Shown here in pieces: positions 1 through 44,279 of a DNA stretch of 44,279 bases. The first letter of the stretch is position 1. Each line of letters opens with the position of its first letter. The stretch comes from Chloroflexota bacterium. Lineage in GTDB: Bacteria > Chloroflexota > Anaerolineae > Aggregatilineales > UBA3940. The translations under genes were made by a program, and so were the position numbers. Location of the stretch: contig JAADYX010000111.1 in NCBI GenBank assembly GCA_010092885.1, forward strand, positions 1-44,279, given 5' to 3'. The notes beneath the pieces are model-generated. The model was not told the DNA's origin. It ran no database searches and saw only the letters and a list, made by a program, of their open reading frames with translations.

Positions 1-1
1 G

Positions 2-1663
2 CTGCGCAGCATCATTCTGAGCACTGTTGGTATTGTTGTAGCCTCCCTGCTTGTGACGGGTACGGCCCTTTACTTTCTGACGGGTGTGATCAGCTTCACC
101 CAGGGATTGTCCCCCACCAGCCGCCTTGCGGTTGCCCTGTTGGGCAGCACGATCCTGTTGGCACTCTCGCCAGCTTCAACCATCGCCGTAATCCGTGAAG
201 TCCGTGCGCGCGGCGATTTCACCCGCACTGTCCTGAGCATCACGGTGTTCATGGATGTTGTGATCATTGTGCTGTTCGCTATCGACGTGGCCGCCGCCGA
301 TGTGCTGCTGACCGGATCGCAGTTCTCCCCGGGTTTTGTGGGCTACATTCTGATTGATCTGGTGGCGGCCGGGCTGATGGGCCTCCTTGCAGGCCTGGCA
401 ATCCGGTTCTTTCTCGGGTCGCGGCTGCCTCAGCTGGTCAAGATCGTACTGATCCTGCTGTTGGGGTTTGGTATCTTCGCTTTCAGTTTCTGGCTGACGG
501 ACTACACGCACGACATCCTGCCCTTCGAGATCCACATTGAGCCCATCCTCGCCGCCATGATCGGCGGATTCTTCGTCACGAACTTCACCCCTTACCGCGA
601 GGAGTTCGATCGCATTCTGCACGATGTCGGTCCTCTGGTTTACGTCGCATTCTTCACGCTGACGGGAGTCTCCCTGAAGCTGGATGTGCTGCTGGCGACA
701 CTGCCGGTGGCCTTGGCCTTGTTCGCCGCACGGGGACTGGGGATCTTTGGTGGTTCCTTCGTGGGGAGCACCATAGCCGGTACGCCGCGGCGCTTTCGCG
801 GGTTGATCTGGATGGGTCTGATCACGCAGGCTGGCATCGCACTCGGCCTGGCGCGAGAGGTAGCCGTTGAGTTCGCCGTGCTAGGCGATGCGTTCGCGAC
901 GCTGGTGATCTCCGTGGTTGTGCTCAACGAGGTGATCGGCCCCCTCTTCCTGAAGTTTGCGCTGCGCCGCGTCGGTGAGACTAACGAACCCGACCGTGTC
1001 GACCGCGACGAGACCCGCGACGCTGTGATCGTTGGCATTGAGGAGCAGTCCATGGCGCTGGCCCGCCGCTTGCAGGAAAACAAGTGGCACGTGACCCTCG
1101 TTGATCGGACTGGCACGCAGATCAACGGTGACAGCGACAACCACCTCAATATTGAACTCCTGCCCGAGATCACAGGCGAAACCCTGTGTGAGGTCATGGG
1201 CCCCAACACCGATGCTCTGGTGACTCTCCTGCCTGACGACGATGCGAACTTCCGCGCGGCACGCTACGCGCATGAGAACTGCGGTGTGCCCCGGATCATC
1301 GTGCGGCCCAACGACCTGACCTCGGTGCGCCGCTTCACCGAACTCGGTGCCCTGATCGTTGAACCTGCCTCGGCCATGGTCAACCTCTTGGATCAGGCAG
1401 TACGGGCACCGCAGACAGCGCTGCTCACCCTGCATGAGGATCCGACCTACGAGATCATCCAGGTAACGGTGACCAACCCAGCGGTGAACGGCAGGCCTAT
1501 CCGCGACCTGCGTCTGCCCACTGATGTGCTCGTGCTGGAAGTGGTCCGGCGTGGCCAGTCAATTGTGCCCGGCGGCTACACACCCATCCGGCGCGGCGAT
1601 GAGGTAACACTCATTGGAAGCCGCTCAAGTCTTGAGGAAGCAACGCTGAAGCTCGGCTACTGA
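2..1663 (+). CDS. Cation/proton antiporter (CPA family) with C-terminal RCK (TrkA-N/TrkA-C) domains, 5'-truncated
   Basis: The frame is open from base 2, so the N-terminus lies outside the window; 553 residues are visible. The first ~300 are strongly hydrophobic with many membrane segments, including a conserved-looking LSPASTIAVIREV stretch, as in Na+/H+ exchangers of the CPA/Kef/NhaP type. After a charged linker (ENEPDRVDRDETRDA region) comes a Rossmann-like RCK-N domain (DAVIVGIEEQSMALARRL, then VTLVDRTG). A TrkA-C-like domain follows near the end (NGRPIRDLRLP, then VPGGYTPIRRGDEVTLIG). The role is probably cytoplasmic-membrane export of Na+ or K+ for H+, gated by nucleotide binding to RCK. 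The nucleotide loop is not a perfect GxGxxG, so ligand choice is uncertain. The stop directly abuts the stop of the convergent MgtC-family gene. Confidence 0.82.
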   Translation: MRSIILSTVGIVVASLLVTGTALYFLTGVISFTQGLSPTSRLAVALLGSTILLALSPASTIAVIREVRARGDFTRTVLSITVFMDVVIIVLFAIDVAAADVLLTGSQFSPGFVGYILIDLVAAGLMGLLAGLAIRFFLGSRLPQLVKIVLILLLGFGIFAFSFWLTDYTHDILPFEIHIEPILAAMIGGFFVTNFTPYREEFDRILHDVGPLVYVAFFTLTGVSLKLDVLLATLPVALALFAARGLGIFGGSFVGSTIAGTPRRFRGLIWMGLITQAGIALGLAREVAVEFAVLGDAFATLVISVVVLNEVIGPLFLKFALRRVGETNEPDRVDRDETRDAVIVGIEEQSMALARRLQENKWHVTLVDRTGTQINGDSDNHLNIELLPEITGETLCEVMGPNTDALVTLLPDDDANFRAARYAHENCGVPRIIVRPNDLTSVRRFTELGALIVEPASAMVNLLDQAVRAPQTALLTLHEDPTYEIIQVTVTNPAVNGRPIRDLRLPTDVLVLEVVRRGQSIVPGGYTPIRRGDEVTLIGSRSSLEEATLKLGY

Positions 1664-2089
1664 TCATATATAGCGGCGCACGTACCAAAGCAGCCGCAAA
1701 ATGATCCAGATCAGCACGGTGGCTGCTGCCGCCAACAGCCACAACCCTGCACCTACTGCCATCCCTACCGCCGCGGTCGTCCAGATGCTCGCGGCGGTAG
1801 TCAGATCGTGAACCTTTTCCTCACCCTTGTAGATGACGCCTGCGCCCAAAAAGCCAACCCCTGTAACCACGTTAGCCGCAACACGAGCCGTTTCTGAATC
1901 GGGGAAGGCGACAAGAGAGAGCGATGTAAACAGCGCAGCACCGACCCCGACCAGCATATGCGTGCGCATGCCAGCCGATTTGTCACGTTCTTCGCGGTCA
2001 ATGCCGATGATCATGCTGAGCAGCGCTGCGATGAGCACCTGCCCAACGATGAGCATCTGTTGTTCGAGTGAGATGATTGAGGTCAACAT
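1664..2089 (-). CDS. MgtC/SapB family membrane protein
   Basis: 141 residues with four or five hydrophobic segments. It carries the MgtC family hallmark: a short first membrane helix, then GIDREERDKSAGMRTHMLV, then GVGFLGAGVIYKG and the TTAASIWTTAAVGMAVG helix. Family members inhibit or regulate F-type ATPase and support growth at low Mg2+ or inside hosts; in free-living bacteria the substrate is unclear. The protein ends after the membrane domain with no ACT-like C-terminal extension, so it is the short SapB-like form. A good ribosome site (GGAAGGAAAG) precedes the ATG. It lies 34 bp downstream of the acyl-CoA ligase on the same strand and is probably cotranscribed with it. No intergenic base separates its stop from that of the antiporter. 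Confidence 0.88.
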   Translation of the reverse strand: MLTSIISLEQQMLIVGQVLIAALLSMIIGIDREERDKSAGMRTHMLVGVGAALFTSLSLVAFPDSETARVAANVVTGVGFLGAGVIYKGEEKVHDLTTAASIWTTAAVGMAVGAGLWLLAAAATVLIWIILRLLWYVRRYI

Positions 2090-2123
2090 GATAGTTGCTT
2101 TCCTTCCGGACAGGCGACGTGTG

Positions 2124-3860
2124 TCAGGGCCGGAACTGCGTATGCCTGTAGTCAGTGAACCGGTCGCGCAGCTTGAGCCGTTGGAACTTCCCGGTGGAGG
2201 TCACGGGGATATCCTCCCCAAAGACGACGACTTTCGGGCTCTTTTCGAATGTCATCCGGTCGCGGCAGTGGGCCAGCACGGCTTCCTCAGTGAGGGTCTG
2301 GCCCTCGTTGAGCACGATGTATGCGCCAACTTCCTCGCCGTAATAATCGTTCTCAAAGCCAATGGCCAACGCCGTATTGACCTCCGGCAGCTCGAGCATC
2401 ACTTCCTCAATGTCGAACGGCGAGAACTTCACACCGCCGCGGTTGATCAGCTCCTTGATGCGCCCCGTAATAAAGAAGATGCGCCGCCCCTGTTCGTCGA
2501 GCTCGTAAAACCCTTCATCACCGGACCGGAACCAGCCGAACTTGAACGTTTCGGCGTTGGCGTCAGGCCGGTGGAAATAGTACTTCATCACGTTGTGCCC
2601 ACGGATGCAGATCTCGCCGCGCTCGCCCGGACCGAGTTCTGTGCCGTCTGGGCCGAAGATCGCCATTTCGTTGGGCCGGATGGGCGCCCCAATGGCCGGA
2701 TAGCCGTAATCCTTCAGCCAGTGGGTGTGTTCTTGCGGAGATTGGTCCAGGGGCAGGAAGCAGGAATAACAGGTCGTTTCGCTGAGCCCATAACCGTGCT
2801 GGATCGGGAAGCCGAACGTCTCCTCAAAGCTCACGGCCAGGTTGACGGCCAGCGTGCCCGCGCCACAGATGAAGTGCCGGAACCCGGTCATGTCTTCCTT
2901 GGTGAGACCCTCACCCCATATCGAGCGATCCTCGGCCTGTGCTGCCTGCGCGTATTCCAGACTGTATTGGAGCAGGGTGGGCACGACGCTCACGATCTGC
3001 ACGTTCTCCGCGGCGATGCGCTGCCAGAACGATGACGACGAGTAGCCGCGGTTGAGCACAGTGCTGGCACCAGCGTACAGCGGCGTGATGATCGTGACCA
3101 TGATGCCGTTCACATGATGGATCGGCAGGACGCACATGGTGCGCTGGTCGCTGGTCAATCCATGCCACTGCGCGATGCCCATGGCGTCGGCCAGCATGTT
3201 GTACTGCATCAGCACCACGCCCTTAGGCGGGCCCGTGGTGCCGGAGGTGTACACGAGCAGCGCCTCATCATCCAGTTCGATGGCCTGCGTCGGGGTGAAG
3301 CCTTCCGGGTGGTTGGCAATTTCCGTGGCCAGATGCCGGTAGCCCTCTACGGGCTCGCCGCTATATGTGATGATCTCACGGATACCTTCCACCGGATCGT
3401 CACCATGCACGATGAGCTCCGCGCGGTCCAGATACTCCTCACGGGCGAACAGCACGCCCGCTTCGCTGTTTGTGAGGATGAAACCGATGCGCTCGTTGTC
3501 CTCAGCGACGTTCTGCGGAGCAACCGTTGCGCCGACCTTCCACGCTGCAAAGTAGATGATCACCGTCTCGGCGTGGTTATAGCCGATGGTTGCGACCCGG
3601 TCGCCGCGCTTGATGCCGAGGTCATTTTGCAGGAAGTTCGCCGCCTGGTTCACCAGCCGGTTGAACTGCGCGTACGTATACTCCTCGCGGTTGCCGTCCG
3701 CATCGTAATGGATCAGCCAGACCTTGTGCGCAGACTCGGCGGCGCGCCTGTCTAGCAGATCGCCGACACTCTGGTAGGGGACCAGATATGCGTCGGGCGG
3801 TGTTCCTTGGTAGGTGCGTGCCTGCCGGATCTTCGCGAGCGTTTGCTCGTCAGGATGCAT
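2124..3860 (-). CDS. AMP-forming acyl-CoA synthetase / acid-CoA ligase
   Basis: 578 residues, the full length of the ANL adenylating superfamily. The phosphate-binding motif YTSGTTGPPKG lies at residues 204-214. HGYGLSETT (motif A5) lies near the middle, followed by RSGDEGFYELDEQGRRIF and GRIKELINRGGVKFSP (A7/A8 hinge). The catalytic lysine is in TSTGKFQRLKL (about K558). It would activate a carboxylic acid to the acyl-AMP and then the CoA thioester in the cytoplasm. The acid cannot be read from sequence; the architecture fits a medium- or long-chain fatty acid or similar acid. An AAGGAG site precedes the ATG. The upstream promoter overlaps the tail of the tmRNA terminator, and MgtC follows closely. 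Confidence 0.88.
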   Translation of the reverse strand: MHPDEQTLAKIRQARTYQGTPPDAYLVPYQSVGDLLDRRAAESAHKVWLIHYDADGNREEYTYAQFNRLVNQAANFLQNDLGIKRGDRVATIGYNHAETVIIYFAAWKVGATVAPQNVAEDNERIGFILTNSEAGVLFAREEYLDRAELIVHGDDPVEGIREIITYSGEPVEGYRHLATEIANHPEGFTPTQAIELDDEALLVYTSGTTGPPKGVVLMQYNMLADAMGIAQWHGLTSDQRTMCVLPIHHVNGIMVTIITPLYAGASTVLNRGYSSSSFWQRIAAENVQIVSVVPTLLQYSLEYAQAAQAEDRSIWGEGLTKEDMTGFRHFICGAGTLAVNLAVSFEETFGFPIQHGYGLSETTCYSCFLPLDQSPQEHTHWLKDYGYPAIGAPIRPNEMAIFGPDGTELGPGERGEICIRGHNVMKYYFHRPDANAETFKFGWFRSGDEGFYELDEQGRRIFFITGRIKELINRGGVKFSPFDIEEVMLELPEVNTALAIGFENDYYGEEVGAYIVLNEGQTLTEEAVLAHCRDRMTFEKSPKVVVFGEDIPVTSTGKFQRLKLRDRFTDYRHTQFRP

Positions 3861-3895
3861 GGGATCAGTCTCCTTGGTGCTGTGGGGTTACTCGG

Positions 3896-3924
3896 ATTGT
3901 ATTCGCTGCGGCTGGGCAGCACAA
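3896..3924 (-). promoter_or_regulatory. Putative sigma-70 promoter of the acyl-CoA ligase gene
   Basis: Read on the minus strand: TTGTGC, 17 bp, TACAAT, about 35 bp before the ATG of the ligase. The -10 box is good; the -35 matches consensus at three of six positions. The -35 lies inside the T-rich tail of the tmRNA terminator, so the two elements are interleaved. Confidence 0.45.
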
Positions 3925-3949
3925 CGGCCCGGCTGTTGAGGCCGGGCCG
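3918..3949 (-). terminator. Intrinsic terminator of the tmRNA gene
   Basis: On the minus strand, a perfect 9-bp G+C stem (CGGCCCGGC / GCCGGGCCG) with a 7-nt loop, followed by TTGTGCT, begins 8 bases past the tmRNA 3' end. The T tract is weak but the stem is very strong. Confidence 0.75.
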
Positions 3950-3957
3950 CGCTTGAG

Positions 3958-4350
3958 TGGAGCTGCCGGGAGTTGCACCCGGGTCCGCGAAGTTAGCTTG
4001 CCCACGTCTACGAGTGTAGTCAGCGTATTTGAGATTTCGCCCCGGGCACGCCCGCTGACAGGCGCGCATGGGGGCTAGGGCCCGCATTTTTGGTCTTTGA
4101 TACAGCCCGGACGCTAGCTGTACCGCACTACGACCTCATATGACGTCCATGCCGGTCCCGGTCGCAGAAAGGCCGGGTGGACGAGACCCCTCGTAAGGGA
4201 TCGTACCTAGTCTAGCTGGTCTTACGCAGCCAGAGCGTAGGCGGGAGTGCTCTTGTTGGCACCTATTATTGTGCACCTTGGTCTCGGGGTGGGTGCGCCC
4301 CGACTCGCAGTGAGGTCACATCCCTCCACGTCGAATCTAGTTTCAGCCCC
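3958..4350 (-). ncRNA. ssrA: tmRNA (transfer-messenger RNA)
   Basis: One-piece tmRNA of about 393 nt on the minus strand. The 5' end reads GGGGCTGAAACTAGATTCGA (the usual start is GGGGCTGA..TTCGAC). The 3' end reads CCCGGCAGCTCC plus a discriminator A. The 5' GGGGCUG and 3' CAGCUCC pair over 7 bp with one G-U. The tag frame lies at 4222-4260 and encodes ANKSTPAYALAA followed by TAA, with GCC as resume codon. The YALAA end is the usual degradation signal. The RNA rescues stalled ribosomes together with SmpB, which is not in this window. CCA is not encoded. The T-arm loop reads TGCAACT where E. coli has TTCAACT, so the almost invariant U55 is G. The part between the tag and the tRNA-like end is the pseudoknot region, which I did not fold in detail. 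This gene fills most of the 3861-4426 gap. Confidence 0.96.
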
Positions 4351-4426
4351 AAGTAGTCTGGACAATACAGTATAGACTATCTGGGCGGGCGTGCCCACCT
4401 CGCGGCGATAGAACCCCGTAAGAACC

Positions 4427-5044
4427 CTAGCGCCCCACCAGCAGCGCGTCGATTTGCTCACGCAGGGCGTTGCCGGGCGCGCCGTACAGATGCGCGACTT
4501 TGTTTCCGTCCGCATCCAGGATGACGAACTCCGGCTGGTATTGGACGCCGAAGCGATCCACGACTGCGGCATTTTCCGGCAGCTCACGGTTCAGATAGAT
4601 GAAGTCCACACGGCCCCAGTATTCGGCTTCCAGTGAATGGATATCCGCCTTGATCGCGTTGCAGATATTGCACCAAGTCGTGAAGAAGTCGATCACCTGC
4701 GGGCGGCCGGTGGTGCCGACAAAGGCAGGATTGTCGTTTACGAAGCTGTCCAGCGGTGCAGGTGCTGCCCGGTGGATCGCAACGACCACCTCAGCCCCCT
4801 CCTGACCGGTATCCTCTACCGGGGCCTCCGTGGCGGCCTGCTCCTCGGCGGCGGGCTGTTCGGCGGTGTCAGCATCGTCCTGCGAAACGGGATCCGCCTC
4901 AGTCGGCACGGCGGTCGGCGCAGGCACCTCGGTTGGTTCAACGACGGGGACGTCGGTCGCTATCGGCGCGACCTGTTCAGCAGCAGCCGGGGCACAGGCT
5001 GCCAGGCCAATCAAAACGATGCCCAATGCAAGTGTTTGTCGCAT
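4427..5044 (-). CDS. Thioredoxin-like lipoprotein
   Basis: 205 residues. A signal peptide ends in the lipobox LAAC (C17 lipidated). Then comes a ~75-residue linker rich in Ala, Pro, Glu, Thr and Val, and a thioredoxin-fold domain from about residue 95. The redox motif is WCNIC (C125, C128) in the context FFTTWCNIC, followed by a typical VDRFGVQYQPEFVILD strand and cis-Pro region (Q-P-E). It should sit on the outer face of the membrane and reduce or oxidise extracytoplasmic protein disulfides, as ResA/TlpA-type proteins do. The partner is unknown; no cytochrome maturation gene lies nearby. An AGGAGAGAGAG site precedes the ATG. The gene is divergent from the sigma factor gene and ends about 77 bp before the tmRNA 5' end. 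Confidence 0.9.
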   Translation of the reverse strand: MRQTLALGIVLIGLAACAPAAAEQVAPIATDVPVVEPTEVPAPTAVPTEADPVSQDDADTAEQPAAEEQAATEAPVEDTGQEGAEVVVAIHRAAPAPLDSFVNDNPAFVGTTGRPQVIDFFTTWCNICNAIKADIHSLEAEYWGRVDFIYLNRELPENAAVVDRFGVQYQPEFVILDADGNKVAHLYGAPGNALREQIDALLVGR

Positions 5045-5104
5045 CTCTCTCTCCTGTGATCTATCCTAGTATTGATGGCCCTCTGGCCGAATCTCTAGAC
5101 GCAG

Positions 5105-5134
5105 TATACAGCGTCGATCTTTCCACGATATACT
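5105..5134 (+). promoter_or_regulatory. Possible promoter of the sigma factor gene
   Basis: TATACA, 18 bp, TATACT, ending 35 bp before the sigma factor ATG in the divergent intergenic region. The -10 box is convincing; the -35 matches four of six consensus bases. Confidence 0.35.
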
Positions 5135-5169
5135 CAACAGACAACTTCCGGATCGCGAGAGACACCACG

Positions 5170-5754
5170 ATGGACGATGGCAACCAGCCGGACGACAGCA
5201 CGCTGATCGCACAGGCCAAGGCTGACCCAAAAGCCTTCGGTGCGCTGTACGAGCGCTATGTCAACCAGATCTACAACTACGTCTACTACCGGACGAGCAG
5301 CCAGGCTGACGCCGAGGATCTAACCGCACGAGTCTTCCAGCGGGCTCTCCAGCATATTCCGCGCTACGAAGATCGCGGCGTGCCCTTTTCGGCGTGGCTT
5401 TACCGGATTGCCCACAACCTCGTGGTGAATTGGCATCGGGACCGCAAACGGCGGCAGATCATCTCAATCGATGACGTGGTGCTGACGTCGATTAACAGTC
5501 AAGCTCCTGAAGCCGCCGCCGAACGTCGCGAAGAGCACGATCTGTTGATGGAAGCCGTTGCACGCCTGCCCGAAGACCGGCAGGAGCTTTTGGTGCTGAA
5601 GTTCGTGGAGCGCCTGCCCAACGCGGAGATCGGTGTCATCATGGGCCGCAGTGAAGGCGCGATCAAGTCGTTGTACCACCGCACCCTGATCGCGCTGCGC
5701 CGCGAGATCAAGAAGCTGCAGGCGCTTGCCCCCCTCCAAGACGAAGACGAATAA
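5170..5754 (+). CDS. Sigma-70 family (ECF-like) RNA polymerase sigma factor
   Basis: 194 residues from ATG 5170. The frame is open further upstream, but that part is antisense to the lipoprotein and reads as unrelated low-quality sequence, so the ATG here is chosen. Region 2 occupies about residues 25-95 (FGALYERYVNQIYNYVYYRT, then DAEDLTARVFQRAL and FSAWLYRIAHNLVVNWHRD). Region 4 occupies about residues 130-185 (LPEDRQELLVLKFVERLPN, then EIGVIMGRSEGAIKSLYHRT helix-turn-helix). There is no region 1.1 or 3. It would direct RNA polymerase to an unknown regulon. The next gene downstream encodes a small single-pass membrane protein, the usual arrangement for a sigma/anti-sigma pair. Confidence 0.9.
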   Translation: MDDGNQPDDSTLIAQAKADPKAFGALYERYVNQIYNYVYYRTSSQADAEDLTARVFQRALQHIPRYEDRGVPFSAWLYRIAHNLVVNWHRDRKRRQIISIDDVVLTSINSQAPEAAAERREEHDLLMEAVARLPEDRQELLVLKFVERLPNAEIGVIMGRSEGAIKSLYHRTLIALRREIKKLQALAPLQDEDE

Positions 5755-5844
5755 CAAAATTGTGATGTCGTAACCGCAAAAGACCGACTGTGTTACAGTA
5801 CATACAGCAGGCTTTTCTGCTGAGCTTACGGAGTGAGGTGGTTC

Positions 5845-6213
5845 ATGTTTGGCAACAATCGTAATGGTAAACAGCGCCTTTTCGCCTACACGGATACCTT
5901 GTTGGCTGGCGGGCAGCCGGAACAGGAGGAGGGCGAACTCTTCGACCTGGTAGCCCAGCTGCACCATATGTATCAGCCTGTCACGCCGCGTGCTGAGTTC
6001 ACGGAGTCGCTCAAACAGCAGCTTATGGCCCAGTATGACGGGCAGGAGCTTGTTGTCGACGATGAACGCATGGAGGCGACCAAGCAGGCCTTTACGCGCG
6101 TAGTGTCCATCCTCGCGGTGACTGCCGTCATCAGCCATGTGATCGGGTCGATAGTCGTCGTGATCACGTTCATTGTCGGCCTGACCCGCAAACGCCGGGC
6201 GGCGGCAGCCTGA
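5845..6213 (+). CDS. Small single-pass membrane protein, candidate anti-sigma factor
   Basis: 122 residues from ATG 5845, which has a good GGAGTGAGGTGG site. A GTG at 5833 is possible but would overlap that site. The N-terminal ~90 residues are hydrophilic, with a helical stretch (RAEFTESLKQQLMAQYDG) resembling the segment after the sigma-binding domain in Chloroflexota anti-sigma-like proteins. A single membrane helix follows (VIGSIVVVITFIVGL), then a short RKRRAAAA cytoplasmic tail. No zinc-binding HxxxCxxC motif of ZAS anti-sigma factors is present. It lies 90 bp after the sigma factor, with a small hairpin (5805-5822) between. The function is inferred from position and topology; it could instead be an unrelated membrane protein. 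Confidence 0.6.
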   Translation: MFGNNRNGKQRLFAYTDTLLAGGQPEQEEGELFDLVAQLHHMYQPVTPRAEFTESLKQQLMAQYDGQELVVDDERMEATKQAFTRVVSILAVTAVISHVIGSIVVVITFIVGLTRKRRAAAA

Positions 6214-6273
6214 CCACAGCCGGACGCGACGAGCTGGAACGCAAGAAATCCATCAAAGAGTCGATTGTACCTA

Positions 6274-6302
6274 TTGACGCTGCACCCCTGGTTTGATATA
6301 CT
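6274..6302 (+). promoter_or_regulatory. Promoter of rpoB
   Basis: TTGACG, exactly 17 bp, TATACT: near-consensus sigma-70/sigma-A boxes about 120 bp before the rpoB ATG. The expected start of transcription is near 6309, giving a leader of about 115 nt. Confidence 0.85.
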
Positions 6303-6344
6303 TTTCCTGTCGACAAATGCAACTGCGTTCAGCAATGATGGCAA

Positions 6345-6376
6345 AAAGCGGGGCCCACACAGGGGGGCCTTGCTTT
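6345..6376 (+). promoter_or_regulatory. Leader hairpin (attenuator-like) upstream of rpoB
   Basis: Inverted repeat AAAGCGGGGCCC / GGGCCTTGCTTT (12 bp including two G-T pairs, 8-nt loop). It lies in the transcribed leader, 47 bp before the ATG. It resembles an intrinsic terminator, but only a short T-rich stretch (in the stem itself, then GCGTTGT) follows. It could set rpoB expression by attenuation or by protein binding. Confidence 0.6.
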
Positions 6377-6423
6377 GCGTTGTCTGTGATGGGGTCACTT
6401 AGCCTATTTCGAGGAGACGGTGC

Positions 6424-9400
6424 ATGTCACGGAATTTGATCCGGAAAAATTACGCGCGTGTTCGAGATGTACATACCCTCCCTACCTTAATTGAAGTACA
6501 GCTGAATTCGTTCGAGTGGTTTCTGGACGAAGGGCTGTCCGAACTATTTAACGAGATCTCGCCCATTGAAAGCTTCAACGGTTCGCTGAAGCTCTATTTC
6601 CCCAGCGCCACGGAAGAAGCCCGTCAGTTTGCGCTGGAGTATTGGTTTGAAGAACCCAAGTACACAGAGGAAGAGTGCCTCGACCGCGATATGACCTTCG
6701 CCTCACCGTTGTATGCTAAGGTGGCGTTGGTCAACACCCAGACGGGCGAAGTCATCGTGTCAGATATCTTCCTCGGCGACTTCCCGCTGATGACCAGCAA
6801 CGGCACATTCATCATCAACGGGACGGAGCGCGTGGTCGTCAGCCAGCTCATCCGCTCACCCGGTGTGTACTTCGACGCCGAGAAGGACCCTTCCACCGGG
6901 CGCCCGCTGGCCTCAGCCAAGCTGATCCCTGATCGTGGCGCGTGGATGGAGTTCGAGACGCGGCGCAGCGACTATCTGACCATCAAGTTCAATCGCAAGC
7001 GCACGGTTCCGGTGACGGTCTTCCTGCGCGCATTGGCCGCCGTGGCAGACGGCCTCGATGAGGTGTCGCCCATCGTTGAAGGCACCGATGAGGAAATGAT
7101 CGCCCTGTTTGAGGATGTGGACATCGATCCCGATCATCCCCTCATCCTCGGCACACTCAACCAGGAGCCAAACTGGGAGATCAAGGGCGGCCAGACCATT
7201 GCCCAGGCTGCCCTCATCGAGTTCTATAAGAAGATGCGCCCGGGCGATCCGCCCACGTTGGAGAATGCCACCGAGTACCTGGAAGGCCAGCTGTTTGATC
7301 AGCGCCGCTACGATCTGGAGCGTGTGGGGCGCTACAAGCTCAACCAGCGCCTCGCCCTTGATGATCGCATCCGCCGGACTCACCGGACCATCACCAAACT
7401 GGACATGGTCGAGCTGGTGCGCCGCATGGTGATGATCAACAACGGGCGCGCCTACCCGGACGATATCGACCATCTGGGCAACCGCCGTGTGAAGACCGTG
7501 GGCGAGCTCATCCAGAACAAGATGCGTGTTGGCCTGCGCCGCACGGAACGCGTCATTCGTGAGCACATGTCCATCCGTGACAGTGACAGCCTCACCCCGA
7601 TGACGTTGATCAACATCCGCCCGATTGTGGCCGCCATCCGCGAGTTCTTCGGATCCTCGCAGCTGTCACAGTTCATGGACCAGACCAACCCATTGGCGGA
7701 GCTGACGCATAAGCGCACGCTCTCGGCGCTCGGTCCTGGCGGTCTGCGCCGTGAACGCGCCGGCTTCGATGTCCGTGACGTGCACCACAGCCACTATGGC
7801 CGCATCTGCCCGATTGAGACCCCGGAAGGCCCCAACATCGGTCTGATTGGCCGCCTGGCCTCCTATGCCCGCGTGAACGAGTACGGCTTCATCGAGACGC
7901 CTTACCGGCGCGTCCTGCGTGATCTGGCTCCCGACGATCCGCGCCTGCTCAACCGCATCCTTGACCAGAACATCGAGGTTGATGGCGAGGCCATTGCGGA
8001 CCGCGGTCAGTACATTGATGAGCAGCTGCAGCAGACCCTCGCTGGCTTGGATGTGGAAACGGTCAAGGTCCGCGCTTTTGTGACGGACGAGATCGAGTAT
8101 CTCTCCGCGGATCACGAAGACCGGCACACCATTGCCCAGTCCAATGCTGCGCTGGATGACTATGCTAACTTCGTCACGAACCGCATCTCGGTGCGTTATA
8201 ATCAGCACTTCCAGTTCACAACGGCCGATCGCATCGACTACATCGATGTGGCCCCGCGCCAGATTGTTGGCATCAGTGCCGCGCTGATCCCCTTCCTGGA
8301 GCATGACGACGCCAACCGCGCGCTGATGGGCTCCAACATGCAGCGGCAGGCCGTTCCGCTGCTGCTGCCGGATGTGCCGATTGTCAGCACAGGTATGGAA
8401 CAGCTGGCTGCCCGCGACTCCGGCCAGGTCATCATCGCCGACCGGGACTACGAGGTAGTCAGCGTGACGGGCGATCATGTGGTTTGCCGTACCATGGAAG
8501 GCGAGGAGCGGGTGTTCCGGCTGCGCAAGTACCAGCGCTCCAACCAGAGCACCTGCATTGACCAGAAGCCGGTTGTTTCGCGCGGTGAATTCATCAAGAA
8601 GGGCGCCATCATCGCGGACAGTTCATCCACTGTCAACGGTGAGCTGGCCCTCGGTCACGATGTGCTGTGCGCATTCCTCAGCTGGCAGGGCGGCAACTTT
8701 GAGGACGCCATCCTGATCTCCGAGCGGCTGGTCCGTGAGGATCGCTTTACCAGCATTCACATCGAGAAGCACGAGGTTGAAGCGCGCGATACCAAACTCG
8801 GGCCGGAGGAGATCACCCCGGACATTCCGAACGTTGGTGAGGATGCGCTCAAGGACCTCGATGAATTCGGTATCATCCGGGTGGGCGCGGATGTCAAGCC
8901 GAACGATATTCTCGTGGGCAAGATCACGCCCAAGGGTGAGAAAGAACTCAGCCCTGAGGAGAAACTGCTGCGCGCTATCTTCGGTGAGATGGCCCGCGAG
9001 GTGAAGGATACATCCCTGCGCCTGCCGCACGGTGAGCGCGGCAAGGTGGTTGATGTCCGCGTGTTCGACCGAGCCGAATACCGCGACCTGCCTGCCGGGG
9101 TCGAGCAGATGGTGCGCGTCAGTGTGGCCCAGCGCCGCAAGCTGACCATGGGTGACAAGATGGCTGGCCGTCACGGTAACAAGGGTGTGATCTCCAAGGT
9201 GGTTCCCATCGAGGATATGCCCTTCCTTGAGGACGGTACACCTGTCGATATCATCCTCAACCCGTTGGGTGTGCCCGGCCGCATGAACATCGGCCAGATT
9301 TTGGAGACCCATCTGGGTTGGGCCGCTGATCGCCTTGAGTTCCGCGCCACGACGCCCGTCTTTGATGGTGCGCGTGAGCAGAACATTGAGGCAGAGCTGG

Positions 9401-10353
9401 CACGTGCCTGGATGATCGATGAAGCCTGGGAGGAAGTCACCCAGGCCGCATGGGATTGGCTGGAAGAGTACGGCTACGACTCGGATATGCTGGAGGACGA
9501 CGACGAAGTCCGCCGGATGTATATCGATGCGTGGCTCGGCGAGAGCGAAAACTATGACCGCGACCGCCTGCTCACGGACCGCACCTATGCCCGGCGCGCC
9601 GTCCTAGCTGAGTGGCTTGCTGAGCGCGGTTACGATCCGTATGCGCACTTGGTCTGGGAGGATGACCCACGTACGGCCACCGCCAAGGACCGTGCGGACG
9701 CGACAGCCATCGAGACCTGCCTGCGCCTCTGGCTGCAGAAGTGGGAGATTGACTTCCCGCCGGAAGCCACGCTGGAAGAACTGCGTGACATCGCGCACCC
9801 GGCCCAATTCCAGGTGAACCGCCCGCTGCCGCTGGTCGGCAAGCAGATCCTGTTTGATGGGCGGTCGGGTGAATCCTTCGACCGGCCGGTGACGGTGGGC
9901 ATCATCCATATGCTCAAGCTGTCGCACCTGGTTGAGGACAAGGTGCATGCCCGCTCAACAGGGCCCTACTCACTGGTGACACAGCAGCCGTTGGGCGGTA
10001 AGGCTCAGTTCGGTGGCCAGCGCTTCGGTGAGATGGAAGTGTGGGCGCTTGAAGCCTACGGTGCCGCGCACACCCTTCAGGAGATGCTCACCATCAAGAG
10101 TGACGATGTGCAGGGCCGTGTCAAGACCTATGAGTCCATCGTGAAGGGCGAGCCTATTGAAGACCCCGGCATCCCGGCCAGCTTCCGCGTGCTCGTCAAG
10201 GAACTGCAAAGCCTGGGCATTTCGGTGGAGGCCATCACAGACAGCGGCGATATCATCCGCTTCGGCAAGGAAGAGGAGAAGGCCCGCCAGTCCAAGCTGG
10301 GCGGCACCGGCCTGACCGCCTTCATCGAGGACAGCCGTCGTAAGAAGAAGTAA
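6424..10353 (+). CDS. rpoB: DNA-directed RNA polymerase subunit beta
   Basis: 1309 residues. The rifampicin-region core [13 protein letters not shown] begins near residue 408, followed by [18 protein letters not shown] and [17 protein letters not shown]. The residues that confer rifampicin sensitivity elsewhere (Q, D, H, R, S) are all present. The C-terminal core is conserved ([31 protein letters not shown]). Between FDGA (about residue 980) and LFDGRSGE (about 1143) there are ~160 residues, where E. coli and Bacillus have about 25. This extra domain is acidic and aromatic and looks internally duplicated. An AGGAGACGG site precedes the ATG. The gene has its own promoter and terminator. rpoC does not follow it and rplJL do not precede it. 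Confidence 0.98.
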
Positions 10354-10368
10354 GATCTACATAGAAAT

Positions 10369-10410
10369 AAGCGGGGCGGAGCGCGGAAATGTGTTCCGCC
10401 CCGTTTGATT
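10369..10410 (+). terminator. Intrinsic terminator after rpoB
   Basis: Stem AAGCGGGGCGGA / TCCGCCCCGTTT (12 bp, one G-T) with a 14-nt loop, starting 15 bp past the rpoB stop and running into TTTGATT. It separates rpoB from the rpsL operon. Confidence 0.85.
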
Positions 10411-10432
10411 CAGTGTCAAACCGCATTAATCC

Positions 10433-10461
10433 TTGACAGGGTGCCCCCAACACGTTAATAT
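10433..10461 (+). promoter_or_regulatory. Main promoter of the str-S10-spc-alpha operon
   Basis: Perfect -35 TTGACA, 17-bp spacer, -10 TAATAT. It lies 245 bp before rpsL and 23 bp after the rpoB terminator. It is the best promoter match in the window, as expected for a ribosomal operon. Confidence 0.9.
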
Positions 10462-10467
10462 CTGATG

Positions 10468-10706
10468 CCGTATCGCAATCCAGTCGGTCAGCGATATGCC
10501 TGCTCCCTCGCGGGGGGCAAGCCACTGTCGCTGAATAGAATACGGATTTGCAAAGCGTAAAGGTCATCGCCGATGGCCTTTGTGGCTGCAAAATGGAACA
10601 GCGGGCGCACAGCGATTCGATTCGCGCCCGTTCGTGATCCCGGGCAGCCTTTTGTGACAAACAGGCTGCTTTGCTTTCATAAGTCTGTTGAGTAGGAGCA
10701 AGGATA
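10468..10706 (+). promoter_or_regulatory. Structured leader of the rpsL operon, with attenuator-like hairpin
   Basis: This ~240-nt leader holds no credible ORF but has three hairpins. The first, at 10559-10581, is AAAGGTCATC / GATGGCCTTT. The second, at 10602-10630, is CGGGCGC / GCGCCCG with a 15-nt loop. The third, at 10644-10669, is GCAGCCTTTTG / CAAACAGGCTGC with one bulged C, and TTTGCTTT follows directly. The third looks like an intrinsic terminator placed 30 nt before the rpsL ribosome site, so attenuation or protein-mediated control is likely. With the rpoB terminator and the promoter, this accounts for the whole 10354-10706 gap. Confidence 0.6.
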
Positions 10707-11123
10707 GTGCCAACTATCAACCAGTTAGTGCGTAACGGCCGCAAGCCGAAGAAGAAGAAAAGCACCGCTCCGGCGTTGCAGTATACCTTCAACAGCTTCT
10801 CGCAGACGCGCAGCCGCCAGCCAAAAGGCGCTCCGCAGAAGCGCGGGGTCTGTACGCAGGTGCGTACCATGACCCCTAAGAAGCCGAACTCGGCACTGCG
10901 CAAGATCGCCCGTGTACGCCTCTCCAACAACATTGAGGTGACTGCGTACATCCCCGGTGAGGGGCACAATCTGCAGGAGCACTCGGTGGTATTGGTGCGA
11001 GGCGGCCGTGTCAAGGATCTGCCCGGTGTGCGTTATCACATCGTGCGCGGCTCACTGGACTCGGTTGGTGTCGATGAGCGCGCTCAAGGGCGCAGCAAGT
11101 ACGGCACAAAGAAGCCGAAGTAG
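10707..11123 (+). CDS. rpsL: 30S ribosomal protein S12
   Basis: 138 residues, starting at GTG 10707, 8 nt after AGGAG. It begins [11 protein letters not shown]. It carries the decoding-centre loops [11 protein letters not shown] and [17 protein letters not shown]. The lysines changed in streptomycin-resistant mutants of other species are wild type. A short lysine-rich insert near the start (KPKKKKS) and the QTRSRQPKG stretch make it slightly longer than E. coli S12 (124). It sits in the A site and governs decoding accuracy. It is the first gene of the long ribosomal operon. Confidence 0.97.
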
Positions 11124-11143
11124 CTGATTGAAGGAGAGAGATT

Positions 11144-11614
11144 ATGCCAAGGCGTAATCGGCCACAAAAGCGGCGTGTAGAACCGGATCCACGCTACAAC
11201 AGCGTACGTGTGACGCAGTTCATCAACCGTGTGATGCGTGACGGCAAGAAGAGCGTGGCGCGCCGTATCGTTTATACCGCGTTCGATATCATCGAGGATC
11301 GCACCAAGCGCGAACCGACTGAGGTATTCGAACAGGCACTGCAAAACGTCACCCCACGGGTGGAAGTCAAAGCCCGCCGGGTGGGTGGGTCCAACTACCA
11401 GATTCCGGTGGAAGTTGACCCCTACCGCGCCAACTCGCTCGCGATGCGCTGGCTTATCCAGGCGGCACGCAGCCGGGGCGGGCGCGGCATGTCCAGCAAG
11501 CTCGCTAACGAGCTGATGGACGCTGCAAACGGTCAGGGCAACGCCGTCCGCAAGCGTGATGACACGCATCGCATGGCGGAAGCCAACCGTACGTTTGCTC
11601 ACTTCCGTTTCTAG
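11144..11614 (+). CDS. rpsG: 30S ribosomal protein S7
   Basis: 156 residues, the standard length. It begins [11 protein letters not shown], with [30 protein letters not shown] and a C-terminal [20 protein letters not shown]. It nucleates assembly of the 30S head and contacts the E-site tRNA. The ribosome site is AAGGAGAGAG, 21 bp after rpsL. The 130 bp between it and fusA contain a small GGCCCCG/CGGGGTC hairpin but no terminator T tract, so transcription probably continues. Confidence 0.97.
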
Positions 11615-11747
11615 GGTTTGGCAGCAGCCCGATCCGGAGACGGTTTTGAGGAGAGAAGAGGAAGATGGCCCCGTCGCGGGGTCACCAGAGAAGGCACAGG
11701 CACACCGCCGTTGTTGGGAACGACATGATTTTACCCAGGAGTAGGTG

Positions 11748-13832
11748 ATGAAAAAGCAAGACCTGAGCCGAGTCCGCAACATTGGCATCATCGCACACAT
11801 TGACGCCGGCAAGACCACAACCACCGAGCGCATCCTGTACTACTGCAAGATGATCCACCGGATTGGTGAGGTGCACGAAGGTGCGGCCACCACCGACTGG
11901 ATGGAGCAGGAGCGCGAGCGTGGCATCACGATCACCTCCGCAGCGATCACCGCGCGGTGGCCGCGTGATGGTGTGGACTACAAGATCAATCTGATCGACA
12001 CACCGGGCCATATCGACTTCACCGCAGAGGTGCAGCGCAGTGTGCGTGTCCTCGACGGTGGTGTGGTGGTCTTTGATGGTGTGGCCGGCGTCGAGCCGCA
12101 GTCCGAAACAGTATGGCGGCAGGCCAACCGGTACAACGTGCCGCGTATCTGCTTTGTCAACAAGATGGACCGTACCGGCGCTGACTATGACCGCGTGATC
12201 GGCATGATCCGGGACCGGCTGGCTGCCAATCCCGTTCCGATCCAGATCCCTTGGGGTGCCGAGGATCGCTTCCGCGGCGTGATCGACCTGCTCAACATGC
12301 GGGCGGTCAGCTGGACGGATGCACTTGGTGAGGCCGCCGAGTACCACGAAATCCCGGATGACATGCAGGAGGCCGCCGAGGCCGCGCGTGCCACCATGCT
12401 GGAGGCCATCGTTGAGACCGACGACGATCTCACGATGAAGTACCTTGAGGGTGAAGAGATCACCGTCGACGAGCTGATCGAAGCGCTGCGCCAGGCTACC
12501 CTGCGCAGTGATGCACAGCCTGTCCTGTGTGGTTCCGCGCTCAAGAACAAGGGCATTCAGCCGCTGCTCAATGCCGTGATCGACTACCTGCCGTCGCCGC
12601 TTAACGTGCCGCCGGTGCGTGGTGTTGATCCCGACGATGAGGATGTCACGCTGGAGCGTTCGTCCTCAGATGAAGAGCCGCTCAGCGCCTTGGTCTTCAA
12701 GATCGTGACGGATCCCTACGTGGGTCGTCTGTCCTATGTGCGGGTGTACTCCGGCGTTTTGGAGAGCGGTTCGTCTGCTCTCAACCCCGGCAAGCGGAAC
12801 AAGGAGCGCATCGGGCGCATGGTCCGCATGTTTGCCGACCGGCGCGAGGACATCGAACGCATAGGCGCGGGCGATATCGGCGCGATCCTCGGTCTGAAGA
12901 ACACCTTCACCGGTGACACGCTCTGTGATGGGGACCACCCGATCCTGCTGGAGACTATCCAGTTTGCCGACCCGGTGATCCAGATCGCAATCGAGCCCAA
13001 GACGCAGGCCGATCAGGACAAGATGACCGACGCGCTGCAAAAGCTGGCCGAAGAGGACCCCACTTTCCGCGTGACCAGCGACTCCCAGACCGGCCAGACT
13101 ATTCTGGCGGGCATGGGTGAGCTGCACCTGGATATTATGGTGGACCGCCTCAAGCGCGAGTTCAAGGTGGAAGCCAACATCGGCAAGCCGCGGGTGAACT
13201 ATCGTGAGACGATCACCCGCCCGACCGACGTTGACTATACACACAAAAAGCAGACCGGCGGTTCAGGTCAGTTTGCACGCATCACCATTGAGGTGGAACC
13301 CGGCGCACCGGGCACCGGTCTGGTCACCGAGGATGAGATCCGTGGTGGGGCCATTCCGCGCGAGTTCATCAAGCCGACCTTCCAGGGTGTTGAGGATGCC
13401 ATTCAGAGCGGTGTGCTCGGCGGCTACCCGGTGGTTGATGTGGTTGTCCGCCTGGTTGACGGCAAGCACCATGAGGTTGACTCCAGCGAAATGGCGTTCC
13501 GCACCGCAGGCAGCATGGCCATGAAGGAAGCGCTGCGCCGTGGTAGTTCCGTCCTGCTGGAGCCGATCATGAAGGTCGAGGTGGTCACGCCGGACGAGTA
13601 CCTGGGTGCCGTTCAGGGCAGCCTGGCCTCCCGCCGTGCCGCCATCCAATCGATGGAACAGGTCGCGGGTGCGCAGAACATCTCTGCGTTCGTGCCGCTG
13701 TCGGAGATGTTCGGCTACTCAACGGAGCTGCGCAGTGTGTCGCAGGGGCGTGCCAACTTCTCTATGGAATTTGACCACTACGAGCCGCTGCCCTCCAACC
13801 TCGCCGAGAAGGTGATGAAGGGCGAGGGCTAG
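11748..13832 (+). CDS. fusA: Elongation factor G
   Basis: 694 residues from ATG 11748; a GTG at 11745 is in frame but only 3 nt from the AGGAG, so the ATG is preferred. The GTPase motifs are [13 protein letters not shown] (G1), DTPGHIDFT (G3) and [10 protein letters not shown] (G4). Domains II to V follow, with the translocation domain IV seen as [22 protein letters not shown] catalyses tRNA-mRNA translocation and, with RRF, ribosome recycling. Normally tuf comes next; here rpsJ follows after 70 bp that hold a perfect palindrome. Confidence 0.97.
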
Positions 13833-13851
13833 CGCCTGTAAGCGATAACCC

Positions 13852-13884
13852 GGCATGTCGGGGAGCAGTGCTCCCCGACATGCC
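13852..13884 (+). repeat. Perfect 15-bp inverted repeat between fusA and rpsJ
   Basis: GGCATGTCGGGGAGC, 3-nt loop, GCTCCCCGACATGCC. It lies 20 bp after the fusA stop and ends 18 bp before the rpsJ ATG. No T tract follows (CTCTATGAGG), so it is not a standard terminator. It may be an mRNA processing or stabilising element, or the mark of a past rearrangement at the usual site of tuf. Confidence 0.8.
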
Positions 13885-13902
13885 CTCTATGAGGAACGGT
13901 TA

Positions 13903-14211
13903 ATGGCAAAGCAGAAAATTCGTATCAAGCTGAAGGCATACGACCACCGCATCATTGACGAGTCAGCGCGCCGCATTGTGGAAGCTGCTGAACGCACCGG
14001 TGCACGGGTCGTGGGGCCGGTCCCGCTGCCGACGAAGATTGAGAAGTTCACGGTGATCCGTTCACCCTTCATCGACAAGGACTCACAGGAGCATTTTGAG
14101 ATGCGCACACACAAGCGCCTCATCGACGTGCTCGACCCCGATGCCAAGACGATCGATACCCTGACGCGGCTGAACCTGCCCGCGGGCGTCGATATCGAGA
14201 TCAAGATCTAA
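13903..14211 (+). CDS. rpsJ: 30S ribosomal protein S10
   Basis: 102 residues from ATG 13903, which has a GAGGAACGG site; the frame is open upstream through the palindrome, but that part is not protein-like. Family sequence is clear: [56 protein letters not shown]. It is a 30S head protein that also acts as NusE in antitermination. It opens the S10 part of the cluster. A 91-bp gap before rplC holds a possible long-range pairing (AGCACCC with GGGTGCT). Confidence 0.97.
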
Positions 14212-14302
14212 GTCATCAGCACCCCAATCAGATAGAGCCAGCAGCGGCGCAGCGTGAGGTTTCGCCCCTGGCGGGTGCTTTGTACATCGGAGGAAGTGCC
14301 AG

Positions 14303-15013
14303 ATGATCAAAGGCATCATCGGTAAGAAGGTCGGGATGACCCAATACTTCCGTGAAGATGGTTCCGTCGTGCCAGTGACGGTCATTCAGGCGGGACCATG
14401 CTGGGTCACCCAGGTAAAAACACTAGAAAGAGATGGCTATCAGGCCGTCCAGCTGGGCTATGAGGCCATTGCGGCTGACATCGAGGACGACCGCGACCGC
14501 GCCCGTAAGGTGGAGCGCCGTCTGAGCAAGCCGGAGCGCGGCCATCTTGGCCTGCTGCCCGAGCATCCCGAGCGGACTCGCAAGCGCTTTGAGACTGCTG
14601 TGCCCGCCCTGCGCTACCTGCGTGAATTCCAGCTCCCCGGCATGGAGGAGTTGGAAGAAGGGCAGATGATCACCGTTGAGGCATTCCAGCCCGGTGACCG
14701 CGTGGATGTGGTCGGCACCAGCAAGGGCAAGGGCTTTGCCGGAACGATCAAGCGGCACGGCTTCAACCGCCAGCCGAAGACCCACGGCCAGTCCGACCGC
14801 GAACGCGCACCCGGTTCGGTCGGTGCGACATCCACACCGGGCCGCGTGCTCAAAGGGACGCGCATGGCCGGGCGCATGGGCAACGACCGCGTGACCATCC
14901 AAAACCTGGAAGTGGTCGTCATTGATCCGGAGCGCGATCTGCTGGCCGTTAAGGGCAGCATCCCGGGTGCCAAGGGCGGGGTCGTGATGGTCCAGCCATC
15001 TGTGAAACGCTAG
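14303..15013 (+). CDS. rplC: 50S ribosomal protein L3
   Basis: 236 residues, against about 209 in E. coli. It starts MIKGIIGKKVGMTQYFREDG. It has GTSKGKGFAGTIKRHGF, GSVGATSTPGRVLKGTRMAG and a conserved C-terminus. The extra length lies around residues 55-95 (ADIEDDRDRARKVERRLSK and the following PEHPERTRKRF segment), before LREFQLPGMEELEEGQ. L3 is an early 50S assembly protein that reaches toward the peptidyl-transferase centre. The ribosome site is GGAGGAAG. Confidence 0.96.
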   Translation: MIKGIIGKKVGMTQYFREDGSVVPVTVIQAGPCWVTQVKTLERDGYQAVQLGYEAIAADIEDDRDRARKVERRLSKPERGHLGLLPEHPERTRKRFETAVPALRYLREFQLPGMEELEEGQMITVEAFQPGDRVDVVGTSKGKGFAGTIKRHGFNRQPKTHGQSDRERAPGSVGATSTPGRVLKGTRMAGRMGNDRVTIQNLEVVVIDPERDLLAVKGSIPGAKGGVVMVQPSVKR

Positions 15014-15025
15014 GCGAGGTGGCAA

Positions 15026-15682
15026 ATGGCTATCACACTACCTGTTAAGAACATGCAGGGCAAGGATATCAGCGAGGTTGAACTCTCGCCGGAGATCTTC
15101 GAAGCCCCGATCAACGTTGGCCTGATGCATCAGGCCTATGTCCGGCAGATGGCGAATGCCCGGCTGGGCACCCATAAAGCCAAAACGCGCGGCGAAGTGC
15201 TGCGCACCAAAGCCAAGTGGTACCGGCAGAAGGGCACTGGCCGGGCCCGGCACGGCAGCCGCAACGCCCCGATTTTCGTCGGTGGTGGCGTGGCACACGG
15301 CCCGCGCCCGCGCAAGTACACCAAGAACATGCCCAAGAAGATGCGCCGCGCTGCGATTCGCTCAGCCCTCTCGCAGAAGGCTGCCGACGGTGACATCATC
15401 ATCGTCGACAATCTTGATATCGAAGAGCCGCGCACCCGCATCATGGCCGATATCCTCTACTCGCTTGTCGGGGAGGATTCCGCCCTGGTCCTGCTGGCTG
15501 AGCGCAACGAGCCGGTCGAGAAGTCGATCCGCAACCTGGCCTATGCCCGGTATCTGCGGGCCAGCTATCTGAACATCCGCGATCTGCTGAAGTACGACAA
15601 GATCGTCGTGCCCATGGATGCGCTCGACGTAATCAATGCGTGGCTGGGCACCGAAAAGAGGAGCGAGAGCAATGGCGGGTGA
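15026..15682 (+). CDS. rplD: 50S ribosomal protein L4
   Basis: 218 residues. The exit-tunnel loop is clear ([40 protein letters not shown]), as are [18 protein letters not shown]-type and [13 protein letters not shown] segments. L4 lines the exit tunnel and, in E. coli, represses its own operon; whether it does so here is unknown. It begins 12 bp after rplC and its end overlaps rplW by 11 bp, implying translational coupling. Confidence 0.96.
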
Positions 15683-15968
15683 GATCCACATTTTCGATGT
15701 GATCCGCCGCCCTGTGATCACGGAAAAGAGCCAGCTGCAGATCGACGACCTGAACGTCTACACGTTCGAAGTCGACCTGCGCGCCAACAAGCCGATGATC
15801 CAGGAAGCTGTGGAAATCGTGTTTGATGTGGATGTGCTGGAAGTGCGTACCGCGATCATGCCTGCCAAGATGGGTACTCGCGGGCGCCGCCGCTATATCC
15901 GCAAGAAAGAATGGAAAAAGGCCTACGTTACAGTAGCGCCCGGCCAGCAGATCGATCTGTTTGGCTAA
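15672..15968 (+). CDS. rplW: 50S ribosomal protein L23
   Basis: 98 residues from ATG 15672, which has GAGCGAGAG upstream inside rplD. The frame is open further upstream, but only the part from [20 protein letters not shown] matches the family. Other landmarks are [19 protein letters not shown] and [19 protein letters not shown]23 lies at the tunnel exit and docks trigger factor and SRP. Confidence 0.96.
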
Positions 15969-15985
15969 GTGGGAGAAGAGGACTT

Positions 15986-16825
15986 ATGCCTGTAAAGACA
16001 TATAAGCCCACGTCGCCCGGGCGCCGGGATATGACGGGGCACGCGTTTGAAGAGATCACGCGCAAAAAGCCGGAGAAGTCCCTGACGGTATCGCTGAAGC
16101 GAACCGGTGGTCGCAACAACATGGGGCGTATCACCGTGCGCCACCGTGGCGGTGGCCATCGCCGCCGCTACCGCATCATCGACTTCAAGCGGGACAAGCT
16201 CGATATGACCGCGGAAGTTCTCAGCATTGAATACGATCCGAACCGCTCAGCGCGCATTGCCCTGGTTCAGTATGAGGACGGCGAGAAGCGCTATATCATC
16301 GCACCCCTCGGCCTGACCGTCGGCAATGTGATCGAGGCGGGCCCGGAAGCGGATGTCAAGCCCGGTAACGCCAAGAAGCTGCGCGACATTCCGCTGGGTA
16401 CTGTGATCCACAACATTGAACTGTATCCGGGCCGCGGCGGCCAGATCGCCCGTGCTGCGGGTACATCCGCCCAGCTGCTCGGTAAAGAGGGCAAGTACGC
16501 CGTACTGCGTATGCCCAGCGGTGAGACCCGCCGCATCTTCATTGAGTGCATGGCGACCATCGGCCAGGTCGGCAACACCGATCATGGCAACATCAAGCTG
16601 GGCAAGGCGGGTCGCAAGCGCTGGCGCGGCTGGCGCCCGACGGTTCGTGGTTCCGCCATGGACCCCGCCTCCCATCCGCATGGTGGTGGTGAAGGCCGCT
16701 CACCAATCGGCATGAAGAGCCCGAAGACGCCTTGGGGCCAGCCCGCTTTGGGCAAGCGCACCCGGCGCAACAAGGCCACTGACAAGTACATCATCCGGCG
16801 TCGCGGTAAGCGCCGGCGCAGGTAA
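15986..16825 (+). CDS. rplB: 50S ribosomal protein L2
   Basis: 279 residues from ATG 15986; the open frame upstream overlaps rplW and does not look like L2. It begins [18 protein letters not shown]. It contains [19 protein letters not shown], then [18 protein letters not shown] and the conserved histidine loop [18 protein letters not shown], with a basic C-terminus. L2 is an rRNA-binding protein needed for subunit association and peptidyl transfer. It lies 17 bp after rplW. Confidence 0.97.
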
Positions 16826-16837
16826 CGGAGGTAAGCA

Positions 16838-17113
16838 ATGTCGCGTAGTCTGAAGAAGGGACCCTATATCGACTCGAAGCTGCTGCGTAAGGTGCAGCAG
16901 ATGAACGAGTCCGGTGAAAAGCGGGTTATCCGTACGTGGAGCCGTGCCTCGACTATCTTCCCTGACTTCGTCGGTCATACGGTTGCCGTCCATGACGGCC
17001 GCCGTCACGTGCCGATTTTCATCACGGAGAACATGGTCGGCCATAAGTTCGGCGAGTTCGCGCCCACGCGTACGTTCCGCGGTCACTTCGCGAAAGAGGC
17101 GAAGAGGAGATAG
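16838..17113 (+). CDS. rpsS: 30S ribosomal protein S19
   Basis: 91 residues. It begins [19 protein letters not shown] and has [35 protein letters not shown] and a basic end. It binds 16S rRNA in the head together with S13. Its ATG has a GGAGGTAA ribosome site, 12 bp after rplB, and its stop lies 2 bp before rplV. Confidence 0.97.
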
Positions 17114-17115
17114 CG

Positions 17116-17478
17116 ATGGACGTTCGCGCAACGACGAAATACCTGAGCATCTCACCGCAGAAACTGCGCCTGGTCTGTGACCAGGTGCGCGGAATGGATG
17201 CCCAAACGGCTGCTGCGCTGCTCAACACCATGCCCCAGAAAGGGGCTGAGATGGTGCGTAAGACGCTGCGCAGCGCAATGGCTAACGCAGAGAACAACTT
17301 TGAGCTGGATCCGGCGGAGCTGTATATCTCACAGATCTTCGCCAACGAGGGCCCCCGCCGCCCGTGGCGTCGCTTTGGAGCACGTGGTCGCTTTAAGCCG
17401 ATAGTCAGGCGACAGTCCCATTTGACCGTGGTGCTGAGTGAACGCGACGTAACACTGATCGAGGAAGTGGGGAGCTAA
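17116..17478 (+). CDS. rplV: 50S ribosomal protein L22
   Basis: 120 residues. It begins MDVRATTKYLSISPQKLRLV and carries the family helix with LNTMPQKGAEMVRKTLRSAM and the tunnel beta-hairpin RRPWRRFGARGRFKPIVRRQ. L22 narrows the peptide exit tunnel with L4. It is closely packed with rpsS and rpsC (gaps of 2 and 3 bp). Confidence 0.97.
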   Translation: MDVRATTKYLSISPQKLRLVCDQVRGMDAQTAAALLNTMPQKGAEMVRKTLRSAMANAENNFELDPAELYISQIFANEGPRRPWRRFGARGRFKPIVRRQSHLTVVLSERDVTLIEEVGS

Positions 17479-17481
17479 TTT

Positions 17482-18147
17482 ATGGGACGCAAAGTTCATC
17501 CGACCGGGTATCGTCTCGGTGTAATCAAAGACTGGAACGCACACTGGTACGCGGAAGGCAAGCGCTTCAGCGAACTGCTGCTGGAGGACCGCCAGATCCG
17601 CGATGCCGTGTTCAAGATGCATCAGAATGCGGGCATCTCCCGCATTGAGATCGACCGCTTCCCGAACCAGGTGGTGGTCACACTGCACACAGCCCGGCCC
17701 GGCATTGTCATCGGGCGGCGGGGTGCGACGGTGAAGGAACTGCGCCAGAAGCTCGAAGACCTGTCCGGTAAAAAGGTCAAGGTCGAGGTGGAAGAGGTCG
17801 AAGCGCCCGATCTGGACTCGCAGCTGGTGGCGGAAAACGTCGCCGGGCAGCTGGAGCGCCGCATCTCGCACAGCCGCGCCATGAAGCGCGCGGTCGGCCA
17901 GGCCATGCGCATGGGTGCCGAAGGCATCCGCATTGTGGTCTCGGGGCGCCTTGGGGGTTCGGAAATGGCCCGCCGTGATGTCATGCAGGACGGGCGTGTA
18001 CCCCTGACAACCCTGCGCGCTGACATTGACTATGGCTTTGCCGAAGCACTGACCACGTTCGGGCGCATCGGCGTGAAAGTCTGGATTTACAAGGGCGAAG
18101 TGCTCGGTGATGAAGAGCAGGCCTCCGGCGGCGTATACGTCAGCTAG
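17482..18147 (+). CDS. rpsC: 30S ribosomal protein S3
   Basis: 221 residues. It begins [19 protein letters not shown]. The KH domain motif is [17 protein letters not shown], and the C-terminal domain has [28 protein letters not shown] and [14 protein letters not shown]3 lines the mRNA entry site. It follows rplV by 3 bp. Confidence 0.97.
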
Positions 18148-18167
18148 GGCCTGGTGGAGAGCAAACT

Positions 18168-18614
18168 ATGTTGATGCCAAAACGAGTGAAATACCGCAAG
18201 CAGTTCCGCGGGCGTATGAAGGGCAAGGCCACCCGGGGTAACACCGTGGATTTCGGCGAGATCGGTCTGATGTCGCTGGAGCCCGCCTGGATATCCTCCC
18301 GGCAGATCGAGGCCGTGCGCCGTACCATCACCCGCTATCTCAAGCGGCGCGGCAAGGTGTATATCCGCATCTTCCCGGACAAGCCCGTGACCCAGAAGCC
18401 CGCCGAGACCCGTATGGGTAAGGGTAAGGGGTCTGTGGATCGCTGGGTGGCTGTGGTCAAGCCGGGCCGTGTGATGTTCGAGATCGCCGGTGTGGATAGT
18501 GAGACCGCCCGCGAGGCGCTGCGCCGTGCCAGCTACAAGCTGCCGGTGCGCAGCAAGATCGTGTACAAAACCGATCCTATCTCTGGTATTGAGGTGGCGG
18601 GCTATGAAGATTAA
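18168..18614 (+). CDS. rplP: 50S ribosomal protein L16
   Basis: 148 residues. It begins [16 protein letters not shown], with [39 protein letters not shown] and [18 protein letters not shown]16 contacts A-site tRNA. It is a little longer than E. coli L16 (136) because of its C-terminal [16 protein letters not shown] tail. Its end overlaps the rpmC start by 11 bp. Confidence 0.97.
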
Positions 18615-18813
18615 AGCCTCAGAACTGCGTGAAATGGACTACGAAGACCTGCTCTATCAGCTGGATGACCTCAAGGAGGCGTACTTCAACCTCCGCTTCC
18701 AGCAGCAGATCGGGCAGCTTGAAGACACGAACCAGCTCAGATTCGTGCGGCGTAACATTGCCCGCGTGCAGACGGTTCTACGTGAAAAAGAACTGGAGGC
18801 GCAGCGTGGCTAA
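18604..18813 (+). CDS. rpmC: 50S ribosomal protein L29
   Basis: 69 residues from ATG 18604, inside the end of rplP. It reads [20 protein letters not shown], then [20 protein letters not shown] and [17 protein letters not shown], the two-helix L29 pattern. L29 lies beside L23 at the tunnel exit. The frame is open further upstream within rplP, but only this part is L29. It overlaps rpsQ by 8 bp, so the three genes are translationally coupled. Confidence 0.95.
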
Positions 18814-19141
18814 CAATCGTCGCCGTCTGACCGGTGTTGTGGTCAGCAACAAAATGGACAAAACCGTCGTCGTACGGGTTGAGAAGCGCTACCGCCACCC
18901 GCTGTATGGCAAGGTGGTTCGGGAGAACACGCGCTTCATGGCCCATGACGAGGAAAACGAATGCGAAATGGGCGACACCGTCGTGATTGTCGAGTCACGC
19001 CCGATCAGCCGCCATAAGCGGTGGGTTGTCCAGGAGATCGTGCGCTCCGACCTGAGTGCGCAGACTGCTGAGGTCGGCTCACTGGAAGGCATGGGGTCGG
19101 AAGACGTGATCGACACCGATGCGCAGATAGAGACCGAGTGA
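18806..19141 (+). CDS. rpsQ: 30S ribosomal protein S17
   Basis: 111 residues from GTG 18806, 6 nt after GGAGG. The OB-fold core is [35 protein letters not shown] and [20 protein letters not shown]. The last ~25 residues (from [18 protein letters not shown]) form an acidic extension that most S17 proteins, at about 85 residues, lack. S17 is an early 16S-binding assembly protein. The GTG start is favoured over the longer open frame because that frame lies wholly within rpmC. Confidence 0.94.
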
Positions 19142-19150
19142 GGCGGAACA

Positions 19151-19522
19151 ATGATCCAGGTAGAGAGCAGGTTAAAAGTCGCCGACAACAGCGGCGCACG
19201 AGAGCTTCTGGTCATCCGTGTGCTCGGCGGTTCGGTGCGTCGCAGCGGCGGTATTGGTGACATTGTCGTGGCGACCGTCAAGGCTGCACAGCCCGGCGGT
19301 GCCGTCAAGAAGAGCGATGTGGTGCGTGCCGTGATCGTGCGGACCAAGAAAGAGTATCGTCGTGACGATGGCTCCTACATCCGCTTTGATGAGAACGCGG
19401 CAGTCGTCCTGGATGGCGAATCGCAGAACCCCAAGGGAACCCGCATCTTCGGGCCCATCGCGCGTGAACTGCGTGATGAAGGGTTCATGCGGATCGTCTC
19501 TCTGGCGAAGGAAGTGCTCTGA
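19151..19522 (+). CDS. rplN: 50S ribosomal protein L14
   Basis: 123 residues, the family's usual length. It begins [20 protein letters not shown], with [37 protein letters not shown] and [21 protein letters not shown]14 sits at the subunit interface. The stop TGA shares one base with the start of rplX. Confidence 0.97.
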
Positions 19523-19869
19523 TGAGTAAGAAACAGAACAGACCAAAGATGAAGATCAAAGAGGGAGACCTGGTCGAAGTCATCGCGGGCAACGACCGAG
19601 GTGCGCGCGGCCGTGTGACCCGGGTCCTCCCTAAGAAACAGCGCGTGGTGGTTGAGGGGGTTAACATCCGCAAGAAGCACCAGCGCCCGATCCAGGCGAA
19701 CAACCAGGAGATGCAGCCGGGCATCATCCAGTTTGAGGCACCCATCCACGTATCCAATGTGATGCTGGTGGACCCCAACACGGACCGGCCCACGCGCGTC
19801 TCAATCCGTCGGGACGAGGAGGGCTTTCCAGTCCGTGTGGCCCGGGTGAGCGGAAAGGACATCGACTGA
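19522..19869 (+). CDS. rplX: 50S ribosomal protein L24
   Basis: 115 residues. The KOW motif is [19 protein letters not shown], followed by [19 protein letters not shown] and [20 protein letters not shown]24 starts 50S assembly. It overlaps by one base (ATGA-type) with both rplN and rplE. The C-terminus has an extra [15 protein letters not shown] tail. Confidence 0.96.
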
Positions 19870-20441
19870 TGCACAGCCTGCGAACCCACTATGAGGACAA
19901 CGTGCGCCCGGCCCTATATGAGAGGTTCGGGTATGACAGCCCAATGCGCATCCCAGGTATCACCAAGGTGGTGATCAACATCGGTCTGGGTGAGGCCCTT
20001 GAGAATGCCAAGGCCTTGGATTTTGCGGTGGAGGATCTGCGCATGATCACCGGGCAGCAGCCCGTGGTGACCCGTGCCCGCAAGAGCATCGCGAACTTCA
20101 AGCTGCGTGAGGGCCGTGCTATCGGCGTGAAGGTCACTCTGCGCCGCGAGCGGATGTGGTCCTTCCTTGACCGGCTGATGAACATCGCCCTGCCGCGCAC
20201 CCGTGACTTCCGCGGCATCAACCCGAACTCGTTTGACGGGCGGGGTAACTATACGCTTGGCCTGCGCGAACAGCTGATCTTTCCCGAGATCATCTACGAT
20301 CAGGTGGACAAGGTCCGCGGTATGGAGATCACCATCGTAACCACGGCGGAGACCGACGAAGAAGGCCGCGAACTGCTGCGGCTGCTCGGTATGCCCTTCG
20401 CCGGGTTGGAGATCAACACCGCAGAGTACGCCAGGCAGTAG
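19869..20441 (+). CDS. rplE: 50S ribosomal protein L5
   Basis: 190 residues. Landmarks are [16 protein letters not shown]-like ([20 protein letters not shown]), [55 protein letters not shown] and [11 protein letters not shown]5 carries 5S rRNA and contacts P-site tRNA. Its ATG overlaps the rplX stop by one base. Confidence 0.97.
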
Positions 20442-20458
20442 CCAAGGAGCAATAACGC

Positions 20459-20641
20459 ATGGCCAGAAAATGCATGCAGTATCGGGAACAAAACCGCAAG
20501 TATGAAGTCCGTGTCGTGAACCGGTGCAGCCGCTGTGGGCGCTCACGTGCCTATATGCGCAAGTTCGGCCTGTGCCGGATCTGCTTCCGTGAACTGGCGC
20601 TGCGCGGCGATATCCCCGGTGTGAAGAAGTCGAGCTGGTAG
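20459..20641 (+). CDS. rpsZ: 30S ribosomal protein S14, zinc type
   Basis: 60 residues, the short zinc-binding form. It has two CxxC pairs ([20 protein letters not shown]) and [18 protein letters not shown] at the end. It binds 16S rRNA in the head. The four cysteines are intact, so this is the C+ form used under zinc sufficiency; no C- paralogue lies in the window. The ribosome site is AAGGAGC. Confidence 0.97.
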
Positions 20642-20651
20642 GAGGCCTGTA

Positions 20652-21059
20652 GTGTACACCAACGACCCGATCTCGGATATGCTGACGCGTATCCGCAACG
20701 CGCTGATGACGCGCCACAACGATGTATTGATCCCGTACTCCAAAATGAAGTACGAGATCGCCCGTGTGTTGTATGAAGAGGGCTACATCACATCCTACGA
20801 GCGCATTGAGGACAGGCCCTATGATCACATCCGGCTGGTTCTCAAGTACACCGGCAGCCGCCGTGATGTCAAGCCGGTGATCACACGCCTGCAGCGCATC
20901 AGCAAGCCCGGCCGCCGTGTGTACAGCGGCTATCGAGATATTCCCTGGGTGCTCAGCGGAATGGGTATCGCCATCCTAACAACACCTAAGGGCGTGATGA
21001 CAGACCAGCAGGCCCGCCGCGAACGTGTTGGCGGCGAGATCCTGTGCTACGTCTGGTAA
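20652..21059 (+). CDS. rpsH: 30S ribosomal protein S8
   Basis: 135 residues from GTG 20652, with a GGAGGCC site. It reads [20 protein letters not shown], then [35 protein letters not shown] and a C-terminal [21 protein letters not shown]8 organises the 30S platform. In E. coli it represses the spc operon; no matching site was identified here. Confidence 0.97.
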
Positions 21060-21071
21060 AAGGGGGAACCC

Positions 21072-21620
21072 ATGTCGAGAATAGGCAAACAGCCGATTGA
21101 GCTGCCTAAGGGCGTATCGGCGACAATCAACAAATCAGAGGTCACGGTCAAAGGGCCCAAGGGTGAACTCACCCGGCGCTTTGACCCCGACATGACCTTC
21201 AAGCAAGAGGACGGACATCTTATTGTAGAGCGTCCGACCGACCAGCGGCATCACCGCGCACTGCACGGCCTGACACGCGCCCTGCTCGCCAATATGGTGA
21301 CCGGCGTGAGCGAAGGCTACGAGATCCGCCTGGAGATCCGGGGGACCGGCTACCGCGCGGAGATGCAGGGCCAAACCCTGAAACTGGCATTGGGCTTCTC
21401 ACACGATGTGCTCGTCGAGCCGCCGCCGGAACTCTCCTTCCAGGTAGAGGACCGCGGCGCACTGATCATCATTCAGTCGATCGACAAAGAGCTCATCGGC
21501 CAGGTTGCCGCCGATATTCGCGGCCTGCGTCCGCCGGAGCCCTACAAGGGCAAGGGTGTACGTTACCTGGGTGAGTACGTCCGCCAGAAGGAAGGCAAGG
21601 CCGGTAAGGTCGGCGGCTAA
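21072..21620 (+). CDS. rplF: 50S ribosomal protein L6
   Basis: 182 residues. It begins MSRIGKQPIELPKGVSA, with TVKGPKGELTRRFDP, HGLTRALLANMVTGVSEGYE and the C-terminal signature PEPYKGKGVRYLGEYVRQKE. L6 lies near the factor-binding site. The ribosome site is GGGGGAAC. Confidence 0.97.
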   Translation: MSRIGKQPIELPKGVSATINKSEVTVKGPKGELTRRFDPDMTFKQEDGHLIVERPTDQRHHRALHGLTRALLANMVTGVSEGYEIRLEIRGTGYRAEMQGQTLKLALGFSHDVLVEPPPELSFQVEDRGALIIIQSIDKELIGQVAADIRGLRPPEPYKGKGVRYLGEYVRQKEGKAGKVGG

Positions 21621-21638
21621 CCGAGGAGACCAGTCATC

Positions 21639-22001
21639 ATGGCTATTGACAGGCATAAACAACGCAAGAAGCGCCATCTGCGCGTCCGGACCAAGCTGAG
21701 CGGCACCGCCGACCGTCCGCGGTTGAACGTGTTCCGCAGCAGCAAGCACATCTATGCGCAGGTCATCGACGACGATGCCGGGCACACCATCGCCTCTGCA
21801 TCCACCGTTGACCTGGAGATGCGCCCTGAGCTGGAAGGCAAGACCAAGATCGAGCGGGCTAAGGCGGTCGGGCGCATGGTGGCGCTGCGGGCCAAAGAAT
21901 ACGGCGTTTCAAACGTCGTGTTTGACCGCGGCGGGTTTCGTTACCAGGGTCGCATCAAAGCACTGGCTGAGGCGGCCCGTGAAGCCGGGCTCCAGTTCTA
22001 A
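21639..22001 (+). CDS. rplR: 50S ribosomal protein L18
   Basis: 120 residues. It begins [20 protein letters not shown], with [20 protein letters not shown], then [20 protein letters not shown] and [21 protein letters not shown]18 binds 5S rRNA with L5. The gene lies 18 bp after rplF and has a GAGGAGACC site. Confidence 0.97.
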
Positions 22002-22016
22002 AGGGAGAGATATCTG

Positions 22017-22565
22017 ATGGGAAGAAGACGCGAACCGCGCGTTCAGGACGAGCGCGACCAGCTTGACGAGCGCGTGCTTGACATCAAGCGCGTGGCAAAG
22101 GTGATCAAGGGCGGCCGTCGCTTCGCCTTCCGGACAGTGGTTGTCGTTGGCGACAACCGCGGCCAGGTGGGTGTCGGGATCGGCAAGGCCCGCGGCGTAC
22201 CGGATGCGATCCGCAAGGGCAACGAGCGCGCCCGCAAGGCGATGATCCGGGTGCCCATGGTCGGCACGACCATCCCGCACCCGGTGACGGCTAAGTATTC
22301 CGGTGCCAAGGTCATGCTCCGGCCCGCTTCACCGGGTACCGGCGTGATCGCCGGTGGTGCTGTGCGTGCCGTGGTTGAAGCGGCAGGCATCACCGACATC
22401 CTGACCAAGTCACAGGGCAGCGCCAACCTGCTGAACGTCGCCATGGCGACCATCGACGCGCTGGACCAGCTGATGGACGTTAACGAGCTGGCCGAGGCGC
22501 GTGGCAAGGATCCACGTGACCTGATGCCGTTCTGGATGCGCGGCCGGCAGGAGGAGGTTGAGTGA
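22017..22565 (+). CDS. rpsE: 30S ribosomal protein S5
   Basis: 182 residues. It has the double-stranded RNA-binding motif [20 protein letters not shown], then [40 protein letters not shown] and [19 protein letters not shown]5 supports decoding fidelity and mRNA entry. The stop TGA overlaps the rpmD ATG by one base. Confidence 0.97.
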
Positions 22566-22753
22566 TGGCAGGCAAGACTCTGCGCATCACCATGAAGCGC
22601 AGCACCATCGGTACTAAGCAGAAGCATCGCGCGATGCTGCGTACCCTTGGGCTCAAGAAAATCGGCCAGACGGTTGAGCGGCCCGACGCCCCTGATATCC
22701 GGGGCATGTTGGTCTACATCAACCATCTGGTGGAAGTCGAAGAAGTGGAGTAA
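22565..22753 (+). CDS. rpmD: 50S ribosomal protein L30
   Basis: 62 residues from ATG 22565 (a GTG three bases earlier is also in frame). It reads [20 protein letters not shown], then [20 protein letters not shown] and a C-terminal [11 protein letters not shown], the typical compact L30 fold. It is coupled to rpsE by the one-base overlap and lies 5 bp before rplO. Confidence 0.95.
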
Positions 22754-22758
22754 CAGCA

Positions 22759-23289
22759 ATGAAACTGCATGACCTGCGTCCTGATGAGGGTGCAACCAAA
22801 AAGCGCAAGCGAGTAGGTCGCGGTATTTCTGCCGGGCAGGGCAAAACGGCGGGCCGCGGCACAAAGGGCCAGGGTGCTCGCTCCGGTGGGGGCAAGGGGC
22901 CATACTTTGAAGGTGGTCAGCTGCCGCTGGTCCGGCGGCTGCCGTTCAAGCGCGGGTTCACGCGGCCCGGGCGCATGGCATACCAGGAAGTGAACGTCGA
23001 CACGCTCGACCGCCACTTCTCCGATGGTGAGGAAGTCACCCCGGCGCTGATGGCGGAGCGGCATGTGATCGATGAAGCCGAGGAGCCGGTCAAGATTCTG
23101 GGCCGCGGTGAACTCAGCAAAAAGCTGACCGTCCACGCGCATGGCTTTACGCGCAGCGCCCGTGAGAAGATCGAAGCCGCAGGCGGCACGGCGGAAGAGC
23201 TGACGTTGGTGATCACCGGCGTCCATGCTACCATCAAGAGACTGCCCAAAGCGCAAATTGAAGCCATCCGGGCGAAGCAGGCCGAATAG
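22759..23289 (+). CDS. rplO: 50S ribosomal protein L15
   Basis: 176 residues, somewhat longer than E. coli L15 (144). It begins [20 protein letters not shown]. The glycine-rich N-terminal extension is [20 protein letters not shown], then [16 protein letters not shown] and a C-terminal [21 protein letters not shown]15 is a late assembly protein of the 50S. It precedes secY by 16 bp, as in the classic spc operon. Confidence 0.97.
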
Positions 23290-23305
23290 GATAGGAGCTG
23301 CGACT

Positions 23306-24706
23306 ATGTCTCTAGTGCAAGGTATTCGTGATGTCTTTCGTCTGCCGGATCTGCGGCGGCGCGTTCTGCTGACCATCGGGCTGCTGGTGCTGTTCCGGCT
23401 GGCGGCCAACATCCCGGTTCCCGGTGTGGACCGCGTTCAGCTGGCGGCTGCCCTCGACCCGGCCACGGCAGGCAGCAACTTTATCCAGGTGCTGAACCTG
23501 CTTTCGGGCGGGGCGGTCGGCCGCTTCTCCGTGTTGGCGATGGGCGTGTATCCGTACATTACCGCCAGCATCATCATCCAGATCCTGACACCCTTTGTCC
23601 CTGCGCTGGAAGAGCTCCAGAAGCAGGGCCAGCAGGGCCGTCAGATCATTGAGCGCTGGACGATGATCTTCTCCATCCCGTTGGCGATGTTCCAGTCCGT
23701 CAGCCAGGTGAATATCTTCGCGAGCATTCTGGGTGTGCCGCCCTCAGCGATTGTGACCGGCTATGGCGACGACACCATCGTCACCATGATGGTCATCTTC
23801 ACCATGACGGCGGGAACCATGTTCTCGATCTGGATCGGTGAGCTGATCACCAAGGACGGCATCGGCAACGGGCTGTCGTTGATCATCTTTGCGGGCATCA
23901 TGGCACAGGTGCCGCAGAGCATCAACCTGCTGATCTTCTCCGGCACGACGGGGACGACGCTGCCGACAATCGAAATTGTCCGCAACCTGACGGTGTTCAT
24001 CATCATCGGGCTGTTGACCCTGTTCGTCATCGTGATCGTCTCGGAGGGGCAGCGGCGCATCCCGGTGAAGTACGGTAAACGTGTGCGCGGCATGAAGATG
24101 TACGGCGGTGGCAGCACCTATCTGCCGTTGAAGGTCAACTATGCGGGCATGATCCCGCTGATCTTCGCGCAGGCCGTGCTGACCTTCCCGGCGGTGTTCG
24201 CGGGCTTCTTCGCCAACAGCGAAGTCCCGTGGATCGCCGGTTCGGCCTCAACCGTCACGAATATCTTCGGGGCACAGGGCGGCATCGCCATACCCGGACG
24301 CGTGGTCTACTGGGTGTTCTACTTCGCGATGGTGGTTGGGTTTACCTACCTGTACACCAGCATCATGATCAAGAACCAGAACTTCGCGGAGAACCTGCAG
24401 CGCAACGGCGGCTTTATCCCCGGTGTGCGCCCCGGCAAGAAAACGGAAGAGTTCATCAACCAGGTGGTCAACCGCATCACACTGGTGAGTGCGCTTTTCC
24501 TCGGTATTCTGGCGATCATCCCCGGCATTGTGGGGATCTCGCTGGACCTGCTTCAGCCCGGCACGGGTACCGGGCAGCAGCTTCAGACCTCGCTGATCAT
24601 CGTCGGCGGTGGTGGTCTGATCATTGTGGTGGGTGTTGTGCTCGATACGATGCGCCAGCTTGAAGCACAGCTGGTCATGCGCAACCGCGAGAGCTTTATC
24701 CGCTGA
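23306..24706 (+). CDS. secY: Preprotein translocase subunit SecY
   Basis: 466 residues from ATG 23306, with an AGGAGC site. The open frame continues upstream into rplO but is not SecY-like there. It begins MSLVQGIRDVFRLPDLRRRV. Ten hydrophobic segments are evident, with NIPVPGVD in the plug region, GVYPYITASIIIQILTP (TM2) and the cytoplasmic loop RRIPVKYGKRVRG used for SecA and ribosome docking. QRNGGFIPGVRPGKKTEEF (loop C5) is also present. It forms the protein-conducting channel with SecE and SecG, which are not in the window. Confidence 0.97.
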   Translation: MSLVQGIRDVFRLPDLRRRVLLTIGLLVLFRLAANIPVPGVDRVQLAAALDPATAGSNFIQVLNLLSGGAVGRFSVLAMGVYPYITASIIIQILTPFVPALEELQKQGQQGRQIIERWTMIFSIPLAMFQSVSQVNIFASILGVPPSAIVTGYGDDTIVTMMVIFTMTAGTMFSIWIGELITKDGIGNGLSLIIFAGIMAQVPQSINLLIFSGTTGTTLPTIEIVRNLTVFIIIGLLTLFVIVIVSEGQRRIPVKYGKRVRGMKMYGGGSTYLPLKVNYAGMIPLIFAQAVLTFPAVFAGFFANSEVPWIAGSASTVTNIFGAQGGIAIPGRVVYWVFYFAMVVGFTYLYTSIMIKNQNFAENLQRNGGFIPGVRPGKKTEEFINQVVNRITLVSALFLGILAIIPGIVGISLDLLQPGTGTGQQLQTSLIIVGGGGLIIVVGVVLDTMRQLEAQLVMRNRESFIR

Positions 24707-24712
24707 CATGGT

Positions 24713-24734
24713 GCTGCCGGGTTCGCCCGGCAGC
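24713..24734 (+). repeat. Hairpin between secY and adk
   Basis: A perfect 9-bp stem GCTGCCGGG / CCCGGCAGC closes a TTCG tetraloop, 6 bp past the secY stop. It is followed by CTGTATCTGTTC, only mildly T-rich. It may be a weak terminator or an mRNA-processing point lowering adk-map expression relative to the ribosomal genes. Confidence 0.65.
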
Positions 24735-24767
24735 CTGTATCTGTTCACATAACGGAGTACGTACACA

Positions 24768-25352
24768 ATGGCACGTTATATCATACTGCTTGGCCCGCCG
24801 GGCGCGGGTAAGGGCACCCAGGCCAAGCGTTTATCGGAAAAGCTGGGCATTCCTCATGTGTCAACTGGGGATATGTTCCGGGCGATGAAGACCCAGGATA
24901 CGCCGCTGGCGAAGCGCGTCCAGGCGATCATGGCCAGCGGTGGCCTGGTCCCCGATGAGGTGACTGTCGAAATGGTTGAGGACCGCCTGAGCCAGGCGGA
25001 TGCCGCCGGTGGGGTCATCCTGGACGGCTTTCCGCGCAACCTGTTCCAAGCCGAAGCGTTGGACGCTCTGCTGGAGAAGTCATTCGGTGGCCAGGTCAAT
25101 GAGGCGCTTCTGTTCGAGGTGCCCTTCGAGGTCACCATGCAGCGCATCATGAGCCGTGCCACCAAAGAGGGCCGCTCCGATGATACGTTTGAGACGGCGC
25201 TGCGCCGCTACCGTGTCTACCTGGAGTCCACCGCACCGCTGGTCGGCTACTACTACGCCAACGGGCTGCTCAAGCGGGTTGACGGGGTCGGCACAATCGA
25301 CGAAGTAACGACGCATCTGATGGATGTTGTGGGCGCACTGAACGGCCAATAG
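24768..25352 (+). CDS. adk: Adenylate kinase
   Basis: 194 residues, the short form lacking the extended zinc-type LID. The P-loop is GPPGAGKGTQ (residues 9-18), then STGDMFRAMK (AMP-binding), VILDGFPRN, and the short LID and following region TKEGRSDDTFETALRRYRVY. It converts ATP and AMP to two ADP in the cytoplasm. It lies between secY and map, a conserved arrangement. The ribosome site is AACGGAGTA. Confidence 0.97.
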   Translation: MARYIILLGPPGAGKGTQAKRLSEKLGIPHVSTGDMFRAMKTQDTPLAKRVQAIMASGGLVPDEVTVEMVEDRLSQADAAGGVILDGFPRNLFQAEALDALLEKSFGGQVNEALLFEVPFEVTMQRIMSRATKEGRSDDTFETALRRYRVYLESTAPLVGYYYANGLLKRVDGVGTIDEVTTHLMDVVGALNGQ

Positions 25353-25368
25353 AGGTTGGGGGAAGACC

Positions 25369-26172
25369 ATGGGATATTCAACGCGCAGGCTGGATCGCAA
25401 ACCAACGATCAAAAGCGAACTTGACCTGCAGCGGATGCGCGATGCAGCTAAGATCAATGTCGAGGTGCTGCAAACCATCTGGGAGGCGATCAAGCCCGGT
25501 GTGACCACCTGGGAGCTTGACCAGATCGCCTATGATATCATCGTCAACAAGTATGGTGCGGTCCCGGCCTTTCTCAACTATCCGCCGGGCAGCCGGCATC
25601 CGTTCCCGGCGACGATCACAGCCAGCATCAATGAAGAACTGGTCCATGGCATCCCCAGCAAAAAGCGCGTTCTGAAGGATGGGGACCTCATCTCCATTGA
25701 CTGCGGCACGATCTACAAGGGCTATGTCGCTGACTCGGCGTTCAGCAAGGGCGTTGGCCAGCTTGATGAGGAGGCCAGCAACCTGCTGCGGGTGACCAAC
25801 GAGTCGCTTGACAGGGCAATCGAGCAGGCCCTTCCCGGCAACCGCGTGAGTGACATCAGCCACGCGACGCAGAAGCACGCCGAGAAGCACGGCTTCAACG
25901 TGCCCCGCCAGTATGGGGGGCATGGCGTCGGGAAGAAGATGCACGAAGAACCGCACATCCCGAATTGGGGCAAGCCCGGCAAAGGGCTGCGCCTGCGGCC
26001 CGGCATGACGTTCGCTATTGAGCCGATGTTGATGGCCGGCACCCACGAGACGGAAGTGCTCAAGGATCATTGGACCGTGGTTTCCAAGGATCGTGCGCTC
26101 AACGCGCATACCGAACACACGGTCGCGGTTACGGACAACGGGCCGGAGATCCTCACCCTGTGGGACCAGTGA
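25369..26172 (+). CDS. map: Methionine aminopeptidase, type I
   Basis: 267 residues. The five metal ligands of the pita-bread fold are visible: the Asp pair in [20 protein letters not shown], His in [19 protein letters not shown], Glu in MTFAIEPML and Glu in [10 protein letters not shown]. It removes the initiator methionine from new proteins. The N-terminus begins [20 protein letters not shown] and is the short type Ia form without an SH3-like zinc extension. infA, which usually follows map, is absent; rpmJ comes next after an 82-bp gap. Confidence 0.97.
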
Positions 26173-26185
26173 TTCGGGGAATGCC

Positions 26186-26214
26186 TTTAAATCGGGCCCG
26201 GAACGCGCTATAAT
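26186..26214 (+). promoter_or_regulatory. Internal promoter upstream of rpmJ
   Basis: TTTAAA, 17 bp, perfect TATAAT, 41 bp before the rpmJ ATG. It falls in the gap where infA would normally lie and could drive the alpha-operon part (rpmJ to rpsI) separately from the upstream genes. Confidence 0.65.
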
Positions 26215-26254
26215 ACACATTCGGTTTTGTACCTGGAGTGAAGGATTCGCAATC

Positions 26255-26368
26255 ATGAAGGTGAGTTCATCGGTACGCCGTCGCTGCCCCAAATGTCGAG
26301 TCATCAAGCGCAAGGGGGTTGTGATGGTCATCTGTAGTAATCCAAAGCATAAGCAGCGTCAGGGCTAG
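26255..26368 (+). CDS. rpmJ: 50S ribosomal protein L36, zinc type
   Basis: 37 residues, the standard length: [20 protein letters not shown], then [16 protein letters not shown]. The zinc ligands C, C, C and H are all present, so it is the C+ form. The ATG is chosen at the family start although the frame is open upstream into map. The ribosome site is TGGAGTGAAGGA. It lies 10 bp before rpsM. Confidence 0.95.
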
Positions 26369-26378
26369 GGGGAGATCG

Positions 26379-26768
26379 ATGGCTCGTATTGAAGGTGTCG
26401 ACCTGCCTCGTGACAAGACAGTCAACATCGGCCTGACATACATCTATGGCATTGGCCGCTCGCGTGCTGAGGCGGTGCTTGAAGCCACCGGTGTCGACGC
26501 GCAGACCCGCATCAAGGATCTGACCGAGGGCGAGGTGCAGCGCCTGCGTGAGTACATCGCCGCAAATTTCCGCGTCGAGGGTGAGCTGCGCAGCCAGGTC
26601 GATATGAACATCAAGCGTCTTAAGGATATCGGCACGTACCGCGGTCTGCGCCACCGGCGCAATCTGCCCGTGCGCGGCCAGCGGACCAAGACCAACGCGC
26701 GTACACGCCGCGGTCGCAAGAAGACAGTCGCCGGTCGCGGACGCCGCACCGGGGCCGCCAAGAAGTAA
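26379..26768 (+). CDS. rpsM: 30S ribosomal protein S13
   Basis: 129 residues. It begins [20 protein letters not shown], with the helix-hairpin region [19 protein letters not shown], then [20 protein letters not shown] and the basic tail [21 protein letters not shown]13 forms inter-subunit bridges and contacts P-site tRNA. The ribosome site is GGGGGAGA. Confidence 0.97.
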
Positions 26769-26783
26769 CGGAGGAAGTGACCC

Positions 26784-27191
26784 ATGGGTCGTCGTAGACA
26801 GCGCGGACAGGGGCGTGGTTCACGCTCCCGCCGCAACCTAAAAAACGTACCGTACGGACAGGCGCACATCCACGCCACGTTCAACAACACGATCGTGACC
26901 ATGACCGACCAACAGGGCAACACGATCACTTGGGCCAGCGGCGGCCTGTCGGGCTTTAAGGGGTCGCGCAAGAGCACGCCCTTCGCCGCCCAGGTGGCCG
27001 CCCAGCGCGCGGTCGAATCCGCGATGGAGAACGGCATGCGTGAGGTGGATGTGTTCGTCAAGGGCCCCGGCCCCGGTCGGGAAGCCGCGATCCGCGCGGT
27101 GGTCAGCAGCGGCCTGAAGATCCGCTCGATCACCGATGTGACGCCTGTGCCGCATAACGGCTGCCGCCCCCGCAAGAAGCGGCGCGTATAA
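26784..27191 (+). CDS. rpsK: 30S ribosomal protein S11
   Basis: 135 residues. It has an Arg-rich N-terminus ([20 protein letters not shown]), then [53 protein letters not shown] and the conserved end [21 protein letters not shown]11 lies on the platform at the E site. The ribosome site is CGGAGGAAG. Confidence 0.97.
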
Positions 27192-27195
27192 CAGC

Positions 27196-27260
27196 TTGGC
27201 CCCACGGGCCAACAATCGAAACGTACATTCATCCTGCTGACGCCGGTGCGTTCCGGCGTC
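27196..27260 (+). promoter_or_regulatory. Two hairpins in the rpsK-rpsD gap, possible S4 leader
   Basis: TTGGCCC / GGGCCAA at 27196-27212 and GACGCCGG / CCGGCGTC at 27239-27260, in the 109 bp before rpsD. Neither is followed by a T tract. S4 controls its own operon in several bacteria through such leaders, so these are candidates for autoregulation. That role is inference. Confidence 0.4.
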
Positions 27261-27300
27261 ACTGATGCGTAAACCATCACACTGTGAGGGACGAAGCATA

Positions 27301-27942
27301 ATGGCGAGATATACAGGACCCAAATGCAAGCTTTGTCGCCGTGAAGGCATGAAGCTCTATCTGAAGGGCACACGCTGCCTTTCACCCAAGTGCGCCATCG
27401 AAAATCGCAACTACCCGCCCGGCGAGCACGGGCGTGAGCGCCAGTTCGGGCGCAGCCGTCAGTCGGACTTTTCGCTCCAGCTGCGTGAAAAGCAGAAGGT
27501 GCGCCGTATCTACGGCATTCTGGAGCGGCAGTTCCGCCGCTATTACAAGCAGGCGCTGCAGCAGCCCGGCCTGACCGGCTCCAACCTGCTGATCGCGTTG
27601 GAGAACCGGCTGGACAACATCGTCTACCGGTCTGGCTACGCCGACTCGCGTGACCAGGCACGGCAGCTGGTCTCACACGGGCATTTTGAGGTAAACGGGC
27701 GTCGCACCGATGTGCCGTCCTATTCTCTGCGCCCCGGTGATGAGATCCGTGTGCGCGATGGCAGCCGCCGCCGTACCTATTTCAAGGAAGTCCGTGACCG
27801 CGCGCTGGAATACAATCCGCCCGATTGGCTTGAGCGTGATGTAGAACAGCTGACTGCCAAGGTTATCCGTCAGCCCGAACGCGCCGAGATCGAACTGCCG
27901 CCAGTCAATGAACAGCTGATTGTTGAGTACTACAGTCGCTAA
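27301..27942 (+). CDS. rpsD: 30S ribosomal protein S4, zinc type
   Basis: 213 residues from ATG 27301. The frame is open further upstream, but the family start is [20 protein letters not shown]. Four cysteines (CKLC and the pair in TRCLSPKC) make the zinc-binding C+ form. The S4 RNA-binding domain is [20 protein letters not shown], then [21 protein letters not shown]4 initiates 30S body assembly. It is followed by rpoA as in the classic alpha operon. Confidence 0.97.
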
Positions 27943-27963
27943 GCTTTTTAGGAGGCTGCCGTC

Positions 27964-28929
27964 ATGAGTGTCAATTTGACAATGGTTAGCCCGCGGATCG
28001 CGCGTGACGCGGTTTCACGCAACTATGGCCGTTACATCATCAGCCCGCTGGAACGTGGCTACGGCACCACGCTGGGCAATGCCCTGCGCCGGGTGATGCT
28101 CTCATCCCTGGAAGGTGCCGCCGTGACATCCGTGCGTGTGGCCGACGTGCCGCATGAGTTCTCCGCCATCCCCAATGTGCGTGAGGATATGACCCAGCTG
28201 ATCCTGCACATCAAGCGGCTGCGCCTCAACCTCGCTGAAGGGGTCGACTCGGCGCGCCTGCGCATTGATGTACAGGGCGGTGTGGTCACCGCAGCGGATA
28301 TCGTTGCACCGCCTGAGGTTGACATCAAGAACCCCGACCTGTACCTGTTTTCGATTGACGATGACACGGCGCGCGTCGAGATTGAGATGACCGCCGAGCG
28401 GGGGCGGGGCTATTCACCCGCGGAAGAGCGCGGCCGCCTGCCCATTGGTGAGGTGCCCGTCGATGCGATCTTCAGCCCTATCCGCCGCGTGAACTTCGAT
28501 GTACTGCCCGCCCGCGTGGAGCAGCGCACCAACTACGACAAGCTCGTGCTGGAGATCTGGACGGATGGCACCATCAAGCCTGAAGAGGCGATGGCCCACT
28601 CGGCCAAGCTCCTGATGACACAGCTCGGTACCATCGCGAGCGTCAACCCCGTGCACTTCATCCAGGATCCGGATCCCGAGCCGGTTGAAGAGGACACGCC
28701 GCCCGATCATTGGAGCCTGCCGATTGAAACGCTGGACCTGAGCGTGCGTGTGTTTAACTCGCTCAAGCGCACAGGCATCACAACCATCGGTGAGGTGCTG
28801 GAGATCCTCGGCAAGGGCGAAGACGCCATGCTGGCCATTCGCAACTTCGGCGACAAATCGCTGGCCGAGTTGATCGAACGGCTTGACGAGAAGGGCTATC
28901 TCCCGCCTGAAGAAGAGGAAGAGGTCTAA
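27964..28929 (+). CDS. rpoA: DNA-directed RNA polymerase subunit alpha
   Basis: 321 residues. The N-terminal assembly domain has SPLERGYGTTLGNALRRVML, SSLEGAAVTSVRV and INPVHFI-like (SVNPVHFIQD) segments. The C-terminal domain begins near residue 255 (PIETLDLSVRVFNSLKRTGI, then IRNFGDKSLAELIERLDEKG), the DNA- and activator-binding module. An acidic linker (PDPEPVEEDTPPD) joins them. The ribosome site is AGGAGGCTG. Confidence 0.97.
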   Translation: MSVNLTMVSPRIARDAVSRNYGRYIISPLERGYGTTLGNALRRVMLSSLEGAAVTSVRVADVPHEFSAIPNVREDMTQLILHIKRLRLNLAEGVDSARLRIDVQGGVVTAADIVAPPEVDIKNPDLYLFSIDDDTARVEIEMTAERGRGYSPAEERGRLPIGEVPVDAIFSPIRRVNFDVLPARVEQRTNYDKLVLEIWTDGTIKPEEAMAHSAKLLMTQLGTIASVNPVHFIQDPDPEPVEEDTPPDHWSLPIETLDLSVRVFNSLKRTGITTIGEVLEILGKGEDAMLAIRNFGDKSLAELIERLDEKGYLPPEEEEEV

Positions 28930-28934
28930 CGCAC

Positions 28935-29444
28935 ATGAGACATAGAGTAGCAGGCAAGAAGCTCAGCCGGTCTACGGACCATCGTAAGAGCTTGCGCCGC
29001 AATCTGATCACGCAGTTGTTCATCCACGAGCGCATCCGGACCACCAAGGCCAAGGCCAAGGCGATCCGCGCCGAAGCCGAGAAGATGATCACGCTGGCCC
29101 GCAACCGCGGCGATGCCGAGCGTCTGATCGAGCTGGCCGAGGATGGTGAGGAAGAAACACTGCGCCGTCTGCTGACCGCCGGGCAAGCTATCCGGCTGAT
29201 CCGGCTGGCGGAAGAAGAAGACATTGACGGGCTTGAGCGCGAGGCGTTCGCCATTGTGGCGCACGCCCAGCGGCTCGTCGCCCGTGAGATCCACGACCGT
29301 GAGGCTGTGTACAAGCTGTTTCACACCATCGGGCCGCGCTACCTTGATCGCCCTGGCGGTTACACGCGCACGCTCAAACTGGGCCAGCGCAAAGGCGACG
29401 CGGCAGAGATGGTGCTGATGGAACTGGTTGAAGAGGACGAGTGA
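28935..29444 (+). CDS. rplQ: 50S ribosomal protein L17 with internal insertion
   Basis: 169 residues, where most L17 proteins have about 115-130. The N-terminal family core is MRHRVAGKKLSRSTDHRKSL, RRNLITQLFIHERIRTTKAK and EKMITLARNRGDA. The C-terminal core is REAVYKLFHTIGPRYLDRPG and GYTRTLKLGQRKGDAAEM. Between them, about residues 62-110, lies an extra acidic helical stretch (including LIELAEDGEEETLRRLL and AEEEDIDGLEREAF). L17 sits near the tunnel exit. The stop overlaps an out-of-frame ATG at 29444 (see truA). Confidence 0.94.
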   Translation: MRHRVAGKKLSRSTDHRKSLRRNLITQLFIHERIRTTKAKAKAIRAEAEKMITLARNRGDAERLIELAEDGEEETLRRLLTAGQAIRLIRLAEEEDIDGLEREAFAIVAHAQRLVAREIHDREAVYKLFHTIGPRYLDRPGGYTRTLKLGQRKGDAAEMVLMELVEEDE

Positions 29445-30174
29445 TGCCTTCGCAGCGCGAGTCGCCTATGATGGCACGGGCTACTACGGATTCCAGCGCC
29501 AAAAGGCCGGAACGCCGACTGTGCAGGCCGTGTTGGAGGCGGCTCTCGCTGAATTGGCCGGGGAGCCGGTCGGGCTGAAGGCCGCGGGGCGCACCGATGC
29601 GGGCGTGCATGCCACCGGTCAGGTCATCGCGTTTGCGCTGGCCTGGAAGCACAGCATGCCGTCGCTGCGTGGTGCGTTGAACGCCCGCCTGCCTGACGAT
29701 GTGGTCGTGCGCGCCGTCTGGCCGAGCAGCTTGCATCCGCGTTTTGATGCCACGCTGCGGCGCTATGTGTACCGTGTGTACCACGCCCCCGTGCCCGATC
29801 CGCTGCGCCGTCACCGTGCGTGGTGGCTGGCATCGCCGGTGGACCTGACGACCCTGCACGCAGCGGCTGCCATGCTGGTCGGTGAGCACGACTTTCGCAG
29901 CTTTGGCACACCGCCGGTGGGAACGATTACCATCAGGCGGGTGCAGGAGGCGTTTTGGGAGCCCGCGCCGAACGGCGAGCTCCGGTTCACCATAGCCGCC
30001 AATGCGTTCCTGTACCGGATGGTACGCCGCATTGTGGGTGCTTCGGTGGCTGTAGGTCAGGGTCGGATGCGCATGGATGACTTCCATGCCCGCATCCATG
30101 CTCCCGATAGTAAGCTCGTCACGGCGATGGCACCGGCCCATGGCCTGACCCTTGTGGACGTGGAATACGATTGA
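29428..30174 (+). CDS. truA: tRNA pseudouridine(38-40) synthase, start uncertain
   Basis: 248 residues if started at TTG 29428, the only in-frame start codon before the conserved region. Family core: [16 protein letters not shown], the catalytic loop [13 protein letters not shown] with its Asp, then [29 protein letters not shown] and a C-terminal [19 protein letters not shown]. It converts U38-U40 of the tRNA anticodon arm to pseudouridine. The start is odd. ATG 29444 overlaps the rplQ stop and has an AGAGGA site, but it is out of frame by one base. TTG 29428 overlaps rplQ by 17 bp and has no good ribosome site. A one-base indel is possible. truA between rplQ and rplM is normal context. Confidence 0.9.
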
Positions 30175-30211
30175 CACCGTGCCAGCCTGTGCTGGCAGAA
30201 GGAGACACCTG

Positions 30212-30652
30212 ATGAAAACCTATAGTGCCAAACCGGAAGACATCGTCCGCAAGTGGTATGTTGTTGATGCGGACGGCCAGACACTTGGACGCCTCGCCAC
30301 CCGCATTGCTGAGGTGCTGCGCGGCAAGCACAAGGCGATCTTTACGCCTCATATGGATACCGGTGACTACGTGATCGTGATCAACGCCGAGAAGATCCAT
30401 GTGACCGGCAGCCGCCTTGATCAGAAGATGTACTATCGCTATTCTGGTTATCCAGGTGGGCTGCGGTCCGCCAATCTGCGGCAGGTGCTGCAGAAGGACC
30501 CGGAGCGCCCCATCAAAGAGGCGGTCAAAGGCATGCTGCCCAAGGGCCCGCTCGGTCGCGATATGCTGCGCAAGCTGCGTGTGTATGCCGGGCCGGAGCA
30601 TCCCCACGAGGCACAGGAACCGGAAGTTCTGGAAATCGAGACGAGAGGGTAA
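30212..30652 (+). CDS. rplM: 50S ribosomal protein L13
   Basis: 146 residues from ATG 30212, which has an AAGGAG site; the open frame upstream overlaps truA. It begins [20 protein letters not shown], with [52 protein letters not shown] and [21 protein letters not shown]13 is an early 50S assembly protein. A small GCCAGC/GCTGGC hairpin (30181-30196) precedes it. Confidence 0.97.
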
Positions 30653-30655
30653 ATC

Positions 30656-31054
30656 ATGGCCGAACAGCGTTACTATGAAGGCGTAGGCCGCCGTAAACGG
30701 GCCAGCGCCCGCGTCCGCGTGTATCCGGGCGGCAAGGGCGAATACATCGTCAACGATAAGCCGCTGCGTGAGTTCTTCCCGCGTGACGTGGACGTGGTCG
30801 AGGCGCTCAAGCCGCTGCGCGTCATCGATGGCATCGGCAAGTTTGATGTCACTGTGCAGGTAAAGGGCGGCGGCATAACCGGCCAGGCCGGGGCGGTCCG
30901 TATGGGGTTGGCCCGTGCTCTGGTGGAGTTCAATGAGAATAACCGCCGTGTGATGCGCAAGGCGGGTTATCTGACACGGGACGCGCGTGAGAAGGAGCGC
31001 AAGAAGCCGGGCCTCAAGCGGGCACGCAAAGCTCCGACTTATACCAAGCGCTGA
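30656..31054 (+). CDS. rpsI: 30S ribosomal protein S9
   Basis: 132 residues. It begins MAEQRYYEGVGRRKRASARV, with GKFDVTVQVKGGGITGQAGA, VRMGLARALVEFNENNRRVM and the basic tail GLKRARKAPTYTKR that reaches the P-site tRNA. It follows rplM by 3 bp. It is the last gene of the operon; an intrinsic terminator follows at 31063. Confidence 0.97.
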   Translation: MAEQRYYEGVGRRKRASARVRVYPGGKGEYIVNDKPLREFFPRDVDVVEALKPLRVIDGIGKFDVTVQVKGGGITGQAGAVRMGLARALVEFNENNRRVMRKAGYLTRDAREKERKKPGLKRARKAPTYTKR

Positions 31055-31062
31055 CGTGTGTG

Positions 31063-31088
31063 AGGCCGCCGTGTGCGGCCTTTTTGTT
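31063..31088 (+). terminator. Intrinsic terminator ending the ribosomal operon
   Basis: AGGCCGC / GCGGCCT, 7-bp stem, 5-nt loop, running into TTTTTGTTT, beginning 9 bp after the rpsI stop. It is a textbook terminator and closes the rpsL-rpsI unit. Confidence 0.92.
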
Positions 31089-31092
31089 TACC

Positions 31093-31932
31093 ATGATTGT
31101 GCTGTCTCACTATCAGGCGGAGCCCCTGCTGGCGGCATACCACGCCGGGGAATCAACGGTGAAGTCCTCGATGGATCTCAACCGCAGCCGTGCCACCGTG
31201 CAGCTTTCCGATGATGGGGTGCATTTTCCCACCGGGGATGTGCTCACGTGGCACCGTGTGCAGATCATGATCGACGAACCGAACAAGTGCTTCCTGCTGC
31301 ACAGTGATGGCACAATCGAGGAGATCATCACCTTCTCAGAGACGACCAACTGGGTGCGTTCCTTGTACCCGACACCCGGCGCACCGACGATGTTGGTCAG
31401 CGGTGTGACGATGCACCGTATTGAGGGCACCGACCCTCTGGAGGACACACGCAACAAGATCCATGCGGCGCGCCCGCGCGGCATGGTTCTGGATACCGCA
31501 ACCGGCCTCGGCTACACAGCCATCCTGGCGGCGCAGGAGGCCGACCACGTGATCACCGTGGAGGTTGACCCCGGCTGCTTGGCTGTGGCGCAGTTCAACC
31601 CGTGGTCGCGGGAGCTGTTTGACGATCCGCGGATTGAGCAGCGTCTGGGCGACATCTATGATGTGGTGCAAACCTTTGACGATGAGCAGTTCTCCGTCAT
31701 CATCCATGATCCGCCCATGTTCAGTCTGGCCGGGCATCTGTACGCCGGGGAATTCTACGGCGATCTGCATCGTGTGCTGCGCAGCCGCGGCCGCCTGTTC
31801 CATTATGTCGGTGACCCGGAGAGCCGCACCGTGGGCAGCATCATGCGCGGTGTGATCCGCCGCCTTCAGGATGCCGGTTTCGCAAAAGTGGACATCAAGC
31901 ACCGTGCCTACGGCGTGGTGGCTTACAAGTAG
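31093..31932 (+). CDS. Predicted SAM-dependent methyltransferase, archaeal COG2521 type
   Basis: 279 residues from ATG 31093. The class I methyltransferase fold begins near residue 133 with DTATGLGYTAILAAQ (SAM-binding motif I), then VEVDPGCLAVAQFNPWSREL, the catalytic-type motif IIHDPPMFS (about residue 205) and GRLFHYVGDPESR. The NPWS and HDPP signatures and the order match COG2521, a family known mainly from archaea. The DPP motif suggests methylation of a nitrogen on a base or protein, but the substrate is not known. The start lies within the tail of the rpsI terminator with no clear ribosome site, so the start could be leaderless or at GTG 31099. It lies 11 bp before the YabN/MazG gene. 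Confidence 0.8.
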   Translation: MIVLSHYQAEPLLAAYHAGESTVKSSMDLNRSRATVQLSDDGVHFPTGDVLTWHRVQIMIDEPNKCFLLHSDGTIEEIITFSETTNWVRSLYPTPGAPTMLVSGVTMHRIEGTDPLEDTRNKIHAARPRGMVLDTATGLGYTAILAAQEADHVITVEVDPGCLAVAQFNPWSRELFDDPRIEQRLGDIYDVVQTFDDEQFSVIIHDPPMFSLAGHLYAGEFYGDLHRVLRSRGRLFHYVGDPESRTVGSIMRGVIRRLQDAGFAKVDIKHRAYGVVAYK

Positions 31933-31943
31933 GGAAGAGTCTC

Positions 31944-33395
31944 ATGGCGATCACAATTGTCGGTTTGGGTCCCGGCCATCCGGGCGATATCACCCGCCGC
32001 GCGTGGGATACGCTGGCTGCCGCTGAGCGGGTGTTCCTGCGTACGCGCATCCATCCCACGGTGGACCACCTACCTGAGGGGCCAACCTATTCCAGCTTTG
32101 ACGATCTCTATGAAGCAGCCGGCGACTTTGCCGCGGTGTACGACGCCATCGTTGAGCGCCTGCTGGCCGAACCCGGTGAGATCGTCTACGCTGTGCCCGG
32201 CGATCCGCTGGTCGCGGAGGGAACCGTTACACGGCTGTTGGCGGTATGTAAAGAGAAGGGCGAGCCATGCCAAATCGTCAGCGGCATCAGCTTCATTGAG
32301 CCGGTGTTGGCGGCTCTCGGCGTGGATGCCGCGGCAGGCCTTCAGATCGCCGATGCGGTTGAAGTGGCCGCGCAGTATCACCCGCCCCTCAACCCTGACT
32401 CGCCCGCGCTGCTGGCGCAGGTCTACAGCCCCGCTGTGGCCTCCGACCTCAAGCTGACCCTGATGAACCAGTATCCCGATGAACACATCGTCGCGCTGAT
32501 CCGGGCGGCTGGCACAGCGGACGAATCCACACGCTGGCTGCACCTGTACGAGATCGACCGCGGCACAGCCGACCATCTGACGGCCCTCTATGTGCCCGCC
32601 GTCGAAACAGGGGCGGTCACCAGCTTTGAGGGTTTCCAGAATACGGTGGCTCACCTGCGTGCCCCCGATGGCTGCCCGTGGGATCGCGAGCAGACCCACG
32701 AGTCGCTGCGTAAGTATCTCGTCGAGGAGACCTATGAGGTCATCGATGCCATAGAGGACGGCGATCCGGCCGAGCTTGCCGGCGAGCTCGGCGATCTGCT
32801 GTTGCAGATCGTACTGCACGCACAGATCGCCACTGAGGCCGGTGACTTCCAGATGATCGACATCGTCAACGCCATTGACAGCAAAATGAAGCGCCGCCAT
32901 CCGCACGTGTGGGGCACACAAGACGTCAATGGCAGCGCAGAAAAGGTGGTTGCCAACTGGCAGGCGATCAAGGCGGCTGAGCGCGCGGCCAATGGTCAGG
33001 CGGAGCGCAGTGTGCTGGATGGCGTGCCCCGGTCGATGCCCGCCCTCGCGCAGGGCCATGCCTACGATCAACGCGCGATCCGGGTTGGTTTTGACTGGGA
33101 GCAGGAGGCGGGCGTGCTGGAGAAAATCCAAGAGGAGATCAGCGAGATCCAGCAGGCCACCACACCGCAGGAGCGCTTTGAGGAGTTTGGCGATCTGCTG
33201 CTGACGATGGTGGTGTGGGCCCGCTGGCTGTCCATCAACCCGGAGGATGCCCTGCGCGCGGCCAACCAGAAATTCTACCGGCGGTTCACCTTCATGGAAA
33301 AGCGCGCCCGCGCCATGAACCGCGCCTTCAATGAGCTGACTCTCGCCGAGATGGATGTCCTATGGAATGAGGCCAAGGCCGCCGAGGCCAAATAA
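31944..33395 (+). CDS. mazG: YabN-type fusion: tetrapyrrole-methylase-like domain plus MazG NTP pyrophosphohydrolase
   Basis: 483 residues, close to Bacillus YabN. The N-terminal ~220 residues resemble SAM-dependent tetrapyrrole methylases (ITIVGLGPGHPGDITRRA, AVPGDPLVAEGTV). The C-terminal part holds two MazG repeats. The first carries the metal motif in CPWDREQTHESLRKYLVEET and ELAGELGDLLLQIVLHAQI; the second has EEISEIQQATTPQERFEEFG with DLLLTMVVWARW. MazG hydrolyses non-canonical or stress-related NTPs to NMP and pyrophosphate. The job of the methylase-like domain is unknown in this family. A GGGAAGAG site precedes the ATG. Confidence 0.92.
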   Translation: MAITIVGLGPGHPGDITRRAWDTLAAAERVFLRTRIHPTVDHLPEGPTYSSFDDLYEAAGDFAAVYDAIVERLLAEPGEIVYAVPGDPLVAEGTVTRLLAVCKEKGEPCQIVSGISFIEPVLAALGVDAAAGLQIADAVEVAAQYHPPLNPDSPALLAQVYSPAVASDLKLTLMNQYPDEHIVALIRAAGTADESTRWLHLYEIDRGTADHLTALYVPAVETGAVTSFEGFQNTVAHLRAPDGCPWDREQTHESLRKYLVEETYEVIDAIEDGDPAELAGELGDLLLQIVLHAQIATEAGDFQMIDIVNAIDSKMKRRHPHVWGTQDVNGSAEKVVANWQAIKAAERAANGQAERSVLDGVPRSMPALAQGHAYDQRAIRVGFDWEQEAGVLEKIQEEISEIQQATTPQERFEEFGDLLLTMVVWARWLSINPEDALRAANQKFYRRFTFMEKRARAMNRAFNELTLAEMDVLWNEAKAAEAK

Positions 33396-33426
33396 AAAGG
33401 CGAGCCGTTCGTTTGAACAGCTCGCC
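33391..33426 (-). terminator. Intrinsic terminator of tRNA-Pro (possibly bidirectional)
   Basis: On the minus strand, GGCGAGCTGTTC / GAACGGCTCGCC with one mismatch closes an AAAC loop and runs into TTTTTATTT. The T tract overlaps the mazG stop codon. On the plus strand the same stem lacks a T tract, but it may still slow transcription leaving mazG. Confidence 0.85.
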
Positions 33427-33428
33427 AG

Positions 33429-33502
33429 TCGGGGCGGCGGGATTTGAACCCACGACCTCACCGACCCGAACGGTGCGCGCTACCAAGCTGCGCCACGCCC
33501 CG
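33429..33502 (-). tRNA. tRNA-Pro (anticodon CGG)
   Basis: 74 nt on the minus strand. The 7-bp acceptor stem is CGGGGCG / CGCCCCG with discriminator A. The D-arm is GCGCAGCTTGGTAGCGC. The anticodon stem CACCG / CGGTG encloses the loop TTCGGGT (anticodon CGG, reading CCG). The T-arm is GTGGGTTCAAATCCCGC. CCA is not encoded. It has its own promoter and terminator. Confidence 0.97.
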
Positions 33503-33529
33503 ATTGAATGGGTCACCCCACGGATGAAA

Positions 33530-33558
33530 AGTATACCCCACGGCATCCTGGTTTACAA
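33530..33558 (-). promoter_or_regulatory. Promoter of tRNA-Pro
   Basis: Minus strand TTGTAA, exactly 17 bp, TATACT. The predicted start lies about 20 nt before the mature 5' end, leaving a short leader for RNase P. Confidence 0.8.
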
Positions 33559-33606
33559 GAGAACCGCAGTGCGAAGATCGCCGCGAGGATGTATGATGGG
33601 GTCATC

Positions 33607-34194
33607 ATGACCGACAAGATGACCTTTACGGATAGACTGCGCCGTGCCACTGACGGCATCGTGAACCCGGTGGCACGCGGATTGGCCAAGGCCGGGGTGC
33701 GCCCGGCCATGCTTACCACGTTGGGGGCCTTCCTGACATTGGTGGCCGGGGTGCTGGCCGCTGCCGGATTATTCCGGATTGCCGGGTTGGCCCTGCTGCT
33801 CGGAGCCCCCTTTGATGCGATCGATGGTGCGGTGGCCCGTGCCCTCAACCGCGAAACGGACTTCGGTGCGCTTCTCGATTCAACGTTTGATCGCTACAGT
33901 GACGCTTTTGTTTTGGGCGGCATCGCCCTGTGGATGGCCCGGTCCGGAGCGCAGACCGGGGTTGGCCTGGCGATTGCCGCGCTCTTTGGGGCGGTGATGG
34001 TCAGCTACCTGCGCGCGCGCTCCGAGGGGTTACGGATCGATAACAGAATCGGCCTGATGACCCGTGTGGAACGCACCCTTGTGCTAATCTTGATGTTGGC
34101 CTTGCAGCAGGTGATGATCGGCCTGTGGATTTTGGCTATCTTTACACATGTAACGGTCGTTCAGCGACTCCTGTATGCCAGAAAGCAGTTATGA
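33607..34194 (+). CDS. CDP-alcohol phosphatidyltransferase (phospholipid head-group synthase)
   Basis: 195 residues from ATG 33607; an in-frame ATG at 33589 is also possible. The full active-site signature is present: D70xxDG74xxAR78, then G87xxxD91xxxD95, within six membrane helices. The enzyme swaps CMP of CDP-diacylglycerol for an alcohol in the membrane. Short proteins of this type include phosphatidylinositol-phosphate, phosphatidylglycerophosphate and cardiolipin synthases; the acceptor cannot be decided here. Its stop overlaps the start of the next gene (ATGA), opening a five-gene coupled operon. Confidence 0.87.
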   Translation: MTDKMTFTDRLRRATDGIVNPVARGLAKAGVRPAMLTTLGAFLTLVAGVLAAAGLFRIAGLALLLGAPFDAIDGAVARALNRETDFGALLDSTFDRYSDAFVLGGIALWMARSGAQTGVGLAIAALFGAVMVSYLRARSEGLRIDNRIGLMTRVERTLVLILMLALQQVMIGLWILAIFTHVTVVQRLLYARKQL

Positions 34195-34943
34195 TCAACA
34201 TCGGTCCGTTGACCATTCAGGCCTTCAGCCTGATCATACTGGCTGCCGCCGCCGCTGCCGCAACGGTGACCGGTGTGCTCGCGGCCCGGGTGGGGCTCTC
34301 GCTGCGCCGTGTGCTGGATATGGTGATCCTGGCCTTGCTGTTGGGGATCGTGTTCGCCCGCCTCGATTTTGCCCTGAACCCGCCGCCATCCGTGCGGACC
34401 TACTACGATGCGGCGTGGTTCTACAGCCACATCTTTGACTTTCAGGCCGGGCTGGTCGCGGTGTGGAATGGGGGCATGGGCCGGGCCGGTGCGCTCATCG
34501 GGGCGATGGCGGCCATCGCGCTCAACGTGTGGCGTGATGACGCGGACTGGGCGCAGTGGGCAGGGCCCATCGCGTGGGGCACGCTTGCATGGTTCGTAAT
34601 CGCGCCGTGGGCCAACGTCACAACCGGGCATCTGTTCGGGCCGCCCGTGCCCTGGTCAGCAGCGGGCCACCCGACCCCGGTCTATGTATCGGTGTGGGCT
34701 TTGCTGACAGGCATCGCCGTCTGGACATTCGGGCGGGGCACACAGCGTGTGCCCTGGCTGATTGCGCTTTCGCTGTCGGTTGGGCTGTTCCTGTCGGATT
34801 TTCTGCGTGTGGACATGGGCCGCGTGCTCGGCCTGACGAGTTTGCAAATCACACTGCTGGCTGCTGGAATCGTGCTGGCAGTCACATTCTATTCTGAGAT
34901 GAGGCGTCATGATCGAAACGAACGGGCTGACCAAACAATTTGA
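34191..34943 (+). CDS. Lgt-like membrane protein lacking key catalytic residues
   Basis: 250 residues, about seven membrane helices, from ATG 34191. The pattern follows prolipoprotein diacylglyceryl transferase: FARLDFALN (Lgt: GARLxYV), VWNGGMGRAGALIG (WxGGLSxHGGxxG), ANVTTGHLFGPPVPW (GRxGNFxNxExxGxPTxxPW), AGHPTPVY (HPTQLYE) and SDFLRVDMG plus LTSLQ (ExFRxPD, GxTxGQ). The catalytic His of HGG is Ala here, and the Arg of GRxGN is missing (APWAN). The later Arg (FLR) is kept. It is therefore unlikely to be a normal Lgt and may act on, or bind, another lipid substrate. A true lgt is probably elsewhere in the genome. Confidence 0.65.
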   Translation: MINIGPLTIQAFSLIILAAAAAAATVTGVLAARVGLSLRRVLDMVILALLLGIVFARLDFALNPPPSVRTYYDAAWFYSHIFDFQAGLVAVWNGGMGRAGALIGAMAAIALNVWRDDADWAQWAGPIAWGTLAWFVIAPWANVTTGHLFGPPVPWSAAGHPTPVYVSVWALLTGIAVWTFGRGTQRVPWLIALSLSVGLFLSDFLRVDMGRVLGLTSLQITLLAAGIVLAVTFYSEMRRHDRNERADQTI

Positions 34944-35823
34944 CGATCTGCTCGCCGTCGACTCGGTGACTTTGCAGGTTGAGCCGGGCGAGGTGCTGGC
35001 CCTGCTCGGGCCGAACGGCGCGGGCAAGACAACCACCGTCCGCATGCTGACCTCCATCCTCAAGCCGACCGCCGGGTCCGCTTCCGTGGCGGGTTACGAC
35101 GTGGTCAAACACGCCCAACAGGTGCGGGCCCATGTCGGCATCCTGACGGAGGCACACGGCCTGTATCTGCGGCAGGCGGGCCGTGAGTATCTGGATTTCT
35201 ACGGTGCACTGTACGGCATCGAAGCCGGCCAACGCGCACGCCGTGCCGAACGCCTGACTGAGCGCTTCGGCCTGTTGGAGGCCCTCGATCGTCGCATCGG
35301 CGAATACTCCAAGGGGATGCGGCAGAAGCTGGCACTTGTCCGTGCTTTGCTCCACGATCCCCCCGTGCTGCTGCTTGACGAGCCGACCTCTGCCATGGAT
35401 CCGCACAGTGCCCGGCAGGTGCGCGATGCGATCAAGGATCTGCGCGGTGATGGCCGCTGCATCATCCTGACCACCCACAACCTCAACGAGGCAGAAGAAC
35501 TCGCCGACCGGATCGCCATTATCCGCAAGGGCACCATTGTCGCGCGGGGCACCCCTCTGGAACTCAAGGCGCGTTTGCTCGGTCCCCCGCTGCTGGAGGT
35601 GCGCTTCGGCGGTGAGGTCAACGGCCTGGTTGAGAACATGGCCGACCTCGTCGAGATCGACAGCCACGGACACAACTGGGTCCGCTACCGGACGCCGGAA
35701 CCATCCCGCACCAATCCGATCCTCATCAAGCAGCTTGCCGCTGAAGGTGTGGATGTGGTCACGCTCAGTGAAGTCTCGCAGAGCCTGGAAGAGGTCTATC
35801 TGCGCGTAGTGAATGAGAACTAG
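34909..35823 (+). CDS. ABC transporter ATP-binding protein
   Basis: 304 residues. Walker A is LLGPNGAGKTT (residues 33-42), the Q-loop region GILTEAHGLYLRQ, the signature YSKGMRQK (variant of LSGGQ, usual in DrrA/CcmA/NatA-type exporters), Walker B VLLLDEPTSAMDP and the H-loop ILTTHNLNEAEELADR. It powers the permease encoded next. The start overlaps the Lgt-like gene by 35 bp. The C-terminal ~90 residues form an extra domain like that of NatA-type ATPases. Confidence 0.95.
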   Translation: MIETNGLTKQFDDLLAVDSVTLQVEPGEVLALLGPNGAGKTTTVRMLTSILKPTAGSASVAGYDVVKHAQQVRAHVGILTEAHGLYLRQAGREYLDFYGALYGIEAGQRARRAERLTERFGLLEALDRRIGEYSKGMRQKLALVRALLHDPPVLLLDEPTSAMDPHSARQVRDAIKDLRGDGRCIILTTHNLNEAEELADRIAIIRKGTIVARGTPLELKARLLGPPLLEVRFGGEVNGLVENMADLVEIDSHGHNWVRYRTPEPSRTNPILIKQLAAEGVDVVTLSEVSQSLEEVYLRVVNEN

Positions 35824-35825
35824 CC

Positions 35826-37334
35826 ATGCAGACGATGCTAACGCCCACATCCATAGAAGAGACGCGCAGTCCGTTTGTCCGCTGGCTGCTGCTGACCCGC
35901 TGGAACCTGGCCCGCGCCCTGATCATCACCCGGCGTGAGGTCACCGACATGCTGCGTGACTGGCGCATCCTGGCCCCGATCTTCATCCTGACGGTTGTTT
36001 TCCCCTTCATCGCCAATTGGGGCGCCGGGCGCATCGTGAACTACGTTGAGCAGTTCGAAGCTGCCATCATCGGGGAACGCCTGATTCCCTTTCTGCTGTT
36101 AGTGGTCGGCTTCTTTCCGATCTCCTTCTCGCTGATTATCGCGCTGGAAAGCTTCGCCGGGGAGAAAGAGCGGCGCAGCCTGGAACCCCTGCTGGATACA
36201 CCGCTCACCGATCTACAGCTGTATATCGGCAAGATCCTGGCGTCGGTCGTGCCGCCGCTGGCGGCCAGCGCCCTGGGGATCACGGTCTACCTGGTCGGGG
36301 TGTTCATCAGTGTCGACTACCGCCCACCGCTTATTCTGCTTGTGCAGGTCTTCAGCCTGACGGCCATGCAGGCCATCCTGATGGTGGCGGGGGCGGTGGT
36401 GGTCTCCAGCCAGGCGACCAGCGTGCGAGCGGCCAATCTCCTGGCGAGTTTCATCATCATACCGGTGGCGTTTCTCATTCAGCTGGAAGCCTTTATCATG
36501 TTCCTGGCAGCCTACAGTGTGCTGTGGTGGGTGCTGCTGGGCATTGTGGTGATCACCGTGGTGCTCCTGCGGATGGGTGTGCGCAGCTTCAACCGCGAAG
36601 AGCTGCTCGGCCGTGATATCGACGAACTCGATCTCTATAAGGGCATGCGCAGGCTCGGCGCGATGATTGTGGCCAAACGTGACGATCCGGCGCAGCGGCG
36701 TTCGCCGTGGGCATGGTACCGCGATGAAGTGCTTGCCCAGGTGCCCCGCCTGTGGATGCCTGCTCTGCTGACGCTGGTTAGCATGGGGATATCCCTGGTT
36801 GTCGGCATCCAGTACGCCGAACAGTTCCCCATCCCGGAAGAGATGGTGGCTGTTGAAGACTGGGAAGAGCAGTTCCCCACCCTGCTCGGTGAGGCCGGCC
36901 TGACGGGCGTCGGCGGCGTGGTGCGAGTCGTCTTCCAGAATGCCCGCGCTATCCTGATCGGTGGCGGGTTGGGCATGTTCACCCTGGGGATCGGTATGGT
37001 GCTTGTCGCGATGCTGCCCTTCGGCATTATCGGGTTTGTCTTTGCGCAGGTAAGCACGCTGGGCATCGACCCGAGCCTGCTCTATGCTGCGCTGATCCCG
37101 CACAGCATCATCGAGATACCGGCTATCCTGCTCGCGTCGGCGGCCTTCATCCGGCTGGGTGCCAGTGTGATCGCACCGCCGCCAGACAAGACCATCGGCC
37201 AGGGGTGGATGGTTGCGCTCGCTGACACAATCCGTCTGAGTGTGGGGCTTGTGCTGCCTTTGTTCATCATCGCGGCGGTGATCGAAGTGTTCATCACGCC
37301 GCAGATCGTGTTGAGCCAGGCGGCTGGCCTGTGA
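35826..37334 (+). CDS. ABC-2 type permease fused to a SpoIIM (DUF95)-like membrane domain
   Basis: 502 residues. Residues 25-260 form an ABC-2/NatB-like permease: an ITRREVTDMLRDWRI start, a first helix, a long loop with ESFAGEKERRSLEPLLDTPL, and five or six helices. After a charged linker (about 255-300), residues ~305-500 form a second membrane domain with NARAILIGGGLGMFTLGIG and PHSIIEIPAILLASAAFIRL. That pattern is the SpoIIM/DUF95 signature (HGxxElpAI). SpoIIM proteins assist membrane or wall remodelling in sporulation and occur in non-sporulators with unknown roles. It lies 2 bp after the ATPase and overlaps the MBL gene by 4 bp. No sporulation gene is near. Confidence 0.8.
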   Translation: MQTMLTPTSIEETRSPFVRWLLLTRWNLARALIITRREVTDMLRDWRILAPIFILTVVFPFIANWGAGRIVNYVEQFEAAIIGERLIPFLLLVVGFFPISFSLIIALESFAGEKERRSLEPLLDTPLTDLQLYIGKILASVVPPLAASALGITVYLVGVFISVDYRPPLILLVQVFSLTAMQAILMVAGAVVVSSQATSVRAANLLASFIIIPVAFLIQLEAFIMFLAAYSVLWWVLLGIVVITVVLLRMGVRSFNREELLGRDIDELDLYKGMRRLGAMIVAKRDDPAQRRSPWAWYRDEVLAQVPRLWMPALLTLVSMGISLVVGIQYAEQFPIPEEMVAVEDWEEQFPTLLGEAGLTGVGGVVRVVFQNARAILIGGGLGMFTLGIGMVLVAMLPFGIIGFVFAQVSTLGIDPSLLYAALIPHSIIEIPAILLASAAFIRLGASVIAPPPDKTIGQGWMVALADTIRLSVGLVLPLFIIAAVIEVFITPQIVLSQAAGL

Positions 37335-38095
37335 CACCCCGCCTCGTCATCCTGGGGACGGCGGCCGTGGGCCCCGATGTGGACCACGAGAACACGCACA
37401 TGGCCTTGGAAGGCACCAACGGCGTCTATCTCATCGATTGTGTGGGCCTTCCGTTGGCGCGCCTAAAGCACGCAGGCATCGACCACGAGAAACTGCGCGG
37501 CATCATCCTGACGCACTTCCACCCCGATCATGTGGCAGCCGTCCCCGGACTGCTGCTCTCCTTGTGGATCATGGGGCGAACCGACCCCCTGCACATCTAT
37601 GGGCTGAGCCACTGCCTGAACCGAGTCGAGCAGATGATGGGCTTCTACCACTGGGAAAAGTGGAACGGGTTCTTCCCGGTCGTCTTTCATCATCTGCCCC
37701 CGCGGGAGGGCGTGCAGCTCCTTGACACGACCGATTTCACGATCTATGCCTCACCCGTACGCCATTACGTGCCGACCATCGGCGTGCGGGTGGTGGTCAA
37801 ACAAACCGACTACATCATGGCCTACTCCGGTGATACCATTCCATGCCCGGAGACTGTGCGCCTTGCCTACAACGCCGACCTGCTGATCCATGAGGCAACC
37901 GGTGACGAACCGCTCGGGCATTCCAGCGCAGCACAGGCAGGGGCCATCGCCAAGGAGGCGCGCGCCAAGCGCCTCGGGCTGATCCACTACCCGGTGTGGA
38001 ACGCCCGCACCGCCCATCTGGTCGATGAGGCACGGGCAACGTTCGGCGAGCGGGTCTTTTTGTGTGAGGATATGATGTCTATCCCGCTGGGGTAG
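37331..38095 (+). CDS. Metallo-beta-lactamase-fold hydrolase (RNase Z-like)
   Basis: 254 residues from GTG 37331, overlapping the permease stop (GTGA). The metal motif is THFHPDH (H62, H64, D66, H67), with further ligands in SPVRHYVPTIG, YSGDT and LGLIHYP. The YSGDT and RHYVPTIGVRV segments resemble the RNase Z/arylsulfatase branch. It lacks an obvious tRNA-binding exosite, so it may cleave a phosphodiester or sulfate ester rather than tRNA. Its position, coupled to a lipid-synthase and ABC-exporter operon, suggests work on an envelope metabolite; that is inference. Confidence 0.82.
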   Translation: MTPRLVILGTAAVGPDVDHENTHMALEGTNGVYLIDCVGLPLARLKHAGIDHEKLRGIILTHFHPDHVAAVPGLLLSLWIMGRTDPLHIYGLSHCLNRVEQMMGFYHWEKWNGFFPVVFHHLPPREGVQLLDTTDFTIYASPVRHYVPTIGVRVVVKQTDYIMAYSGDTIPCPETVRLAYNADLLIHEATGDEPLGHSSAAQAGAIAKEARAKRLGLIHYPVWNARTAHLVDEARATFGERVFLCEDMMSIPLG

Positions 38096-38102
38096 GGGGT
38101 GT

Positions 38103-38489
38103 CTAGCTGGCTGAGCGTTCGCGGCGTAGCCACGCCAGCGCAGCCTCTTCGCCGTCGAATACGCGGAAGGTGTGAGCGTACTCGCCGAACGACCCCATCA
38201 GCCCGAATGCCATCGACAGGGCCGGGCCGCCGCCGACAATCGCCAACCGCGAGGCAGCGAAGTGTGCTGTTGAGCTGGGCATCGGGATGCCATTGGAGGC
38301 TTCAAGGAAGTTCATGAACGAACGGGCGAAATCAAAGCGTCTGAGGTCAACATACACAAACAGGGGTTCGCGGCGCTCGATCAGCTCGTGCAGCTCATCG
38401 GTGAGCGCCTTGATCTCCTCGCGGGTAACCGGATCGCTGATGGTCACCTTGTGCATGTCGTCGTCAAATGGCTCAATGGTGCAGGGCAT
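38103..38489 (-). CDS. STAS/SpoIIAA-like domain protein
   Basis: 128 residues. The pattern of a beta strand, a helix (TREEIKALTDELHELIERRE), then LFVYVDLRRFDF and a late LAIVGGGPALSMAFGLM segment resembles SpoIIAA-like STAS proteins (PF11964-type). These bind partners or small hydrophobic ligands. No conserved phosphorylated Ser/Thr could be assigned, so a role as anti-anti-sigma factor is not shown. The ribosome site is TAGGAGAC. It converges with the MBL gene (7 bp apart) and is divergent from the transglycosylase gene. Confidence 0.6.
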   Translation of the reverse strand: MPCTIEPFDDDMHKVTISDPVTREEIKALTDELHELIERREPLFVYVDLRRFDFARSFMNFLEASNGIPMPSSTAHFAASRLAIVGGGPALSMAFGLMGSFGEYAHTFRVFDGEEAALAWLRRERSAS

Positions 38490-38655
38490 GCCCGTCTCCT
38501 ACTCTGGTGGTCGCTGGGCTAATGATACCCGATCTATTGGATAAAAAGCGTGTTAAATCCCGGTGTGGCGGTTGCGGATGGCGCGCGACGTTCGTAAACT
38601 TATAACGGTATAGTGTGAACATGTGTTCTAAACAGGGTGTGAGCAGTTAGGACCT

Positions 38656-39414
38656 ATGGGAAAAACCAACCTGAAAAACAAAGTGCCGCGCCGTTCACGG
38701 CGTACGCTGGCTATCGAGCTCCTTTTCTTCGCGTCACTGGCGGTGTTCGGCTTTGCGCTGGTTACCAGCCTGATCACGCTTAACCGCGCCGATGACAGCG
38801 GCGGCATCTCGATCCGCGAGTTCATTCCCGGTGTGGCCGCGCAGGAGCCTGAACCCGTGAATGCGTTTGGCCTGTTTGAGCGCACCAGCACGCGAGAAAC
38901 GCTCGAACCGAGTGTCTCGCCGATATTCACGCCGTCTGTACAGTATTGGGCGGATGACATCATGCGCTGGTCAGCCCAGCACGGTGTTGACCCCAACCTC
39001 GCGGCGACCGTCATGCAGATCGAGTCATGTGGCTGGCAGTCCGCCGAGTCCAGTGCTGGGGCGATGGGCCTGTTCCAGGTGATGCCGTTCCACTTCACGG
39101 CGGGTGAACAACCTTACGATCCCGATACAAACGCCCGGCGCGGGCTGGCCTATCTGAAGGCGGGCCTTGAGATCGCCGGTGGGCACGCCGGTCTGGCCAT
39201 GGCTGGCTACAACGGCGGCCACAGCGTGATCAATCGGGACTACACCAACTGGGCTGGTGAAACGCAGCGCTACTATCGTTGGGGAACCGGCATCTACCGG
39301 GAAGCATCCGCCGGGTGGGAGAGCAGCCCCACACTGCAAAACTGGCTGACCACAGGCGGTGCCTCACTGTGCGCGCAGGCCGAGGCCCAGCTTAACCTGA
39401 CCCAAAGCCGCTGA
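38656..39414 (+). CDS. Membrane-anchored lytic transglycosylase (SLT domain)
   Basis: 252 residues. A basic N-terminus (RRSRRTLAIE) precedes one membrane helix at about residues 19-42, then a linker rich in Pro, Glu and Thr. The SLT goose-lysozyme-like domain runs from about residue 95. Its catalytic Glu is in ATVMQIESCGW (E123), followed by the family motif AGAMGLFQVMPF, then RRGLAYLKAGLE and GLAMAGYNGG. It cuts the peptidoglycan glycan strand with formation of 1,6-anhydro ends, outside the membrane. This implies that the organism has at least some murein. A possible -10 (TATAGT, 38607) precedes it; the 166-bp upstream gap shows no strong promoter. Confidence 0.9.
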   Translation: MGKTNLKNKVPRRSRRTLAIELLFFASLAVFGFALVTSLITLNRADDSGGISIREFIPGVAAQEPEPVNAFGLFERTSTRETLEPSVSPIFTPSVQYWADDIMRWSAQHGVDPNLAATVMQIESCGWQSAESSAGAMGLFQVMPFHFTAGEQPYDPDTNARRGLAYLKAGLEIAGGHAGLAMAGYNGGHSVINRDYTNWAGETQRYYRWGTGIYREASAGWESSPTLQNWLTTGGASLCAQAEAQLNLTQSR

Positions 39415-39434
39415 CACCCGGCTGCAGCCGGGTG
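39415..39434 (+). repeat. 20-bp palindrome after the transglycosylase gene, possible terminator
   Basis: CACCCGGC-TGCA-GCCGGGTG starts one base after the stop. There is no T tract, so termination would be weak. Confidence 0.5.
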
Positions 39435-39456
39435 GTGTCGCGATCCGTCCGTGTGG

Positions 39457-39462
39457 TACAAT
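39457..39462 (+). promoter_or_regulatory. Possible -10 box of lon
   Basis: TACAAT preceded by TGTGG, about 70 bp before the lon ATG. No good -35 is seen, and no CIRCE or HspR-type (HAIR) heat-shock operator was found. Confidence 0.3.
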
Positions 39463-39532
39463 CTCGCCGATATGTAAGCAGTTCCCCGCGCATGTGCATC
39501 GGATGTGATCACAGCGCGGAGACGGAGCACCT

Positions 39533-42019
39533 ATGGCTGATGTAGACGAGATCCCGCACGACCTAACAGAAGCCCCCGACGAACTGCCAATCCTGCCCCT
39601 GCGAGGCCTTGTTGTATATCCCTATACCGCAGTCCCGCTGCTTGTGGGGCAGCCGCGGTCCATCCGGCTCATCGATGAGTTGATGAAAACCGAGGACCGC
39701 ATGATTGGGCTGGTTGCCAGCTTCGACCCGGAGAACGAAATGCCGGGCCCGGATGAGATCCATGCGGTGGGCACAGTCGGGGTTATCCACCGGATCTTCC
39801 GTGCACCTGACGGAACCATCCGGCTGTTAGTGCAGGGACTGGAACGCATGCGCGTGCTCGACTACGTGGCCACGGATCCCTTCCTGCGGGCTCGTGTTGA
39901 GATCATAGGCGATGCCCCAAAGGACGGATCATACGACGAAGTTGAGATCGAGGCGCTGACGCGCAATATAAGCGAACAGTTTGAGCGGCTGTCCGATCTT
40001 TCACCGGACATCCCGACTGAGATGATCGCTTCAACCCTTGAGCTCAACGATCCGCTGCATAAGGTCTACTCCATTGCGACCTATGCCCGCATGGATCTGG
40101 CCGACTCGCAGCGCCTGTTGGAAACCGATGCCCTTGTCGACAAGATGCATCTGCTGGTCAAGCTCCTTGAAAACGAGCTTGAGGTGCTTGAACTCGGCCA
40201 GAAGATCCGGGCAGACGCGCAGTCAGAGATCGACAAGGTGCAGCGCGAGTACTATCTGCGCGAGCAGATGAAGATCATCCAGCGCGAGTTGGGCGAATCC
40301 GATGGCACACAGGCCGATGCCGAGGAGTTCCGCCGGCGCATCAGCCGGGCGGGCATGCCGGAAGAAGCACGCAAAGAGGCGCTGCGTGAGCTGGAACGCC
40401 TGACGCGCGTCCCGCCTGCTTCCGCCGAATATGGCGTCATACGGACCTATCTGGACGTGTTGACCAGCCTGCCGTGGGCTTCCATGACGGAGGACAATCT
40501 GGATGTTGCCCACGCGCGTGCTGTCCTCGATGAGGATCACTACGGGCTGGACGACATCAAAGAGCGCATTCTTGAGTTCCTGGCGGTGCGCAAGCTGCGT
40601 CAGGAGCGCTCAGGCGAACGCGGTGATGAACCGCAGGATGTGATCCGCCGCGAACGTGAAGGCGTGATCCTGTGTTTCGTTGGGCCGCCGGGCGTAGGCA
40701 AAACGTCACTGGGTGCGTCCATTGCCCGCGCGATGGGTCGTAAGTTCGTGCGGATGAGTTTGGGCGGCGTCCGTGATGAAGCCGAGATCCGCGGCCACCG
40801 CCGCACGTACATCGGTGCGATGCCGGGCCGCCTGATCCAGGCTCTGCGCCGGGTCGGCAGCCGCAACCCGCTGATCATGCTTGATGAGGTCGACAAGCTC
40901 GGCGCGGACTTCCGGGGTGACCCGGCCTCCGCCCTGCTTGAGGTGCTCGACCCCGAGCAGAATCGCGAGTTCCGCGACCACTATCTGGATGTGGCCTTTG
41001 ATCTCTCGCAGGTGATGTTCATCACCACAGCCAACATCCTGGAGGCGATCCCCGGTCCGCTGCGTGATCGCATGGAGATCCTGCGGCTCACCGGCTATAC
41101 CGACCGGGAGAAAATGCACATTGCGCACCGGTATCTGGTGCCCCGTCAAATCAGTGAAAACGGCCTGCATCCCGAGGAGATCGACTTCACCGATGCCGCT
41201 CTGCTGACCCTGATCCACGACTACACGCGTGAGGCTGGGGTCCGCAATCTGGAGCGCGAGATCGGATCGGTATGCCGCAAGGCGGTGACACGCATCGCGG
41301 AAGGCAAAATCGACTCGCTGGCCGTTGGCCCGGACGAGGTGCGCGACCTGCTCGGCAAGCCCAAGTTCTACCCGATCACAGAGGTCGGCGAGCGCGTCTC
41401 GATACCCGGTGTGGTGACGGGCCTCGTGTGGACTCCGGTCGGCGGCGATGTGGTCTTTGTGGAAGCAACGCAGATGCCCGGCAAGAAGGGGTTCATGCTC
41501 ACCGGCCAGCTGGGCGAGGTCATGAAGGAAAGTGCTCAGGCGGCGCTTAGCTATGTACGGTCCCACAGTGAGGACCTTGGCGTGGCCGCTGACTGGTTCG
41601 ACGAGCACGATATCCACCTGCACGTGCCAGCCGGTGCCGTGCCTAAGGATGGGCCTTCAGCGGGCATCACGATGGTGACCGCGCTGGCCTCTCTGGCAAC
41701 CGGCTATGTGACGGGCACCGGTGTGGCCATGACGGGCGAGATCACGCTGCGGGGCAGGGTGCTGCCTGTGGGCGGCGTTAAGGAAAAAGTGCTGGCCGCT
41801 CACCGTTTTGGCGTGCGGACTGTGTTACTGCCGCATCGCAATGAAAAGGACCTCGACGACATCCCGGCTGAGGTGCGCGATGCGCTCGACTTCATTTTTG
41901 TGGACCGGGTTGATCAGGTGTTGGAGGCCGTCCTGATGGATGGGGCTGTCCAGGATCCGACCAGCCCGCACCTAGCTATTGGAGAGACTGCCAGTGCCCA
42001 AAGTGATGATCGTGGATGA
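39533..42019 (+). CDS. lon: ATP-dependent protease La (Lon)
   Basis: 828 residues. The N-terminal substrate-binding domain begins [21 protein letters not shown] coiled-coil region includes [20 protein letters not shown]. The AAA+ module has Walker [14 protein letters not shown] (about residue 383), Walker [14 protein letters not shown] and the arginine region [16 protein letters not shown]. The protease domain has the catalytic serine in [12 protein letters not shown] (about S709) and the lysine in [12 protein letters not shown] (about K752). It degrades misfolded and regulatory proteins. It overlaps the response regulator gene by 26 bp and has a GACGGAG ribosome site. Confidence 0.97.
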
Positions 42020-42353
42020 CGACCGGACAACCACCGGTCTGTTGCAAACCCTGCTCGAACTAGACGGCTTTGAGGTGGTCACCACTGGTGACCCCGACAG
42101 CGCGCTGCAGCAGGCGACATCGATCCTGCCGGATGCATTTCTGATCGATTTTTACCTGGCCGATAAGGAAGGCACCACCTTCGTCCGCCAGATCAGGCAG
42201 CATGCCGCACTCAGCGGTGTGCCGGTTATTATGACATCCGGGCTGGATCATGAACAGGATGCGCTGGACGCGGGCGCCAACCTGTTCCTCATCAAGCCGT
42301 TCGAGCCAAGCCAGCTTATTGTTGAACTGAACAGACTGATACACAACACGTAA
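41994..42353 (+). CDS. Single-domain response regulator (CheY-like receiver)
   Basis: 119 residues from GTG 41994, 7 nt after GGAGAG and inside the end of lon. All receiver residues are present: acidic pocket D8-D10 (IVDDD), phospho-acceptor D52 in [10 protein letters not shown], switch T81 in VIMTSG and K101 in FLIKPFEP. There is no output domain, so it must act by protein contact. No histidine kinase lies in the window. Translation is likely coupled to lon. The next gene starts 38 bp downstream. Confidence 0.92.
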
Positions 42354-42391
42354 GCCTCACCTATTATGAGTACTACGAGGAGGAAGACCGA

Positions 42392-44188
42392 TTGGCTAAG
42401 AACAAGCGGTCTCGTAAGCAGTGGTACCGGATGGACTTACACCTCCATACCCCTGCATCGAGCGATTACCAGGAAGACGACGTAACATACCTATCCATTA
42501 TTCAACAGGGCGAGCGCCGTGGTCTCAACATTCTGGCATTTACAGACCACAACACTGTGCGCGGCTACCGTGAAATGCTTGATGAGATCGAGCGGCTGAA
42601 CTGGCTGGAGTCGCTGGGCCGTATGACCCCCGAAGAGGAATACCGCCTGAGCGAATACCGCCGCCTGATGGACCGCATGCTCATCCTGCCCGGCTTCGAA
42701 TTTACGGCGACCTTCGGCTTTCACGTATTGGGCCTCTTCCCGCCGGAGACGGAAGTCCGCCAGATCGAACACCTGCTGCTGGACCTGCGCGTTCCGCCCG
42801 AGTCGCTGGACTCCGGCGAGACGAACGTCGGTGCCACGACGGATGTCTTAACCGCTTATGCGGCCATCCGGGAGGCAGGCGGCCTTGTCATTGCGGCGCA
42901 CGCCAATTCCAACAACGGCGTCGCGATGCGCGGCTTCCCGCTGGGCGGCCAGACTCGCATCGCCTACACACAGGATCCGAACCTGCACTGCCTGGAAGTG
43001 ACCGACCTGGAAAGGCGCGGCTCGCGGACAACCCGCCGCTTTTTTGACGGATCCAAGCCGGAATACCCGCGGCCCATGCGCTGCATTCAGGGCTCGGATG
43101 CCCACCGTCTCGTGCGGGATCCCAACAACGGGAAGAATCTGGGCGTGGGCGAGCGCGTCACTGAGGTCCTGCTGCCGGAGCTGAGCTTCGACGCACTCTA
43201 TGATGTGCTCAGCAGCAACGACTTCACCCTGACCCGCCCCTACCGTGGGTCAACAGCGCCCTACGATCACATTCTGGCTGCCCGGCAGGAAGGCCCCTCG
43301 ATTGTGCAGGCCTTCCATGAGAGCGCAGCCAAGCGCGGCGGCCACCTCTATTCGGTCATCTCGGATGTGTGTGCCTTCGCCAACACCAACGGCGGCACGA
43401 TCTATGTTGGTGTGCCAGCCGACAAGCGCAAGAAGCCTGTCGGCCTGAAGAATATCAACCAATCCCTCAAGCAGATCGAGGAGGAGGTTGAGCGCCGCAT
43501 CACGCCGCCCATTGAGGCTGCACTGGACATCCTGAATACCGAAGGTACACAGGTGATCCGGGTGCAGGTGCCGCGCGGTGACGACCCGCCCTACGCCATC
43601 GACGGCAACAAGATCTACGTGCGCGATGACGAGGAAACCAGCTCGGCTGTGCGTGATGAGATCGTGCAACTGGTGGTCCGTGGCCTTGGCCAGAACGGTC
43701 ACGGGGCCAATCACGATGCCATTGTCGAGGAACAGCCGGAAGCCTACGAGGAGACACCTTCCCACCGGGATGAGGATCGCAGCGCACAACCTGCCCCGCC
43801 TGAACCCGAAGACGAGGATCAACTGCTCGCACCGCGCACGGGCGTGGAGATCATTGCTACGGAGAAGCGCAAGAACACCCTGTATCACCACGTCAGGGAT
43901 TTGCGCAACGGCAACATCGTCCGCAACGTGACACGGCAGTCAGCGCGCAAGCTGTGGCACTATGCCATCCTTGAGGTGGAAGACAACCCCGTAGACCCGG
44001 ATCAACTCGAATGGCACGACGATATCGCGCTGGTCAAGAGCTACCATGTGGCCGGGCGCAAGCGCTATGATCTGGCCATGCGTCACAAGGGGCGTCTGCG
44101 TGTGTTCTACGGCGTCACTGACGACGGCATTCAGGACGGCGTGCATGATGTCTGGCGTGATCTGCTGGGCCTCGAACACGAAGAGTGA
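42392..44188 (+). CDS. PHP-domain / AlbA_2 (Schlafen-like) fusion protein with unknown C-terminal domain
   Basis: 598 residues from TTG 42392, with a strong GAGGAGGAAG site; no ATG fits better. Residues 12-275 form a PHP metallohydrolase domain: RMDLHLHTPASSDY (H17, H19), FTDHNTVRGY (D52, H53), PGFEFTATFGFHVLGLF, VIAAHANSNNGV and QGSDAHRL. Residues ~292-426 match the AlbA_2 domain: VISDVCAFANTNGGTIYVGV, then ITPPIEAALDIL and IYVRDDEETSSAVRDEIVQL. An acidic, Pro-rich linker (430-485) leads to a ~110-residue C-terminal domain (RKNTLYHHVRDLRNGNIVRN, WHYAILEVE, RLRVFYGVTDDG) that I do not recognise. The PHP part suggests hydrolysis of phosphoesters, and AlbA_2 suggests nucleic acid binding. Its target is unknown. 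Confidence 0.85.
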   Translation: MAKNKRSRKQWYRMDLHLHTPASSDYQEDDVTYLSIIQQGERRGLNILAFTDHNTVRGYREMLDEIERLNWLESLGRMTPEEEYRLSEYRRLMDRMLILPGFEFTATFGFHVLGLFPPETEVRQIEHLLLDLRVPPESLDSGETNVGATTDVLTAYAAIREAGGLVIAAHANSNNGVAMRGFPLGGQTRIAYTQDPNLHCLEVTDLERRGSRTTRRFFDGSKPEYPRPMRCIQGSDAHRLVRDPNNGKNLGVGERVTEVLLPELSFDALYDVLSSNDFTLTRPYRGSTAPYDHILAARQEGPSIVQAFHESAAKRGGHLYSVISDVCAFANTNGGTIYVGVPADKRKKPVGLKNINQSLKQIEEEVERRITPPIEAALDILNTEGTQVIRVQVPRGDDPPYAIDGNKIYVRDDEETSSAVRDEIVQLVVRGLGQNGHGANHDAIVEEQPEAYEETPSHRDEDRSAQPAPPEPEDEDQLLAPRTGVEIIATEKRKNTLYHHVRDLRNGNIVRNVTRQSARKLWHYAILEVEDNPVDPDQLEWHDDIALVKSYHVAGRKRYDLAMRHKGRLRVFYGVTDDGIQDGVHDVWRDLLGLEHEE

Positions 44189-44209
44189 CCCATGACCAAA
44201 ACACCAACC

Positions 44210-44232
44210 GTGGGAGCCCCGGCGGCTCCCAC
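44210..44232 (+). repeat. Hairpin after the PHP/AlbA_2 gene, possible terminator
   Basis: GTGGGAGCC / GGCTCCCAC, 9-bp perfect stem, 5-nt loop, 21 bp past the stop. No T tract follows, so this is a weak terminator candidate. Confidence 0.45.
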
Positions 44233-44279
44233 AGTTCGAATAGGCCCAAAGGTGACTGGCCCAAGACCCGCCGGGCCAA

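Follow-up and report, generated by a model that had tools for sequence, protein, structure and literature searches.

In the window analysed here, a stretch of 44,279 nucleotides of DNA from a Chloroflexota bacterium, the open reading frame at 35826..37334 (+ strand; same coordinates as in the first-pass annotation of this DNA) encodes one chain of 502 aa in which an ABC-2 permease half is joined to a C-terminal SpoIIM/DUF95 domain, and this fusion is real and kept as one chain across many families of the window's phylum. The fused protein is probably the membrane subunit of an envelope exporter, with the SpoIIM domain as an accessory module beside a type V transporter.

The first-pass annotation had suggested a survey of homologues with and without the fusion. 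When 301 sampled genomes of the phylum were searched at the protein level, matches were obtained in 101 genomes and both halves in 67 (a hand count from the match list, based on a query span of 350 or more residues and including the split-frame case G015; all 67 were re-read by script), whereas both halves in one chain occurred in 0 of 299 genomes of a Clostridia-centred sample (76 with any match) and in 0 of 296 genomes of an Actinomyces-centred sample (32 with any match). A tblastn search for the fusion in plasmids gave no match. According to the script, 41 of the 67 chains have the architecture ABC2+SpoIIM and 26 are tandem chains of the type ABC2-ABC2-SpoIIM; in the tandem chains L056 and L058, Pfam analysis recognised two PF12679 stretches and one SpoIIM domain each.

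Pfam analysis of the separate halves, together with a NosY-like model of the N-terminal half, bore out the domain assignments of the first-pass annotation, which had proposed an N-terminal ABC-2 part and a C-terminal SpoIIM/DUF95 part and HMM searches of both. The SpoIIM/DUF95 domain (36783..37301, + strand; residues 320-492) was matched by PF01944 on the whole protein with an E value of 4e-16 and 59.8 bits, and SpoIIM was the sole Pfam match of the C-terminal half by itself, with 62.2 bits. As the cut-off is 26.9 bits, a chance SpoIIM match is ruled out. The N-terminal half by itself matched ABC-2 families and lacked SpoIIM. On the whole protein the ABC-2 Pfam models span residues 33-252 and lie barely above their cut-offs, with narrow margins for ABC2_membrane_3 PF12698 (32.4 bits, cut-off 31.6) and ABC2_membrane PF01061 (28.8 bits, cut-off 26.9), and the type V ABC-2 transmembrane half (35910..36617, + strand; residues 29-264) is assigned from Pfam, the structural match to NosY and hydropathy taken together. 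A hydropathy scan of the alignment predicted six membrane segments in the ABC-2 half and five, starting from residue 313, in the SpoIIM half; positive charge precedes segment 1 and is also found in the linker joining the two halves, so the linker should be cytoplasmic. A PDB sequence search revealed no relative (best E value 0.058).

An AlphaFold model of the whole protein, built from 9 input sequences, had a mean pLDDT of 80.2 and a pTM of 0.68, with an unreliable relative placement of the halves. Comparison of model residues 29-260 using VIA-align gave NosY (7o0z_E) with Z 18.8 (218 aligned residues, rmsd 3.1), followed by CcmB (Z 16.3) and ABCG5/8 (Z 15.0), the ABCG-type exporters as a group reaching Z 13-15. 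Foldseek with the whole-protein model gave nothing under an E value of 0.001 (best 9e-3, probability 1.00). Judged by this modelled fold, the N-terminal half is a type V (NosY-like) transporter subunit, and the label exporter, taken from the fold class, is likely to apply to the fused protein. NosFY/NosDFY and CcmB resemble the N-terminal half in fold and also in having a separate ATPase gene. Unlike the fused protein, the solved NosY chains (246-275 residues) have no SpoIIM part, and none of the neighbours of the fusion, named by reading the gene stretches instead of by family search, was recognised as a nos or ccm gene.

The partner of the fused permease is a DrrA-like ABC ATPase of 304 aa (34909..35823, + strand; PF00005 108 bits), which stops 2 bases short of the start of the permease gene and reaches 284 bits against TIGR01188 drrA, under the cut-off of 312. 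In 64 of the 67 fusion genomes the gene immediately before the fusion, on the same strand, codes for an ABC ATPase, and mostly the two genes overlap by a few bases. The remaining three genomes, G198, G230 and G094, all of one genus (g86; loci L091, L093 and L197), have an ATPase 57-59% identical to that of the window at a distance from the fusion: in G198 and G230 it shares contig and strand with the fusion and is located about 25-26 kb upstream of it, and in the third genome it is on a different contig.

The conservation of the fusion, with an ABC ATPase gene as its neighbour in 64 of 67 genomes, is an argument that the SpoIIM domain cooperates with ABC transport. This part of the first-pass proposal, that DUF95 proteins work with ABC transport, stands but is not new: the link is already in print for bacteriocin clusters, and the fusion is new support for it. 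According to passages of PMC7132975 and PMC6131525, SpoIIM/DUF95 proteins occur in nearly every circular-bacteriocin cluster, encoded next to the ABC transporter genes, and are thought to form a complex with the ABC transporter, and in the case of leucocyclicin Q, deletion of the DUF95 gene lcyD leaves the mature peptide inside the cells (citing Mu 2014). The first-pass annotation saw no clear role for DUF95 proteins other than in sporulation, which these clusters and the lcyD deletion contradict, as far as those passages report them. SpoIIM/DUF95 spans bacteria and archaea; its role is settled for spore engulfment alone and partly studied for bacteriocin release, and the fusion adds weight to the view that this little-understood domain aids ABC pumps.

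The fused permease and the ATPase encoded upstream would most likely assemble into a transporter with a pair of ABC-2 domains and a pair of ATPases. As a homodimer, the window form would contain two SpoIIM domains, while its tandem relatives have two ABC-2 domains and one SpoIIM per chain. The SpoIIM domain would lie beside the pore without forming it, its five predicted membrane helices holding conserved polar residues, and would help a hydrophobic cargo to leave or cross the membrane, by analogy with the bacteriocin clusters in which SpoIIM is needed for peptide release. The cargo may be a lipid, a lipoprotein or a membrane-active peptide. Counting against an accessory role modelled on the bacteriocin systems, the lipid-enzyme neighbours found in one class point away from bacteriocins. 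No circular-bacteriocin precursor was recognised among the open reading frames of 80 or more aa around the fusion, although precursors can be shorter.

The closest solved folds of the N-terminal half, NosY and CcmB, are parts of maturation machines and not classical exporters. The locus could then encode a mechanical device comparable to NosDFY or CcmAB-type machines, in which motion passes from the ATPase through the ABC-2 half to SpoIIM, and SpoIIM acts on a partner in the envelope; the recruitment of SpoIID/SpoIIP to the septum by Bacillus SpoIIM, as described in an excerpt of PMC5898192, would fit such a device. However, ABCG-type exporters match nearly as well, so the rank of the folds does not decide, and no extracytoplasmic partner gene was recognised beside the fusion in all families (the tally covered the profiles of the window's neighbours). 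We consider this alternative unlikely, if still the best of those weighed here against the accessory exporter subunit.

A second alternative takes SpoIIM for the other half of the transport path, so that one ABC-2 + SpoIIM chain would be a complete pseudo-dimeric pore. It extends a published suggestion for ABC ATPases without a membrane domain of their own, namely that SpoIIM is the membrane anchor of the ATPase in bacteriocin clusters (from a part of PMC7132975), and the predicted numbers of segments are similar, five in SpoIIM and six in ABC-2. The tandem architecture makes such a pore improbable, as the chains of 26 of the 67 fusion genomes already have two ABC-2 domains, equal to two pore halves, plus one SpoIIM domain. 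If one chain makes one transporter, which assumes that a tandem chain does not pair again, SpoIIM would be needed once and would not be a pore half. Also, the model of the SpoIIM half alone (pLDDT 84.8, pTM 0.77, 9 input sequences) showed no ABC-2 fold match; its best values (Foldseek E 1.2, VIA Z 6.2) are within noise, corresponding to no solved relative, and are not proof of a different fold. At least here, the fusion is at odds with the published view of SpoIIM as a substitute for the membrane domain of the transporter, and, with both ABC2+SpoIIM and ABC2+ABC2+SpoIIM fusions available, one protein and one ATPase would suffice to test whether SpoIIM is pore or helper.

A set of N, H, E and E, which was derived in this analysis and is no curator's definition, is common to fused and free-standing SpoIIM domains, and the window protein has all four. 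In an alignment of 125 domains (129 loci, from which L089, L127, L129 and L130 were dropped for want of a domain of 150 or more residues), N372 (codon 36939..36941, + strand) is conserved in 125/125. In the motif H426-x-x-x-E430 (PHSIIE; 37101..37115, + strand), H is present in 117/125 domains and E in 125/125, and E487 (codon 37284..37286, + strand) is conserved in 123/125. The N is placed in predicted membrane segment 2 of the domain, HxxxE in segment 4 and the last E in segment 5. All eight domains lacking the H belong to family f30, where H is replaced by N in 8/8 rows and R374 by L, so the polar set is incompletely kept there. Members of f30 (L063, L064, L065 and L103-L107) are compact fusions, of 443 aa as called in 4 of 8 loci, with longer open frames in the remaining loci. 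The DUF95 protein from the bacteriocin cluster of a Priestia plasmid (L207) aligned over the same motifs as the fused domain (hhalign E value 1.5e-10) and shows N, PHGIFE and E at the conserved positions.

The loss of H throughout f30, and the fact that neither fold nor partners assign a function to the domain, would suit a third alternative, according to which the fusion is a historical accident and SpoIIM a membrane anchor without a part in transport. This seems very improbable, given that the fusion is kept in many families of the phylum, that N and the E of HxxxE are invariant in 125/125 aligned domains and that chains have doubled their ABC-2 part yet retained SpoIIM.

Since the window comes from a 431-contig assembly and the frames split in two in G046 and G015 show that errors or decay can occur, a merger of two genes by assembly or gene calling was also considered, and its probability is negligible in view of an unbroken frame in 65 of 67 fusion genomes, seven of them single-contig assemblies (G005, G112, G118, G134, G166, G208 and G238). 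Assembly error is thereby ruled out. The first-pass annotation had named a missing SpoIIM match and an assembly merger as the outcomes that would overturn its reading; instead, the match was found and the fusion recurs.

More broadly, SpoIIM/DUF95 could be a general partner of type V ABC transporters. The N of helix 2, the HxxxE of helix 4 and the E of helix 5 would then make up a working site within the membrane at which the cargo is handled; a lipid- or membrane-bound product might, for instance, be released or modified there, with the ABC part providing the drive. We offer this as a tentative and rather doubtful generalisation. If it were true, circular bacteriocins, and perhaps SpoIIM in sporulation, would follow the same logic, and no system would show the role of SpoIIM more simply than the Chloroflexota fusions with their 1:1 and 2:1 forms.

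The origin of the fusion was studied with trees of both domains. In the ABC-2 domain tree, built from 47 chosen loci, a branch (95/89) separates the 13 unfused domains from all 45 fused rows. The SpoIIM tree, for which 59 of the 125 domains (a partly random subset) and 5 plasmid proteins were used, has the fused rows together with the free family f33 on one side (97/91) and, on the opposite side, free copies from Chloroflexota, Clostridia, haloarchaea and a bacteriocin cluster. Neither the fused SpoIIM rows alone as one clade (p-AU 0.53) nor the 22 copies of the tandem form as one clade (p-AU 0.17) were rejected. The trees are compatible with one fusion event, which would produce such a division of the ABC-2 domains.

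The genome of the window has a second, free SpoIIM gene (L070, C270) beside MoxR-like, DUF58 and RDD genes. As free Chloroflexota copies form a branch of their own (100/96) and L070 is in the other branch of the SpoIIM tree, the fused domain does not derive from this paralogue, which is ruled out as its source. Free-standing SpoIIM is often found away from ABC genes, as in the cases of L070 and L051. The latter is one of the f33 loci (L051-L055), which encode a free SpoIIM of 242 aa grouping with the fused domains, and is located beside Peptidase_M24 (pepP-like) and EF-P genes. A split three-gene operon of this family was not found among the three closest free ABC-2 genes of the Clostridia-centred sample (G305, G475 and G582), where, in the stretches read, an ATPase gene adjoins and SpoIIM does not.

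In the window's class (26 fusion genomes out of 38 sampled, by hand count from the match list), a gene order recurs that consists of a CDP-alcohol phosphatidyltransferase, an Lgt-like protein, the ATPase, the fusion and an MBL hydrolase. The transferase (33508..34194, + strand), similar to archaetidylinositol- and phosphatidylinositol-phosphate synthases, is upstream in 24 of the 26 genomes, and the Lgt-like membrane protein (34188..34943, + strand; PF01790 72 bits) precedes the ATPase in 21 of them. In 17 of the 26 the fusion is followed by the RNase Z-like MBL-fold hydrolase (37331..38095, + strand), whose frame in the window shares 4 bases with the end of the permease frame. These counts were obtained with neighbour profiles (LGT, CDP-OH, MBL, ATPase) that were built from the same loci and seeded with the window proteins, and they include G192, whose upstream side is cut by a contig end, as well as G080 and G240 with little downstream sequence. 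In the other 41 fusion genomes, the stretches read showed no transferase, Lgt-like or MBL gene apart from an MBL gene in G019. The transferase, the only PF01066 gene found in the window's genome, scored 144 bits as archaetidylinositol-phosphate synthase (cut-off 180) and 131 bits as phosphatidylinositol-phosphate synthase (cut-off 170). This lipid-gene neighbourhood hints at a lipid or lipoprotein cargo in the window's class. Further neighbours of the fusion are genes that, from reading and not from family searches, we take to be MazG-like and Lon-like.

The Lgt-like copy lacks the GRWGNFxNQELYG-type motif that its counterparts L034, L035, L036 and L038 keep; counterpart L076 has it as GRFANF, and the nearest relative, L033, is also altered. 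Because the window's genome holds two better Lgt matches elsewhere (C412 and C48), the copy beside the transporter may be a non-enzymatic relative.

A literature search, outside which subscription journals and domain databases lay, found no published description of an ABC-2/SpoIIM fusion. The ABC-2 + SpoIIM architecture may well be listed in InterPro. Three features are new relative to searchable papers: the permanent fusion itself, its tandem form with a 2:1 ratio, and the neighbourhood of lipid genes (phosphatidylinositol-phosphate-synthase-like and Lgt-like) in one class. The nearest parallel is the exporter of the plantacyclin/gassericin A group, which likewise has an ABC ATPase (PlcT), an ABC-2 permease (PlcE) and a SpoIIM/DUF95 protein (PlcD) together, in that group as three separate proteins (as given in part of PMC7452424). 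In contrast to this group, the two membrane parts are here in one chain, with lipid-gene neighbours and in a different phylum.

Similarly, spore-former SpoIIM and COG1300/arCOG01994 proteins share PF01944 with N, PHGxxE and E, as in the fused half. Unlike spore-former SpoIIM, the window protein is fused, has its own tree side with f33 and is not a member of the sporulation SpoIIM equivalog TIGR02831 (cut-off 100.2 bits), to which it gave no match at E values up to 1; an f33 copy and a free copy from Clostridia scored 22 and 30 bits, respectively. For archaeal SpoIIM relatives, a role in membrane remodelling was predicted by Makarova and colleagues, as summarised in a section of PMC5898192.

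Two other fusions follow a comparable plan. NF041647, an ABC permease fused to a CPBP intramembrane protease, also has an ABC-2 half and then a second membrane domain, which is CPBP there and SpoIIM here, and matches on the ABC-2 part were far under its cut-off of 435 bits (fused protein 23 bits, tandem L056 55 bits). Haloarchaeal plasmid proteins of 489-518 aa named stage II sporulation protein M (L208-L211) have a C-terminal SpoIIM domain fused to another membrane region, which is weakly DUF7847-like (17-22 bits, cut-off 28.7), unlike the ABC-2 half of the window protein. At L209 and L211, a hypothetical protein of 267-275 aa precedes this SpoIIM fusion.

On other plasmids SpoIIM is a separate gene. 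The Priestia plasmid (L207) and a Listeria innocua plasmid (L214) have it with circular-bacteriocin and ABC ATPase genes. In a Geobacillus plasmid (L213, 3896-5139), a SpoIIM gene annotated as hypothetical adjoins an M48 peptidase gene, and bacteriocin clusters bearing peptidases, which resemble this arrangement, are mentioned in a portion of PMC8659200. In a Methanomethylovorans plasmid (L215), a SpoIIM gene is followed about 2.8 kb downstream by an ABC-2 permease gene (PF12679 107 bits).
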